Shown here: in pieces, positions 1 through 64,000 of the stretch
How the letters are laid out: every line of letters starts with the position of its first letter
How positions within the stretch are numbered: position 1 is the first letter of the stretch
Assembly: GCF_947503125.1 (NCBI RefSeq)
Contig: NZ_CANNCR010000001.1
Span: forward strand, 248,001 to 312,000
Source: an uncultured Metabacillus sp.
GTDB lineage: Bacteria; Bacillota; Bacilli; Bacillales; Bacillaceae
Length of the DNA: 64,000 nucleotides
Direction: 5' to 3'
The notes under the pieces: model-generated
Told to the model about the DNA's origin: nothing
The model's database searches: none
Seen by the model: the letters and a program-made list of their open reading frames with translations, nothing else
Translations under genes and position numbers: made by a program

Positions 1-1
1 T

Positions 2-793
2 ATTGTCTTCGAGCTTGTTGATGCAAGAATTCCCATGTCTTCGCGGAATCCAATGATCGATGAAATTGTATCATCAAAGCCCCGTATTGTTTTATTAAAC
101 AAAGCTGATAAAGCTGATGAATCTGTAACGAGGCAATGGCTTGAATATTTTAAAGAAAAGGGAATTTCTGCTCTTGCCATTGATGCACAAACAGGGACAG
201 GATTAAAACAAATAACTCAATTATCAAAAGAATTATTAAAAGAGAAATTTGATAAAATGGCTGCAAAGGGAATCAAGCCTCGTGCAATACGTGCGCTGAT
301 CATCGGGATTCCAAATGTGGGAAAATCAACCTTAATCAATCGGCTTGCAAAGAAAAATATTACTAAAACTGGTGACAGACCAGGTGTAACGACTGCTCAG
401 CAATGGGTTAAGGTCGGAAATGAGCTTGAGCTATTGGACACGCCAGGTATACTTTGGCCAAAGTTTGAAGATCAGCTAGTCGGTTTAAAACTAGCAACAA
501 CTGGTGCTATTAAAGATGCCATTCTAAATTTGCAAGAGGTTACGGTATTTGCATTAAATTTTTTAAAGGAACATTACCCGCACAGACTTAAGGAGCGTTT
601 TGATCTTGAAGAGCTGCCTGATGAGGTTGTTCCGCTTTTTGATGTCATTGGTAAAAAAAGAGGTTGCATCATGCCAGGTGGTTATATTGATTACGATAAA
701 ACCTCTGAGCTTGTTTTAAGAGAAATACGAGCTGATAAATTAGGAAGACTCTCCTTCGAAACGCCGAAACAATTTACCGAAATCAATAGCTAG
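2..793 (+). CDS. rbgA: Ribosome biogenesis GTPase RbgA (YlqF), 5' end cut off by window
   Basis: Circularly permuted GTPase needed for late assembly of the 50S ribosomal subunit. The frame is open from base 2 (reads [17 protein letters not shown]), so about 20 N-terminal residues lie before the window; the ATG at 35 is internal. Because of the permutation the G4 motif (LLNKADKAD) comes first, followed by G1 ([15 protein letters not shown]), a switch threonine segment and G3 (LLDTPGI). The C-terminal half is the helical RNA-binding domain, ending LSFETPKQF much as in B. subtilis. 263 codons are visible; the family is about 280 residues long. The assignment rests on recognition of the whole sequence. 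Confidence 0.96.
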
Positions 794-799
794 ACCAAC

Positions 800-826
800 G
801 GCTCGCAGCATTGCGAGTCTTTATTT
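800..826 (+). terminator. Possible weak terminator after rbgA
   Basis: GCTCGCA (801-807) pairs with TGCGAGT (812-818) around a 4-base loop, followed by a short T-rich run (CTTTATTT). It lies 7 bases after the rbgA stop. The stem is short and the T tract is interrupted, so efficiency is doubtful. Confidence 0.5.
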
Positions 827-854
827 AAAAGGGAGAAAATTTTGTACATAGTTT

Positions 855-1037
855 TAGTGTCTAGCTCCAGCGCCTAGCCCCGAAGCACAGGACGTGCAAG
901 TGCAGTCAAGAGATAAGGACTTCGCGTTTTTGACTGCCTCTAGGGTCTAGCCACTCATGAATAGAAGGCAAAGAACGCCTTCTATTCATGAGTGGCTTAT
1001 TTGCCCTAGGCTGATCAAGGCGCTTGTGCTTTTCTTA
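855..1037 (+). repeat. Family A structured intergenic repeat, copy A1
   Basis: It starts TTAGTGTCTAGCTCCAGCGCC and ends GGCGCTTGTGCTTTTCTTA; the same ends, with small changes, bound copy A3 at 55839-56080. Terminal GCGCC (870-874) pairs with GGCGC (1019-1023). Nested inside are GCAC 885-888 with GTGC 894-897, GCAGTCAA 902-909 with TTGACTGC 930-937, CTAGGG 940-945 with CCCTAG 1004-1009, and a perfect 20-bp stem, 950-969 with 977-996, around a 7-base loop. The pattern is that of a multi-branched folded RNA or single-stranded DNA element. It fills most of the 350-base gap between rbgA and rnhB, and no ORF is supported in it. Similar elements are common between genes in Bacillus genomes, but I cannot name a catalogued family. 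Confidence 0.75.
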
Positions 1038-1144
1038 TTATTTGGCTTTTTCGTAAACCTACTGACTGCGGTAGATAATTCCTTCTTTGTAGCGAAAAAA
1101 AGAGATATAATAGTAAAGGAGTAAGTGTGAGGAGATTAATAGAA

Positions 1145-1909
1145 ATGAACTTAACCATTAAGGAAATACAAGATAGAATAACGAGGATTACTAATGAAGA
1201 CGATCCTTTTTTAGAGCAATGTAAAGCTGATTCAAGAAAAGGTGTTCAACAGCTTGTTCAAAAATGGTGGAAACATTATGAACAGGAAAAAGCTTTGCAA
1301 GAGCAGTTTTATGGCATGCTTAGCTATGAAAGAAAAGCGCATGCCCAAGGTTTTCACCTAATTGCAGGTGTTGATGAGGTTGGAAGAGGACCGTTGGCAG
1401 GACCTGTTGTGGCAGCGGCAGTCATTTTAAAAGAAGAGTGTTACATACCAGGGTTAACAGATTCAAAGAAATTAACAGCGGCAATGAGAGAGAAGTATTT
1501 CGATTTAATTAAAACAAATGCAAAAGCTATTGGGATTGGCATCGTTCAAGCAGAAGTCATCGACGAAATAAATATTTATGAAGCGACAAAACTTGCCATG
1601 AAGCAAGCGATAAAAAAATTGGAGATAGAGCCTGATTATTTATTACTTGATGCGATGAAGCTCGAATTACCGATTTCTCAAGAGTCAATCATCAAGGGTG
1701 ACGCCAAAAGCGTATCAATTGCTGCAAGCTCTGTTATTGCAAAGGTGACGAGGGACCGGTTCATGCAGGATTTAGCCAAGCGTTTCCCCGAATATGGTTT
1801 TGACCAGCATATGGGATATGGTACTAGATACCATTTGGATGCATTGCAAAGACATGGAGTGACAGAATATCATCGTAAAAGCTATGCACCTGTAAAGGAT
1901 CGATTATAA
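1145..1909 (+). CDS. rnhB: Ribonuclease HII
   Basis: Degrades the RNA strand of RNA/DNA hybrids and cuts at single ribonucleotides embedded in DNA; cytoplasmic. The catalytic block is GVDEVGRGPLAGPV, with the DE pair and later acidic residues (LTDSKKL, DYLLLDAM). An N-terminal extension of about 70 residues (NLTIKEIQDRI...) is typical of the Bacillus enzyme. I chose ATG 1145 (254 residues) because MNLTIKEIQ matches the known N-terminus and AGGAG lies upstream; an in-frame GTG at 1127, with AAAGGAG 5 bases upstream, would add six residues. A TATAAT-like box lies at 1106-1111 without a convincing -35 box. It stands alone between a repeat element and a terminator. Confidence 0.95.
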   Translation: MNLTIKEIQDRITRITNEDDPFLEQCKADSRKGVQQLVQKWWKHYEQEKALQEQFYGMLSYERKAHAQGFHLIAGVDEVGRGPLAGPVVAAAVILKEECYIPGLTDSKKLTAAMREKYFDLIKTNAKAIGIGIVQAEVIDEINIYEATKLAMKQAIKKLEIEPDYLLLDAMKLELPISQESIIKGDAKSVSIAASSVIAKVTRDRFMQDLAKRFPEYGFDQHMGYGTRYHLDALQRHGVTEYHRKSYAPVKDRL

Positions 1910-2012
1910 TCTTTTAAAAAAGAAGAGTTGTTGTTAGAAGCTTTAAAATGCTTATCATTAGTGAAATTATGTTAAAGGTAAAATAGTAGTCCAATTATTC
2001 TAAACGCTTCAT

Positions 2013-2044
2013 AAAAGCCTCTGTAAGCTGTTACAGAGGCTTTT
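2013..2044 (+). terminator. Rho-independent terminator between rnhB and sucC
   Basis: AAAAGCCTCTGTAA (2013-2026) pairs with TTACAGAGGCTTTT (2031-2044) around the loop GCTG. The A run and T run make it usable on both strands. It separates rnhB from the sucCD promoter. The remaining bases of this 329-base gap are AT-rich and show only a short direct repeat of CTGTACTAG near 2050-2080. Confidence 0.85.
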
Positions 2045-2159
2045 AGCTGTACTGTACTAGTTTATGCTGTACTAGATAAGTTTTAATATCTTAAATCAAT
2101 CTATTTTAATAAAATAAAAATTAATTTTCTTGGAGAGCATACTATTTTGTGTCGAATGG

Positions 2160-2188
2160 TAGACAAGCTGAAAACTATTATATAAAAT
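2160..2188 (+). promoter_or_regulatory. Candidate sigma-A promoter for sucCD
   Basis: TAGACA (2160-2165), 17 bases, then TAAAAT (2183-2188): five of six consensus bases in each box. It lies about 45 bases before the sucC ribosome-binding site AGGAGG. No operator could be identified. Confidence 0.5.
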
Positions 2189-2238
2189 GAAAGCGCAGTA
2201 TATTTTTTATTATTGTAAATTGGTTAGGAGGATGGCAA

Positions 2239-3399
2239 ATGAATATCCATGAGTACCAAGGGAAAGAACTCCTACGTAAATACGGAGTTTCTGTACCGAA
2301 CGGACGAGTGGCTTTTTCTGTAGATGAAGCAGTTGAAGCTGCAAAAGAACTTGGAACAGATGTAGTAGTGGTAAAAGCTCAAATCCATGCAGGTGGACGC
2401 GGTAAAGCCGGCGGAGTAAAAGTTGCTAAAAACCTGGAAGAGGCTCGTACATATGCTGAAGAAATTCTTGGTAAGACATTAGTAACACACCAAACTGGCC
2501 CTGAAGGCAAGGAAGTTAAGCGCCTGCTTATTGAAGAAGGGTGCGATATTAAGAAGGAATATTACATCGGCCTTGTTTTAGACCGTGCTACATCACGCGT
2601 TGTTCTAATGGCATCTGAAGAAGGCGGAACAGAAATTGAAGAAGTAGCAGAGAAAACTCCTGAAAAAATCTTTAAAGAAGTCATTGATCCCGCAGTAGGA
2701 TTACAAGGCTATCAAGCTAGAAGAATTGCATTTAACATTAATATTCCAAAAGAACTTGTTGGACAAGCTGTTAAATTTATGATGGGCTTGTATAAAGTTT
2801 TTGTAGAAAAGGATTGTTCAATTGCAGAGATTAATCCATTAGTTGTAACAGGTGATGGAAAAGTTATGGCACTTGATGCAAAATTGAATTTTGATTCAAA
2901 TGCATTATATCGCCATAAAGATATTGTCGAATATCGCGATCTTGAAGAAGAAGATCCAAAAGAAATTGAGGCTTCTAAGTACGATTTAAGTTATATTTCT
3001 TTAGACGGTAACATTGGCTGTATGGTAAATGGTGCTGGTCTAGCGATGTCTACAATGGACATTATTAAATACTACGGCGGTGAACCTGCAAACTTCCTTG
3101 ATGTTGGGGGCGGTGCAACTGCAGAGAAAGTAACAGAAGCGTTCAAAATTATTCTTTCCGATCAAAATGTTAAAGGAATTTTCGTTAACATCTTCGGTGG
3201 AATCATGAAATGTGACGTTATTGCAGAAGGTGTTGTAGAGGCAACAAAACAAGTAGGTTTAGAGATCCCGCTTGTCGTGCGTCTTGAAGGAACAAATGTT
3301 GATTTAGGAAAGAAAATTTTAAATGAGTCTGGCTTAAATATTACTTCTGCAGAGTCTATGGCTGACGGCGCACAAAAAATCGTTTCATTAGTAGGGTAA
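2239..3399 (+). CDS. sucC: Succinyl-CoA synthetase (ADP-forming) beta subunit
   Basis: Beta subunit of the TCA-cycle enzyme that converts succinyl-CoA to succinate with formation of ATP or GTP. The N-terminal ATP-grasp domain begins [17 protein letters not shown] and carries the [16 protein letters not shown] nucleotide-binding segment. The C-terminal ligase/CoA-binding domain holds the [12 protein letters not shown] and GIFVNIFGG motifs. The 386 residues match the usual length. ATG follows AGGAGG at 7 bases. It is the first gene of a two-gene operon; sucD begins 18 bases downstream, so the two subunits are co-translated. Confidence 0.98.
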
Positions 3400-3417
3400 G
3401 AAAGGCAGGGGACAAAC

Positions 3418-4320
3418 ATGAGTGTATTTATTAATAAAGATACTAAAGTAATCGTTCAAGGAATCACTGGGTCAACAGCCCTTTTCCATACGAAACAAAT
3501 GCTTGAATATGGTACAAAGATTGTTGGTGGTGTCACTCCGGGAAAAGGCGGAACTGAAGTAGAGGGTGTACCAGTTTTCAATACAGTTCAAGAAGCAGTT
3601 AAAGCTACAGGTGCAAACGCTTCAGTTATTTATGTACCTGCTCCTTTCGCTGCAGATGCAATTATGGAAGGCGTAGACGCTGAATTAGACTTGGTAATTT
3701 GTATCACTGAGCATATTCCGGTAATGGATATGGTTAATGTTAAGCGTTATATGGAAGGCAAGAAAACTCGTCTAGTTGGCCCTAACTGCCCGGGTGTTAT
3801 CACACCTGAGGAATGTAAGATCGGTATTATGCCTGGTTACATTCATAAAAAAGGCCATGTAGGTGTTGTTTCCCGTTCAGGAACACTTACATATGAAGCT
3901 GTTCATCAATTATCACAAGCTGGCATTGGTCAATCAACTGCGGTTGGGATTGGCGGTGACCCGGTAAATGGAACAAACTTTATCGATGTGCTTAAAGCCT
4001 TCAATGAAGATGAAGATACGTATGCAGTGATCATGATCGGTGAAATCGGCGGAACTGCTGAAGAAGAAGCAGCTGAATGGGTAAAAGCAAATATGACGAA
4101 ACCGGTAGTTGGCTTTATCGGCGGTCAAACAGCACCTCCTGGAAAACGTATGGGACATGCTGGAGCGATTATTTCAGGTGGTAAAGGTACGGCTGAAGAA
4201 AAAATTAAAACAATGAACGCTTGCGGCATTAAGGTTGCTGAAACACCTTCTGTAATGGGAGAAACACTTATTTCCGTGCTTAAAGAGCAAGGGTTATATG
4301 AAAAATGCAAAACACATTAA
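3418..4320 (+). CDS. sucD: Succinyl-CoA synthetase alpha subunit
   Basis: Alpha subunit, which binds CoA and carries the catalytic phosphohistidine. The N-terminal Rossmann domain begins [18 protein letters not shown]; the [20 protein letters not shown] stretch is characteristic. The active-site histidine lies in the [17 protein letters not shown] segment near the C-terminus. At 300 residues it is full length. It follows sucC at 18 bases with a GCAGGGGA-type ribosome-binding site, and a terminator lies 20 bases after its stop, closing the operon. Confidence 0.98.
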
Positions 4321-4340
4321 TCAGATTCTTCTGAAAGGGA

Positions 4341-4369
4341 AGGGACAGGTGTTCACCTGTTCCTTTTCC
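4341..4369 (+). terminator. Terminator of the sucCD operon
   Basis: AGGGACAGGTG (4341-4351) pairs with CACCTGTTCCT (4354-4364), one G-T wobble, with a two-base loop, followed by TTTCCT. It begins 20 bases after sucD. Confidence 0.85.
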
Positions 4370-4431
4370 TCATGCTTTTAAATGAATTGCTATATTAATA
4401 GTAGGTAAATAAAGGTAAAATAGGAGGCCAT

Positions 4432-5316
4432 ATGGATACTGTTACAAAAACACTCTTTACATTATCACATTGTAAAGGAATCAGTCATCATCTTCTTCAC
4501 AAGCTTTTAACGATTGATCCAACATTAACTAATTTTCACTTCCATAAGGAAAACGAATGGGCGAGCTATTTTAATATTCCGAAAGAAAAAGCTCTCGCAA
4601 TCAAAAAAGAGTTTGCTTCATTACAAGTTGACACCCTTTTGGAAACATATAAACAACAGCAAATTTGTTTTGTTTCCCTTTATGATAAAAACTACCCGCC
4701 GCTTCTTAAGGAAATTTCTGACCCTCCGCCAATCCTATATTACAAGGGAGATATTCGTCTTACACAGCAACCGCATTTGATAAGTGTAGTCGGAACTAGG
4801 TATCCAACAAATTATGGTGAAACAGCGCTAGAGTACCTATTAAAACCGCTTATTATGGAAAATTGGATAATAGTAAGCGGAATGGCAAAAGGAATTGATA
4901 CAATAGGGCATGAAACAGCTATAAAAAACGGTGGAAAAACGATCGCAGTTATTGCAGGTGGCTTATTTTATCTCTACCCTAAACAAAACATCCCATTAGC
5001 AAAAAAGCTCATGGAATCACATCTGATCCTCTCTGAACATCCTCCTGCTACCCCGCCTCAAAAGTGGCACTTTCCAATGAGAAACAGAATTATTAGCGGG
5101 TTGTCTTTAGGAACGATCATCATTCAAGCTAAGAAGCGAAGCGGGTCATTAATTACAGCTTACCAGGCATTGGAACAAAATCGCGAAGTATTTGCGGTCC
5201 CTGGATCCATATTTGATGAAAATAGCGCTGGAACAAATGAACTAATACAAAGCGGAGCAAAATTAGTTCATAATGCTTCAAATATAATGGAAGAATTTCC
5301 ACTTTCGCTTGATTAA
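4432..5316 (+). CDS. dprA: DNA-processing protein A (DprA/Smf)
   Basis: Binds incoming single-stranded DNA and loads RecA during natural transformation. The Rossmann-fold core holds ISVVGTRYPTNYGE and the SGMAKGIDTIGHETAI motif, then AVIAGGLFYLYPKQN and RNRIISGLSLG, all in family order. The N-terminal ~65 residues are a helical domain. At 294 residues it is close to the B. subtilis length. The ribosome-binding site TAGGAGG lies just before ATG 4432. It sits upstream of topA, as in most Firmicutes, but a long repeat-filled gap separates the two here. Presence of dprA does not by itself show competence. Confidence 0.95.
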   Translation: MDTVTKTLFTLSHCKGISHHLLHKLLTIDPTLTNFHFHKENEWASYFNIPKEKALAIKKEFASLQVDTLLETYKQQQICFVSLYDKNYPPLLKEISDPPPILYYKGDIRLTQQPHLISVVGTRYPTNYGETALEYLLKPLIMENWIIVSGMAKGIDTIGHETAIKNGGKTIAVIAGGLFYLYPKQNIPLAKKLMESHLILSEHPPATPPQKWHFPMRNRIISGLSLGTIIIQAKKRSGSLITAYQALEQNREVFAVPGSIFDENSAGTNELIQSGAKLVHNASNIMEEFPLSLD

Positions 5317-5350
5317 ATTTTTGAAAAAAGTACAAAATTAAGATAATAAA

Positions 5351-5733
5351 GCGAGACTTCCAACAATGGGGTAATTTCATTGTTGGTTAGCGAGACTTAT
5401 CGGATCATTACGGGTAGTTATCTCTACGTTCTAAAATTTTTAAAAGCAAAGGACTTACTACCCGTTAAGATGGGATAAAGCGAGACTTCCAACAATGGGG
5501 TAATTTCATTGTTGGTTAACGAGACTTATCGGATCATTACGGGTAGTTATCTCTACGTTCTAAAATTTTTAAAAGCAAAGGACTTACTACCCGTTAAGAT
5601 GGGATAAAGCGAGACTTCCAACAATGGGGTAATTTCATTGTTGGTTAGCGAGACTTATCGGATCATTACGGGTAGTTATCTCTAAGTTCTAAAATTTTTA
5701 AAAGCGAGGATTTGCTACCCGTAAAGATAGGGA
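5351..5733 (+). repeat. Family B tandem array: three 129-nt hairpin units
   Basis: Units run 5351-5479, 5480-5608 and 5609-5733. Units 1 and 2 differ at one base (GTTAGC versus GTTAAC); unit 3 drifts near its end. Each starts GCGAGACTTCC. Stem 1 is CCAACAATG with CATTGTTGG (unit 1: 5360-5368 with 5378-5386). A second GAGACTTATCGGATC word leads into stem 2, ACGGGTAGT with ACTACCCGT (5410-5418 with 5457-5465). Units join as ATGGGATAAA|GCGAGACTT. There are no unique spacers and no ORF. A diverged fourth unit at 38398-38597 keeps both stems through compensatory changes, so folding appears to be selected. Function is unknown: possibly a mobile palindromic repeat or a structured transcript. Confidence 0.9.
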
Positions 5734-5824
5734 AAATTGCGTAAGAATTTGTCATTTTAGTGAAAATATTCATGTTCATTCATATTAAATTAGTATATGA
5801 TAAGGGTAATTTCTTTATTTGTGT

Positions 5825-5853
5825 TTGACAAATCGCATGGGAATATTTAATAA
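5825..5853 (+). promoter_or_regulatory. Candidate promoter upstream of topA
   Basis: A perfect TTGACA (5825-5830) is followed after 17 bases by TAATAA (5848-5853), a weak -10 box. It lies between the repeat array and topA. It would give a leader of about 275 bases, which is long. Confidence 0.4.
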
Positions 5854-5855
5854 TA

Positions 5856-6121
5856 GTGGAGATTTATATTGTGAAACAATCATCAAATAAGGATTTTAAA
5901 TTTGTTCCTATAAATCTTATTTAAATCTATATTTTAAGCTTTTTGTTGATTTTGTTGCTATACTGAGCGAAATACATGAAGCTAAAATCAAACACATCAT
6001 TTTAAAATGGAAAAAACATCCAAACTTTACGTAGGTAAATGAAGAGACATTTACATTCATGCAATCTTTCAAAAAATGAAAGATCAAATAAATAAGAAGT
6101 ATTAAAGAGAGAATACCTCTT
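5856..6121 (+). other. AT-rich stretch before topA without a gene
   Basis: No start codon with a ribosome-binding site opens a credible frame. Two small inverted repeats are visible: AAATAAGGATTT with AAATCTTATTT (about 5884-5924, one bulge), and ATCTTTC with GAAAGAT (6064-6070 with 6078-6084). If the promoter at 5825 is used, these would lie in the topA leader. Confidence 0.4.
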
Positions 6122-6137
6122 AAGGAGGACAATATGC

Positions 6138-8213
6138 ATGTCAGACTATTTAGTCATTGTTGAATCACCTGCAAAGGCGAAAACAATTGAACGTTATTTA
6201 GGGAAAAAGTATAAAGTGAAAGCCTCAATGGGGCATGTTCGTGATTTACCTAAAAGCCAAATTGGAGTTGATATTGATCATAACTTTGAACCAAAGTACA
6301 TTACGATAAGAGGCAAGGGTTCTGTTTTGAAGGAATTGAAAACAGCTGCCAAGAAGGCTAAAAAAGTTTTCCTTGCAGCCGACCCTGATCGTGAAGGGGA
6401 AGCGATTGCATGGCATCTGGCACACAGCCTTGATGTCGATATACATTCCGACTGCCGCGTTGTATTTAATGAAATTACCAAGGATGCAATCCAGGAGTCA
6501 TTCAAGCATCCTCGTTCCATTAACATGGATCTCGTAGATGCGCAACAGGCCAGACGTGTTCTTGACAGACTTGTCGGCTATAAAATAAGTCCGATTCTCT
6601 GGAAAAAAGTAAAAAAAGGTCTTAGTGCCGGGAGGGTACAATCTGTAGCCGTTCGCTTAATCATTGATCGTGAAAATGAAATCAAAGATTTTGTTCCAGA
6701 GGAATATTGGTCTATTGAAGGGCAGTTCTTAAAAGGGCAAAAAGAATTTGAAGCAGCGTTTTTTGGGGTAAATGGAAAGAAAAAAGAGTTAAAATCAGAA
6801 GCTGATGTGAAAGAGATATTAAAAGAAATAAGCGGAAATAAATTTAATGTTGAAAAAGTAACAAAAAAAGAACGAAAACGTAATCCTGCTGTCCCATTTA
6901 CAACCTCGACTTTACAACAGGAGGCTGCACGTAAATTAAACTTTCGCGCTAAGAAAACAATGATGATTGCTCAGCAGCTTTACGAAGGGATTGATTTGGG
7001 TAAGGAAGGAACTGTTGGTTTAATCACATATATGAGAACAGATTCGACAAGAATATCCGAAACTGCCCAAACAGAAGCTGCTCAATATATTAATGATAAA
7101 TATGGTAAAGAGTTCCGTGGCACTCAATCAAAATCTGCTAAGAAAAATACCAATGCGCAAGATGCACATGAGGCTATTCGCCCAACTTCTACATTACGAG
7201 AGCCAGCATCAATGAAAGAATTCTTGAGCAGGGACCAACTTAGACTTTATAAGCTGATTTGGGAACGGTTTGTTGCCAGCCAGATGGCTCCTGCTATTTT
7301 GGATACAATGAGTGTTGATTTAACGAATAATGGAGTACTGTTTAGAGCAAATGGCTCAAAAATAAAATTTCCAGGTTTCATGAAAGTGTATGTTGAAGGC
7401 AGTGACGATCAAACAGAAGAAAAAGATAGATTGCTGCCTGATTTAAAAGAAGGCGATGAAGTTTTTTCAAAAGATATTGAACCGGCTCAGCATTTTACAC
7501 AACCGCCTCCGCGTTATACAGAGGCACGCTTAGTAAAAACATTAGAAGAGCTGGGAATTGGCCGCCCTTCTACCTATGCACCAACACTAGATACGATACA
7601 AAAACGAGGTTATGTGGCATTAGACAATAAACGATTTATACCAACAGAGCTAGGTGAAATTGTATTAGAGCTTATTAAGGAATTTTTCCCTGAAATCATT
7701 AACGTGGAATTTACTGCCAATATGGAAAACAGTCTTGATAAAGTGGAAGAAGGATCTATTGAATGGATTAACATCATTGATGATTTTTACAAAGATTTTT
7801 CCATAAGACTTGAGAAAGCGGAAAATGAAATGGAAAAAATCGAAATCAAGGATGAGCCTGCCGGAGTAGACTGTGAAGAATGCGGACATCCTATGGTTTA
7901 TAAAATGGGCAGATACGGTAAATTTATGGCTTGTTCAAATTTTCCTGATTGCCGTAATACGAAACCTATTGTAAAAGAAATTGGGGTTAAATGCCCGAGT
8001 TGCGAAGATGGTATGATTGTTGAGCGAAAATCAAAAAAACGCAGAATTTTTTATGGCTGCAGCAATTATCCGGGATGTGAATTCCTCTCATGGGACAAAC
8101 CAATTGCAAGAAGTTGTCCAAAATGTAACAATATGCTTGTAGAGAAAAAACTGAAAAAAGGCGTACAAGTACAATGTATGGAATGTGATTATAAAGAAGA
8201 ACAACAAAAGTAG
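6138..8213 (+). CDS. topA: DNA topoisomerase I
   Basis: Type IA topoisomerase that relaxes negative supercoils by a transient 5'-phosphotyrosine link. The N-terminal TOPRIM domain has [17 protein letters not shown], the acidic motif [15 protein letters not shown] and the [13 protein letters not shown] segment. The active-site tyrosine is Y298 in [13 protein letters not shown]. Three C-terminal zinc-binding modules follow: CEECGHPM...[15 protein letters not shown]...CSNYPGC and CPKCNNML...CMEC. At 691 residues it is full length. AAGGAGG (6122-6128) lies 9 bases before ATG 6138; an overlapping ATG at 6134 opens only nine codons in another frame and was not used. Confidence 0.98.
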
Positions 8214-8240
8214 GTGAGCGTCTTAAGGCTCACCTCTTTT
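8212..8240 (+). terminator. Terminator overlapping the topA stop
   Basis: AGGTGAGC (8212-8219) pairs with GCTCACCT (8228-8235) around an 8-base loop and is followed by CTTTT. The stem begins within the topA stop codon. It should reduce read-through to trmFO. Confidence 0.7.
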
Positions 8241-8268
8241 ATGTGATTAGATGGAGGGTATTGCAATC

Positions 8269-9579
8269 ATGAATCAAGATCAGGTAGTAAATGTAATAGG
8301 TGCAGGCTTAGCTGGAAGTGAAGCAGCATGGCAGCTGGCAAAAAGAGGTATTCAAGTTCGTCTGTTTGAAATGAGACCAGTAAAACAAACACCTGCACAT
8401 CATACGGAGAAATTTGCAGAATTAGTTTGCAGTAACTCGTTAAGAGCCAATACATTAACAAATGCAGTAGGAGTCTTAAAGGAAGAAATGAGAATCCTTG
8501 ATTCTGTTATTATTAAAGCAGCTGATGAGTGTGCAGTTCCCGCTGGCGGGGCTTTGGCAGTCGACCGTCATGAATTTGCCGGAAAGGTAACAGAACTTGT
8601 AAAAGGACATCCGAATGTTACTGTTATAAATGAAGAAGTTGGAGAAATCCCAAGCGGTCCAACCATCATTGCGACAGGCCCCCTTACATCAAAAAGTCTT
8701 TCAGAGCAATTAAAAACATTAACAGGTGAAGAATATTTATATTTCTATGATGCTGCAGCACCAATTATTGAAAAAGATAGTATTAATATGGAAAAGGTTT
8801 ATTTAAAATCCCGCTATGACAAAGGGGAAGCGGCATATCTTAACTGCCCAATGACAGAGGAAGAATTTGATCGTTTTTATGAAGCTTTAATTTCAGCAGA
8901 AACCGTTCCATTAAAGGAGTTTGAAAAGGAGATCTTCTTCGAAGGCTGTATGCCGATTGAGGTATTGGCACAACGAGGCAGAAAAACAATGTTGTTTGGT
9001 CCATTAAAGCCTGTTGGTTTAGAAGATCCAAAAACAGGGAAAAGACCTTATGCAGTCGTGCAATTGCGACAGGATGATGCAGCAGGTACTTTATATAATA
9101 TAGTAGGCTTCCAAACACATCTTAAATGGGGACCACAAAAAGAAGTTCTTTCATTAATCCCTGGCCTTGAAAATGCCGAAATTGTTCGATATGGTGTTAT
9201 GCATCGTAATACCTTTATTAACTCACCTAGATTGCTAAAGGCAACTTACCAATACAAAGATCGTGAGGATTTATTCTTTGCAGGTCAAATGACTGGTGTT
9301 GAAGGATATGTAGAATCAGCTGCATCAGGCTTGGTTGCTGGAATAAATGCTGCACATCTTGTATTAGGAAAAGACTTAGTTGAATTTCCGAATGAAACGG
9401 CAATCGGCAGCATGGCAAAATATATTACAACAGCTAATCCGGATAATTTTCAGCCAATGAATGCAAACTTCGGTATTTTCGCAGAATTACCTGAGCGGAT
9501 TAAAAGTAAAAAAGAACGAAATGAAATGCATGCAAATAGGGCTCTGGAAACAATTCAAAAAATTTCGAAAAATCTATAG
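8269..9579 (+). CDS. trmFO: tRNA:m5U54 methyltransferase TrmFO (folate/FAD dependent)
   Basis: Methylates uridine 54 in the T loop of tRNA using methylenetetrahydrofolate and FAD; typical of Firmicutes in place of TrmA. The N-terminal dinucleotide-binding motif is [14 protein letters not shown], followed by CSNSLRAN and the GGALAVDR segment. The C-terminal region has [17 protein letters not shown], the conserved FAD-binding block. I start at ATG 8269 (436 residues), since [13 protein letters not shown] matches the family; the upstream in-frame ATG at 8251 overlaps the GGAGGG ribosome-binding site. Formerly called gid. It lies between topA and xerC, the standard Bacillus order. Confidence 0.97.
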
Positions 9580-9589
9580 AAATCATTTG

Positions 9590-9629
9590 CAAGGGCTGCT
9601 AAAGTTATGATAACATTTAGTAGCCCTTG
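9590..9629 (+). terminator. Long stem-loop between trmFO and xerC
   Basis: CAAGGGCTGCTAAA (9590-9603) pairs with TTTAGTAGCCCTTG (9616-9629), 14 pairs with one wobble and a 12-base loop. No T run follows; instead the xerC ribosome-binding site GAGGTG starts one base later. It may pause or partly end transcription, or stabilise the mRNA end. Classed as a terminator only tentatively. Confidence 0.45.
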
Positions 9630-9641
9630 TGAGGTGTTATC

Positions 9642-10550
9642 ATGGAAAATGTTAAGAATTATTTAAATTTCTTCATTGAATATTTACAAATTGAGAAAAA
9701 CTATTCACAATATACAATTGTGAATTATTCCAATGATATTGAGGATTTTTTTTCCTTTATGAAAGAACAAGTGATCCTACATCTGGAAGAAATTACATAT
9801 AATGACACACGATTATATTTAACCCAGTTACATAAGAGAAAGTATTCTAGAAAAACAATTTCAAGAAAAGTATCTTCATTAAGAAGTTTCTTTAAGTTCC
9901 TTGTTCGTGAGGAAAAATTAACTGAAAATCCTTTTACATTGGTTTCTTTACCAAAAAAAGAGCAAAAAATTCCCGAATTTCTTTTTGGAGAAGAAATAGA
10001 AAAATTATTTACTGTTTCGGATTGTACCACCCCATTAGGGCAAAGAAATCAGGCACTCATTGAGGTTCTGTATGGAACGGGGATACGTGTTGGTGAGTGT
10101 TGCAATATCCGCTTATCAGATCTTGATTTGTTTATTGGAACGGTTCTTATACATGGAAAAGGCGGAAAACAAAGGTATGTACCATTTGGAAGCTATGCCC
10201 AGGATGCGATTGAACGTTTTATGAACGAAGGAAGGAAGCAATTGATTAGTCGGCACAAAGATACTGATCAGCATTCTTATTTATTTGTCAATCATCGCGG
10301 CTGTAAGCTAACAGATCGCGGTGTAAGACACATATTAAATGAAATGATAAAGAAAGCTTCCTCTACTCTTCATATCCATCCTCATATGTTTCGGCATACC
10401 TTTGCCACACATATGCTAAATGAAGGCGCTGATATGAGAAGTGTTCAAGAACTGTTAGGGCATGCGCACTTATCTTCAACACAACTATATACCCATGTTA
10501 CGAAAGAACATCTAAAAAGAATTTATTTGTCCCATCATCCCCGAGCTTAA
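9642..10550 (+). CDS. xerC: Tyrosine recombinase XerC (CodV)
   Basis: Site-specific recombinase that, with XerD, resolves chromosome dimers at dif. The N-terminal SAM-like DNA-binding domain spans roughly residues 1-90. The catalytic residues are visible: Arg in GTGIRVGECCNIRL, the HMFRHTFATHML box (His and Arg), LGHAHLSSTQ (His), and the nucleophile Tyr in QLYTHVTKEHL. At 302 residues it has family length. ATG follows GAGGTG. The position before hslV-hslU-codY is that of B. subtilis codV, the first gene of the cod operon. No dif site was recognised in the window. Confidence 0.97.
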   Translation: MENVKNYLNFFIEYLQIEKNYSQYTIVNYSNDIEDFFSFMKEQVILHLEEITYNDTRLYLTQLHKRKYSRKTISRKVSSLRSFFKFLVREEKLTENPFTLVSLPKKEQKIPEFLFGEEIEKLFTVSDCTTPLGQRNQALIEVLYGTGIRVGECCNIRLSDLDLFIGTVLIHGKGGKQRYVPFGSYAQDAIERFMNEGRKQLISRHKDTDQHSYLFVNHRGCKLTDRGVRHILNEMIKKASSTLHIHPHMFRHTFATHMLNEGADMRSVQELLGHAHLSSTQLYTHVTKEHLKRIYLSHHPRA

Positions 10551-10577
10551 TGCAGAGATACTTAGGAGGTAGAAACC

Positions 10578-11123
10578 ATGTCTCAATTTCATGCAACAAC
10601 AATTTTTGCTATCCATCATAAGGGTAAGGCCGCAATGGCTGGCGATGGTCAAGTGACATTTGGCAATGCAGTTGTCATGAAGCATACAGCAAAGAAGGTC
10701 AGAAAAATCTTTAATGGAAAAGTTATTGCTGGATTTGCTGGTTCTGTAGCTGATGCATTTACTTTATTCGAGCTTTTTGAAGGCAGACTTGAAGAGTATA
10801 ACGGCAATTTACAGCGAGCAGCTGTAGAGCTGGCGAAAGAATGGCGCAGTGACAAAGTATTAAGAAGGCTTGAAGCAATGCTGATCGTTATGAATGAAGA
10901 ACATCTTTTGCTTGTATCTGGTACAGGCGAAGTCATTGAACCTGATGATGGTATATTAGCAATCGGTTCAGGCGGAAATTATGCTTTATCTGCTGGCAGA
11001 GCGTTGAAGCGTTTTTCAGGAGATAACCTTTCTGCAAGAGAAATCGCTGAGGGTGCCTTAACAATTGCTGGTGAAATTTGTGTGTATACAAATCAAAATA
11101 TTATTGTTGAAGAGCTTTCATAA
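10578..11123 (+). CDS. hslV: ATP-dependent protease subunit HslV (ClpQ/CodW)
   Basis: Proteolytic component of the HslUV two-ring protease. The sequence begins [29 protein letters not shown]. After Met removal the N-terminal residue is Ser, not the Thr of most HslV proteins; B. subtilis ClpQ is known to use an N-terminal Ser, so this is expected in the genus. The [14 protein letters not shown] and GEICVYTN segments near the end are conserved. At 181 residues it is full length. The ribosome-binding site AGGAGG is strong, and hslU begins 14 bases after the stop. Confidence 0.97.
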
Positions 11124-11137
11124 GGGAGGGAAAAGGG

Positions 11138-12538
11138 ATGAATAAAGAGCTGACACCAAAACAAATTGTAGAACGTTTAGATCAATATATTATAGGGCAA
11201 AAGGATGCTAAGAAGGCGGTTGCTGTTGCTCTTAGAAATCGCTATCGTAGAAGTTTGTTGAGTGAAAAACTGCGTGAAGAGGTTGTCCCTAAAAATATTT
11301 TAATGATTGGTCCCACAGGTGTTGGGAAAACTGAGATTGCCAGAAGAATAGCTAAGCTTGCACGCGCGCCATTTATTAAGGTTGAAGCGACAAAATTTAC
11401 AGAAGTTGGATATGTAGGCAGAGATGTTGAATCAATGGTACGCGATTTAGTTGAAACAGCAGTACGTCTAGTTAAGGAAGAAAAAATGCTAGGTGTCAAA
11501 GGATTGGCTGAGGAAAACGCAAATAAGCGTTTAGTTGAGTTGTTAGTACCAGGGAAAAAGAAGCAATCCGCCGCTAAAAATCCGCTGGAAATGCTATTTG
11601 GTGGAGCTGGCAGCCAAGTGAATGAGCAGGATGATAACACAGAAGAGTCATCACTTCAAGAAAAACGCCGCCGGATTGCTCATCAGTTAGCGTTAGGTGA
11701 ATTAGAGGATCACTATGTCACTGTTGAAGTTGAAGAACAGCAGGCATCTATGTTTGATTTACTTCAAGGCTCAGGTATGGAGCAAATGGGAATGAATATG
11801 CAGGATGCTTTAGGAAGCTTAATGCCGAAGAAAAAGAAAAGACGTAAGCTTACGGTAAGAGAAGCAAGAAGAGTTTTGACGAATGAGGAAGCAAGTAAAT
11901 TAATCGATATGGATGAAGTTACACAAGATGCTGTCATTCGCACAGAACAATCAGGAATTATTTTTATTGATGAGATTGATAAAATTGCCGGAAAATCAAA
12001 AGGGGGATCAACTGCAGATGTTTCTAGAGAGGGTGTACAACGTGATATTCTTCCAATTGTTGAGGGATCAACCGTTGTAACCAAGTACGGATCTGTTAAA
12101 ACAGATCATATCTTGTTTATTGCTGCAGGTGCTTTTCATATTGCAAAGCCATCTGATTTAATTCCTGAGCTTCAAGGTCGTTTTCCAATCCGTGTTGAAT
12201 TAACAAAGCTTAGCGTCGATGATTTTGTAAAAATTTTAGTAGAACCAGATAATGCATTATTAAAACAATATCAAGCATTAATTGAAACAGAAGGTATACA
12301 ATTAGAATTTTCTGACGATGCTATACGTAAAATAGCTGAAGTTGCGTATGAAGTGAATCAGGATACTGATAATATCGGAGCAAGAAGATTACATACAATT
12401 CTTGAACGTTTATTAGAAGATTTAAGCTTCGAAGCCCCAGATATCAATTTAGAAAAAATCGTGATTACACCACAGTATGTAGAAGATAAGTTGGGTAAAA
12501 TTTCAAAAAATAAAGATCTAAGTCAATTTATTTTATAG
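11138..12538 (+). CDS. hslU: HslUV ATPase subunit HslU (ClpY/CodX)
   Basis: AAA+ unfoldase that feeds substrates to HslV. The N-terminal part has [20 protein letters not shown], Walker [10 protein letters not shown] and the pore loop [11 protein letters not shown]. An inserted I domain (about residues 110-240) is charged and variable, with [15 protein letters not shown]. Walker B is [11 protein letters not shown]; the sensor and C-terminal region end [12 protein letters not shown]...LSQFIL. The hydrophobic C-terminal tail is what docks into HslV. At 466 residues it is full length. GAGGG lies before ATG 11138. Confidence 0.98.
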
Positions 12539-12570
12539 GATCAGAAAGTTTATTTTTAAGAGAATAAAGT

Positions 12571-12595
12571 GAAAACAGAGCGGCAGCCTGTTTTC
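12571..12595 (+). other. Small hairpin between hslU and codY
   Basis: GAAAACAG (12571-12578) pairs with CTGTTTTC (12588-12595) around a 9-base loop. There is no T run after it. It lies 30 bases before the codY ribosome-binding site; its role is unclear. Confidence 0.4.
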
Positions 12596-12633
12596 AAATT
12601 GAACAATTTAATATGTTACAGGAGGAACCGATT

Positions 12634-13413
12634 ATGGCTCTATTACAAAAAACACGTAAGATTAATGCAATGCTCCAGAGAGCAGCAGGAAAACCAGTTA
12701 ATTTTAAGGAAATGGCAGAAACACTTAGTGAAGTGATTGAAGCAAATATCTTTGTAGTCAGCCGCAGAGGTAAATTGCTTGGATTTGCAGTTAATCAACA
12801 AATCGAAAATGATCGAATGAAAAAAATGTTAGAGGATCGTCAATTTCCAGAAGGCTATACAAACAATCTCTTCAATATTACCGAGACATCTTCGAATATT
12901 GATGTTGAAAGTGAATATACAGCTTTCCCGGTAGAAAATCGTGATTTATTTAAAAATGGGTTAACGACGATTGTTCCAATAATCGGCGGAGGAGAACGCC
13001 TGGGAACATTAATCCTAGCAAGAGTGCAGGAGCAATTTGAAGACGAGGATTTAATTCTTGCAGAATACGGTGCTACTGTTGTTGGGATGGAAATTCTTCG
13101 TGAAAAAGCGGAAGAGATTGAAGAAGAGGCTCGCAGTAAAGCCGTTGTACAAATGGCGATAAGTTCTTTATCTTACAGTGAACTAGAAGCAATCGAGCAT
13201 ATCTTTGAAGAATTAAGCGGAAATGAAGGACTGTTAGTTGCAAGTAAAATTGCAGATCGTGTAGGAATTACACGTTCGGTCATCGTTAACGCTCTACGTA
13301 AGCTTGAGAGCGCTGGTGTCATTGAGTCACGCTCTTTAGGGATGAAAGGAACTTACATTAAAGTTTTAAATGACAAGTTTTTAATTGAATTGGAAAAATT
13401 AAAAACAAATTAA
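12634..13413 (+). CDS. codY: Global transcriptional repressor CodY
   Basis: Senses GTP and branched-chain amino acids and represses stationary-phase, nutrient-uptake and, in B. subtilis, flagellar genes. The N-terminal GAF-type ligand-binding domain spans about residues 1-155 ([27 protein letters not shown]). A winged helix-turn-helix follows, with the recognition region [23 protein letters not shown] 12634 gives 259 residues, the B. subtilis length, and has CAGGAGGAA before it; the in-frame ATG at 12613 overlaps that site. It is the last gene of the xerC-hslV-hslU-codY group and is closed by a strong terminator. Confidence 0.98.
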
Positions 13414-13423
13414 CAAAAAGTAA

Positions 13424-13461
13424 AAAATGCCTACCAAGCTTATTTTGGTAGGTGTTTTTTT
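13424..13461 (+). terminator. Terminator after codY
   Basis: CCTACCAA (13430-13437) pairs with TTGGTAGG (13445-13452), with an A run before and a run of seven Ts after. It separates the cod operon from the fla/che operon, which therefore needs its own promoter. Confidence 0.9.
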
Positions 13462-13475
13462 GCTGTATGTGACAT

Positions 13476-13554
13476 AGGACTATAGTCCTTATTTTAAAAT
13501 AAATTCAAAATCCGACTTTTTTTACATTGGCTTAATAGACTTTAAGACTATTAT
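13476..13554 (+). promoter_or_regulatory. Candidate fla/che operon promoter region with a palindrome
   Basis: TTGGCT (13527-13532), 16 bases, then TATTAT (13549-13554) is the best sigma-A-type match before flgB. Upstream lies a perfect 14-bp palindrome, AGGACTATAGTCCT (13476-13489), a possible operator. A near-palindrome, AATAG...CTATT, overlaps the promoter spacer. A sigma-D-like CCGA word near 13512 is badly spaced and was not called. The transcript would have a leader of about 70 bases. Confidence 0.4.
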
Positions 13555-13632
13555 TTCATACAATAAAAATACAAATTAACATATTTCGACACTATACGAT
13601 TCGTGGGTGTGTATGTTTTTTAGGGGGATAAG

Positions 13633-14022
13633 ATGAAATTATTTTCAAATACCATAAATTATTTAGAACAAGCATTAAGCCATTCGATGACAAAACAAAA
13701 AGTGATTGCAAACAATATAGCAAATGTCGACACCCCAAACTATAAAGCCCAAGATGTTCGTTTTCATCAAACGCTAAACAATGAGCTGCGAAAGCTGCAA
13801 AGCTACAAAACGGACGAAAAGCATTTTGAATTTGGTTCTGTCGCATCAGATTATCAAGTTGTGACAAGGGCAAATGCCAGCTACTTACATAATGGGAATA
13901 ATGTTGATATAGACCAAGAGATGACGGAAATGGCGAAAAATCAAATTCAGTATAATGCCTTAATTGACCGGTTAAGCAGTAAATTTTCGTCATTAAAAAC
14001 AGTAATAAAAGGTGGAAATTAA
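13633..14022 (+). CDS. flgB: Flagellar basal-body rod protein FlgB
   Basis: Proximal rod subunit of the flagellar drive shaft, exported by the flagellar type III system. The rod-protein N-terminal helix is present, with QKVIANNIANVDTPNYKAQDV holding the NNIAN-type signature of rod and hook proteins. The C-terminal helix has EMTEMAKNQIQYNALIDRLS, which packs against the N-terminal helix in the assembled rod. The 129 residues are normal. AGGGGG lies before ATG 13633. It is the first gene of the operon; flgC starts 2 bases after its stop. Confidence 0.97.
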   Translation: MKLFSNTINYLEQALSHSMTKQKVIANNIANVDTPNYKAQDVRFHQTLNNELRKLQSYKTDEKHFEFGSVASDYQVVTRANASYLHNGNNVDIDQEMTEMAKNQIQYNALIDRLSSKFSSLKTVIKGGN

Positions 14023-14024
14023 GC

Positions 14025-14474
14025 ATGTCGATCTTTCATTCAATTAATACCTCTGCCTCTGCTCTAACAGCACAAAGAGTAAGAATGGACGTTATCTCAT
14101 CAAATATGGCTAATATGGATACAACTCGAGGAAAGCTTATTGAAGGAGAATGGCAGCCTTACCGTAGGAAAATGGTTGTAACAGAACCAAAAAACAATCA
14201 ATTCTCTTCCTTTTTGAACAAGGCTATTGGCTCATCACCCAATACGACTGGTGTAAAAGTAACGGGAATTGTCGAAGATGAAACGCCATTTGAATTAATT
14301 TATGATCCTGAACATCCTGATGCTGATGAAGAGGGGTATGTATCAATGCCTAATGTTGATCCGTTAAAAGAGATGGTTGATCTCATCAGCAGCACACGCT
14401 CATATGAAGCGAATGTGACAGCGTTGAATGCTACAAAAGGAATGTTAATGAAAGCTTTAGAAATTGGGAAGTAG
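14025..14474 (+). CDS. flgC: Flagellar basal-body rod protein FlgC
   Basis: Second proximal rod protein. It begins MSIFHSINTSASALTAQRVRMDV followed by ISSNMANMDTTR, the rod signature in its FlgC form. The C-terminal stretch VDLISSTRSYEANVTALNATKGM is the conserved FlgC/FlgG-type helix. At 149 residues it is full length. The GGTGG ribosome-binding site overlaps the end of flgB, suggesting coupled translation. Confidence 0.97.
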   Translation: MSIFHSINTSASALTAQRVRMDVISSNMANMDTTRGKLIEGEWQPYRRKMVVTEPKNNQFSSFLNKAIGSSPNTTGVKVTGIVEDETPFELIYDPEHPDADEEGYVSMPNVDPLKEMVDLISSTRSYEANVTALNATKGMLMKALEIGK

Positions 14475-14484
14475 GTAGATATAA

Positions 14485-14796
14485 ATGATCAATAAAGTAA
14501 GTCCTTTTCTACTGACACAACCAGCTCAAATACAGGATAAGCCTGCTCTTAGCTCAAGTAATCAAGGAGTTAATAAAACAAGCTTTGCAGAAACATTAAA
14601 GCAAGCAATTGATCAAGTCAATCAATCACAAATCGAGTCAGATAAAATGACGGAGGCCCTTGCTACCGGTAAAAATGTTGAACTTCACGATGTAATGATA
14701 TCAGCACAAAAAGCGAGTGTTTCAATGGCTCTCGCTATTGAGCTGCGAAATAAAGCGATAGAAGCCTATCAAGAAATGATGAGAATCCAAGTGTAG
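14485..14796 (+). CDS. fliE: Flagellar hook-basal body protein FliE
   Basis: Small protein joining the MS ring (FliF) to the rod, and the first substrate of the export system. At 103 residues it has the usual length. The N-terminal third is polar and low in conservation; the C-terminal part (SFAETLKQAIDQVNQSQ, LHDVMISAQKASVSMALAIELRNKAIEAY) is the conserved helical FliE domain. It begins 10 bases after flgC. A 77-base spacer with no recognisable gene separates it from fliF. Confidence 0.96.
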   Translation: MINKVSPFLLTQPAQIQDKPALSSSNQGVNKTSFAETLKQAIDQVNQSQIESDKMTEALATGKNVELHDVMISAQKASVSMALAIELRNKAIEAYQEMMRIQV

Positions 14797-14873
14797 TAAT
14801 TGTTCTTACGATTAAGGACGGTTAACGGTAAATACAAATAGCATATGCCATCATAACCGGGGGACTTTATGGA

Positions 14874-16478
14874 ATGAACGAAAAATTAAAAAATATAAAT
14901 AATAAGCTTAATGGAATATGGCAAAAAAGAAGTAAACTGCAAAAAACGTTAATCATAAGTGGAACAGTAATATTTTTTGCTGTTACCGGATTATTAACTT
15001 ACTTTATGTCTAAACCAGATTTAGTACCACTATATTCAAACCTGTCACCTGCTGAGACCGGCCAAATAAAAGAAACGCTAGATTCAAAGGGTGTACAATC
15101 AGAAATCACAAATAATGGAGCAACGATACTTGTACCTAAGGAACAAGTTGATACGTTAATGGTAGAACTTGCAGTCGAAGGGATACCAGACACAGGTGTT
15201 ATTGATTATTCCTTTTTTGGTCAGGATTCAGGCTTTGGTATGACAGATAAAGAGTTTGATGTTATTAAACTTAAAGCGACACAAACAGAGCTTGCTAATT
15301 TAATGAAGGGAATTGAAGGTGTAAAAGATGCAAATGTGATGATCAATCTCCCGCAAGAATCTGTTTTTGTCGGTGAAGAGACAGAAGGGTCATCGGCTTC
15401 AGTCGTTCTAAATCTAGTGCCAGGTGCCAGTTTAGATCAAGAAAAAGTAAATGCGCTCTTTCATTTAGTTTCAAAGAGCATTCCGAATCTTTCTACTGAC
15501 AATATCGTCATTATGGATCAAAACTTTAACTATTATGACTTAAATAGTGGTCAAAATGCATCGCAAGGTACGAGCTATGCATCCCAGCAAGAAATTAAGT
15601 CGCAAATTGAACAAGATATTCAGCGTGACGTTCAAAAACTGTTAGGAACGATGATGGGGCAAGAAAAGGTTGTTGTCTCTGTCACGACAGATATCGATTT
15701 TACCCAAGAAAAACGCCAAGAAAATCTTGTTTCTCCAGTAACCGAGAATAGTGATGAGGGAATTGCAGTAAGTGTTGAAAGAATTACAGAAGCTTATACT
15801 GGCAATGGTGCAGTAGCAGCTGGGGGAGTCAATGGCACAGGGAATACGGATATTCCGAACTATGAGGCGACATCAGAAACCTCTGGTGACGGGGAGTATG
15901 AACGAATTGAAGAACGCATCAATAATGAGGTTAACCGAATTAATAAGGAAATTATTAAAAGTCCTTATAAAATCCGTGACATCGGAATCCAAGTAATGGT
16001 TGAACCGCCTAATCCTGACGATCCTCTTTCATTTACTGCTGAACGTGAGGAAGATATTCAACAAATCCTTTCGACTATTATTCGGACGTCAATCAATGAA
16101 GAACCGACAGACACTCCATTAACAGATGAGCAGTTAGCTGAAAAGGTTGTGGTATCTGTTCAATCATTTGATGGGAAACAATCATTCGCTACAACAGAAC
16201 AACAACAGGCTTTACCGATATGGATCTATATTGTTGCAGGTGTTTTTTTGGTAGCTATTATCATTCTTGTCATCTTATTAATTAGAAAGAAAAAGCTTGA
16301 TGATATAGAAATAGAAGTGGAAGAAGAATTACCGATACAAGAGCCAATTAAAGTACAAGACATTAATACTGTAGTTGAAACAGAGGGAACAGTACGTAAA
16401 AGGCAATTAGAAAAAATGGCGAGAGAAAAGCCGGAAGATTTTGCAAAACTTTTACGCACTTGGATTTCAGAGGAATAG
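14874..16478 (+). CDS. fliF: Flagellar MS-ring protein FliF
   Basis: Forms the membrane-embedded MS ring, the base on which the flagellum is built. Transmembrane segment 1 is at about residues 25-46 (LIISGTVIFFAVTGLLTYFM) and segment 2 at about 445-467 (IYIVAGVFLVAIIILVILL). Between them lie the ring-building YscJ/FliF domains and a disordered loop (TEAYTGNGAVAAGGVNGTG). The cytoplasmic tail ends EKPEDFAKLLRTWISEE, the FliG-binding segment. At 534 residues it is full length. GGGGGA (14859-14864) precedes ATG 14874 by 9 bases. Confidence 0.97.
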   Translation: MNEKLKNINNKLNGIWQKRSKLQKTLIISGTVIFFAVTGLLTYFMSKPDLVPLYSNLSPAETGQIKETLDSKGVQSEITNNGATILVPKEQVDTLMVELAVEGIPDTGVIDYSFFGQDSGFGMTDKEFDVIKLKATQTELANLMKGIEGVKDANVMINLPQESVFVGEETEGSSASVVLNLVPGASLDQEKVNALFHLVSKSIPNLSTDNIVIMDQNFNYYDLNSGQNASQGTSYASQQEIKSQIEQDIQRDVQKLLGTMMGQEKVVVSVTTDIDFTQEKRQENLVSPVTENSDEGIAVSVERITEAYTGNGAVAAGGVNGTGNTDIPNYEATSETSGDGEYERIEERINNEVNRINKEIIKSPYKIRDIGIQVMVEPPNPDDPLSFTAEREEDIQQILSTIIRTSINEEPTDTPLTDEQLAEKVVVSVQSFDGKQSFATTEQQQALPIWIYIVAGVFLVAIIILVILLIRKKKLDDIEIEVEEELPIQEPIKVQDINTVVETEGTVRKRQLEKMAREKPEDFAKLLRTWISEE

Positions 16479-16490
16479 GGGGTTAAGAAC

Positions 16491-17507
16491 ATGGCTAGAA
16501 AGGAACAAAATCTACTGACAGGCAAGCAAAAGGCTGCCATCCTCTTAATCTCTTTGGGACCTGAAGTTTCTGCATCTGTTTACAAGCATTTGTCAGAAGA
16601 TGAAATTGAAAAATTGACACTCGAAATCTCTGGAGTGCGTACGGTTGAAGCGAATAAAAAAGAAGAAATCATTGAAGAATTTCATGAAATTGCGATGGCG
16701 CAGATTTATATCTCCCAGGGGGGAATAGCCTATGCGAAGCAAATATTGGAAAAGGCATTAGGAAAAGAAAAGGCAACAGGCATCATACAGCGGTTAACAT
16801 CGTCATTACAAGTAAAGCCATTTGACTTTGCTAGAAAAGCAGACCCGGGACAAATCTTGAATTTTATTCAAAATGAGCATCCACAAACGATTGCACTTGT
16901 TTTATCTTACTTAGAGCCTGCACAATCAGGTCAAATCCTATCGGAGCTGCCACAAGAGTTACAAGCGGATGTTGCAAGGAGAATTGCGGTCATGGATCGA
17001 ACTTCTCCAGAAATCATCAATGAAGTCGAACAAATTTTGGAACGAAAATTATCTTCAACTGTAACACAAGATTACACACAAACCGGCGGGATTGAAGCAG
17101 TTGTTGAAGTGCTGAACGGAGTGGATCGCGCAACCGAAAAAACAATTCTTGACGCACTTGAAGTTCAAGATCCTGAGCTGGCGGAGGAAATTAAAAAGAG
17201 AATGTTTGTCTTTGAGGACATCGTTACGCTTGATAATCGTGCAATTCAACGTGTAATCAGAGATGTGGAGAATGATGATTTAATGCTATCACTTAAAGTT
17301 GCAAGTGAGGAAGTAAGAGAAATTGTCTTTAAAAACATGTCAAAGCGTATGGTCGATACATTTAAGGAAGAAATGGAATTTATGGGGCCAGTCCGCCTTC
17401 GTGATGTGGAAGATGCTCAATCTAGAATTGTAGGGGTTATCCGGAGATTAGAAGAAGCTGGTGAGATCGTCATCGCCCGTGGTGGAGGAGATGATATTAT
17501 TGTCTAG
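16491..17507 (+). CDS. fliG: Flagellar motor switch protein FliG
   Basis: C-ring protein that contacts FliF, FliM and the stator MotA. The N-terminal domain (KQKAAILLISLGPEVSASVY) binds FliF. The middle EHPQTIALVLSYL motif is the canonical EHPQT FliM-binding patch. The C-terminal domain holds the charged torque helix (KNMSKRMVDTFKEEMEFMG, then VRLRDVEDAQSRIV). At 338 residues it has family length. Its 3' end overlaps the likely fliH start by 8 bases. Confidence 0.98.
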   Translation: MARKEQNLLTGKQKAAILLISLGPEVSASVYKHLSEDEIEKLTLEISGVRTVEANKKEEIIEEFHEIAMAQIYISQGGIAYAKQILEKALGKEKATGIIQRLTSSLQVKPFDFARKADPGQILNFIQNEHPQTIALVLSYLEPAQSGQILSELPQELQADVARRIAVMDRTSPEIINEVEQILERKLSSTVTQDYTQTGGIEAVVEVLNGVDRATEKTILDALEVQDPELAEEIKKRMFVFEDIVTLDNRAIQRVIRDVENDDLMLSLKVASEEVREIVFKNMSKRMVDTFKEEMEFMGPVRLRDVEDAQSRIVGVIRRLEEAGEIVIARGGGDDIIV

Positions 17508-18258
17508 GCTGATAAAATCTCAATACACAAACAAGGATGAAAAACAGACGATAGCAGTCCGAGGTCTCAAGATGCTCCTTCATGAAACATCTAAAGAAAT
17601 GGATAACCCTAAATCAAAGCTGGAAGCTTCCTATCTTATACAATCTGCTAAAGAAGAGAGAGAACGTTTGATTCAAGCGGCACTTGAAGAAAAAACAGCT
17701 ATTATGCAGCAAATAGAAGTGGAAAGAGCGGCTTGGGAGCAAGAACGAGAACAGCTTTTTGAACAGGTGAGACATGAGGCTTATGCAGAAGGACTGGAGC
17801 TGGGGCGACAAGAAGCTCTAAGACAGCATCAGGCTTTTATTGAAGAGTCTAAGCGAATTGTGGACTTGGCTCGAAAAGATTACTCTGAAAAAATACAATC
17901 TGCAGAAGAAGAGATATTAGCTCTTTCAATCAAACTGGCAGAAAAGGTTATTGCCTCTTCATTAAGTGAAACACCTGAACGCTTTTTGCCGTTAGTAAAA
18001 CAAGGCTTGAATGAAGTGAAGGAGCATGAACATATTAAAATTCATGTTCACCCTGCTAATTATGAGCTTTTACTCTCTCATAAGGATGAACTTGCATTTT
18101 TAGCTACTAATAGCCAAGACGTAAGTATTTATGCCAATGAAGAATTAAAAGTAAATGGCTGTTTTATAGAGTCTGCTTTTGGCCGTATTGATATTAGTAT
18201 TGATACACAATTAGAGCAATTAAAGAAGCAATTATTGCAACTGCTTAATGAAGGGTGA
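17500..18258 (+). CDS. fliH: Flagellar export ATPase regulator FliH
   Basis: Stator-like partner of the FliI ATPase that links it to the C ring. The N-terminal part is highly charged; a coiled coil covers roughly residues 45-135 (rich in E, K, Q, R, with the FliH-type EAYAEGLELGRQEA repeat). The C-terminal globular region (about 140-250) resembles the V-ATPase E subunit. I chose the TTG at 17500 (252 residues; MSRLIKSQYT) because GGAGGAG (17484-17490) is 9 bases upstream; an in-frame ATG at 17491 is too close to that site. The start overlaps the end of fliG. Confidence 0.92.
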   Translation: MSRLIKSQYTNKDEKQTIAVRGLKMLLHETSKEMDNPKSKLEASYLIQSAKEERERLIQAALEEKTAIMQQIEVERAAWEQEREQLFEQVRHEAYAEGLELGRQEALRQHQAFIEESKRIVDLARKDYSEKIQSAEEEILALSIKLAEKVIASSLSETPERFLPLVKQGLNEVKEHEHIKIHVHPANYELLLSHKDELAFLATNSQDVSIYANEELKVNGCFIESAFGRIDISIDTQLEQLKKQLLQLLNEG

Positions 18259-18262
18259 CCTT

Positions 18263-19585
18263 ATGTTGAGAGCGTTAGATTTGATTCATAAAATTGAGTT
18301 ACTAGATTCCTATAAACGTTTTGGGAAAGTCAAAAGAGTAGTAGGTATAATGATTGAATCAAGAGGTCCCGAAAGCTCGATTGGTGACCTTTGTTATATC
18401 TATACGGATGTGACGAAAAAGATAAAAATTCCTGCGGAAGTAGTAGGTTTTAAGGACGAAAATGTCCTGCTCATGCCATATCTGCATGTGACAGACCTAT
18501 CGCCTGGAAGCATAGTTGAAGCGACTGAAGCTCCATTAAAAATAGAGGTAGGAACAGGATTGATCGGGAAAGTAATTGATGCATTTGGTCAGCCCTTGGA
18601 TGATTCTCATTTACCAAAAGGGCTGACAAAAGTACCGACAGAACAATCACCGCCAAATCCAATGAAACGACCGCCGATTCATGAAAAAATCGAAGTAGGT
18701 GTACGTGTGATTGATAGCCTGTTAACTGTGGGAAAAGGTCAGCGTGTCGGGATTTTCGCAGGAAGTGGGGTTGGTAAAAGTACGTTAATGGGAATGATTG
18801 CACGTAATACAAATGCTGATATTAATATCATTGCCTTAATAGGAGAGCGCGGTCGCGAGGTACGGGAATTTATCGATCGTGATTTAGGGCCTGAGGGACT
18901 TAAGCGTTCAATCGTCATTGTTGCGACATCAGATCAACCTGCGTTAATGAGACTCAAGGCAGCATATACAGCAACTGCAGTAGCTGAATATTTTCGTGAG
19001 AGAGGGTTAAATGTGATGTTTATGATGGATTCAGTAACACGTGTAGCAATGGCACAACGTGAAATTGGCCTAGCTGTTGGCGAACCTCCAACAACAAAGG
19101 GGTATACGCCCTCAGTATTTGCAATTCTGCCAAAGCTGCTAGAACGAACTGGAACAAATGAGAGTGGAACGATCACCGCCTTTTATACGGTTTTGGTTGA
19201 TGGTGATGACTTAAATGAGCCTATCTCAGACACAGTTCGCGGTATACTTGATGGACATATCGTACTAGACCGTGCACTCGCAAATAAGGGGCAGTTTCCT
19301 GCAATTAATGTTTTAAAAAGCATAAGTCGTGTAATGAGCCAAATTGTCGACGAAAAACACAGGATTGCAGCAGCAAAATTAAGAGAACTCCTTTCTACAT
19401 ATTTAAATTCTGAAGATTTAATTAATATTGGGGCTTATAAAAAAGGATCCTCAAGGGAAATTGACGAGGCAATCAGATTTTATCCGAAGATTATTTCATA
19501 CTTCAAGCAAAATGTTAAAGACAAAATGACAATTGAGCAAAGTATTCATTCACTCATACAGTTAATGGAAAAAGGTGATTTTTAA
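18263..19585 (+). CDS. fliI: Flagellum-specific ATPase FliI
   Basis: Hexameric ATPase of the flagellar type III export apparatus, related to F1 beta. Walker A is GIFAGSGVGKSTLMG; further ATPase motifs are ALIGERGREVREFI, MFMMDSVTRVAMAQREI (Walker B region) and GEPPTTKGYTPSVF. From ATG 18263 it has 440 residues, with AAGGGTGA a few bases upstream; the in-frame ATG at 18248 lies inside fliH and lacks a good site. The final base of its stop codon is the first base of the fliJ start. Confidence 0.97.
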   Translation: MLRALDLIHKIELLDSYKRFGKVKRVVGIMIESRGPESSIGDLCYIYTDVTKKIKIPAEVVGFKDENVLLMPYLHVTDLSPGSIVEATEAPLKIEVGTGLIGKVIDAFGQPLDDSHLPKGLTKVPTEQSPPNPMKRPPIHEKIEVGVRVIDSLLTVGKGQRVGIFAGSGVGKSTLMGMIARNTNADINIIALIGERGREVREFIDRDLGPEGLKRSIVIVATSDQPALMRLKAAYTATAVAEYFRERGLNVMFMMDSVTRVAMAQREIGLAVGEPPTTKGYTPSVFAILPKLLERTGTNESGTITAFYTVLVDGDDLNEPISDTVRGILDGHIVLDRALANKGQFPAINVLKSISRVMSQIVDEKHRIAAAKLRELLSTYLNSEDLINIGAYKKGSSREIDEAIRFYPKIISYFKQNVKDKMTIEQSIHSLIQLMEKGDF

Positions 19586-20028
19586 TGGCTTTCCAATTCC
19601 GATTTCAAAAAATCATGGATATTAAAGAAAGTGAAAAAGAGAGATCATTTGCTGAGTATAATCAATCGGTACATGACTTTGAGCATGTTGCACATCAACT
19701 TTATGATTCTCTTAAACAGAAAGAAGTGCTTGAAGAAAATACACTTTCAAAGCTTAATCAAGGGATGTCCGTACAAGAAATTAGACATTATCAGCAATTT
19801 GTTAGCAATTTGGAAAAGTCTATTTCACATTATCAAAAGCTTGTGCAGTTGACGCGAAAGCGAATGAATGAAAAGCAAGTAAAGCTAATGCATCACAATA
19901 TTGAAGTGAAAAAATACGAAAAACTTAAAGAAAAGCAGCAAGAGAATTATTTTGCAGCAATGAACGAGCTTGAAAACAAGCATATGGATGACCTTTCAAT
20001 TCAGTCATATTTGTATCGTGGAAATTAG
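19585..20028 (+). CDS. fliJ: Flagellar export chaperone FliJ
   Basis: Coiled-coil component of the FliHIJ export complex, resembling the F1 gamma stalk. The protein is 147 residues, almost wholly helical and charged, with no globular segment, as expected of FliJ. It begins MAFQFRFQKIMDIKESEKE; the FRFQKIMDIKE start is typical. The ATG shares a base with the fliI stop codon (TAATG), so translation is likely coupled. The call rests on start, length, composition and position. Confidence 0.94.
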   Translation: MAFQFRFQKIMDIKESEKERSFAEYNQSVHDFEHVAHQLYDSLKQKEVLEENTLSKLNQGMSVQEIRHYQQFVSNLEKSISHYQKLVQLTRKRMNEKQVKLMHHNIEVKKYEKLKEKQQENYFAAMNELENKHMDDLSIQSYLYRGN

Positions 20029-20038
20029 GTGTGAGTAA

Positions 20039-20641
20039 ATGGAAAGTGAAAAGAAAGAATATGGGAAATTTCAATGGTTTTTCTTCGTCATCTTTATACC
20101 GTTCATCTTCACAGTTGTATTACTAGGTATTATCTTTTCTGTTGCAGGCTTTGATGTCCTAGGTAAAACCAAAGAAGTTTTAACTGAAGCATCTCTTGTT
20201 GAAAACCTGTTTAATAAGAAGGGAGAAGACCTAGTTGTTAACGAAAAAACAGGTAAAGAGCAGGATGAGCAGCAAAAGGAAGAAAGTGAAAAGCTTCAGA
20301 ACACGCTTGAAGAACAAACGGCGATGATTGATGCCCTTGAGAAAGATGTATCGGTAAAGGAAAAGGAAATACAAAAGTTAAATCAAGAAATAAAATCATT
20401 GCAAACGCAAATCGAAAGTCTAAATAGTGCTGAAACAAAAGAAAATACAGTCGATCTTGCAAAGCTATACGAAAACATGTCCAGCAAAAAAGCAGCTGAA
20501 ATTATCCCAAAACTAAATAATGATGAAGCGTTGTTTATTTTAACTTCACTAGATGACACACAGATAGCGGACATCTTGGCGAAAATGACTGTTGATGATG
20601 CGGTTAAGTTTACCAATCTATTAGCTGAAAACAGTGAGTAA
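20039..20641 (+). CDS. ylxF: YlxF: membrane-anchored coiled-coil protein with MgtE-N-like domain
   Basis: A 200-residue protein with one transmembrane segment near residues 13-37 (FFVIFIPFIFTVVLLGIIFSVAG), a long coiled coil (about 75-140, EKDVSVKEKEIQKLNQEIK), and a C-terminal helical domain with SSKKAAEIIPKLNNDEALFIL and TQIADILAKM, resembling the MgtE N domain and the MotE family. In B. subtilis the same slot holds ylxF, whose exact role is unsettled; MotE-like proteins act as chaperones of motor proteins. Motor or export assistance is inference from position and domain type. Confidence 0.88.
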   Translation: MESEKKEYGKFQWFFFVIFIPFIFTVVLLGIIFSVAGFDVLGKTKEVLTEASLVENLFNKKGEDLVVNEKTGKEQDEQQKEESEKLQNTLEEQTAMIDALEKDVSVKEKEIQKLNQEIKSLQTQIESLNSAETKENTVDLAKLYENMSSKKAAEIIPKLNNDEALFILTSLDDTQIADILAKMTVDDAVKFTNLLAENSE

Positions 20642-20653
20642 GGAGGTGATTAA

Positions 20654-22864
20654 GTGAAGATCATGCCGATATTACAAATGTTTAATCTAGCTTCTGATGA
20701 AACTAAAAATAGTTCTAAATCTAGCGGATTATCATTTCATCAATGTTTAGCTGAAACCATAAACGAAAATCCTAAATCTCACATAAAGAATCAAGATTCA
20801 TTCATCAATGGCCTGTCTTTTGATGTGATAATAGATGAACTAAATCAGCTTTTATCTGGACTGCCTGAAATAGAACAAGCTATCTTATCTAAGTGCCAGC
20901 AAGAAAAACCATCGCTTTCTTTTAATACGCTTATTTCACTTATTGAAAATGAAACAAGCAGGCATTTTAGTGAAGCTGCCTCATTTGATGAATGGTTTAA
21001 TCAAGTAAAAATATCTCCAAAGGCTGTTGGAGTATTAACGATCGTTAAAGCATTTGAAACAATAGAAGCAACAGAAGCAAATGTAGATTTCACCCTATAC
21101 AAATCGATGCTAAACAATATGTTAGAAAGGGAGTACCCTAGTTATATCAATACACAGCCTCTTTCATCTTCAAACCTGAATCAGGCAATCGAACAGATGG
21201 ATTTGCAAGATAAAGTTTTAATAGAAGGGCAAATAGTGCTAAAAAACTGGGTAACTAGTGATGAAACGGGCAGATTACATAAAAGTGAAAAATTAATTGT
21301 AATAAATAATAAATTGGCTGAAATGAAAAGAATGCCAATAGTAGATGCCGAAATGAAAAAAGAGATATTACATGAAATTTTGTCATCAACAACTAATCTA
21401 GAGAGTAAAAATAGTCTTCAACATATTATAGGTAACGCAGATTTATCATTAATTAAAACAATATTTCATAATACGGTTAACAGTCTATTTACAGAAAACA
21501 CTCTTTACAGCCAATTAGATAGTTTCGTTAATAAAACTCAAAGTATGTCCGTTGTCGGAGAAATTTTTTTGGGAAATTCCATATCTAATGATCGACAGGA
21601 TCCGCTGTTTAATAAGCCAATACAATTCGAAAAAAAAGAGAGATTCCTATATTCAATTAATAAGGAGCAAACTGAACAATCAGAAGCATTAAAAAAAATT
21701 GAAGAAACCATCTATTTATTACAATCAGAACTTAATCAACTTCCTGAAGTGTCCAAAAATAGCTCTAATTTTATAATTGAAGTTGTCAATTTAATAAATC
21801 AATACATCGGTAATAATCATGATCAGGGCATTGATAACAATGCTAGTATAAAAAACATTCAATCTGATTTATTTATTAGGTTTCCAGGAAAAACACAATC
21901 CATCCTCTCACTATTAAACATGAAAGATATGAATAGAAGTCCATACTTTATGAATATAACGGAACCTCACTATGAATTTAACGCGAATGAGTTGACACAA
22001 AAAATGGACCCATTCATGAAACGAGTAGAGATGTTAATGAAAGAAATGGATATCCCCTCAACACAAGGAGACTTAAATGATTTAGTAAAGAAAGTAGAAA
22101 GTGCCATAAAGGTTCTCCAGTTCGAATATCAGCAGTTAGAACAAAAAGGCTTTATTCCTAAGGATATTCATATTTTTAATGAAAGCTTAAAAACAAAGCT
22201 AACAAAAGACCATGAGCAATCAATCGTTAAGAATGAAAGTTCTGCAGTTAAAGAATATGAACCTTTCATCGGCAAAACAATAAATGGCCGAGCAGATCAG
22301 CTGCTGCCAGCATTAAAGCTGCCAATTCAAGCGAATGAAGCTGAGCAAACAGGCCAACTCAAAGCAGAAACATTTACGATCCAACTAGATATGGTGCTTG
22401 ATAAATTAGACATCTCTCCAAGCGGAAAGGAAACAGATAGGTCAACACGCCAGGAGTTTACAAAACAATTGGTTAATGCGTTTAAAACGAGTAAATTTGC
22501 TCAACTGCCAAATGGTGCAAATCGTTTATTGATCAAATTGAATCCGGAGCATCTTGGATCATTGACAGTCAGATTAGTTCAAAGAAACGGTGAGATGATA
22601 GCACGAATTATTACATCAACCGAATCAGCAAGAGACCTTCTAGACCATACCTTGAATCAGCTAAAGCAGGCACTTCCGACAGTGCAAATTGAGATTGAAA
22701 GGTTTGAGCTATTCACAGAGCAAAATGTTAGACCATCTAAAGAACATAATTCTGAACAAAAACAAGAGAAGGAATATGCTGAGCAAAAACGTGATGAGGA
22801 AGACAAAGAGCATGAGAAGAGCTTTATTGAATCATTAAAAGAAGTTTTAAATGCAACTGTGTAG
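20654..22864 (+). CDS. fliK: Flagellar hook-length control protein FliK, unusually long
   Basis: Measures hook length and switches export specificity from hook to filament proteins. Only the C-terminal region (about residues 610-700) is clearly conserved: LLIKLNPEHLGSLTVRLVQR, then MIARIITSTESARDLL, the Flg_hook domain. The preceding ~600 residues are polar, Asn- and Gln-rich and poorly conserved. It has 736 residues, well above the roughly 490 of B. subtilis FliK. The tail is Glu/Lys rich. GTG 20654 is the start, preceded by AAGGAGGTGA. Identification rests on the C-terminal domain and its slot between ylxF and flgD. Confidence 0.92.
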   Translation: MKIMPILQMFNLASDETKNSSKSSGLSFHQCLAETINENPKSHIKNQDSFINGLSFDVIIDELNQLLSGLPEIEQAILSKCQQEKPSLSFNTLISLIENETSRHFSEAASFDEWFNQVKISPKAVGVLTIVKAFETIEATEANVDFTLYKSMLNNMLEREYPSYINTQPLSSSNLNQAIEQMDLQDKVLIEGQIVLKNWVTSDETGRLHKSEKLIVINNKLAEMKRMPIVDAEMKKEILHEILSSTTNLESKNSLQHIIGNADLSLIKTIFHNTVNSLFTENTLYSQLDSFVNKTQSMSVVGEIFLGNSISNDRQDPLFNKPIQFEKKERFLYSINKEQTEQSEALKKIEETIYLLQSELNQLPEVSKNSSNFIIEVVNLINQYIGNNHDQGIDNNASIKNIQSDLFIRFPGKTQSILSLLNMKDMNRSPYFMNITEPHYEFNANELTQKMDPFMKRVEMLMKEMDIPSTQGDLNDLVKKVESAIKVLQFEYQQLEQKGFIPKDIHIFNESLKTKLTKDHEQSIVKNESSAVKEYEPFIGKTINGRADQLLPALKLPIQANEAEQTGQLKAETFTIQLDMVLDKLDISPSGKETDRSTRQEFTKQLVNAFKTSKFAQLPNGANRLLIKLNPEHLGSLTVRLVQRNGEMIARIITSTESARDLLDHTLNQLKQALPTVQIEIERFELFTEQNVRPSKEHNSEQKQEKEYAEQKRDEEDKEHEKSFIESLKEVLNATV

Positions 22865-22876
22865 GGAGGATATAAA

Positions 22877-23302
22877 TTGACTTCAATTGATCCGAGTTTA
22901 CTGTTAACAAGTAAACCAAGTACAACCACTACAGGCAACTCCAGTCTTGGAAAAGATGAATTTTTAAAAATCCTGATGGCACAGCTGCAACATCAGGATC
23001 CTCTTAACCCGATGGAGGATAAAGAATTCATCGCGCAAATGGCTCAATTTTCATCATTAGAGCAAACAACAAATATGGCAAATATGTTGGAGAGATTTTT
23101 AACTACCCAAACTCAAGGAGAATCTATCTTAAAATATTCTGAAATGATTGGAAAGCATGTCGAATGGATGAATGCTGAAGTACAAACTGGAGGCGGCATT
23201 GTTAAAGCAATTAAACAATCTGAAACAGGGATTATGCTAGTGCTGGAGGATGGGAAAGAAATATCAAGTGATTTTATAAAAAAAATAAGCAACGCCGAGT
23301 AA
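22877..23302 (+). CDS. flgD: Flagellar hook cap protein FlgD
   Basis: Caps the growing hook and allows FlgE subunits to polymerise; removed once the hook is finished. The conserved N-terminal block is LGKDEFLKILMAQLQHQDPL followed by NPMEDKEFIAQMAQFSSLEQ. At 141 residues it is the short Bacillus form (formerly ylxG), without the large hook-cap domains of enterobacteria. The start is TTG 22877, preceded by GGGAGGA. flgE follows 49 bases after the stop. Confidence 0.96.
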   Translation: MTSIDPSLLLTSKPSTTTTGNSSLGKDEFLKILMAQLQHQDPLNPMEDKEFIAQMAQFSSLEQTTNMANMLERFLTTQTQGESILKYSEMIGKHVEWMNAEVQTGGGIVKAIKQSETGIMLVLEDGKEISSDFIKKISNAE

Positions 23303-23351
23303 TTCAACGATACTTACTGAAAAATATGATTACTAAAGGGAGAGATCTGAC

Positions 23352-24296
23352 ATGTTACGTTCATTATACTCAGGAATCAGCGGAATGAAAAACTTTCAAA
23401 CAAAATTAGATGTTATTGGTAACAACATTGCTAACGTCAATACGTATGGGTTTAAAAAATCGCGTACAACTTTTTCTGATTTATTTAGTCAGCAAATATC
23501 TGGTGCAGCTGGTGCAACAGATAATAAATCCGGAACAAATGCAAAGGAAGTTGGTTTAGGATCACAAATTAGCTCAATCGATACAATTCACACAACTGGA
23601 TCGACGCAAATAACATCTAGATCATTGGACCTTGCATTAAATGGTGAAGGGTTTTTTATTGTTGGGACACTTAATGATCCTGATGCAGTAGACATTGATG
23701 AGGGTAATAATTCAGGGACTAATCGAATTACTGGTCCTATTGAAGATGCTATTAATTTAAATTATACGAGGTCTGGTAATTTCTATTTAGATGATAAAGG
23801 ATATCTCGTTACCGCAGATGGTATGTATGTTATCGGAGAATCAGGTAAAGTGGACGCGAATAACTTTGGAACTACTCCAACTGAAATTCCTGGTCTCATC
23901 CAGATCCCATTAACAGCTCAAAGCTTTAGTATTGGACCAGATGGTACTGTGAATTTCGTTAATGAAAATGGTGAATTAAACGTTGGTGGCCGAATTAGAG
24001 TCGTGAACTTCGCAAATGAAGGCGGTTTGGAAAAAGTAGGCGGGAATTTATATCGAGAATCAGCAAACTCCGGAACAGTAGATCAAGATAACAATGGTAT
24101 CGCCTTAAATGATCTATCAATTGCCGGTGAAGATGGAACTTCAACAATTATCTCCGGCGCCTTAGAAATGTCAAACGTAGATCTTGCTGAAGAATTCACT
24201 GAAATGATTGTTGCCCAGCGCGGATTCCAATCAAATACAAAGATTATTACAACGTCAGATGAAATCCTGCAGGAATTAATGGGGCTAAAACGTTAA
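23352..24296 (+). CDS. flgE: Flagellar hook protein FlgE
   Basis: Structural subunit of the hook, the flexible joint between motor and filament. It begins MLRSLYSGISGMKNFQ, then LDVIGNNIANVNTYGFKKS, the flagellar rod/hook signature. The C-terminal helix has VDLAEEFTEMIVAQRGFQSN, also characteristic. At 314 residues it is longer than B. subtilis FlgE (264). The extra length includes an Asp/Asn-rich insertion at about residues 104-133 (NDPDAVDIDEGNNSGTN), likely surface exposed. It sits between flgD and swrD, which supports FlgE over the related FlgG. Confidence 0.94.
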   Translation: MLRSLYSGISGMKNFQTKLDVIGNNIANVNTYGFKKSRTTFSDLFSQQISGAAGATDNKSGTNAKEVGLGSQISSIDTIHTTGSTQITSRSLDLALNGEGFFIVGTLNDPDAVDIDEGNNSGTNRITGPIEDAINLNYTRSGNFYLDDKGYLVTADGMYVIGESGKVDANNFGTTPTEIPGLIQIPLTAQSFSIGPDGTVNFVNENGELNVGGRIRVVNFANEGGLEKVGGNLYRESANSGTVDQDNNGIALNDLSIAGEDGTSTIISGALEMSNVDLAEEFTEMIVAQRGFQSNTKIITTSDEILQELMGLKR

Positions 24297-24352
24297 GAAA
24301 GGGGAAGCGGGCTGATAATAAATCCGTTTCATAATTATTAGCCCATGCATCT

Positions 24353-24574
24353 ATGATTCAGTTAACTAGACTAAATGGAAAACCATTTTCACTAAATGCA
24401 TTATATATTGAAGTCATTGAATCATTTCCTGATACAACCATCACGTTAACTAATGGACATAAATACGTTGTAAAAGAGCCAGAACAAGAGGTTTGCATGA
24501 GAATTGCCTCTTTTTATAGAGATATTAATGTTCTGTCGTTAAGAAAGGGCTCGGAGGTCTTGGAGGATGAATAA
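24353..24574 (+). CDS. swrD: SwrD (FlbD-like, YlzI) swarming motility protein
   Basis: Small 73-residue cytoplasmic protein of the FlbD family. The conserved core is [23 protein letters not shown] with [17 protein letters not shown]. In B. subtilis SwrD is needed for full motor torque and swarming; the mechanism is not settled. ATG 24353 has no strong ribosome-binding site directly before it (GCCCATGCATCT), so translation may be weak or use upstream coupling. The stop overlaps the fliL start by 8 bases. Confidence 0.92.
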
Positions 24575-24992
24575 AAAGCTTTTAAGCATTATGCTTGTCA
24601 TTATCATTTCGATTACTTTAATAGGTGTGACAGCGTTAGTTGTTGTCATGAAATTTCAAGGTGATAAGGAGCATAATGAACCATCAATAGAAGAGGTAGT
24701 TGAGGCAAGTGTGGATATCCCGGAAATCACGACAAATTTAGCTAGTGGAAACATCGTACGCCTATCATTCAAAATCGAAACCGATTCTAAAAAAGCAAAA
24801 GAGGAATTGGAACAACGAGAATTTCAAATTCGCGATATTATCATTTCAGAATTAGCCAATATGACCGCTGAACAGCTCGAAGGAAAAGAAGGGATGGACA
24901 AGCTGAAAGCAGCACTTAAGCAAAAAACAAATGGTTTAATGCAAGAAGGCAAGATCAATAAGGTTTATACCACTTCCTATATCCTTCAATAA
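24567..24992 (+). CDS. fliL: Flagellar basal body-associated protein FliL
   Basis: Single-pass membrane protein near the stators that supports motor output. The transmembrane segment lies at about residues 4-28 ([24 protein letters not shown]). The extracytoplasmic domain follows, with [23 protein letters not shown] and [20 protein letters not shown], the FliL core. At 141 residues it matches B. subtilis. The site TTGGAGG precedes ATG 24567, which lies inside the end of swrD, so the two are probably coupled. Confidence 0.96.
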
Positions 24993-25023
24993 GATAAAAA
25001 GAATTTATTAGGAGGTGAAATCT

Positions 25024-26025
25024 TTGGCAGGTGATATTTTATCACAAAGTGAAATTGATGCCTTGCTCTCTGCCATTTCGGCCGGTGAGATGGATGCAGA
25101 TGAATTAAAGAAGGAAGAGGCCAATAAAAAGGTAAAAGTTTATGATTTTAAGAGGGCTTTACGCTTTTCTAAGGATCAAATCCGCAGCTTAACAAGAATA
25201 CATGATAATTTTGCACGGTTACTAACCACTTATTTTTCAGCACAGCTTCGTACGTATATTCAAATTTCTGTTGGATCAGTAGATCAATTGCCATATGAGG
25301 AATTTATTCGCTCGATCCCGAAAATGACTGTACTAAATGTTTTTGAAGTTCAGCCGCTTGAGGGAAGAGTCCTCATGGAAGTAAACCCGAATATCGCATA
25401 CGCCATGATGGATCGAGTAATGGGAGGACTTGGATCAAGCATAAACAAGATTGATAATTTAACAGAAATTGAAACGAAAATCATTTCAAACATATTTGAA
25501 AAGTCTCTGGATAACTATCAGGAAGCTTGGGACTCGATCATTGATATTGAACCGGTAATGGCTGAATTTGAAGTAAATCCACAATTTTTACAGATGGTTT
25601 CTCCAAATGAAACCGTTGTTGTGATTTCACTAAATATACAAGTTGGAGAAGTAAGTGGGATGATAAATCTTTGTATACCGCATGTTGTTTTAGAGCCAAT
25701 CATTCCAAGACTTTCCGCTCACTATTGGATGCAATCTGATCGTAAAGAGCCTAAACCAATTGAGATTGAAGCTTTAAAGAAACAAATTCAATTAACTGAA
25801 TTAACAGTGTCAGCGGAGCTTGGCTCTTCGGAATTGTCAATTCAAGATTTTCTGCACCTTCAAATAGGGGACGTTATCCAATTGGACTGCTCCATCGACC
25901 AGCCATTAGTAGTTAACGTAGGAGAAAAGCCAAAGTTTATTGGACAACCAGGAAAATTGAACAAGAAATTAGCGGTTCAAATTATTGATCACGTAACAAG
26001 GGGTGACGAAGAAGGTGAGTCATAA
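25024..26025 (+). CDS. fliM: Flagellar motor switch protein FliM
   Basis: C-ring protein that receives the CheY-phosphate signal. The N-terminal CheY-P-binding peptide is LSQSEIDALLSAI. The middle CheC-like domain (RALRFSKDQIRSLTRIHDNFAR, with the GGLGSS segment) binds FliG. The C-terminal SpoA/FliN-type domain covers about residues 255-325. I prefer TTG 25024 (333 residues, MAGDILSQSE): TTAGGAGGTG lies 7 bases upstream, while the in-frame GTG at 25015 is part of that ribosome-binding site. fliY begins 1 base after its stop. Confidence 0.96.
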   Translation: MAGDILSQSEIDALLSAISAGEMDADELKKEEANKKVKVYDFKRALRFSKDQIRSLTRIHDNFARLLTTYFSAQLRTYIQISVGSVDQLPYEEFIRSIPKMTVLNVFEVQPLEGRVLMEVNPNIAYAMMDRVMGGLGSSINKIDNLTEIETKIISNIFEKSLDNYQEAWDSIIDIEPVMAEFEVNPQFLQMVSPNETVVVISLNIQVGEVSGMINLCIPHVVLEPIIPRLSAHYWMQSDRKEPKPIEIEALKKQIQLTELTVSAELGSSELSIQDFLHLQIGDVIQLDCSIDQPLVVNVGEKPKFIGQPGKLNKKLAVQIIDHVTRGDEEGES

Positions 26026-26026
26026 T

Positions 26027-27232
26027 ATGTTATCTCAGGATGAAATTGATGCTTTGTTAAATGGAACAAGCATTGATACAACTGTAGAAGTGAACGGGGA
26101 AGAAATCTTGAAAACAGAGGATTATTTTAATGCGATGGAAGAGGACGCTATTGGGGAGATCGGAAATATATCATTCGGAAGTTCTGCAACAGCATTATCT
26201 AATTTATTACAACAAAAGGTTGAAATTACAACACCAAGTGTCTCTATTGTCCGTAAAAGTAAATTAGGTGAACAGTTTCTGCACCCATATGTTGCCATTG
26301 AAGTGAATTATACCGAAGGGTTTTCTGGCAGTAACTTATTTGTCATCAAGCAAAACGATGCAGCTATCATTGCCGATTTAATGATAGGTGGCGATGGAAT
26401 GAATCCTGATGCGATGCTTGGTGAAATCCAAATTAGTGCCGTTCAGGAAGCGATGAACCAAATGATGGGTTCTGCTGCAACATCGATGTCAACCATATTT
26501 AATAAGAAAGTTGATATTTCACCACCGAGCGTTGAACTGCTTGATGTTAACCAAAGCGATGATACACCCGAGGTTGTCAATGATGAATTATTAGTTCAGG
26601 TTTCCTTTCACTTAAAGATCGGAACCCTTATTGATTCAAATATAATGCAATTATTACCTTTATATTTTGCGAAAAACTTAATTGAGGAGTTAATCAGTCC
26701 AAAGCAAGAGGCTGCTACGGCTGAAGCTGTGATTGAGCAGCCGTCATCTTTGATAGAAAACATTAAGCTTCATGGTAATAGCAATCAGGGAATCGGAATA
26801 AATCAACTTGAGCAAAAAATGTATTCACACCAATTACAGCAACAACCAAGCCAGCAAAATATAGAACGGACACAACAACAAATGTATACAGGGCATCCTC
26901 CGCAGCAAACAGTTAATGTAAAACCTGCTGATTTTACTTCGTTTGAGCCAGTACAATTGCAACGTCAGGATACAAAGAATCTTGACATGCTTCTTGATAT
27001 TCCATTGCAGGTAACAGTGGAATTAGGAAGAACGAAGCGTTCTGTTAAAGAGATTTTAGAACTATCGTCCGGTTCGATCATTGAGCTTGATAAGCTCGCA
27101 GGAGAACCAGTTGATATTTTGGTGAATAGTAAAATTGTTGCTAAAGGGGAAGTCGTCGTTATTGACGAAAATTTTGGCGTGCGTGTAACAGATATTATTA
27201 GCCAGACGGAACGCTTAAATAAACTTAAATAA
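26027..27232 (+). CDS. fliY: Flagellar switch protein and CheY-P phosphatase FliY
   Basis: Combines a FliN-type C-ring domain with a CheC-like phosphatase, a Firmicutes hallmark. The N-terminal peptide LSQDEIDALLNG resembles that of FliM and would bind CheY-P. The CheC-type motifs are EDAIGEIGNISFGSSATAL and QISAVQEAMNQMMGSAATS (Glu and Asn catalytic pairs). A Gln-rich linker (about residues 250-310, QLQQQPSQQN) leads to the C-terminal FliN/SpoA domain. ATG 26027 gives 401 residues, with GAAGGTGAG upstream; the in-frame GTG at 26003 lies inside fliM. With cheC broken here, FliY may be the main CheY-P phosphatase. Confidence 0.95.
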   Translation: MLSQDEIDALLNGTSIDTTVEVNGEEILKTEDYFNAMEEDAIGEIGNISFGSSATALSNLLQQKVEITTPSVSIVRKSKLGEQFLHPYVAIEVNYTEGFSGSNLFVIKQNDAAIIADLMIGGDGMNPDAMLGEIQISAVQEAMNQMMGSAATSMSTIFNKKVDISPPSVELLDVNQSDDTPEVVNDELLVQVSFHLKIGTLIDSNIMQLLPLYFAKNLIEELISPKQEAATAEAVIEQPSSLIENIKLHGNSNQGIGINQLEQKMYSHQLQQQPSQQNIERTQQQMYTGHPPQQTVNVKPADFTSFEPVQLQRQDTKNLDMLLDIPLQVTVELGRTKRSVKEILELSSGSIIELDKLAGEPVDILVNSKIVAKGEVVVIDENFGVRVTDIISQTERLNKLK

Positions 27233-27258
27233 AGTTAAATAGATTAGGAGTGGAATTT

Positions 27259-27621
27259 ATGGCACATAAAATTATGATTGTTGACGATGCAGCATTTATG
27301 AGAATGATGATTAAAGACATATTAACGAAAAATGGTTATGAAATCGTTGCTGAAGCAGCTGATGGTGTTCAAGCTGTTGAAAAATATAAAGAACACCAGC
27401 CAGATCTCGTAACGATGGATATTACCATGCCTGAAATGGATGGTATTGCTGCATTAAAGGAGATTAAACAAATCAACCCAAATGCAAAGGTGATCATGTG
27501 TTCTGCAATGGGTCAGCAAGCAATGGTTATTGATGCTATTCAAGCAGGAGCAAAAGACTTTATTGTAAAGCCATTTCAAGCAGACAGAGTATTAGAAGCG
27601 ATCGGAAAAACATTGGGCTAA
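27259..27621 (+). CDS. cheY: Chemotaxis response regulator CheY
   Basis: Single-domain receiver phosphorylated by CheA; CheY-P binds FliM and FliY and controls rotation. The phospho-acceptor is D54 in LVTMDITMPEMDG; the acidic pocket is DD in IMIVDDAAFM; the conserved Lys lies in KDFIVKPFQ. The switch Ser/Thr position holds Ser (MCSAMG). At 120 residues it is the standard length. ATG 27259 is preceded by TTAGGAGTGG; the in-frame GTG at 27250 overlaps that site. Confidence 0.98.
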   Translation: MAHKIMIVDDAAFMRMMIKDILTKNGYEIVAEAADGVQAVEKYKEHQPDLVTMDITMPEMDGIAALKEIKQINPNAKVIMCSAMGQQAMVIDAIQAGAKDFIVKPFQADRVLEAIGKTLG

Positions 27622-27634
27622 AGGTGGAGTAAAA

Positions 27635-28309
27635 TTGCTTCATAAACATTATCTTTTGTTGTTTGTTGTCGCTCTAATTCTGTTTTCTCCGCAAGCGGCA
27701 ATTGTCCTTGCGGAGGAAACCGGAAATGAGAGTGTATATGAAACGATAGAACAAGAGCAGTCAAAGGATGCGGAAGCTGCTCCAATTGATCAAATTCAAA
27801 GTAAGGAGCCTGCTGCTCAAGACAATGCCGTTTCCGTTTCAGCATTTGATTTTATAAAAATGCTTATGGCTTTAGCTTTTGTTCTTTTATTAATTTATTT
27901 TTTATTAAAGTTTGTTACAAAGCGAAACAATTTTTTTCAACAAGGTCAAATAATTGTGAACCTTGGAGGAACTAGTTTAGGACAAAATAAATCCATTCAG
28001 ATGATAAAGGTTGGAAAGCGTTTATTAGTGGTTGGTGTCGGTGAATCCATATCATTACTCAAAGAAATTGATGATGAAGAAGAGAGGATCGAATTAGTAG
28101 AAGAATTTGAACGTAAGAAGCAGCAAATGGTCGAACCAAAGGATTTTATTCAAAAGCTGATTCTAAAACAGAATAGAAAACTGAATAAGACAACCAATCA
28201 AAAAGCAGCTTTTTCGTCATCGTTTAAAGACCAACTGGAAAAAGTGAAAAAAGAACGGACAAAACAGCTTGAGGATGTTAAAAGAAAGGGAATAAACAAG
28301 CATGAATGA
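27635..28309 (+). CDS. fliZ: Flagellar biosynthesis protein FliZ (FliO family)
   Basis: Bacillus equivalent of FliO, which helps assemble the FliP export-gate ring. An N-terminal signal-like hydrophobic stretch (LLLFVVALILFSPQAAIVLA) ends before residue 30, followed by an acidic extracytoplasmic linker. A transmembrane helix lies at about residues 69-88 (FIKMLMALAFVLLLIYFLL). The cytoplasmic part has IVNLGGTSLGQNKSIQMIKV and RLLVVGVGESISLL, the FliO core, then a basic tail. It has 224 residues and starts at TTG 27635 after GGTGGAG. Its stop overlaps the fliP start by 8 bases. Confidence 0.94.
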   Translation: MLHKHYLLLFVVALILFSPQAAIVLAEETGNESVYETIEQEQSKDAEAAPIDQIQSKEPAAQDNAVSVSAFDFIKMLMALAFVLLLIYFLLKFVTKRNNFFQQGQIIVNLGGTSLGQNKSIQMIKVGKRLLVVGVGESISLLKEIDDEEERIELVEEFERKKQQMVEPKDFIQKLILKQNRKLNKTTNQKAAFSSSFKDQLEKVKKERTKQLEDVKRKGINKHE

Positions 28310-28967
28310 ATTTATGGAGTTTTTTAATAATAGTGATGCGGAAAGTGTTAGTACGTCTGTAAAGCTATTATTGTTATTAACGGTCTTGTCGATTTCCCCG
28401 AGTATTTTAATTCTGATGACCTGTTTTACACGGATTATTATTGTTCTTTCTTTTGTAAGAACTTCACTTGCTACACAGCAAATGCCTCCAAATCAAATCT
28501 TGATCGGCATTGCCTTATTTTTGACTTTTTTTATTATGGCACCTACCTTTTCAGAGGTGAATGAACAAGCATTGACACCATTATTTAATGAAGAGATTCA
28601 ATTGGAAGAAGCATATGAGCGCGCTACGGTTCCATTTAAGGAATTTATGAGCAAACATACGAGACAGAAGGATCTAGCCCTTTTTTTAAATTATGCAGGT
28701 GTTGAAAAACCAGAATCAATCGAAGATATACCATTGACAGCTCTAGTTCCGGCATTTGCCATTAGTGAAATTAAAACGGCGTTTCAAATTGGATTTATGA
28801 TTTTTATTCCGTTTCTAGTCATTGATATGGTCGTGGCAAGTGTCCTCATGTCGATGGGGATGATGATGCTGCCGCCGGTTATGATTTCTCTGCCTTTCAA
28901 AATTCTGTTATTCGTGTTAGTTGATGGTTGGTATTTAATTATTAAATCCTTGTTGCAAAGCTTTTAG
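28302..28967 (+). CDS. fliP: Flagellar export gate protein FliP
   Basis: Core of the type III export gate (FliP5-FliQ4-FliR1). Hydrophobic helices lie near residues 21-47, 60-76 and 155-210. Signature stretches are LTCFTRIIIVLSFVRTSL, MPPNQILIGIALFLTFFIM and VPAFAISEIKTAFQIGFMIF. At 221 residues it lacks an obvious N-terminal cleaved signal peptide. The ATG at 28302 overlaps the end of fliZ. The order fliZ-fliP-fliQ-fliR-flhB-flhA is the canonical gate block. Confidence 0.97.
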   Translation: MNEFMEFFNNSDAESVSTSVKLLLLLTVLSISPSILILMTCFTRIIIVLSFVRTSLATQQMPPNQILIGIALFLTFFIMAPTFSEVNEQALTPLFNEEIQLEEAYERATVPFKEFMSKHTRQKDLALFLNYAGVEKPESIEDIPLTALVPAFAISEIKTAFQIGFMIFIPFLVIDMVVASVLMSMGMMMLPPVMISLPFKILLFVLVDGWYLIIKSLLQSF

Positions 28968-28982
28968 AATGGGTGAGAATGA

Positions 28983-29252
28983 ATGAGTTCAGAGTTTGTC
29001 ATTTCATTAGCAGAAAAAGCAGTATATATTACGTTAATTATTAGTGGACCGTTACTATTATTAGCGCTTGTGATTGGACTAGTCGTAAGTATTTTTCAGG
29101 CAACTACTCAAATTCAGGAGCAAACACTTGTGTTTATTCCGAAAATCGTTGCTGTGTTAGTTGGACTTATTTTTTTCGGACCATGGATGCTCTCAACATT
29201 GGTCTCTTATGCGCAAGATATTTTTGGGAATTTAAATAGGTTTGTGGGGTAA
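28983..29252 (+). CDS. fliQ: Flagellar export gate protein FliQ
   Basis: Small gate subunit of 89 residues with two hydrophobic helices: about residues 13-36 (AVYITLIISGPLLLLALVIGLVVS) and 51-72 (IPKIVAVLVGLIFFGPWMLS). Between them lies IFQATTQIQEQTLVFIPK, the strongly conserved FliQ/SpaQ loop. GGGTGAG precedes ATG 28983, and fliR begins 3 bases after the stop. Confidence 0.97.
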   Translation: MSSEFVISLAEKAVYITLIISGPLLLLALVIGLVVSIFQATTQIQEQTLVFIPKIVAVLVGLIFFGPWMLSTLVSYAQDIFGNLNRFVG

Positions 29253-29255
29253 AGG

Positions 29256-30047
29256 ATGATCACAATAATTGAAAACTATCCTGGATTTCTATTAGTTTTT
29301 ATGAGAATAACTGCTTTTTTTATAACCTTGCCATTATTTTCTTATCGAAACATCCCTACGGTGCATAAGATTGGATTTTCTTTCTTTTTAGCATGGATCA
29401 TGTTTTTTGCTATGGATTTTCCAACGATTGATATAGATGGTCAGTATTTTATGCTTATTATAAAGGAAGCACTCCTCGGCTTAATGATAGGTTTTACTGC
29501 TTACTTTCTCCTATCAGCAGTCCAAATCGCCGGTAGCTTTATAGATTTTCAAATGGGGTTTATCATTGCAAACGTCATCGATCCGCAAACTGGTGTACAA
29601 AGTCCATTAATTGGTCAATTTTTATATACGCTTGCTCTTTTATTGATGATCAGCATTAACGCACATCATCTTTTATTAGACGGAGTTTTTTATAGCTATC
29701 AATTCGTTCCGATCGATCAATTATCATTGCCTTTGGGACAGGAAAATGTGATCGAATTCGTTGCTCGAGCGTTTCATTCGATGTTTATGATTGCTTTCCA
29801 AATGTCAATACCAGTAGTCGGTTCATTATTTTTAGTCGATCTTGCATTGGGTATCGTGGCCAGAACCGTTCCCCAGTTAAATATTTTTGTTGTAGGTCTT
29901 CCTTTGAAGATTGGAGTAAGCTTTATCATGCTTATTTTGGTTATGGGTGCATTATTTGTATTCATGCAGCAGCTATTTGAGACGATGGCATTAACAATGC
30001 GCGGTCTTATGGAAATGCTTGGAGGAGTAGGCAATGAAACGTCTTAA
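29256..30047 (+). CDS. fliR: Flagellar export gate protein FliR
   Basis: Gate subunit of 263 residues with about six hydrophobic helices. Conserved pieces are GFLLVFMRITAFFITLPLF near the start, IKEALLGLMIGFTAYFLL and FQMGFIIANVIDPQTGVQSP in the middle, and NIFVVGLPLKIGVSFIML towards the end. It starts at ATG 29256 after GGGGTAAAGG and overlaps the flhB start by 14 bases, an arrangement that suggests translational coupling between gate and switch. Confidence 0.97.
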   Translation: MITIIENYPGFLLVFMRITAFFITLPLFSYRNIPTVHKIGFSFFLAWIMFFAMDFPTIDIDGQYFMLIIKEALLGLMIGFTAYFLLSAVQIAGSFIDFQMGFIIANVIDPQTGVQSPLIGQFLYTLALLLMISINAHHLLLDGVFYSYQFVPIDQLSLPLGQENVIEFVARAFHSMFMIAFQMSIPVVGSLFLVDLALGIVARTVPQLNIFVVGLPLKIGVSFIMLILVMGALFVFMQQLFETMALTMRGLMEMLGGVGNETS

Positions 30048-31122
30048 ACTAAATTTGCAGTTTTTTGCAGGAGAAAAAACAGAAAAAGCTACGCCGCGCA
30101 AAAAACAGGATGCACGTAAAAAAGGGCAAGTTGCCAAAAGTGCGGATTTTAATACCGCTCTATCCCTATTAGCTGTATTTTTATCGTTTTTATTCATCGG
30201 TGCTTTTATGAGAGATCGCATTTTACTCATGATGAAGGGGACCTTCCAGGACTATCTACTTTTAGAACTTACGGATCAAAATGTACATGATTTTTTATTA
30301 ACGATGTCCTATCAAGCTGTCATAATTCTTGCTCCAATTATGGCTATTGCATTAGTAGCTGGTATTCTTGGAAATTATCTTCAAGTTGGATTTTTGTTTT
30401 CAACCGAAGTGCTTCAAATGAAGTTAAATAAATTGGATCCTATCGAAGGTTTTAAAAGGATCTATTCAATTCGTGCAATTGTTGAACTATGTAAGTCATT
30501 ATTAAAAATTTCTTTTGTAGGTTTTGTCACCTTTGCAGTTATTTGGTTTGATATGGATAATATTCTGCGCTTATCGCAATTGGCAATTGAACAATCTTTT
30601 CTGTTTATCTCAACATTAACCGTCAAAATGGGATTGTTTGCATCAGCAGCACTATTGTTTTTATCATTTTTAGATTATCTCTATCAACGTTATGATCATG
30701 AAAAAAATCTCCGAATGTCAAAGCAGGACATTAAGGATGAATATAAAAAATCTGAAGGTGACCCATTAATAAAATCGAAAATTAAGCAAAGGCAGCGTGA
30801 AATGGCAATGAGAAGGATGATGCAGGATGTCCCAACTGCAGATGTTGTCATTACCAACCCAACACACTATGCCATTGCATTAAAATATGATGAATCAAAA
30901 ATGGATGCTCCTTTCGTTGTAGCGATGGGGGTTGATCTTATTGCCCAAAAAATAAAAGAAATTGCTCAGTCCAATGATATTATGCTCGTTGAAAATAGAC
31001 CTCTTGCTAGAGCTTTATATGAACAAGTTGAAATTGGACAAGCGATACCTGAGGAGTTTTTCCAGGCAGTTGCAGAAATAATTGCCTATGTCTATCAAGC
31101 AAAAGCAATCGAAAGAAATTAG
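30034..31122 (+). CDS. flhB: Flagellar export switch protein FlhB
   Basis: Controls substrate specificity of export. The N-terminal segment has GEKTEKATPRKKQDARKKGQ, the classic FlhB start. Four transmembrane helices follow, at about residues 40-60, 90-115, 145-165 and 190-210. The C-terminal cytoplasmic domain contains the autocleavage site N275-P276-T277-H278, in VVITNPTHYAIALKY, cut between Asn and Pro. At 362 residues it is full length. The 76 bases that follow, before flhA, hold only short GATA-type repeats. Confidence 0.98.
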   Translation: MKRLKLNLQFFAGEKTEKATPRKKQDARKKGQVAKSADFNTALSLLAVFLSFLFIGAFMRDRILLMMKGTFQDYLLLELTDQNVHDFLLTMSYQAVIILAPIMAIALVAGILGNYLQVGFLFSTEVLQMKLNKLDPIEGFKRIYSIRAIVELCKSLLKISFVGFVTFAVIWFDMDNILRLSQLAIEQSFLFISTLTVKMGLFASAALLFLSFLDYLYQRYDHEKNLRMSKQDIKDEYKKSEGDPLIKSKIKQRQREMAMRRMMQDVPTADVVITNPTHYAIALKYDESKMDAPFVVAMGVDLIAQKIKEIAQSNDIMLVENRPLARALYEQVEIGQAIPEEFFQAVAEIIAYVYQAKAIERN

Positions 31123-31198
31123 TATTATTAAATGATAGATAGACATTCGATGCATAAAAGATAGATGAAAGATTGATTGATTTAAGGAGAGAAGATAC

Positions 31199-33235
31199 AT
31201 GTCTGCAAGGGACTTATCTGTATTACTTAGTGTTATTTTAATCGTTGCCATGCTGATCATTCCGTTTCCGGGGTGGTTATTAAGCTTCTTAATTATCATT
31301 AATATTTCTCTTGCATTGTTAGTGATCCTTACATCAATGAATATGAATGAACCGTTGCAATTTTCGATTTTTCCATCGCTGATTTTACTCTTGACACTGT
31401 TCCGTCTAGGGTTGAATGTTTCAACAACTAGAGCAATATTATCGGAAGGTGATGCAGGAAAGGTTGTTGAAACATTTGGAACCTTTGTAACTGGAGGAAA
31501 TGTACTAGTTGGTTTTGTCGTGTTTATCATTCTGATTATTATTCAGTTTATTGTTATTACAAAAGGCTCAGAGCGTGTCTCTGAAGTGGCTGCCCGGTTT
31601 ACATTAGATGCTATGCCCGGAAAGCAAATGAGTATCGATGCAGATTTAAATGCTGGAATGATAACTGAGCAACAAGCAAGAGAGCGAAGAGAAAAAGTTG
31701 CAAAAGAAGCAGATTTTTATGGAGCAATGGATGGTGCCAGTAAGTTTGTAAAAGGTGATGCTATTGCTGGAATTATTATGGTGTTAATTAATATGCTGTT
31801 TGGCATTATTATTGGCATGATGCAAAATGGCATGGGAATTAGTGAAGCAGCAGCCCATTATACGATGCTGACAGTTGGCGATGGGATTGTGAGCCAAATT
31901 CCTGCTCTCTTAATTTCTACAGCAACGGGAATTGTTGTGACACGAGCAGCATCTGAAGGGAATTTAGGAACGGATATAACAGCACAATTATTTGCATTTC
32001 CAAAAATGCTTTATGTTGCTGCAGGTACCATTTTATTATTGGGCCTTTTTACACCGATTGGGATATTTCTTACATTGCCTATAGCAGGTCTTCTCGCATT
32101 TGGAGGATATATGATTTCAAAATCGAAGATAGAACAGGTGCCAGATGAAGAAGTGCTGGAACAGGAACATGAGTTGGATGAAATGAAGAGCCCGGAAAGT
32201 GTTGTCAATTTATTAACAATCGATCCGATTGAATTTGAGTTCGGTTATGGATTAATCCCTCTTGCAGACGCGAATCAAGGGGGGGATCTGCTAGATCGGA
32301 TCGTAATGATAAGACGGCAATTAGCCATCGAATTAGGAATTGTTATACCAGTTGTCCGTATCCGTGATAACATTCGGCTGCAGCCTAATGAATACCGATT
32401 AAAAATCAAAGGCAACGAAGCGGCAAGAGGAGAAATTCTTCTCGATCATTATTTAGCAATGGCACCTGGAATTGAGGATGGAACCATTGAAGGGATCGAT
32501 ACGATCGAGCCATCATTCGGACTGCCTGCAAAATGGATTGCAGAAGAAGTAAGGGATTCAGCAGAAATGTATGGATTTACAGTTGTTGACCCGCCTTCTG
32601 TTGTCTCAACACATATAACAGAAGTGATAAAACAACATGCTTATGAGCTTTTGGGCAGACAGGAGACAAAACAATTAGTGGATCATCTTAAGGAGAATTA
32701 TCCTATTTTAGTAGAGGAGGTCACACCAACACCACTTGGGATTGGCGACATTCAAAAGGTGCTTGCTAAGCTTTTGAAAGAAAAGGTCTCGATTCGAAAT
32801 CTCCCAATTATTTTTGAAACATTGGCTGATTTTGGCAAAATGACTTCTGATTCAGAGTTGCTTGGTGAATATGTAAGACAAGCATTAGCTAAACAAATAA
32901 CAGCTCAATATGTTGATCAAGATCAAATGCTAAAGGTTGTCACATTATCAGGAAGAATTGAGAAAATGATTGCTGATGGTGTACAACAAACAGAACATGG
33001 CAATTACTTATCATTAAGCCCTGATGTCTCGCAAGCGATTATTGAAGGAATCGCCAAAGAGGTTGAAAAACTTTCACTGCAGCAGCAAACACCTATTGTC
33101 CTATGTTCCCCTGCAGTAAGGATGTATGTAAGACAGCTTACAGACCGCTATTTTTCACAAGTGCCAATTTTATCTTATAACGAATTGGAATCAAATGTAG
33201 AAGTTCAAAGTGTTGGGGTGGTGAATATTGAATGA
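31199..33235 (+). CDS. flhA: Flagellar export protein FlhA
   Basis: Largest export-gate component, forming a nonameric ring that docks substrate-chaperone complexes and uses the proton gradient. The N-terminal half has about eight membrane helices (from VLLSVILIVAMLIIPFPGWLL). The conserved cytoplasmic loop has AARFTLDAMPGKQMSIDADL and GAMDGASKFVKGDAIAG. The C-terminal domain (about residues 330-678) includes GYGLIPLADANQGGDLLDRI and the PTPLGIGDIQKVL segment. At 678 residues it is full length. AAGGAGAG precedes ATG 31199. The stop overlaps the flhF start by 4 bases. Confidence 0.98.
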   Translation: MSARDLSVLLSVILIVAMLIIPFPGWLLSFLIIINISLALLVILTSMNMNEPLQFSIFPSLILLLTLFRLGLNVSTTRAILSEGDAGKVVETFGTFVTGGNVLVGFVVFIILIIIQFIVITKGSERVSEVAARFTLDAMPGKQMSIDADLNAGMITEQQARERREKVAKEADFYGAMDGASKFVKGDAIAGIIMVLINMLFGIIIGMMQNGMGISEAAAHYTMLTVGDGIVSQIPALLISTATGIVVTRAASEGNLGTDITAQLFAFPKMLYVAAGTILLLGLFTPIGIFLTLPIAGLLAFGGYMISKSKIEQVPDEEVLEQEHELDEMKSPESVVNLLTIDPIEFEFGYGLIPLADANQGGDLLDRIVMIRRQLAIELGIVIPVVRIRDNIRLQPNEYRLKIKGNEAARGEILLDHYLAMAPGIEDGTIEGIDTIEPSFGLPAKWIAEEVRDSAEMYGFTVVDPPSVVSTHITEVIKQHAYELLGRQETKQLVDHLKENYPILVEEVTPTPLGIGDIQKVLAKLLKEKVSIRNLPIIFETLADFGKMTSDSELLGEYVRQALAKQITAQYVDQDQMLKVVTLSGRIEKMIADGVQQTEHGNYLSLSPDVSQAIIEGIAKEVEKLSLQQQTPIVLCSPAVRMYVRQLTDRYFSQVPILSYNELESNVEVQSVGVVNIE

Positions 33236-34371
33236 AGGTAAAGAAATATGTTGCTTCATCAATGCAGGAAGCAATGAATCAGATTCGTTCTGAAATGGGC
33301 AATGACGCTGTTATTTTAAATTCAAAAGTAACGCAATCAGGCGGGTTTTTAGGGCTTTTTTCAAAAAAAAACATTGAAGTTATAGCGGCTATTGACCCTG
33401 AAATATCACAACAACTTGTAGGAAAGACGAAGCATGTTCGTAACGCTGCTGCTTTTGAAACGCCAAAGAGGGAGGCTGCGACTGATAATGAACCGCTTGT
33501 GAAAGAACAAAATCAGCAGTTATTGGATGAAATCCAACAGTTAAAGGGGTTAATTCAGTCCTTTTCTACTGATAAAAAAAGTGAATTTTATCCTGAACCG
33601 CTCAGAATGATACTAAAAGAAATGACAAAACAAGAGGTTCACGCTTCTTTACGAGGGAGGGTGATATCAAAGCTAATAGAGTATTGGCATAGTGAAAATG
33701 GAGATGTAACTTTTGAACAGCTTAGAGAAAAAGAAGCAGAACTCTTCAAAAATGAACTTGAGGGAATAGAGTTTGGCGGCATCTCTTTTCAAAAGAAATA
33801 TATAAATGTAATCGGTCCAACGGGTGTTGGGAAAACAACAACCTTAGCAAAATTAGCTGCAGAATGTGTATTGGAGAAGAAAAAAAGTGTAGCTTTTATC
33901 ACAACAGACACATACCGTATTGCAGCAATAGATCAGTTAAAGACTTATGCAAATATTTTAAAAGTACCGATTGAGGTTTGCTATAACATAGATGATTTTA
34001 TTGCTGCGAAAAAAAAGCTTGATCAGTATGATTTTATTTTTATTGATACTGCTGGTCGAAACTTTTTAGAGTCCCAATATGTTAAGGATCTCCAGAAAAT
34101 CATAGATTTTAATCATGAAATTGAAACATTTCTCGTTTTAGCTGCTACTGCAAAACCAGTAGATATGCTCGCTGTTTATGAGCAATTCTCAGTAATTCCA
34201 ATAGATAAGCTTATCTTTACAAAGTTGGATGAAACATCAACAAGAGGCCCTTTGCTTGATGTGATCATGAAAACAAATTTGGGAATAGCCTATACTACAC
34301 ATGGTCAAAATGTGCCCGATGATATCGAAGAAGCAACAAGAGAACGGATAGTCGAACAGATATTGAGGTAA
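33232..34371 (+). CDS. flhF: Flagellar placement GTPase FlhF
   Basis: SRP-type GTPase that guides where flagella are built. Residues 1-70 (MKVKKYVASSMQEAMNQIRSE) form the B domain; a Gln/Glu-rich linker follows; the NG domains begin near residue 110. G1 is [17 protein letters not shown], then TTDTYRIAAIDQLKTYA, FIDTAGRNF (G3) and FTKLDETSTRGPLLD (G4 region). It has 379 residues. ATG 33232 overlaps the flhA stop codon (ATGA). flhG, its activator ATPase, starts 6 bases after the stop. Confidence 0.97.
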   Translation: MKVKKYVASSMQEAMNQIRSEMGNDAVILNSKVTQSGGFLGLFSKKNIEVIAAIDPEISQQLVGKTKHVRNAAAFETPKREAATDNEPLVKEQNQQLLDEIQQLKGLIQSFSTDKKSEFYPEPLRMILKEMTKQEVHASLRGRVISKLIEYWHSENGDVTFEQLREKEAELFKNELEGIEFGGISFQKKYINVIGPTGVGKTTTLAKLAAECVLEKKKSVAFITTDTYRIAAIDQLKTYANILKVPIEVCYNIDDFIAAKKKLDQYDFIFIDTAGRNFLESQYVKDLQKIIDFNHEIETFLVLAATAKPVDMLAVYEQFSVIPIDKLIFTKLDETSTRGPLLDVIMKTNLGIAYTTHGQNVPDDIEEATRERIVEQILR

Positions 34372-34377
34372 AGGAAT

Positions 34378-35244
34378 ATGGGAAACGATCAAGCTGATAA
34401 ATTAAGAGAGCGCCTGAACGCTTTTCATACAAAATCGAAATCAATAGCAGTAATGAGCGGGAAAGGAGGAGTCGGAAAGTCTAACTTTTCCTTGAATTTT
34501 TCCTTAGCTTTACAAAATGTACATAAAAAAGTTTTATTGTGTGATTTAGATATCGGTATGGGGAATATCGAAATTCTTATGGGGGAAAGCTCAACATTCA
34601 CAATCGTTGATTTTTTTGAAAAGAATCTTTCTTTAAAAGAAACCATCTCAACATCGGTAATTGGGTTGGATTATCTTTCTGGGGGAACCGGATTAGGGAC
34701 CATATTTCGAATGAATGACAGGAAATTTCAGCGATTTTTAAGAGAATTAGAGCAAATAATGAAAGAATATGATTTTATTATTTTTGATATGGGTGCTGGA
34801 ATCTCTGAAGACAGCTTACTTTTTTTACTTTCAGTAGATGAAATAATTGTGATAACCACCCCGGAACCTACCGCACTGACAGATGCATATGCAGCAATAA
34901 AACATGTTTGTATCAATCATGATTCAACTGCCTTTTCAATTGTTGTTAATCGTGCTCTAAATCACAGTACAGGGGCTGCTGCATTTAGTAGACTTCAACA
35001 AACAATGTCACAGTTTCTTAAGCGTGAGGCTTCATTATTAGGAATCATTCCAGATGATTCTGCAATCCTGAAAGCCGTAATTGCTCAAAAACCTTTTATT
35101 GTCTATCAGCCAAGCTCACAAGCTAGTAAGGTGATTAGTAAAATGTCAAAGGAATATTTAAAGAATCAAACGTTCATTTTTACGGAAGCTGAACAAGCAC
35201 CTTTTATTTCAAAGCTTAAAAGTTTCTTCGTGAGAGGGAGGTAA
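34378..35244 (+). CDS. flhG: Flagellar number regulator FlhG (YlxH), MinD-like ATPase
   Basis: ParA/MinD-type ATPase that stimulates FlhF GTPase activity and sets flagellar number and pattern. It begins with DQADKLRERLNAFHTKSKSI, matching the Gln-containing N-terminal activator helix of FlhG. The deviant Walker A is MSGKGGVGKSNFSLNFS, followed by LLCDLDIGMGNIEILMG and the Walker B-like FIIFDMGAGISEDS. The C-terminal end (SKLKSFFVRGR) is amphipathic, as in membrane-targeting MinD-like proteins. It has 288 residues. GGTAAAGG precedes ATG 34378. Confidence 0.96.
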   Translation: MGNDQADKLRERLNAFHTKSKSIAVMSGKGGVGKSNFSLNFSLALQNVHKKVLLCDLDIGMGNIEILMGESSTFTIVDFFEKNLSLKETISTSVIGLDYLSGGTGLGTIFRMNDRKFQRFLRELEQIMKEYDFIIFDMGAGISEDSLLFLLSVDEIIVITTPEPTALTDAYAAIKHVCINHDSTAFSIVVNRALNHSTGAAAFSRLQQTMSQFLKREASLLGIIPDDSAILKAVIAQKPFIVYQPSSQASKVISKMSKEYLKNQTFIFTEAEQAPFISKLKSFFVRGR

Positions 35245-35249
35245 AGGGA

Positions 35250-36344
35250 GTGGGGAAAATTCGCGTCCTTGTCGTAGATGATTCAGCCTTCATGAGAAAA
35301 TTAATTCCTGATTTACTTTCCGAAGAAGAAAAGATTGAAGTGATAGGAACTGCGAGAAATGGTCAAGATGCAGTAAAGAAAGTTGAATTATTAAATCCTG
35401 ATGTTATTACGATGGATGTTGAAATGCCCATAATGAATGGACTTGAGGCATTAAAGAAGATCATGAAACAATTTCCGAAGCCTGTTATTATGTTGTCCAG
35501 CACCACAAAAGAAGGTGCCCAAAATGCGATTTTATCATTGCAAGATGGAGCATTTGATTTTATCGCAAAGCCTTCTGGAGCCATTTCATTAGATTTATAT
35601 AAAGTGAAGGAAGAGCTAATCAAAAAAGTGCTGCTTGCTAAGTCTGCTAACATTGGGAAATTACAAAGGAATCCAAATATAAAAAATAGTATCAACAAGG
35701 AAAAAAGATATAGTAAAATAGACTCGCATTTTAATAATCGACAACTTTACATTCCGAAATCGAATTCCTTGAAATCAATTGTTTGTATAGGAACCTCTAC
35801 AGGGGGACCAAGAGCCTTGCAGCAAGTTTTGCCAAAATTACCAGCTGACATTGATGTGCCGATTTTTATTGTCCAGCATATGCCGTCTGGTTTTACGGAA
35901 TCACTTGCAAACCGGCTTAACTCGATTTCGAGGATTATAGTAAAAGAAGCCAGGCATGGTGAAGAGGTAAAAAAAGGAGTAGCTTATATCGCCCCAGGAG
36001 GTTCTCATCTTAAGGTCCAAAAATCCGGCAATTCTTTAAAGGTGATTCTGGATAAAACGGATCCACGGAACGGTCATCGGCCTTCTGTTGATGAGTTATT
36101 TGAAGCATTAAGTGAACTACCTGATTATCGGAAAATTGCCGTTATTCTCACTGGCATGGGCTCTGATGGGACGGAAGGACTAAAAAAGCTTAAATTATCA
36201 GGTGCTGTAAATGCCATTACAGAATCAGAACAATCTTCCATCGTTTTTGGGATGCCTAAATCAGCGCAAAAAACGAACTTAGTTGATAAAGTAGAACATT
36301 TAGATAATATCGCAGCTTCTATCATGGAGTTTATTCGAAAATAA
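35250..36344 (+). CDS. cheB: Chemotaxis response regulator methylesterase CheB
   Basis: Removes methyl groups from (and deamidates) chemoreceptors when phosphorylated by CheA. The receiver domain spans residues 1-120 with phospho-acceptor Asp in DVITMDVEMPIMNG. A basic linker (about 125-165) leads to the methylesterase domain. The catalytic triad is visible: Ser in CIGTSTGGPRALQQ, His in FIVQHMPSGFTESL and Asp in LTGMGSDGTEGLKK. It has 364 residues. The start is GTG 35250 after GAGGTAAAGG. cheA follows 14 bases downstream. Confidence 0.97.
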   Translation: MGKIRVLVVDDSAFMRKLIPDLLSEEEKIEVIGTARNGQDAVKKVELLNPDVITMDVEMPIMNGLEALKKIMKQFPKPVIMLSSTTKEGAQNAILSLQDGAFDFIAKPSGAISLDLYKVKEELIKKVLLAKSANIGKLQRNPNIKNSINKEKRYSKIDSHFNNRQLYIPKSNSLKSIVCIGTSTGGPRALQQVLPKLPADIDVPIFIVQHMPSGFTESLANRLNSISRIIVKEARHGEEVKKGVAYIAPGGSHLKVQKSGNSLKVILDKTDPRNGHRPSVDELFEALSELPDYRKIAVILTGMGSDGTEGLKKLKLSGAVNAITESEQSSIVFGMPKSAQKTNLVDKVEHLDNIAASIMEFIRK

Positions 36345-36358
36345 GAGGTGTTGTCCGA

Positions 36359-38401
36359 ATGGATATGAATCAATACTTAGAAGTTTTTATTGAAGAAAGT
36401 AAAGAGCATTTACAATCATGTAATGAAAAATTACTAGATTTAGAGAAAAATCCTAATGATCTATCTATTGTCAATGAAATTTTTCGTTCAGCTCATACGT
36501 TAAAAGGAATGAGTGCAACGATGGGGTATGAAGATATAGCAAATTTAACCCATCAAATGGAAAATGTATTAGATGCAATTAGAAGCGAAAAGCTTTTTGT
36601 GACATCTTCCCTGTTTGATCCCGTTTTTGCCTCTTTAGATGCCCTTGAGGAAATGGTTTTTTCTATTGCAGCAGGTGGTGATGGTAAAAAGAACGTATCT
36701 GCTATTGTTGAGATGCTAAAAGCAATCGAACATGGTGAAATTAGTCAAAATCCGGCCAATCCTGATCAAACCGGCAATGAAGATAAGAAACAAGCAATCG
36801 ATGAATATGATGAGTTTGAATATACAGTTATTAAGCAGTCAAAAGAACAAGGCTTTAGCGCCTATGAATTGACGGTTTCTCTTCGTGAGGATTGTTTATT
36901 AAAGGGTGCAAGAGTTTTTATGGTATTTGAAATTTTAGAACAAATTGGTGAAGTGATCAAGGCCGTTCCAGCTGTAGAGCTTTTAGAAGAGGAAAAATTT
37001 GATTCCAAATTTACTGTGGCCATTATTTCAAAAGAACCAAGTGATGTAATTAAAGAAAAAATTATGAAGGTATCTGAAATTGAAGCGGTGTTTGTACAAA
37101 TAATAGACCCCGACAATGCAAATAGCTCCCTAGAAACAAAGTCAACTCCTGGTACAGTCCAGAGCGGAGAGAATGTGAGAAAAAGGGAAGAAAAAGATGA
37201 ACAGGACAAGGAAACCAATTTGCAAAAGGCGAAAAAACAGGTTGCTGCAACAAGTAGCAAAACGATTCGCGTTAATATTGAGCGTTTAGACATCTTAATG
37301 AATCTTTTTGAAGAGCTTGTGATTGACCGTGGCAGATTAGAACAGATTTCAAAGGATTTAAATAATAGTGAACTTGATGAAACGGTTGAAAGGATGTCGA
37401 GGATTTCCGGAGATCTTCAAACCATTATTTTGAATATGCGGATGGTACCGGTCGAAACAGTTTTTAATCGTTTCCCTCGGATGATTCGTCAGCTTGCAAA
37501 GGATCTAAATAAAAAGATAAACCTGAAAATTATCGGTGCAGATACAGAATTGGATCGAACTGTCATTGATGAAATTGGCGATCCGCTTGTGCATTTATTA
37601 CGAAATGCGATTGATCATGGCATAGAAATGCCCCAAGTTAGGTTGGAAAATGGGAAACCAGAGGAAGGAAACGTTAGTTTACGAGCATACCATAGCGGAA
37701 ATTATGTATTCATCGAGATTGAGGATGATGGTGGTGGTATTAATCGTGAACAAGTTTTACAAAAGGCGATTGAGCGAGGAGTTGTTACAGAGCAATCAGC
37801 TGCAGCCTTAACTGATAAACAAGTGTATGAGCTTATATTCTCATCAGGTTTTTCAACTGCAGAACAAATTTCTGATATATCCGGTCGAGGTGTAGGACTT
37901 GATGTGGTAAAAAGTACGATCGAATCACTCGGAGGCTCAATCTCAATCGATGCAGAACAAGGAAAAGGCTCGTTATTCTCTATTCAACTACCACTCACTT
38001 TATCGATTATCTCAGTAATGCTTGTTGAATTACAAAAGGAGAAATACGCCATTCCGCTTTCCTCAATTATTGAAACAGCGGTTATAAAAAATGAAGATAT
38101 CCTTCATGCCCATAATCAAATGGTTATTGATTACCGTGGCAAAATTGTACCTTTATTATTTTTGACAGAGATCTTTGAAGTACCGGTAGAAAAAGTGAAT
38201 GAAGACTATGTTTCTATAATAATTGTACGAAAAGGGGAAAAAATGGCGGCACTTGTTGTTGATTCCTTTATTGGTCAACAAGAAGTCGTTCTAAAATCAC
38301 TTGGAAACTATTTAACTTCCGTTTTTGCAATCTCTGGTGCAACAATATTAGGAGATGGACAAGTTGCTCTAATTATTGATTGTAATGCTTTAATTAAGTG
38401 A
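36359..38401 (+). CDS. cheA: Chemotaxis histidine kinase CheA
   Basis: Receptor-coupled kinase that phosphorylates CheY and CheB. P1 Hpt domain: phosphorylated H46 in IFRSAHTLKGMSATMG. P2 (about residues 150-255) binds response regulators. P3 dimerisation begins near IRVNIERLDILMNLFEELV. The P4 ATPase has LLRNAIDHGIE (N box), EDDGGGI (G1) and SDISGRGVGLDVVKS (G2). P5, CheW-like, runs from about residue 545 to the end, GQVALIIDCNALIK. At 680 residues it is complete. The TGA stop (38399-38401) lies inside the first bases of a family B repeat, so the insertion border coincides with the gene end. Confidence 0.97.
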   Translation: MDMNQYLEVFIEESKEHLQSCNEKLLDLEKNPNDLSIVNEIFRSAHTLKGMSATMGYEDIANLTHQMENVLDAIRSEKLFVTSSLFDPVFASLDALEEMVFSIAAGGDGKKNVSAIVEMLKAIEHGEISQNPANPDQTGNEDKKQAIDEYDEFEYTVIKQSKEQGFSAYELTVSLREDCLLKGARVFMVFEILEQIGEVIKAVPAVELLEEEKFDSKFTVAIISKEPSDVIKEKIMKVSEIEAVFVQIIDPDNANSSLETKSTPGTVQSGENVRKREEKDEQDKETNLQKAKKQVAATSSKTIRVNIERLDILMNLFEELVIDRGRLEQISKDLNNSELDETVERMSRISGDLQTIILNMRMVPVETVFNRFPRMIRQLAKDLNKKINLKIIGADTELDRTVIDEIGDPLVHLLRNAIDHGIEMPQVRLENGKPEEGNVSLRAYHSGNYVFIEIEDDGGGINREQVLQKAIERGVVTEQSAAALTDKQVYELIFSSGFSTAEQISDISGRGVGLDVVKSTIESLGGSISIDAEQGKGSLFSIQLPLTLSIISVMLVELQKEKYAIPLSSIIETAVIKNEDILHAHNQMVIDYRGKIVPLLFLTEIFEVPVEKVNEDYVSIIIVRKGEKMAALVVDSFIGQQEVVLKSLGNYLTSVFAISGATILGDGQVALIIDCNALIK

Positions 38402-38597
38402 GACTTCCATCAGTGGGTGTTTTCTTCATCCCCACTGATGGTTCTCGAGACTTATTACGCTTAAACCGCCACATCATGTGGCTTCGCCTGACTTGGACAT
38501 CCTGTCCTTCGTCGGATCTTTACGGGCAGTTATTCCCAACTTATTTCTTAGCTTTTCTTGAATCTTGAAGAGGGAATTTTGCTGCCCGTTAAGATGG
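38398..38597 (+). repeat. Family B hairpin repeat between cheA and cheW (unit B4)
   Basis: It begins GTGAGACTTCC and ends TGCCCGTTAAGATGG, as the units at 5351-5733 do. Stem 1 is CCATCAGTGGG (38407-38417) with CCCACTGATGG (38431-38441); stem 2 is ACGGGCAGT (38522-38530) with GCTGCCCGT (38581-38589). Between them lies an insertion of about 55 bases with two small hairpins, GCCACATCATGTGGC and GGACATCCTGTCC. Compared with the units before topA, paired positions change together. It sits inside the fla/che operon, in a gap that usually is short, and may affect expression of cheW, cheC, cheD, sigD and swrB. Confidence 0.85.
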
Positions 38598-38634
38598 CTA
38601 AAATAGAGGAAATGCTCGGGAAGGGGTATATCAT

Positions 38635-39096
38635 ATGAGTGAATTCATATCGGATAACATAAAAATCATCGTGTTTCAGTTAAAAGATGAGGAATATGGT
38701 ATTCCTGTGCAACAAGTTCGATCAATTGAAAAGTTTCAACAAATTACTAGAGTTCCTAGAACAGCTCCTTATATTAAAGGGGTTATTAACTTAAGAGGTG
38801 TAGTGACACCAATAATTGACTTACGTAATCGCTTTGGTTTTGAAGAGCTTTCTACTGATGAAAGCACCCGTATAATTATTGTTTCAAAGGATGATAAGGA
38901 AGTCGGATTTATAGTTGACGCTGCAAACGATGTAATTGATATTGATTCTGACCTTATCGAACCTGCACCTGAAGTAGTGGGTGCCGTCCATGAAAAATAT
39001 ATTCAAGGTGTGGCTAAGCTTGAAAAACGTCTGATCGTCATGATTGATTTAGACGAGATTTTAGAGATGGAACGAGAACCCCACATGCTTATGTAG
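38635..39096 (+). CDS. cheW: Chemotaxis coupling protein CheW
   Basis: Adaptor linking chemoreceptors to CheA. The whole 153-residue protein is one CheW domain: KIIVFQLKDEEYGIPVQQVRSIE at the start, then PYIKGVINLRGVVTPIIDLR, the hallmark of the family, and GVAKLEKRLIVMIDLDEIL near the end. ATG 38635 follows GGGAAGGGG. It is the first gene after the family B repeat, 233 bases from cheA. Confidence 0.97.
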   Translation: MSEFISDNIKIIVFQLKDEEYGIPVQQVRSIEKFQQITRVPRTAPYIKGVINLRGVVTPIIDLRNRFGFEELSTDESTRIIIVSKDDKEVGFIVDAANDVIDIDSDLIEPAPEVVGAVHEKYIQGVAKLEKRLIVMIDLDEILEMEREPHMLM

Positions 39097-39105
39097 GTGC
39101 AGAAT

Positions 39106-39747
39106 ATGGAATATGTAAATCTTCTTTCTAATAAACATCTAGATGTATTAAAAGAGGTTGGTAATATCGGGGCCGGTCACTCGGCTACTGCACTTTCAAA
39201 GTTGCTAAATAAAAAAATTGACATGATGGTTCCTCATGTAAAGGTAGTCTCTTTCAAAGAATTAACGGAATGGCTTGGCGGTCCGGAGGTTGTGATTGCA
39301 AGTGTGTATTTGCGAATTGAAGGAGACATACCGGGGTCATTATTTTTTGTTCTTAGTATTTAACAAGCTGAACGTTTTATTGGTCAATTAATCGGGGATT
39401 CCACTTTTACATTAAAGGAGCCATTTTATAATGAAATAGGATTATCAGCATTTCAGGAACTAGGGAATATTTTAACCGGATCCTACCTTTCATCCTTGGC
39501 TGACCTCACAGATTTACATCTTTATCCTTCTGTTCCTGCTTTATCATTCGATATGTTTGGTGCAGTGATCAGTCATGGCTTATTGGAATTATCCGATATT
39601 GGTGATTATGCAATCATTATCGATACAGTTATAAAAGAAGAAGATCAGCAGAAGTTTGATACCGTAAAGGGTCATTTTTTTCTTTTGCCTGATCCAAGCT
39701 CGTTTAACAAGCTTTTTAAGGCACTAGGTGTAAATGATGAAGACTGA
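39106..39747 (+). pseudogene. cheC: CheC, CheY-P phosphatase, interrupted by one in-frame stop codon
   Basis: CheC removes phosphate from CheY-P and binds CheD. The frame from ATG 39106 (AGGTG 7 bases upstream) has TAA at 39361-39363, codon 86 of 213, inside FFVLSI*QAERFIGQLIG. The same frame then continues undamaged to 39747, close to the B. subtilis CheC length of 209. Both catalytic motifs remain readable: E17 and N20 in LKEVGNIGAGHSATAL, and E118 and N121 in FQELGNILTGSYLSS. No frameshift is needed. Translation would yield an 85-residue fragment with one active-site half. No good restart site with a ribosome-binding site follows, so CheC is probably inactive, unless the stop is a sequencing error. 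Confidence 0.85.
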
Positions 39748-40237
39748 TTCCTTTGAAATAATAAAAGTTGGTATTGCTGATCTAAACGTGGTAAAGGCTC
39801 CTAATCGTATCAGAACATCTGGTTTAGGATCTTGTGTAGGGTTGGTTTTATTTGACAAAATAAATGATGTTGCAGGATTGGCACATATTATGCTGCCAGA
39901 TTCTTCGCTTGCAAATAAAGGGATATTCAATCATGCGAAATATGCTGATACTGCTATACCGCAGCTAATTAATCGTTTAGTAGCAGCTGGTGCGAAAAGC
40001 AGGTCGCTGCAAGCCAAAATGGCGGGCGGTGCTCAAATGTTTCATTTTCAATCAGTCAGTGACATGATGAGGATCGGGCCAAGAAATGTAGAGGCCATCA
40101 TCGACGTGTTGAACTTATTTCATATTACCCTTATAAGTTCGGATGTTGGTGGTAATAGTGGAAGAACCATTGAATTTGATCCAAAAACATGTGAACTTAC
40201 CATACGAACAGTAAATCAAGGTACAAAAGTGATTTGA
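39734..40237 (+). CDS. cheD: Chemoreceptor glutamine deamidase CheD
   Basis: Deamidates receptor glutamines and is regulated by binding CheC. The catalytic residues are T28, C34 and H51: RTSGLGSCVGLVLFD and VAGLAHIMLPDSS. The core GVADLN-like start (KVGIADLNVVKAPNRI) and the GGAQMFHF and GGNSGRTIEFDPKTCEL segments are family-specific. It has 167 residues; ATG 39734 overlaps the end of cheC by 14 bases, and a second ATG follows at 39737. Because cheC is broken, CheD may lack its partner and regulator here. Confidence 0.96.
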   Translation: MMKTDSFEIIKVGIADLNVVKAPNRIRTSGLGSCVGLVLFDKINDVAGLAHIMLPDSSLANKGIFNHAKYADTAIPQLINRLVAAGAKSRSLQAKMAGGAQMFHFQSVSDMMRIGPRNVEAIIDVLNLFHITLISSDVGGNSGRTIEFDPKTCELTIRTVNQGTKVI

Positions 40238-40241
40238 TTAG

Positions 40242-40263
40242 AAGAGTTTGGCCTTAAACTCTT
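40242..40263 (+). other. Hairpin between cheD and sigD
   Basis: AAGAGTTT (40242-40249) pairs with AAACTCTT (40256-40263) around GGCCTT. There is no T run; the sigD site AAGGGGGA follows 5 bases later. It could pause transcription or mark an RNA end just before the sigma-factor gene. Confidence 0.5.
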
Positions 40264-40279
40264 GCTAAGGGGGATCTAA

Positions 40280-41047
40280 ATGACACAATTAACAATAACA
40301 GACGAACAAGCAATATGGCAAAGATGGATAAGTGTACGTGACTCACATGCAGGAGATATCCTCATTAAACGGTACATGCCCCTTGTTTCTTATCATGTAC
40401 AAAGAATTTCTGTAGGACTTCCAAAAAACGTGAATAAAGATGATTTAATGAGCTTAGGCTTATTTGGTTTATATGATGCATTAGAAAAATTTGATCCAAA
40501 TCGTGATTTGAAATTTGATACATATGCTTCCTTCAGAGTAAGAGGAGCCATTATTGATGGACTGAGAAAAGAAGATTGGTTACCGCGCAGCACAAGGGAA
40601 AAAGCAAAGCGAGTGGAAGCTGCCATTGAAAAATTGGAGCAAAAGCATCTTCGTAATGTTACCTCAAAAGAAATTGCCTCTGAACTGGGTCTTTCTGAAA
40701 GCGAGGTAATAACTGTTATGAATGAAGGATTTTTTGCTAATGTACTCTCAATTGATGATCAGCTATTTGACCAGGATGATGGAGAGGGCATTGGATTTAC
40801 CATTAAGGATGAACAGCAGCCAAGTCCAGAAGAAATGATTTTAAAAGATGAACTTATCTGCCAATTAGCTGAAGTGATAAATGAGTTGAGTGAGAAGGAG
40901 CAGCTTGTCATTAGCTTTTTTTACAAAGAAGAACTAACGTTAACTGAAATAGGTCAAGTAATGAACTTATCTACATCAAGAATTTCGCAAATCCATTCAA
41001 AGGCATTATTTAAATTAAGAAAAATTTTAGCAAACGTGATTCATTAA
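40280..41047 (+). CDS. sigD: RNA polymerase sigma factor SigD (FliA type)
   Basis: Sigma-28 factor that directs transcription of late flagellar, chemotaxis and autolysin genes. Region 2 runs through YMPLVSYHVQRISVGLPK, DDLMSLGLFGLYDALEKFDP and KFDTYASFRVRGAIIDGLR. Region 4 carries the helix-turn-helix LTEIGQVMNLSTSRISQIHS. At 255 residues it matches B. subtilis SigD (254). AAGGGGGA precedes ATG 40280. It is near the 3' end of the operon, a position known in B. subtilis to tune how many cells become motile. Confidence 0.97.
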   Translation: MTQLTITDEQAIWQRWISVRDSHAGDILIKRYMPLVSYHVQRISVGLPKNVNKDDLMSLGLFGLYDALEKFDPNRDLKFDTYASFRVRGAIIDGLRKEDWLPRSTREKAKRVEAAIEKLEQKHLRNVTSKEIASELGLSESEVITVMNEGFFANVLSIDDQLFDQDDGEGIGFTIKDEQQPSPEEMILKDELICQLAEVINELSEKEQLVISFFYKEELTLTEIGQVMNLSTSRISQIHSKALFKLRKILANVIH

Positions 41048-41114
41048 TATTAAATAGATTTTAATACCAATCCTTGAAATAGGGTACCGAAGATTATTCC
41101 AAGGGAGGTTGAAA

Positions 41115-41609
41115 ATGACAATCTTACTTTTCATCATTAGTTTACTGCTACATATTGTTTCATTTTATTTTATTATTGTTTTGTTTACAAAGTACTCTAC
41201 AATAAAAGATCTTGCAAATACTCAGAAAAAATTACTTGAGGAAACGGAAGAAGCGATGACAGGCTTTTTAATCGAAATAAAGGATGAGAACGAACGGCTC
41301 CTCTCCGAATTAAAACAGCAAGAGAAATTGACCGTATCAGAAGAAAGGGGAGAAGTTTCTTCAAAAAAACTACTTGAACATGGAACGGAAATGGATAAAA
41401 CTCAGAAAGAGCTTCCTGAATATTTAAACAGTGTAAATAAAATCGAAGATATTATTGAACTATCTCATTTTTCACAGGAAAAAAGTCTTCCTTTTGAAAT
41501 GGAGGCTATAAATCTTTATGAAAAAGGTTATACTCTTGAACAGATTGCAAAAAAATTAAATAGGGGCAAGACAGAAATTGAGCTGCTTCTTAAATTTCGA
41601 CAGAACTAA
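41115..41609 (+). CDS. swrB: SwrB (YlxL) swarming motility protein
   Basis: Last gene of the fla/che operon; in B. subtilis SwrB promotes basal-body maturation and activates export. One N-terminal transmembrane helix (about residues 2-24, ILLFIISLLLHIVSFYFIIVLF) is followed by a charged cytoplasmic coiled region and a C-terminal helix-turn-helix-like end (LYEKGYTLEQIAKKLNRGK). ATG 41115 gives 164 residues with AAGGGAGG 6 bases upstream; the TTG at 41109 is too close. Sequence conservation is low, so the name rests on topology and position. Confidence 0.87.
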   Translation: MTILLFIISLLLHIVSFYFIIVLFTKYSTIKDLANTQKKLLEETEEAMTGFLIEIKDENERLLSELKQQEKLTVSEERGEVSSKKLLEHGTEMDKTQKELPEYLNSVNKIEDIIELSHFSQEKSLPFEMEAINLYEKGYTLEQIAKKLNRGKTEIELLLKFRQN

Positions 41610-41637
41610 ACAAATCTAAAGAAGTTGAACTTTAGCC

Positions 41638-41666
41638 TTGATTGTCATATTTTGATATGGTATATT
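41638..41666 (+). promoter_or_regulatory. Candidate sigma-A promoter for rpsB
   Basis: TTGATT (41638-41643), 17 bases, TATATT (41661-41666). The start of transcription would be near 41673, giving a leader of about 115 bases before rpsB. No terminator is visible after swrB, so read-through from the fla/che operon is also possible. Confidence 0.55.
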
Positions 41667-41687
41667 AATTTTTGGTGTTAATACACA

Positions 41688-42493
<806 letters not shown>

Positions 42494-42498
42494 TGTGC

Positions 42499-42539
42499 AA
42501 AAGGTGATAAGGGGAATTGGCCTTTTATCACCTTTTTTT
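42499..42539 (+). terminator. Terminator or attenuator between rpsB and tsf
   Basis: AAAAGGTGATAAGG (42499-42512) pairs with CCTTTTATCACCTTTT (42521-42536) with one bulge, ending in a run of seven Ts. It begins 6 bases after the rpsB stop. Confidence 0.85.
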
Positions 42540-42609
42540 AAGCCATATTTACATAAAGCACTCAATGACAAATAACAATAAAAATTGACCCTTAAGGAGG
42601 AATACCGTT

Positions 42610-43491
42610 ATGGCAGTAACTGCACAAATGGTAAAAGAACTACGTGAAAAAACAGGCGCAGGAATGATGGATTGTAAAAAAGCGTTAACTGAAACAAATG
42701 GCGACATGGATAAAGCAATCGACTTCCTACGTGAAAAAGGTATTGCAAAGGCAGCTAAAAAAGCTGATCGTATCGCAGCTGAAGGCTCTACATTAGTAAA
42801 AGTTAACGGCAATGAAGCAGTTATTTTAGAAGTAAACTCTGAAACAGACTTCGTTGCGAAAAATGAAGGCTTCAAAGAGCTAATCAACGGTTTAGCCGAT
42901 TTCTTATTAGCAAAAAAACCAGCTGATGTTGATGCAGCTGTTGCAGAAACTATGGACAATGGTCAAACTGCTGGAGATTATATTAACGCTGCAATTGCCA
43001 AAATTGGTGAGAAAATCACTCTTCGCCGCTTTACTATTGTTAATAAAACAGATAACGATGCATTTGGTGCTTACTTACATATGGGAGGACGCATCGGCGT
43101 TCTAACGTTATTAGAAGGAACAACTGATGAAGAAGCAGCGAAAGATGTTGCAATGCATGTTGCTGCTGTTAACCCTAAATATGTGTCACGTGATCAAGTT
43201 TCTGCAGAAGAAGCTGAGCATGAGCGTGAAATTTTAACTCAACAGGCTCTTAACGAAGGCAAGCCTGAAAATATTGTAGCGAAAATGGTTGAAGGCCGTT
43301 TAGGAAAATATTTTGAAGAGATTTGCTTACTTGATCAAAGCTTTGTTAAGAATCCAGATCAAAAAGTTAAACAATTTGTTGAATCAAAAGGCGGTACTGT
43401 GAAAACATTTATCCGTTATGAAGTTGGAGAAGGTATTGAAAAACGCCAAGACAACTTTGCTGAAGAAGTAATGAATCAAGTGAAAAAATAA
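42610..43491 (+). CDS. tsf: Translation elongation factor Ts
   Basis: Nucleotide exchange factor that recycles EF-Tu. The N-terminal UBA-like domain has [22 protein letters not shown]; the TDFV motif that inserts into EF-Tu is in [13 protein letters not shown]. The core dimerisation subdomains follow, with [15 protein letters not shown] and the [18 protein letters not shown] segment. At 293 residues it matches Bacillus EF-Ts. AAGGAGG precedes the ATG at 9 bases. Confidence 0.99.
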
Positions 43492-43566
43492 GTATAATTA
43501 TCGATCACTCTCATTATAGCTTATAGTGTTTGTGTGTATTGATTATACATCATTTCTTAAAATGAA

Positions 43567-43598
43567 AAAGGGAACACAAGGCTGTGTTCCCTTCTTTT
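43567..43598 (+). terminator. Terminator after tsf
   Basis: AAGGGAACACA pairs with TGTGTTCCCTT around AGGC, followed by CTTTT. It lies between tsf and pyrH, about 80 bases past the tsf stop. Confidence 0.85.
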
Positions 43599-43658
43599 GG
43601 AGATACATACTATTTCTTTCAAATTTTAAATGTAACAAAAGCAAAGTTGGAGGTAATT

Positions 43659-44381
43659 ATGAGTAAACCAAAATATCAACGTATTGTTCTAAAATTAAGC
43701 GGAGAAGCACTTGCGGGTGACAGCGGCTTTGGTATAAACCCTGCAGTTATTCAATCAATTGCAAAACAGGTAAAGGAAATTGCAGAATTAGATGTTGAAG
43801 TTGCAGTAGTCGTAGGCGGAGGAAACATTTGGCGAGGAAAAATAGGTAGTGAAATGGGTATGGATCGTGCGACTGCCGATTACATGGGAATGCTGGCAAC
43901 TGTTATGAATTCCCTTGCTTTACAAGACAGTCTTGAAACATTAGGTATTCAAACCCGTGTTCAAACTTCTATTGAAATGAGACAGGTTGCTGAGCCTTAC
44001 ATAAGAAGAAAAGCGATCCGACATTTAGAGAAAAAACGCGTTGTTATTTTTGCAGCTGGGACAGGAAATCCATACTTCTCAACAGATACAACAGCTGCCT
44101 TACGTGCCGCTGAAATCGAGGCGGATGTTATTTTAATGGCAAAAAACAATGTGGATGGTGTTTACAACGCTGATCCTCGTGTGGATAAAGATGCCGTGAA
44201 ATATGATACTTTATCATATTTAGATGTACTAAAAGAAGGTCTTGCGGTAATGGATTCAACAGCATCTTCTTTATGTATGGATAATGATATACCGTTAATT
44301 GTCTTCTCCATTATGGAAGAAGGGAATATTAAACGGGCTGTTATAGGCGAAAATATTGGAACAATCGTAAGGGGGAAATAA
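43659..44381 (+). CDS. pyrH: UMP kinase
   Basis: Phosphorylates UMP to UDP in pyrimidine nucleotide synthesis; hexameric, of the amino-acid kinase fold. Visible motifs are [48 protein letters not shown] and [15 protein letters not shown] start at ATG 43659 (240 residues), with TTGGAGG upstream; the open frame extends back to 43584, through the tsf terminator, but that part is not family sequence. frr begins 2 bases after the stop. Confidence 0.98.
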
Positions 44382-44383
44382 TC

Positions 44384-44941
44384 TTGGCTAAACAAGTATT
44401 GGCAAACACAAAAGAGAAAATGGAAAAAGCAGTTGCGTCTTTAACTCGTGAATTAGCATCCGTAAGAGCTGGCAGAGCGAGTGCTAACTTATTAGATAAG
44501 ATATCAGTTGATTATTATGGTGCTCCTACACCGGTTAATCAGCTTGCTTCTATCAGTGTTCCAGAAGCACGTCTTCTTGTTATTCAACCTTATGATAAGT
44601 CTATTTTAGGTGATATTGAAAAAGCGATTCTTAAGTCTGACTTAGGCTTAACACCTGCAAATGATGGTTCATTAATTCGTCTTTCTATACCTGCTCTTAC
44701 AGAAGAAAGACGTAAAGAACTTGTAAAATTAGTGAAAAAATATGCAGAAGATGCAAAAGTTGCCATCCGTAATATTAGACGAGATGGAAACGATGACCTT
44801 AAAAAGCTTGAAAAAAATGGCGAAATAACCGAAGATGAATTAAGAAGCAATACAGAAAACGTCCAAAAATTAACGGACGAATACATTATTAAAGTAGATA
44901 ATGTAGCAAAAGATAAAGAAAAAGAAATCATGGAAGTTTAA
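44384..44941 (+). CDS. frr: Ribosome recycling factor
   Basis: Splits post-termination ribosomes together with EF-G. The long helix begins [24 protein letters not shown], followed by the small beta domain with [20 protein letters not shown] and the return helices with [20 protein letters not shown]. At 185 residues it is complete. The start is TTG 44384 with AAGGGGGAA upstream. A family A repeat starts 4 bases after the stop codon. Confidence 0.98.
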
Positions 44942-44944
44942 TTC

Positions 44945-45090
44945 AAAAGCGGAAGCGCCTTGCTCAGCGACGTAGAAAAAAGAGCACTCCGTATGAGATA
45001 AAGGAAACACGAAGAGCGATAGCGATTCGGTGTTGACTTACGCATGCGAGGAGTGTGAAGTTCAATAGTCGCTAGAGCTGGATGTCACGT
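44945..45090 (-). repeat. Family A structured intergenic repeat, copy A2 (reverse orientation)
   Basis: Read on the minus strand it ends GGCGCTTCCGCTTTT, as does copy A3, and it shares with A3 a block of about 65 bases (45000-45064 here, 55869-55933 in A3) with about four differences. The block contains the palindrome CGCATGCG. Outer pairs CACTCC (44985-44990) with GGAGTG (45050-45055) and AGCGAC with GTCGCT are preserved in A3. It lacks the 89-base insertion seen in A3. It fills the first half of the 316-base gap between frr and uppS. Confidence 0.8.
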
Positions 45091-45160
45091 ACGCTAATCC
45101 ATAGTACAAGGAAATTTATAGTTTCCTAAACAATAAAAAATAGGTACAATAGATATGTGA

Positions 45161-45193
45161 AAGACCCTCTAATGTTTACAGGGGGTTTTTTTG
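45161..45193 (+). terminator. Terminator upstream of uppS
   Basis: ACCCTC (45164-45169) pairs with GGGGGT (45181-45186), one wobble, followed by seven Ts. It probably ends transcripts from pyrH-frr. A TACAAT word at 45145-45150 has only a weak -35 box and was not called as a promoter. Confidence 0.65.
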
Positions 45194-45257
45194 TTAATAC
45201 TGTTAACATCATCATGGTAAAAAGAGATCATGAATTATTGGGTGATGGAGGAAACAC

Positions 45258-46037
45258 ATGCTCAACATATTAAAAAAGTGGAAAGGAAGTTCTCAAACCA
45301 CTAAAGAAGAAACGATAGTCAAAGAGGATGTTTTAAAGGGAGAAATACCTGAACACATTGCGATCATTATGGATGGGAATGGAAGATGGGCAAAAAAACG
45401 TGCTCTTCCAAGGATTGCGGGACACCATGAGGGAATGAAGGTTGTACGGAGAATTACTAGACAGGCGAATGAACTTGGTGTTAAAGCTCTAACCTTATAT
45501 GCATTCTCTACTGAAAATTGGAAAAGACCTAAAACAGAAGTTGAATATTTAATGAAGCTGCCCGAAGAATTCTTAAATACCTTCTTACCAGAATTGATAG
45601 AGGAAAATGTACAAGTCCGAATTATCGGTGAAAAAAATAGACTACCGGTACATACGTTAAGAGCAGTTGAAAAAGCAATGAGCGACACAGAGAGAAATAC
45701 TGGACTCATATTAAATTTTGCATTGAATTATGGAAGTCGATCCGAGATTATTTCAGCCGTGCAAAAAATTGCGAATGACATAAAAAACGGGCGAATCGAT
45801 GAAACGGCAATCAATGAGTCGCTTTTTTCTGAATACTTAATGACAAACCCGCTAAAGGACCCTGATCTATTAATAAGAACAAGTGGTGAAATACGATTAA
45901 GTAATTTCATGTTGTGGCAGCTGGCATATACTGAATTTTGGTTTACTGATGTCCTTTGGCCGGATTTCACTGAACAAAACTTACTTGAAGCAATTCACAC
46001 ATATCAACAAAGAGGACGCAGATTTGGCGGCGTATAA
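45258..46037 (+). CDS. uppS: Undecaprenyl diphosphate synthase
   Basis: Cis-prenyltransferase that makes the C55 lipid carrier for peptidoglycan and teichoic acid. The signature motifs are present in order: HIAIIMDGNGRWAKKR with the catalytic Asp, GHHEGMKVVRRI, LTLYAFSTENWKRP, and the C-terminal LLIRTSGEIRLSNFMLWQ with TEFWFTDVLWPDF. It has 259 residues, close to B. subtilis (260). GGAGG precedes ATG 45258. It is the first gene of the uppS-cdsA-dxr-rseP-proS-polC group. Confidence 0.98.
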   Translation: MLNILKKWKGSSQTTKEETIVKEDVLKGEIPEHIAIIMDGNGRWAKKRALPRIAGHHEGMKVVRRITRQANELGVKALTLYAFSTENWKRPKTEVEYLMKLPEEFLNTFLPELIEENVQVRIIGEKNRLPVHTLRAVEKAMSDTERNTGLILNFALNYGSRSEIISAVQKIANDIKNGRIDETAINESLFSEYLMTNPLKDPDLLIRTSGEIRLSNFMLWQLAYTEFWFTDVLWPDFTEQNLLEAIHTYQQRGRRFGGV

Positions 46038-46053
46038 AAGGTGATGATGTACA

Positions 46054-46848
46054 ATGAAACAACGAATATTAACTGCAGTATTGGCTGCAGCTATTTTTCT
46101 TCCATTCGTTATTTACGGAAAACTTCCGTTTACGATTTTTGTTTATTTATTAGCTACAATTGCTTTACATGAATTATTAAGGATGAAAAAAATCTCGTTG
46201 GCTAGTATACCTGGGTTAGTCAGTTTAGTCATTTTATGGGTTCTTTTAATCCCTTCTGCTTATATTGAGATTTTTGTTAAATTTTCTAAAGCGGAATTTG
46301 CATTATTAGCTCTGCTTCTGTTATTAACCTATACGGTTGTAACGAAAAATAAGTTTACATTCGATGATGTAGGTTTTGTTGTTATTGCGATTTTTTATTT
46401 AGGAATTGGTTTTTATTTTCTAATCGAAACGAGAAACCTTCATCCAAGTGGTCTAGAACTTGTTTTTTATGCATTAATATTGATATGGGTAACTGATTCA
46501 GGAGCTTATTTTGTTGGACGTGCAATGGGTAAGAAAAAATTGTGGCCGGAAATCAGTCCCAATAAAACCATTGAAGGTGCAGTCGGAGGCGTAGTCTTTG
46601 CAGTAATCTTTTCTTGGATCTACCATTATTTCACAGGGGTACTTGATAATTATCTTGTCGTAACTTTTATGACGATCTTCCTATCAGTCTTTGGTCAAAT
46701 GGGAGACCTTGTTGAATCTGCACTAAAACGTCACTACCAAGTAAAAGATTCTGGTACCATCCTTCCAGGACACGGAGGAATATTAGACCGTTTCGACAGC
46801 TTGTTATTTGTGTTACCATTATTACATTTTTTAAGAATTATTTTTTAA
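46054..46848 (+). CDS. cdsA: Phosphatidate cytidylyltransferase
   Basis: Membrane enzyme that makes CDP-diacylglycerol, precursor of all major phospholipids. Multiple hydrophobic helices (about eight) fill the protein, starting at ILTAVLAAAIFLPFVIYG. The signature near the C-terminus reads SALKRHYQVKDSGTILPGHG followed by GILDRFDSLLF, with the catalytic acidic residues. At 264 residues it has normal length. AAAGGTGATGA precedes ATG 46054, 16 bases after uppS. Confidence 0.97.
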   Translation: MKQRILTAVLAAAIFLPFVIYGKLPFTIFVYLLATIALHELLRMKKISLASIPGLVSLVILWVLLIPSAYIEIFVKFSKAEFALLALLLLLTYTVVTKNKFTFDDVGFVVIAIFYLGIGFYFLIETRNLHPSGLELVFYALILIWVTDSGAYFVGRAMGKKKLWPEISPNKTIEGAVGGVVFAVIFSWIYHYFTGVLDNYLVVTFMTIFLSVFGQMGDLVESALKRHYQVKDSGTILPGHGGILDRFDSLLFVLPLLHFLRIIF

Positions 46849-46872
46849 ACCGTTTTGATTGGAAGTGACTTT

Positions 46873-48024
46873 GTGAAAAAAATCAGCTTGTTAGGAGCTA
46901 CTGGTTCAATTGGAATTCAAACTCTTGACGTGATTGAAGCCCATCAAGAACAATTTAAGCTTGTAGCCATGTCTTTCGGAAGTAATTATCAATCTGGAAG
47001 GGAAATCATAAAGAGATTCAAACCTGAATTTGTTGCTGTTAAGGATAAAGAAACATATGAAATCCTTTTACAGGAGTTTTCAAATAATGATGTGAAGTTT
47101 GGTTATGGACAAGATGCGCTTATTGAAGCTGCCATTTATGATGGAGTGGAATGTTTAGTCAATGCAGTGGTTGGGAGCGTAGGACTTGTTCCAACGCTAA
47201 AAGCTATTGAAAATAATATAACAGTTGCACTAGCAAATAAGGAGACGCTTGTTACCGCAGGGCATTTAGTTACAGAGCATGCCAAAAAATATAAAGTTGA
47301 TTTATTGCCAGTTGACAGTGAACATTCTGCTATTTTTCAATGCTTACAGGGTGAGAATCCGAAGGCAATCGAGCGTCTGATCGTGACAGCATCCGGCGGG
47401 AGCTTTCGTGATAAAAAAAGGGAGGAGCTTGTTGGGGTTACTGTTGAACAAGCTTTGAACCATCCAAACTGGTCGATGGGTGCGAAAATCACGATCGATT
47501 CTGCTACGATGATGAATAAAGGGTTAGAAGTGATTGAAGCCCACTGGCTCTTCAATATTTCCTATGAAAAAATCGATGTTTTATTACATAAAGAAAGTAT
47601 TATACATTCCTTAGTTGAATTTAAAGACAGCAGTGTTCTTGCTCAGCTAGGTACACCAGATATGAGGGTTCCAATTCAGTATGCTTTAACCTATCCAGAT
47701 AGAATGCCATTAAAAAATTCTAAAAGATTAGAGCTGTGGGAAGTTGGCAAATTACATTTTGAAAAAGCAGATTTTAACAGATTCCGATGCTTAAAATTTG
47801 CCTTTGAATCAGGTAAAATAGGAGGAACAATGCCGACTGTTTTAAACGCTGCAAATGAAGTAGCTGTTGCTGCATTTTTACAGGGAGATCTTTCATTCCT
47901 TCAGATTGAAGATTGTATTGAAAGAGCGATGGATCATCATGTTAATATCGCCGATCCTTGTTTGGAGCAAATTCAAGAAGTTGATCAACTAACACGTAAT
48001 TTTGTACAAACATTAATCTCATAA
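46873..48024 (+). CDS. dxr: 1-deoxy-D-xylulose 5-phosphate reductoisomerase
   Basis: Second enzyme of the MEP pathway for isoprenoid precursors, feeding uppS upstream. The NADPH-binding start is [20 protein letters not shown]; metal and substrate residues lie in [22 protein letters not shown] and [23 protein letters not shown]. The C-terminal helical domain holds [21 protein letters not shown] chose GTG 46873 (383 residues) because [11 protein letters not shown] matches the family; the in-frame TTG at 46855 adds six unrelated residues. The ribosome-binding site (GGAAGTGA) is weak. Confidence 0.97.
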
Positions 48025-48040
48025 AGGTGGTCATACAAAA

Positions 48041-49300
48041 ATGAATACAGTGATAGCGTTTATCCTCATTTTCGGTGCCCTTGTTTTTTTTCATGAGCTA
48101 GGACATCTCATCCTTGCAAATCGTGCCGGCATTTTATGTCGAGAATTCGCGATTGGATTTGGTCCAAAGATTCTCTCTTTTAAAAAGAATGAAACAGTCT
48201 ATACCATTCGTTTATTGCCTATTGGCGGATTTGTAAGAATGGCCGGCGAGGATCCTGAAGTGATTGAGGTAAAGCCTGGTCATAATGTAGGCTTGCTTTT
48301 TAACCAAGAGAATAAGGTTGAAAAGATTATTTTAAATAATAAAGAAAAATATCCTCAGGCACGCATCATTGAAGTGGAGAATGTTGATTTAGAGCATAGC
48401 ATGTTTATATCCGGCTATGAGCATGGGGAAGAAGAGTTTATCAAGCGATTTGAAGTTAGTGAAACGTTATACTTTATTGTAGATGGTCAGGAGGTTCAAA
48501 TAGCTCCGTATAACCGTCAATTCCAGTCAAAAACAGTTGGACAGAGAATTGCAGCTATTTTTGCAGGGCCATTCATGAATTTTTTACTTGCGTTTGTCAT
48601 TTTGTTTGCACTAGGCTTAATTCAAGGAGCTCCTGTCAATGATCCAAGATTAGGAGAGTTAACAAGTGACGGTTCTGCAAAGGAAGCTGGGCTGATGGAA
48701 GGCGATGTTATTCAGTCAATTGATGGACAGCCTACATCCACTTGGGAAGAGGTTGTTACCATTATTCGTGATAATCCTGAAAAAGAACTAACCTTTGAAG
48801 TAGAACGTGATGGAGATATTCTTACCTTTGAAGTTGTTCCAGAATCAACGAAAGTAGGCGAACAAACGATGGGGAGAATTGGTGCCTATAATCCGGTAGA
48901 TAAATCGTTTGGAAGCTCGTTAAAATATGGCTTTGTCGAAACTTATACATGGACAAAGGAAATATTAATCGGATTTGGTCATTTGGTGACCGGCCAATTT
49001 TCAATTGATATGCTCTCAGGTCCAGTGGGGATTTATGATATTACAGACCAAGTTGCAGAATCTGGAACAATCAATTTGCTAAGATGGGCAGCATTATTAA
49101 GCATCAATTTAGGAATTGTCAATCTATTACCGATTCCTGCATTAGACGGAGGCCGCCTGTTGTTCTTATTTATTGAAGCACTTCGAGGAAAGCCAATTGA
49201 TCGGCAAAAAGAAGGAATTGTTCATTTTATTGGCTTCTCGTTATTAATGCTGTTGATGCTTGTAGTGACCTGGAATGATATTCAACGTTTATTCCTTTAA
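48041..49300 (+). CDS. rseP: Site-2 intramembrane protease RseP (RasP)
   Basis: Zinc metalloprotease that cleaves membrane proteins within the bilayer, including anti-sigma factors and signal peptide remnants in Bacillus. The zinc motif HExxH is FFHELGHL in the first helix; the third ligand motif is LLPIPALDGGRLLF near residue 370. A PDZ domain lies at about residues 195-275 (GSAKEAGLMEGDVIQSIDG). Membrane helices are at about 3-21, 172-193, 340-365 and 395-415. It has 419 residues. AAAGGTGG precedes ATG 48041. Confidence 0.97.
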   Translation: MNTVIAFILIFGALVFFHELGHLILANRAGILCREFAIGFGPKILSFKKNETVYTIRLLPIGGFVRMAGEDPEVIEVKPGHNVGLLFNQENKVEKIILNNKEKYPQARIIEVENVDLEHSMFISGYEHGEEEFIKRFEVSETLYFIVDGQEVQIAPYNRQFQSKTVGQRIAAIFAGPFMNFLLAFVILFALGLIQGAPVNDPRLGELTSDGSAKEAGLMEGDVIQSIDGQPTSTWEEVVTIIRDNPEKELTFEVERDGDILTFEVVPESTKVGEQTMGRIGAYNPVDKSFGSSLKYGFVETYTWTKEILIGFGHLVTGQFSIDMLSGPVGIYDITDQVAESGTINLLRWAALLSINLGIVNLLPIPALDGGRLLFLFIEALRGKPIDRQKEGIVHFIGFSLLMLLMLVVTWNDIQRLFL

Positions 49301-49316
49301 AAAATAAAAAGTTTGA

Positions 49317-51041
<1,725 letters not shown>

Positions 51042-51095
51042 AAAAGGTTACAGTAAGCTGCAAAGCATGATAAAATAATACAAGTGTAATACCGT

Positions 51096-51181
51096 GAAGA
51101 GGCTGACTCGAAAAAATAGACATGACTTTATATACACTCGTTGTTTATAAATCCTTGTCTATTACAGGAGGCAGCCTCTTC
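51096..51181 (+). other. Three-tier inverted repeat between proS and polC
   Basis: Outer stem GAAGAGGCTG (51096-51105) with CAGCCTCTTC (51172-51181); middle stem AATAGACA (51115-51122) with TGTCTATT (51156-51163); inner stem TTTATA (51127-51132) with TATAAA (51146-51151). The internal loops are nearly symmetric (9 and 8 bases, then 4 and 4). No T run follows, so it is not a plain terminator. It could be a palindromic repeat element or a folded RNA. The rest of this 241-base gap is AT-rich. Confidence 0.6.
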
Positions 51182-51186
51182 AATTG

Positions 51187-51201
51187 TGATAACGATTATC
51201 C
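51187..51201 (+). promoter_or_regulatory. Fur-box-like palindrome upstream of polC
   Basis: TGATAACGATTATCC matches the Bacillus 7-1-7 Fur-family motif TGATAATNATTATCA at 12 of 14 defined positions. It is 82 bases before polC, with no promoter recognised beside it. polC is not known to be iron-regulated, so this may be chance. Confidence 0.2.
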
Positions 51202-51282
51202 AAAAAGTAACATGAGTTAAATCATTTACGTATTTTACTAGAAACCATGAAACGAAATTAGTAGTGGGGGAGGGGAAAGATA

Positions 51283-54200
51283 ATGGGCACTGATCAGACT
51301 AACCAAATCGAACGATTTCAACTACTGCTTCAGCAGATAAACTTAACTGAAGATGCAGCAGTTGTCCATTTTAGAAACGGTACAATTGCCAAGTTGACCG
51401 TTCATAAACAAACAAAAAAATGGCATTTCCATTTTCAGTTTGAAAAAATTCTTCCTTTTGATGTGTATCAGCTGTTTCACAGCAAACTAGTCAAGGCATT
51501 TTCTCATATTGCAGATGTTACATTTACAATTGAATCAAGGGATCAGACTTTCGATGAAAAATTGATCCAGGATTATTGGTCAATTTGTATTCAGCAAATG
51601 GACGGGATATCACCGCCAATGCTTGCCCTTTTAAATGAGCAAACACCATCTGTACAAGGAGTAAAGGTCATCGTTAAAACGAAGAACGATACCGAAGCTT
51701 TAACAATCAAACGAAAATATGCACCGCTAATTCAAGCGAGCTTCCAGCAGCTCGGGTTTCCGATTTTTCAGTTGGATACAACTGTGGCCGTAACAGAAGA
51801 GGAAATTAAGAAATTTAATGAACAAAAGCTGCTGGAAGATAAGGAAAGAGGCTTGCAGGCACTCGTAGATATGGAGAATGCTGACAAGGAAGAAGCTAAT
51901 CCAACTGAAATAACGGGTCCATTGACAATCGGTTATACGATTAAAAATGATGAGGAAATTAGAACGCTTGCTTCTATAGAGGATGAAGAAAGAAGGATTG
52001 CAATTCAGGGATATGTGTTCCATGCTGAAACAAAAGAGTTAAGAAGTGGACGAACACTCCTCACATTTAAAATTACCGATTATACAAGTTCCATTCTCGT
52101 TAAAATGTTTGCGCGAGATAAAGAGGATGCGGGATTGGTACAAGCTGTAAAAAAAGGTATGTGGCTTAAGGTGCGAGGGAGTATTCAAAATGACACCTTT
52201 GTTAGAGACTTGGTGATGATTGCAAATGATATCAATGAAGTAAAAGCAATTGAGCGAATTGATCAATCACCTGAAAATGAAAAACGGGTTGAGCTCCATC
52301 TTCACTCACCAATGAGTCAAATGGATGCCGTAACATCAGTTAGCAAGTATATTGAACAAGCTAAAAAATGGGGCCATAAGGCAATTGCTCTAACCGACCA
52401 TGCAGTTGTTCAATCCTTTCCTGAAGCCTTTTCAGCAGGAAAGAAAAACGGCATAAAGGTGTTATACGGAGTCGAAATTAATTTAGTAGATGACGGAGTA
52501 CCGATTGCATACAACGATGATAATCGGTATTTACCTGAAGAAACCTATGTTGTTTTTGACGTGGAGACAACTGGTCTTTCTGCCGTATATGATACGATCA
52601 TTGAATTGGCTGCTGTAAAGGTGCGCGGCGGGGAAATCATTGACCGTTTTGAATCATTTGCAAATCCCCATCATCCATTATCGGCGACGACCATTGATTT
52701 AACCGGGATAACCGATGATATGGTTAGAGATGCACCAAATGTCGATGAGGTGTTGCGTAAATTTAGGGATTGGATCGCAAATGATATTTTAGTCGCACAC
52801 AATGCCAGCTTTGATATGGGATTTATTAATGTAGGCTTTAAGAAGCTACTTGGTGAAGAAAATGCTAAAAACCCTGTAATTGATACATTGGAGCTGGGAA
52901 GGTTCTTGTATCCTGAATTAAAAAATCATCGACTAAATACTCTTTGTAAAAGATTTGATATTGAATTAACCCAGCACCACAGAGCGATCTATGATGCTGA
53001 AGCAACGGGATATTTGCTTATTAAGATGTTAAACGATGCCGAAGAAAAGGGCATTGTCTACCATAACCAGTTTAATGACAATATGGGTAAGGGGAATGCC
53101 TATCAAAGGTCACGTCCATACCACGCAACAGTTCTTGCCATAAATGAAAAGGGCTTGAAAAACTTATTTAAACTCGTATCCATCTCTCATATCGAGTATT
53201 TTTACCGGGTCCCGCGAGTTCCGCGGTCTGTTCTAAATAAATTTAGAGAAGGTTTAATTGTTGGGTCTGCGTGTGACAAGGGTGAGGTCTTTGAAGGGAT
53301 GATGCAAAAATCTCCTGAAGAAGTTGAAGAGATTGCTGCTTATTATGATTATCTAGAGGTCCATCCATTAGAGGTTTACCATCATCTTATTCAATTAGAC
53401 TATGTGAAGGATGAACATGCCCTGCAAGAAATTGTTACGAATATTATAAAGCTTGGTGACAAACTGGAAAAACCGGTTGTTGCAACAGGAAATGTCCATT
53501 ATTTAAATCCGGTTGATAAAATTTACCGAAAAATATTAATCAGTTCTCAAGGTGGTGCCAATCCGCTAAATCGTCATGAACTGCCAAATGTTCATTTTCG
53601 CACAACCGATGAAATGCTTAATTGTTTCTCGTTCCTTGGAAAAGATAAAGCAAAGGAAATTGTCATAGAGAATCCAAATAAAATTGCCGATATAATTGAA
53701 GAAATTAAACCGATTAAAGATGATCTTTACACACCTAAAATTGAAGGTGCAGATGAAGAAATACGGGCAATGAGCTATTCAAGGGCAAAAAGCATTTATG
53801 GAGAGAATCTTCCTGAGATTGTCGAAGCACGATTAGAGAAAGAGTTAAAAAGTATCATTGGTCATGGGTTTGCCGTTATCTATCTTATTTCACATAAGCT
53901 CGTTAAAAAATCACTTGATGATGGGTATCTCGTTGGTTCACGTGGTTCTGTCGGTTCATCATTTGTTGCAACCATGACGGAAATCACAGAGGTAAATCCG
54001 CTGCCACCACATTATGTTTGCCCTGATTGTAAGCACTCAGAGTTTTTTAATGATGGTTCTGTCGGCTCAGGCTTTGATTTACCTAATAAAGAATGCCCGA
54101 ATTGCGGGGCGCAATACCAAAAAGATGGACATGATATTCCTTTCGAAACCTTCCTTGGCTTTAAAGGGGATAAAGTTCCGGATATCGATTTGAACTTTTC

Positions 54201-55599
54201 AGGTGAATATCAACCTACCGCCCACAACTATACAAAGGTCCTTTTCGGTGAGGACAATGTTTATCGTGCAGGAACAATTGGTACAGTTGCAGAAAAAACT
54301 GCCTATGGTTATGTAAAAGGCTATGCAAATGATCATAATCTCACCTTAAGAGGAGCAGAGATAGATCGTCTTGTTCAAGGTTGTACAGGGGTGAAAAGGA
54401 CAACAGGGCAGCATCCTGGAGGAATTATTGTTGTCCCTGATTATATGGACATCTATGATTTTTCCCCGATTCAATATCCTGCTGATGCAACAGGATCTGA
54501 ATGGCGGACGACTCATTTTGATTTCCATTCCATTCATGATAACTTATTGAAGCTTGACATCCTTGGACACGATGATCCGACCGTCATTCGTATGCTTCAA
54601 GATCTGAGCGGCATCGATCCAAAAACAATTCCGACAGATGACCCAGAGGTTATGAAAATATTCAGCGGTACCGAGTCATTAGGTGTCAAAGAGGAACAAA
54701 TAATGTGTAAAACAGGGACCCTTGGAATTCCAGAGTTTGGTACGCGATTTGTTAGGCAGATGCTTGAAGATACAAAACCAACAACCTTCTCTGAACTTGT
54801 CCAAATTTCAGGACTCTCGCATGGTACTGATGTATGGCTAGGAAATGCACAAGAATTAATTCACAATAATATTTGTACACTAAGCGAAGTTATCGGTTGT
54901 CGTGACGACATCATGGTTTATCTTATCTATCAAGGTCTAGAACCTTCTTTCGCCTTCAAAATTATGGAGTCTGTCCGTAAAGGAAAAGGGCTGACTGAAG
55001 AGATGGAAGAAGAAATGAAAAAGCAGGAAGTACCAGCCTGGTATATCGACTCTTGCTTGAAAATAAAATATATGTTTCCTAAGGCGCATGCGGCAGCATA
55101 TGTTTTAATGGCTGTTAGGATTGCTTATTTTAAAGTACATCTTCCATTACTCTATTACGCAGCATATTTTACTGTTCGTGCTGATGATTTTGATATCGAA
55201 ACTATGGTAAAAGGGTCCACTTCTATTCGGGCCAAAATCGAAGAAATTAATCAAAAGGGATTGGATGCTGCCCCTAAAGAAAAAAGCTTACTAACCGTTT
55301 TAGAATTAGCGTTAGAGATGTGTGAACGAGGATTTAGCTTTCAAAAAGTAGACCTTTACAGATCTAGTGCAACAGACTTTATTATTGATGGGAATAGCTT
55401 GATTCCGCCATTTAATTCTATTCCTGGCTTAGGAACAAATGCAGCATTAAATATTGTGAAAGCTAGAAAAGATGGAGAATTTTTATCAAAAGAAGATTTA
55501 CAGCAACGAGGAAAGGTATCAAAAACAATTCTTGAATATCTTGATACACAAGGCTGTTTAGATGAACTGCCAGATCAAAACCAGTTATCGCTATTCTAA
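51283..55599 (+). CDS. polC: DNA polymerase III, alpha subunit PolC (Gram-positive type)
   Basis: Main replicative polymerase of low-GC Gram-positive bacteria. From the N-terminus: two N-terminal domains (to about residue 225), an OB fold (about 235-325), the PHP domain ([16 protein letters not shown]), split by a DEDD 3'-5' exonuclease ([42 protein letters not shown]), then the polymerase core with a four-Cys zinc site (CPDCKHSE...CPNCGAQY) and the catalytic acidic motif [11 protein letters not shown]. The C-terminus ends [10 protein letters not shown], a clamp-binding motif. It has 1438 residues, matching B. subtilis (1437). Confidence 0.99.
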
Positions 55600-55660
55600 T
55601 TTGCATAAAAATGACGGTTATGTTATGCTTTATTTGGAAATGCTAACGATAAGCAGAGGA

Positions 55661-55684
55661 AAAGAGTGGGGAAACCCACTCTTT
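55661..55684 (+). terminator. First terminator-like hairpin after polC
   Basis: AAAGAGTGGG (55661-55670) pairs with CCCACTCTTT (55675-55684) around a GAAA tetraloop, a very stable fold. Only three Ts follow before CG. Confidence 0.7.
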
Positions 55685-55731
55685 CGTATTGTAATCGTCC
55701 TCGCAATTCGGATAGTGTAGTACATACCATT

Positions 55732-55755
55732 CCCTGCTCAAAAGGCAGGGTTTTT
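55732..55755 (+). terminator. Second terminator after polC
   Basis: CCCTGC (55732-55737) pairs with GCAGGG (55745-55750), followed by five Ts. Together with the hairpin at 55661 it closes the uppS-polC group. Confidence 0.75.
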
Positions 55756-55838
55756 CAGCAATTAAAAAGGAATTAAAAACTGCTGTTTTAGTCGCAGAAG
55801 CTTGTATTTCTAAAATAAAAAGTTATTGAACTTAGTTT

Positions 55839-56080
55839 TAGTGTCTAGCTACAGCGCCTAGCGATTAATGAACTTCACACTCCTCGCATGCGTAAGTCAA
55901 CATCGAATCGCTCTCGCTCTTCTTGTTTCCTTTGCCGCACTTTAACGTGCAGTATTGGAGAGAAAAGGTATAGCAGTATGTGTTGACAACACTGCCCGTA
56001 AAGGTCTGATAAGTCTCGCTTTATCTCATACGGAGTGATCCAGTTCATAAGTCGCTGAGCAGGCGCTTCCGCTTTTCTTA
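55839..56080 (+). repeat. Family A structured intergenic repeat, copy A3, carrying a nested family B module
   Basis: It begins TTAGTGTCTAGCTACAGCGCC and ends GGCGCTTCCGCTTTTCTTA, like A1. Its body matches A2 closely except for 89 extra bases at about 55934-56022. Read on the minus strand, that insert begins GCGAGACTTATCAGACC, then TTACGGGCAGT paired with ACTGCACGT, which is stem 2 of family B with one mismatch. So a B module sits inside an A element. The repeat ends 2 bases before the rimP ribosome-binding site AAGGAGG, so its folding could affect rimP translation. It occupies half of the 495-base polC-rimP gap. Confidence 0.8.
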
Positions 56081-56094
56081 TAAGGAGGAAGAGA

Positions 56095-56568
56095 ATGAGC
56101 AAAAGAGTTACGGAAATTGTCGAACAATTAGTTACACCAATTTTAGATGAAATGAAATTGGAATTAGTCGACATTGAATATGTGAAGGAAGGCTCTAATT
56201 GGTTTCTTCGATTATTTGTTGATTCCGAGACAGGTATTGATATCGAAGAATGTGGAATCGTAAGTGAGCGATTAAGCGAAAAGCTTGATGAATTAGATCC
56301 TATTCCACATAATTACTTTTTAGAGGTATCATCACCAGGTGCGGAGAGACCGCTAAAAAAAGAAGATGACTTCAAAAAAGCAATAGGAAAACATGTCCAT
56401 ATAAAAACATATGAACCAATTAATGGAGAAAAGACCTTAGAAGGTGTCTTAGCTGATTTTGACGGTCAAACGGTTACAGTTACAGTAACGGTAAAGACTA
56501 GAAAAAAACAGGTTGAAATCCCTTATGAGAAAGTGGCCAAAGCAAGATTAGCCGTCACATTCAACTAA
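56095..56568 (+). CDS. rimP: Ribosome maturation factor RimP
   Basis: Assists 30S subunit maturation. The N-terminal domain begins with [20 protein letters not shown] and has the [19 protein letters not shown] and [19 protein letters not shown] segments; [20 protein letters not shown] is the family hallmark. An SH3-like C-terminal domain follows. It has 157 residues. AAGGAGGAAG precedes ATG 56095 immediately after the repeat. It opens the rimP-nusA-rnpM-ylxQ-infB-ylxP-rbfA-truB-ribF group; the gap to nusA is 150 bases and shows nothing clear. Confidence 0.97.
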
Positions 56569-56718
56569 TGAAATTGTTATCTCCAGGGATCTGACTTACA
56601 AATCCGCTCACGGTCACAATATCTTGCGAATGAATCATTCTTATCATTATCTAAAAGAAGTATGGAGAAGCAAATAGAAATTTTATTTAGCTAATTTTTT
56701 AAGGGGGAAGCCGTTGAA

Positions 56719-57840
56719 ATGAGTAGTGAATTATTAGATGCCTTAACGATATTGGAAAAGGAAAAGGGCATTAGCAAGGAAGTTATTATTGAAGCAATTG
56801 AAGCTGCATTAATCTCTGCTTATAAACGAAATTTTAATCAAGCGCAAAATGTACGCGTTGATTTAAATCGTGAAACAGGCACCATGAGGGTTTTTGCAAG
56901 AAAAGATGTTGTTGAAGAGGTTTATGATCCTCGTCTTGAAATCTCCCTTAGTGAGGCACAAGGAATCAATCCTAATTATATGTTAAATGATGTCATTGAA
57001 ATGGAGGTTACACCAAAGGATTTCGGCCGGATTGCAGCGCAAACTGCTAAACAGGTTGTTACCCAACGTGTTCGTGAAGCTGAACGTGGTGTTATCTACA
57101 GCGAATTTATTGACCGTGAAGAAGATATTATGACAGGAATCGTTCAACGCATTGATTCAAAATTTATCTATGTGAGCTTAGGAAAAATCGAGGCATTATT
57201 ACCTGTAAGTGAGCAAATGCCAAACGAAACGTATAAGCCGCATGATCGGATTAAAGTTTTTATTACAAAGGTAGAAAAAACAACAAAAGGTCCGCAAATT
57301 TTCGTATCAAGAACACATCCAGGTCTTTTAAAAAGGTTGTTTGAAATTGAAGTTCCGGAAATCTATGATGGAACAGTTGAAATTAAATCCGTTTCTCGTG
57401 AAGCAGGGGATCGCTCTAAAATTTCTGTTCATTCCGATAATCCCGAAGTTGATCCGGTTGGTTCATGTGTGGGACCTAAGGGCCAACGCGTACAAGCAAT
57501 TGTAAATGAATTAAAAGGGGAAAAAATTGATATTGTCCGCTGGTCAGAGGATCCGATCGAATTTGTTGCTAATGCTTTAAGTCCTTCTAAAGTAGTGGAG
57601 GTTCTTGTCAATGAAGAAGAAAAAGCGACAACGGTCATTGTTCCTGACTATCAATTATCTTTAGCAATCGGTAAGCGCGGACAAAATGCACGTCTTGCTG
57701 CTAAACTTACCGGTTGGAAAATAGATATTAAAAGCGAATCAGATGCTGAAAAAGCCGGGATTTATCCGCTTCAATCATCTGGATCCGATATTGATGATGA
57801 ACCACTTTTAACAAGTGTAAATGATGAGCTTGCTGAATAA
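56719..57840 (+). CDS. nusA: Transcription termination/antitermination factor NusA
   Basis: Binds RNA polymerase and nascent RNA, modulating pausing and intrinsic termination. The N-terminal polymerase-binding domain (about residues 1-125) begins with [20 protein letters not shown]. The S1 domain follows ([20 protein letters not shown]), then two KH domains ([20 protein letters not shown] and [20 protein letters not shown]). At 373 residues it is the short Gram-positive form without C-terminal acidic repeats. AAGGGGGAA precedes ATG 56719. Confidence 0.98.
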
Positions 57841-57853
57841 GAGGTGAAATCAC

Positions 57854-58123
57854 ATGAACAATCGCAAAATTCCTTTACGTAAATGTGTTGTAACAGGGGA
57901 AATGAAAGCAAAAAAAGAATTAATCCGTGTTGTTCGCTCTAAAGAAGGCGATGTTTCTATCGACCTGACCGGCAAAAAAAATGGACGCGGTGCATATATC
58001 ACACTCGATAAGGAGTGTATTCTCCAAGCAAAAAAGAAAAACACACTTGCTAATCATTTAAAGGCAAATATTGAAGATTCAGTTTACGAAGAGCTTCTTC
58101 AATTGGCGGAGAAGGAGAAATAA
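57854..58123 (+). CDS. rnpM: RNA-binding protein RnpM (YlxR)
   Basis: Small YlxR-family protein of 89 residues; in B. subtilis it has been reported to bind the RNase P RNA and dampen its activity. The family signature is [23 protein letters not shown], with [19 protein letters not shown] following. It starts 13 bases after nusA with AAGAGGTGA upstream. The nusA-ylxR-ylxQ-infB order is conserved across Firmicutes. Confidence 0.94.
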
Positions 58124-58131
58124 TCGATAAC

Positions 58132-58437
58132 ATGAAACAGCAGCAACAATGGACGTCCTTATTGGGCTTAGCAAATCGAGCACGAAAAGTTATTTCAGGA
58201 GAGGAACTAGTTGTAAAAGAGGTTCGGCTAAAACGGGCTAAGCTTGTTCTTCTTTCTCAGGATGCATCTGCTAACACAATGAAAAAGGTAACAGATAAAT
58301 GTAAGTTTTATCAGGTCCCCTTTATGATAGTAGAAAATCGCTACCAGTTAGGTCAAGCAATTGGTAAAGAAGCGAGAGTCGTTGTAGCGATAAATGATGC
58401 AGGCTTTGCTGCAAAGTTAAAAACCTTGCTCGATTAA
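58132..58437 (+). CDS. ylxQ: YlxQ, L7Ae-family K-turn RNA-binding protein
   Basis: A 101-residue protein of the ribosomal L7Ae/L30e fold. Visible family blocks are [43 protein letters not shown] and [22 protein letters not shown]7Ae-type proteins bind kink-turns; the physiological partner of YlxQ is not settled. AAGGAG is about 13 bases before ATG 58132, rather far. infB begins 19 bases after the stop. Confidence 0.93.
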
Positions 58438-58456
58438 TATTCTTGGGGGTGAACGT

Positions 58457-60637
58457 ATGACAAAAATGCGAGTATATGAATATGCAAAACAAACAAATGT
58501 ATCTAGTAAAGACATTATTTCTACGTTAAAAGAGATGAATGTAGAGGTTAACAATCACATGTCAACAATTGAAGATGATGTGATTATTAAGCTTGACAAA
58601 AAATTCAAAACAGCAAATCAAGAGAAAAAAAATAATGAATCAAATCAGAAACTGGGGAAACAAGTGAATAAAACAAAACAAAATAATACAGAAAATGTCA
58701 GATCAAATAATGGAGAAAAACCTGCTAAAAACAAATCACTAAAGCATACTCCAAATCATTCAAATAACAAAAAGCAAAATCAACCAACTAATCAACCTTC
58801 TAACCAATACAAAGGCAAGAAAAATAATAAGAAAAATAAAGGGAATTTCCAACAGCAGGCACAGCCTAAACCTAAAAAGGAACTGCCAAGCAAAATTACA
58901 TTTACAGGCAGTTTGACAGTAGGTGAATTAGCATCAAAGCTTGGTAAAGAACCTTCTGAAATTATTAAAAAGCTGCTTCTCCTAGGCACAATGGCCACAA
59001 TTAATCAGGAGCTTGATAAAGATTCAATTGAATTAATTGCCGGTGAGTATGGTGTCGAAGTAGAGGAAGAAATTGTATTTGAAAAAACAGAATTTGAAAA
59101 ATATGAAGAAAAAGATCGTGAAGAGGATCTTCAGCTTCGACCTGCGGTTGTAACGATCATGGGTCATGTTGACCATGGTAAAACAACACTTCTTGATTCA
59201 ATCAGAAATACAAAAGTAACTGAGGGAGAAGCTGGCGGAATCACTCAGCATATTGGTGCCTATCAAATCGTTGCGAATGATCAAAAAATTACGTTCCTTG
59301 ATACACCAGGACATGCTGCGTTCACAACAATGCGTGCTCGCGGTGCTCAAGTAACAGATATTACGATCCTAGTTGTTGCAGCAGATGACGGAGTAATGCC
59401 GCAAACAATAGAAGCGATAAATCATGCCAAAGCTGCTGAAGTGCCTATTATTGTTGCCGTAAATAAAATTGATAAGCCAACAGCAAATCCTGATCGTGTT
59501 ATGCAGGAATTAACAGAACATGGTCTAGTACCAGAGGCTTGGGGTGGAGATACTATCTTTGTACCTGTCTCTGCACTAACAGGTCAAGGACTTGATGAGC
59601 TTCTAGAAATGATCCTATTGGTGACGGAAGTTGAAGAGCTTAAAGCAAATCCAAACAGACGAGCAACTGGTACAGTAATTGAAGCGCAATTAGATAAAGG
59701 CCGCGGTTCAGTAGCAACACTACTTGTACAAAACGGTACTCTTCGAGTTGGTGACCCAATTGTAGTAGGTAATACCTATGGACGTGTTCGTGCAATGGTA
59801 AATGATATTGGCCGTCGTGTTAAAGAGGCTGCACCATCAACACCTGTTGAAATTACAGGTTTAAATGATGTACCTTTAGCTGGGGATCAATTTATGGTAT
59901 TTGAAGATGAGAAACAAGCACGTCAAGTAGGTGAAGCAAGAGCGCAAAAGCAGCTTGATGCTCAACGAAGTGAAGGCTCAAAACTAAGCCTAGATGACTT
60001 GTTTGAACAAATTAAACAAGGTGAAATTAAAGACATTAATTTAATTGTGAAAGCAGATGTCCAAGGTTCTGTTGAAGCCTTGACTGCAGCTTTACAAAAA
60101 ATTGATGTTGAAGGTGTTCGCGTAAAAATTATCCATACTGGTGTAGGTGCGATAACTGAGTCTGATATTATCCTTGCAGCTGCTTCAAATGCAATTGTCA
60201 TTGGCTTTAATGTCCGCCCTGATAGTGGTGCGAAGAAAACAGCAGACGTTGAAGAAGTTGATATTCGTTTACACCGTATTATCTACAAGGTTATTGAAGA
60301 AATTGAATCGGCAATGAAAGGAATGCTTGACCCTGAATTTGAAGAAAAAGTGATCGGTCAAGTTGAGATTCGCCAAACATTTAAAGTATCTAAAATCGGT
60401 ACAATTGCAGGAGCATACGTAACAGAAGGTAAAATCACCCGTGACAGTGGGATAAGATTAATCCGTGATGGAATAGTCATTTATGAGGGTGAAATTGATA
60501 CATTGAAACGCTTCAAAGACGATGTAAAAGAAGTTGCGCGCAACTATGAATGTGGAATCACAATTAAAAACTTTAATGATATTAAAGAAGGCGATATTAT
60601 TGAAGCATTTGTGATGGAGGAAATCGAACGTAAATGA
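58457..60637 (+). CDS. infB: Translation initiation factor IF-2
   Basis: GTPase that brings initiator tRNA to the 30S subunit. It begins with [20 protein letters not shown], the Bacillus N-terminal domain, followed by a lysine-, asparagine- and glutamine-rich linker (residues about 55-145). The G domain has G1 [15 protein letters not shown]3 [13 protein letters not shown] and G4 [12 protein letters not shown]. Domains II, III and the tRNA-binding IV follow, ending [11 protein letters not shown]. At 726 residues it is slightly longer than B. subtilis (716), because of the linker. ATG 58457 follows GGGGGTGA. Its stop overlaps ylxP. Confidence 0.98.
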
Positions 60638-60912
60638 TCGGATATGTAGAGTGTGAATGCATGATTTATGACTCACATTCATTAAAAGATAAAAGATCTG
60701 TCTTACAAAGAGTATTAACAAGAACCAAACAAAAGTATAATGTGTCAATATCAGAAATTGACTTTCAGGATACATGGCAGCATACAAAATTTGGAATTGT
60801 TGCCGTAAGTTCCAATAAGGTTCAAACTGAAAGGGAATTGCAAAGGGTATTGCAATTCATCGATTCCTTTCCTGAAATTGAAAGAACTGTTACTTCGTTT
60901 GAATGGTTTTAA
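60634..60912 (+). CDS. ylxP: YlxP, DUF503 family protein
   Basis: A 92-residue protein of unknown function conserved between infB and rbfA in Firmicutes. It begins [20 protein letters not shown], with [14 protein letters not shown]-type helix and [18 protein letters not shown]. The ATG overlaps the infB stop (ATGA at 60634-60637), so translation is coupled to IF-2. Its neighbours suggest a role in ribosome biogenesis or translation, which is inference. Confidence 0.92.
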
Positions 60913-60927
60913 TGAAGAGGTGATGAC

Positions 60928-61284
60928 ATGAGCTTAAGAGCAAACCGTGTCGGCGAACAAATGAAAAAAGAATTGGGCGATATTATCGGCCGAAAAATAA
61001 AGGACCCGCGTATTGGCTTTGTGACAGTAACAGATGTAAATGTATCTGGTGATCTCCAAATTGCAAAGGTGTATATCTCTGTATTGGGAGACGAAGAACA
61101 AAGACAAAACACACTAAAAGGGTTAGCAAAGGCAAAAGGCTTTATTCGTTCTGAAATCGGACAGCGCATTCGACTAAGAAAAACGCCTGAAATTCAATTT
61201 GAATTTGATGAATCAATCGATTACGGAAATCGTATTGAGACACTTATTCATGAGTTAAATGTTCAAAATAAAGAGGAGGAATAA
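60928..61284 (+). CDS. rbfA: Ribosome-binding factor A
   Basis: Cold-adaptation and 30S maturation factor that helps process the 5' end of 16S rRNA. It is a single KH-like domain of 118 residues: [20 protein letters not shown] at the start, [20 protein letters not shown] in the middle and [20 protein letters not shown] near the end, all diagnostic. AAGAGGTGATGAC precedes ATG 60928. Confidence 0.97.
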
Positions 61285-61294
61285 CTCCTTTTTT

Positions 61295-61324
61295 AAAGGG
61301 ATAGACACCTTCGTCTATCCCTTT
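61295..61324 (+). terminator. Strong hairpin between rbfA and truB
   Basis: AAAGGGATAGAC (61295-61306) pairs with GTCTATCCCTTT (61313-61324), 12 perfect pairs with a 6-base loop. Only CTGT follows the T-rich end, so it may be a partial terminator or processing site rather than a full stop. Confidence 0.6.
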
Positions 61325-61365
61325 CTGTATGTAAAAATGAAAAGATGCCCTAGGAGGTCTTTTAA

Positions 61366-62286
61366 ATGGAAGGTGTGCTATTATTAAATAAACCAGTTGG
61401 CATGACATCCCATGACTGTGTTGCAAAGATGCGCAGGCTTGCTAAAACGAAAAAAGTGGGTCATACGGGTACACTTGACCCGGATGTAACAGGTGTATTG
61501 CCAATTTGTCTGGGAAAAGCAACGAAAATTGTTGAATATTTAACAGCAGCTTCAAAGACATATGAAGCTGAAATAACGATTGGTTATTCTACAACAACGG
61601 AAGATGCTTCAGGTGAAGAAGTTGTAAGAAAACCTGTAAATCCACCTATTTTAAAAGAAGAGATTGAACGGGTTTTAAATGCGATGGTTGGTACGATCGA
61701 GCAAATACCACCGATGTATTCTGCTGTAAAAGTGAACGGAAAAAAGCTCTATGAGTATGCTCGAGCGGGTATTGAGGTGGAAAGACCAGCACGAAAGATT
61801 ACAATTACTGAACTAGTGCTTATAAGTGGCATTACGAACGATGCCGGTTTAACTAAATTCAAGTTCCGTGTCACTTGTTCAAAAGGTACATACGTTCGGA
61901 CGTTGGCTGTCATGATCGGCGAAAGACTTGGATATCCGGCGCATATGTCACATCTTATTCGTACGAAATCCGGGCAATTTGATTTGTCCAATTGTTTAAC
62001 CTTTGAGCAAATCGAAGCTGCAATCGAAAAAGGTACACTTCAACGTGAATTATTGACAATTGGTCAGGCATTAAAAGATTTGCCGAATCTAGTTATCCAT
62101 GATACGCTAGCAGAGAAAGTTAAAAATGGAGCAGTACTTGAATTGCCTGAAACATTTCAAGACATTAAAGCAGGCTCTCCTATTGCCATTTATGCTGAGG
62201 ATGGCCGCTGTATTGCTATCTATTCTAAGCACCCTGCCAAGGATTATCTAATGAAGCCTGTGAAGGTGCTATATAATGAAACTTAA
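61366..62286 (+). CDS. truB: tRNA pseudouridine(55) synthase TruB
   Basis: Forms pseudouridine 55 in the T loop of tRNA. The N-terminal block is GVLLLNKPVGMTSHDCV, and the catalytic Asp is D38 in GHTGTLDPDVTGVLPICLG. Further motifs are PPMYSAVKVNGKKLYEYAR and CSKGTYVRTLAVMIGERLG. A C-terminal PUA-like region completes the 306 residues. AGGAGG precedes ATG 61366. ribF follows 31 bases after the stop. Confidence 0.98.
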   Translation: MEGVLLLNKPVGMTSHDCVAKMRRLAKTKKVGHTGTLDPDVTGVLPICLGKATKIVEYLTAASKTYEAEITIGYSTTTEDASGEEVVRKPVNPPILKEEIERVLNAMVGTIEQIPPMYSAVKVNGKKLYEYARAGIEVERPARKITITELVLISGITNDAGLTKFKFRVTCSKGTYVRTLAVMIGERLGYPAHMSHLIRTKSGQFDLSNCLTFEQIEAAIEKGTLQRELLTIGQALKDLPNLVIHDTLAEKVKNGAVLELPETFQDIKAGSPIAIYAEDGRCIAIYSKHPAKDYLMKPVKVLYNET

Positions 62287-62317
62287 TATGTTATAAGTGA
62301 GAAAAGGTGAAGTGACC

Positions 62318-63265
62318 GTGAAACTAATAAAACTGTCTCAACCACATCATTTTAACAAAGATGATTTTGATGAAATGGTGCTTGCATTGGGGTATTTTGA
62401 TGGAGTTCATAAAGGACATCAAAAAGTAATCCTAAAAGCAAAAGAGATTGCTGATCGACTTGGGAGGAAAAGTGCAGTCATGACCTTTAATCCCCATCCA
62501 CTTGTTGTCCTGCGAAACCAAAAGGAAATTGATTATATTACACCTCTTGAAGAAAAAATACATTTAATTAGTCAATTAAATGTGGATATTTTATTTGTTG
62601 TAGAATTTACAAAGGAGTTTGCAGCTTTATTGCCACAGCAATTTGTTGATGACTATATTATCAACTTAAATGTTAAGCATGTTGTTGCAGGCTTTGATTT
62701 TACATATGGCCACTTAGGAAAGGGTACGATGGAAACAATGCCATTCCATTCCAGGGAGCAATTTTTGCAAACAACTGTAGAAAAGCAAACTGACCGTGAT
62801 CGTAAAATTAGCTCCTCGCTCATACGGGAGGTTATTAGAAGCGGTGATGTTTCATATGCACATAATCTTCTCGGAAGACCTCATACTGTTACCGGTACAG
62901 TTATTCATGGTGATAAACGGGGGAGAACAATCGGTTTTCCTACAGCAAATATAGATGTCCCTGATATATATTTAATGCCTCCAACAGGTGTTTATGCGGT
63001 TTCTGCTTTAATTAATGGCCAAGAATATAAAGGAATGTGCAATATTGGCTACAAGCCTACGTTTAATAAAGAAAAAGCTGCTAAACCAAGCATAGAAGTG
63101 CATATTTTTGATTTCCAACAGGACATATATGATCAAACTATCTCAATATCATGGTTTAAACGTATAAGAAGTGAACAAAAGTTTAATAATGTTGAGGAGC
63201 TAATCAGTCAAATTGCGAAAGACAAAGCGGCAGTTGAACAATTCTTTGGACAAAAAACCGTTTAG
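62318..63265 (+). CDS. ribF: Bifunctional riboflavin kinase/FMN adenylyltransferase
   Basis: Makes FMN and FAD from riboflavin. The N-terminal adenylyltransferase has LALGYFDGVHKGHQKVI (HxGH-type motif GVHKGH) and AVMTFNPHPL; later comes SSSLIREVIRSGDV. The C-terminal kinase domain has TVIHGDKRGRTIGFPTANI and GVYAVSALINGQEYKGMCNI. I chose GTG 62318 (315 residues, MKLIKLSQPHHF), with AAAGGTGA 7 bases upstream; the in-frame GTG at 62297 lacks a site. Called ribC in B. subtilis. Confidence 0.97.
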   Translation: MKLIKLSQPHHFNKDDFDEMVLALGYFDGVHKGHQKVILKAKEIADRLGRKSAVMTFNPHPLVVLRNQKEIDYITPLEEKIHLISQLNVDILFVVEFTKEFAALLPQQFVDDYIINLNVKHVVAGFDFTYGHLGKGTMETMPFHSREQFLQTTVEKQTDRDRKISSSLIREVIRSGDVSYAHNLLGRPHTVTGTVIHGDKRGRTIGFPTANIDVPDIYLMPPTGVYAVSALINGQEYKGMCNIGYKPTFNKEKAAKPSIEVHIFDFQQDIYDQTISISWFKRIRSEQKFNNVEELISQIAKDKAAVEQFFGQKTV

Positions 63266-63268
63266 TCC

Positions 63269-63297
63269 TTGCAATTTGCTTGGAAAAATAGTATTCT
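63269..63297 (+). promoter_or_regulatory. Candidate promoter for rpsO
   Basis: TTGCAA (63269-63274), 17 bases, TATTCT (63292-63297); four of six consensus bases in each. It begins right after the ribF stop and would start an rpsO leader of about 85 bases. Confidence 0.4.
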
Positions 63298-63310
63298 AAT
63301 GGATGTAACT

Positions 63311-63368
63311 TAAAACCATTGCTTGGCAAATCGATTCACCAACGTTTGCTCGGTAATTGGGGTTTTTT
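63311..63368 (+). promoter_or_regulatory. Folded leader upstream of rpsO, possible S15 autoregulation
   Basis: AAAACC near 63311 can pair with GGTTTT near 63361, and GCAAA with TTTGC further in, giving a long imperfect stem that ends in six Ts, 8 bases before the rpsO site AAGGAGG. S15 is known to control rpsO translation through its leader in several bacteria, including Geobacillus. Whether this fold is an S15 site, an attenuator, or the terminator of the ribF group cannot be decided by eye. Confidence 0.4.
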
Positions 63369-63389
63369 GAAATTAAGGAGGTGAAAAGG

Positions 63390-63659
63390 ATGGCTATCAC
63401 ACAAGAACGTAAAAACGAACTAATTGCTACTTATAGAACACATGAATCTGATACTGGTTCACCAGAGGTTCAAATTGCTATCCTTACTGAGGACATCAAT
63501 AACTTAAATGATCACTTACGTGTTCACAAAAAAGACCACCACTCTCGTCGCGGTCTATTAAAAATGGTAGGTAAACGTCGTAACTTACTAACTTACCTAC
63601 GTAATAAGGACGTAACTCGTTATCGTGAGTTAATCAACAAGCTTGGTTTACGTCGATAA
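63390..63659 (+). CDS. rpsO: 30S ribosomal protein S15
   Basis: Primary-binding small-subunit protein that contacts the central domain of 16S rRNA. The 89 residues include [40 protein letters not shown] and [19 protein letters not shown], diagnostic of S15. I start at ATG 63390, 8 bases after AAGGAGGTGA; the frame is open back to 63357 but that part is the leader. A terminator follows at 63667. Confidence 0.99.
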
Positions 63660-63666
63660 TACCTTT

Positions 63667-63692
63667 AAAAGCGGGATTTTTCCCGCTTTTTT
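63667..63692 (+). terminator. Terminator after rpsO
   Basis: AAAAGCGGGA (63667-63676) pairs with TCCCGCTTTT (63681-63690) around TTTT, ending in a T run. The following 160 bases before pnp are AT-rich, and I could not pick a single promoter there. Confidence 0.92.
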
Positions 63693-63855
63693 AGTGTATT
63701 TAAATATAAATAGGCAAAAATGATATAAGCTAACAACTAACTTATTACGTTTTTTTACAAACCTATTTACATACAATAACAACATTGATATGTTGAATTT
63801 AAATGGTTCATACTAATACATAATCTTTATTATATGAGAGGGGTTTTTTAACTTT

Positions 63856-64000
63856 ATGGGACAAGATAAGCAATCATTTTCCATAGAATGGGCCGGCAGA
63901 AATTTAACCGTTGAAATTGGACAATTAGCCAAACAAGCAAACGGTTCTGTTCTGGTTCGTTATGGTGATACGGCTGTATTAAGTACAGCAACTGCATCAA
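63856..64000 (+). CDS. pnp: Polyribonucleotide nucleotidyltransferase (PNPase), 3' end outside window
   Basis: Phosphorolytic 3'-5' exoribonuclease involved in mRNA decay. Only the first 48 codons are present: [20 protein letters not shown], then [20 protein letters not shown] and STATAS, matching the start of Bacillus PNPase. ATG 63856 follows GAGAGGGG at some distance. The order rpsO-pnp is conserved in most bacteria. The name is inferred from the N-terminus alone, with strong positional support. Confidence 0.95.

Follow-up and report, generated by a model that had tools for sequence, protein, structure and literature searches.

Two hairpins recur in short repeat units within the 64,000-nucleotide stretch of uncultured Metabacillus sp. 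DNA analysed here (the window), and in one unit, B4, some base pairs differ at both partners from those of the tandem units B1-B3. Is the folded form of this repeat under selection, does it fold as RNA or as single-stranded DNA, and what kind of element carries it? B4 looks to be a member of a family of small, mobile DNA repeats that are scattered through many Bacillus relatives.

Copy B4 occupies 38393..38602 on the plus strand, including its end repeats (ATTAA, 38393-38397; CTAAA, 38598-38602). Its stem 1 hairpin (38407..38441, plus strand), which is supported by its arms, its fold and the stem-1 covariation described below, has the arms CCATCAGTG at 38407 and CACTGATGG at 38433. The stem 2 hairpin (38522..38589, plus strand) has the core arms ACGGGCAGT (38522-38530) and GCTGCCCGT (38581-38589). 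Units B1-B3 (5346..5736, plus strand) are 129, 129 and 128 nt long, with one ATAAA common to neighbours. Their stem 1 arms are CCAACAATG at 5360, 5489 and 5618 and CATTGTTGG at 5378, 5507 and 5636; their stem 2 arms are ACGGGTAGT at 5410, 5539 and 5668 and ACTACCCGT at 5457 and 5586 only. B3 reads GCTACCCGT, giving a G-T wobble at the end pair of the stem, and the same type of wobble is found in B4.

A preliminary description of this DNA had claimed that B4 shares both hairpins with the tandem units and differs from them by two double changes in stem 1 and one in stem 2. The arms lie where it had placed them and all three double changes are correct by sequence; the end wobble of B3 and B4 had escaped it, and B3 departs from its account. 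Its further claim that loops and spacers are unrelated was wrong. Copies have in common GYGAGACTTCC, GGTTAGCGAGACTTATCGGATCTTTA, their ATAAA ends and a portion of the stem-2 loop, this last being present in many copies and absent from B1-B3. The extra length of B4 is a 57-nt insert at the junction of stems 1 and 2 (38456..38512, plus strand).

The covariance-model search that the same description had proposed was run with a model, R1, in which 12 insert-free copies from the same genome were aligned with a two-stem structure (B1 and B3 included, B4 excluded). R1 matches B4 at 38393-38603 with 84.8 bits (E 3.3e-19 over 217 kb). With such a score from a model built without B4, a chance likeness is excluded. 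RNA folding z-scores against shuffles are -7.1 for B4, -2.7 for B1 and -2.1 for a typical copy.

Distribution and anatomy of the repeat family

The repeat is abundant in its own 5.44 Mb genome. A blastn search with one unit identified 54 places at E<=10, of which 20 have E<0.001, and the 12-mer GCGAGACTTATC occurs 14 times (reversed control, 0). Extraction yielded 20 full and 3 short copies. R1 gives 67 matches at E<=1, a count that includes partial matches and antisense self-matches of the palindromes.

We identified R1 matches at E<=0.01 in 38 of 100 genomes (own, genus, family and order), representing 15 of 46 genera. At least 20 matches are listed for 13 of these 38 genomes, with at most 30 candidates scored per genome. 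One same-genus genome carries a match at 3016-3171. A pattern scan of named genomes, in which the left arm of stem 2 was fixed, found the element, among the 80 of 118 stretches listed, in Cytobacillus, Lysinibacillus, Domibacillus, Terrilactibacillus, Psychrobacillus, Rummeliibacillus, Neobacillus, Niallia, Metabacillus, Sporosarcina, Peribacillus, Sporolactobacillus, Terrihalobacillus and others. The phage sequences had no element match, none of the viral contigs had the element pattern and none of the E. coli genomes had the element. A record labelled as Klebsiella grimontii plasmid pNY3A (CP079755.1, 221561-221652) contains a copy of 92 nt that begins and ends with ATAAA, which may reflect contamination, mislabelling or transfer.

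A typical copy is 154 nt long (about 155), with short forms near 100 nt and long forms near 212 nt. From 5' to 3', copies consist of ATAAA, GYGAGACTTC, stem 1, the linker TTAGCGAGACTTATCGG, stem 2, AAGATGGG or AATGCGGG and similar sequences, and ATAAA; in many other genera the linker is replaced by TTAGTTGAACCAATCGG. Stem 2 has about 20 bp, with a T-T mismatch that hardly varies, and its loop is long. Long copies bear a pair of small hairpins, located either at the junction of the two stems (B4, C109, C22, L039, L096 and L099) or inside the stem-1 loop (C1_156k, C30 and L091).

The hairpin pair resembles Bacillaceae-1 RNA (Rfam RF01690), an sRNA family graded as certainly RNA and probably not cis-regulatory (PMC2864571).

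RF01690 itself is an Rfam RNA family with a gathering score of 35, and the likeness lies in the insert of some copies, a hairpin pair with CCT-type loops; the difference is that the family spans the insert only and that the B4 insert scores under the gathering cut-off. The match in B4 covers 38446-38508 with 22.1 bits. The preliminary description had proposed Rfam as a check on novelty, and the window is indeed without a match at gathering score, with this resemblance of the B4 spacer below the cut-off as the qualification. We attribute the other permissive Rfam matches in the window (snoRNA, miRNA and unrelated sRNA families) to chance. Two other copies of the element (in L016 and L011) do clear the cut-off, scoring 45.9 and 37.7 bits. 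The own genome has 29 RF01690 matches at E<=10, 8 of them above the cut-off; 6 lie within R1 copies and 23 of the 29 outside the element. Of these six, the three in the stem-1 loop run antisense to the element and the three at the junction run in its sense; the gathering score is reached only in C30 and C1_156k. Control genomes, too, match the family at E<=10 in 12 of 14 cases (above the cut-off in one), so the weakest match within the element (C22, E 3.5) counts for little. In a Terrilactibacillus genome (G100), all three long copies read (L378, L379 and L380) have an AGGAYGT-loop hairpin pair at the same junction, in the direction opposite to that in Metabacillus.

Ends, arrays and filled sites

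Exact ATAAA is found at the start of 102 of 133 deduplicated copies, at the end of 80 and at both ends of 66, where an ATAAA shared in tandem hits is credited to one neighbour only. The end repeat is direct and orientation-specific, and corresponds to TTTAT on the opposite strand. Of 36 head-to-tail junctions picked by hand, 32 show an overlap of exactly 5 nt between neighbours, and an array of seven units in another Metabacillus genome (G009) keeps a strict 152-nt period.

B4 lies between two genes that we take, from gene order and sequence, to be cheA and cheW. The first four bases of the element (38398-38401) finish the final codon of cheA, for Lys, and add the stop after it (AAG TGA, 38396..38401, plus strand; the reading frame ends at 38401). 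At the end of cheA, relatives have AAA or AAG followed by a stop of their own. Twenty relatives were searched at this one site, and the element is absent from all 11 in which both flanks were compared.

A second repeat in the window exists in both an empty and a filled version. The empty paralogue (44946..45095, plus strand) aligns with the filled one (55856-56078, minus strand), into which a short copy containing stem 2 only is inserted (55931..56024, minus strand). All six short-copy places read in G009 (L367-L372) sit at one point of the second repeat. Another repeat (TGTCTAGCTCCAGCGCCTAGC...), at 842-1036 and 55826-55862, includes a hairpin with an AGGACGT loop and, at 949-997, a perfect inverted repeat of 21 bp.

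Judged from these sequence comparisons, the element looks mobile: copies have ATAAA ends, form arrays with one common ATAAA and are absent from the cheA-cheW site in relatives.

Covariation and the folding strand

Among the 12 model copies, 23 cells show double changes, against a shuffled mean of 7.8 (0 of 500 shuffles as high), and sliding the partner arm abolishes the signal. In 91 copies from named genomes, whose alignment was fitted to the model and includes one antisense match, the count is 144 against 44.8 in shuffles (0 of 500 as high). Because shuffles ignore relatedness, changes were also counted along trees. For this analysis we removed 8 of 160 rows as antisense, 19 of 152 as near-duplicates, 8 of 133 without anchors and 3 of 125 without full stem-2 arms; 7 of the 122 rows kept have poor stem-1 anchoring and were still counted.

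With a tree built without stem 1, the 122 copies yield 79 Watson-Crick-to-Watson-Crick double changes in stem 1, where 300 simulations give a mean of 5.2 and a maximum of 12 and slid partners give 2 to 6. Stem 2 yields 11 such changes (null maximum 12), which is not significant in that sample. Since most copies came from the scan that fixed the left arm of stem 2, its test was repeated on rows not chosen by pattern (54 usable of 69, with the 12 model copies among the sources). In these rows, stem 2 has 9 events by one tree and 11 by the other (null means 3.3 and 2.9), counts that 2 of 300 and 0 of 300 simulations reach. Stem 1 has 39 or 29 events, and none of 300 simulations comes as high. When all 1128 column pairs are tested against a strict phylogenetic null, a single stem-1 pair stays significant by itself. 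We conclude that shape is clearly what is maintained in stem 1, and that stem 2 is maintained mostly in its sequence, with some weaker covariation.

Paired changes in two arms need not reflect selection on a fold, as template switching also yields them when it corrects imperfect palindromes and so keeps the arms complementary. Such a process predicts equal numbers of G-T and A-C mismatches, yet on the plus strand stem 1 has 73 G-T against 35 A-C cells, and 58 against 32 single changes (p 0.008); stem 2 is near even (23 against 16 cells; 17 against 14 changes). It should also act on both stems, yet stem 1 varies far more, with 213 inferred substitutions against 91 in stem 2 among rows not chosen by pattern. 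We therefore regard template switching without selection as quite improbable. Changes that make G-T pairs in stem 1 are 1.5-fold more frequent than in the rest of the element (Fisher p 0.018). The excess of G-T over A-C in stem 1 is moderate evidence that the plus strand is the one that folds. The preliminary description had proposed selection on a folded form in RNA or single-stranded DNA: the selection it proposed gains support from covariation over many copies and from the G-T excess.

The same G-T intermediates would be expected if the hairpins acted as RNA, either as part of a transcript (in mRNA stability or attenuation) or as a small RNA, with the RNA fold selected. For two B. cereus strains, one study also places intergenic repeats of the 18 bcr families within mRNA, in 84 of 165 cases in one strain and 62 of 155 in the other (PMC3446304). 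A cis-acting element should, however, show a preferred direction, and the orientation of the copies to genes is random. With simple ORF calls, 116 of 133 copies had both neighbours, and flanking genes are co-directed in 120 cases and opposed in 112; for copies between two genes of one direction the counts are 39 and 35. Six of the 133 copies overlap an ORF of at least 80 codons. A cis-acting role in mRNA is therefore unlikely. A role as terminator or promoter was rejected, as there is no promoter- or terminator-like site in 5300-5800 (B1-B3) or 38300-38700 (B4). The absence of B4 from the same site in relatives also speaks against selection on an RNA fold, which we consider improbable overall. 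Single-stranded DNA during movement would be a better reading than a cis-acting RNA.

Candidate enzymes and relation to bcr1

We propose, with a probability of about 0.6, that B4 represents a mobile element of the bcr1 kind that is non-autonomous and has its folded strand recognised by a putative enzyme acting in trans. This enzyme would recognise stem 2 largely by sequence and stem 1 by shape, and would cut and join at ATAAA/TTTAT. Selection on recognition by the enzyme would keep the hairpins. Each copy would end in the target sequence, which would allow new copies to insert beside existing ones and so produce arrays. It may be a Y1/HUH transposase of the IS200/IS605 kind, a site-specific recombinase or an enzyme of some other type; either of the first two fits the direct end repeats, the fixed orientation and the arrays with one common ATAAA.

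Members of the IS200/IS605 family have subterminal hairpins, a short target at one end with the same letters at the other, a fixed orientation and no terminal inverted repeat. The element resembles them and their miniature derivatives in its subterminal hairpins, its direct, fixed-orientation ends and its lack of a terminal inverted repeat. It differs in that no related Y1 transposase was found in the own genome, in that its TTAT/ATAA end pairing does not hold in many other genera and in that its replication-strand bias varies. The flanks of the two Y1 transposase genes (PF01797) of the own genome look unrelated by eye, and the stretches fetched around them contain no model match; as mobilisers, these two genes were rejected. 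In two Metabacillus genomes, most copies run against the leading strand (G014, 37 of 49 loci; G009, 21 of 27, with the origin placed by skew at about 1.8 Mb, or 18 of 27 with the origin at 1.5 Mb). These counts suggested a rule of lagging-strand insertion, which is contradicted by Terrilactibacillus G100, where 17 of the 22 best-scoring copies (28 of 45 of all) run with the leading strand, and by a genome of another genus (G103; 10 of 16). Because the bias differs among lineages, a simple lagging-strand rule of the IS200/IS605 kind is argued against. The element also recalls REP/BIME sequences and their RAYT transposases, which are likewise high-copy intergenic palindromes in mosaic combinations (PMC2817692), but its unit is larger and the Y1 genes of the own genome have no flanking copies.

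The closest parallel is with bcr1, a repeat with a size of about 155. The preliminary description recognised no named family, which holds for this element by name, although its kind, bcr1-like, TTTAT-flanked and MITE-like, has already been described for the B. cereus group (PMC6542083, PMC3446304). The repeat bcr1 is reported to be restricted to that group, MITE-like, tied to TTTAT and structured (PMC6542083, PMC2267715, PMC3446304), and the group A repeats bcr1-bcr3 have sizes of 147 and 167 (PMC2267715). Likened to that published description, our element resembles bcr1 in size, high copy number, TTTAT ends, MITE-like character and conserved secondary structure: its unit of 154 nt occurs in 20 full copies (67 matches at E<=1) in one genome, 66 of 133 copies have exact TTTAT (ATAAA) at each end, and none of the 11 relatives carries it at the cheA-cheW site. 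It differs, by description rather than by sequence, in occurring in many genera other than those of the B. cereus group, in its arrays with one common ATAAA and in its long forms with a Bacillaceae-1-like insert. Our full-text search, whose reach excluded most subscription journals, found no literature on the element outside the B. cereus group. A candidate marker pattern for bcr1 matched 0 of 397 genomes.

The element could also be bcr1 itself, reaching beyond its published range. This is compatible with the proposed bcr1-like mobile element, which would then be less new, and we think it possible, at less than even odds. The size, TTTAT ends, copy number and conserved structure are similar to those reported for bcr1 (PMC6542083, PMC2267715). 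Against this, no B. cereus-group plasmid was matched by the element in blastn, although plasmid copies of bcr1 are reported (PMC6542083). No B. cereus-group species title appears among the 80 of 118 stretches listed in the named scan, where several rows read only 'Bacillus sp.'.

A broader and rather unlikely idea is that RF01690 is at least partly a portable hairpin module and not a free small RNA. Such a module would insert at preferred spots (the stem-1 loop and the junction of stems 1 and 2) in mobile repeats with ATAAA ends, which would form a superfamily spanning the Bacillales and including bcr1. A single unrecognised enzyme would move all of them in the form of folded single-stranded DNA.

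A type of repeat that published work confines to the B. cereus group appears to have a counterpart spread widely through the Bacillales, with at least 20 matches in some genomes. The available parts of the bcr1 literature name no mobilising enzyme, and the copies provide a large natural alignment for finding which fold is recognised and which enzyme moves the element. They also suggest that an Rfam 'sRNA' family (RF01690) may partly be a mobile module.
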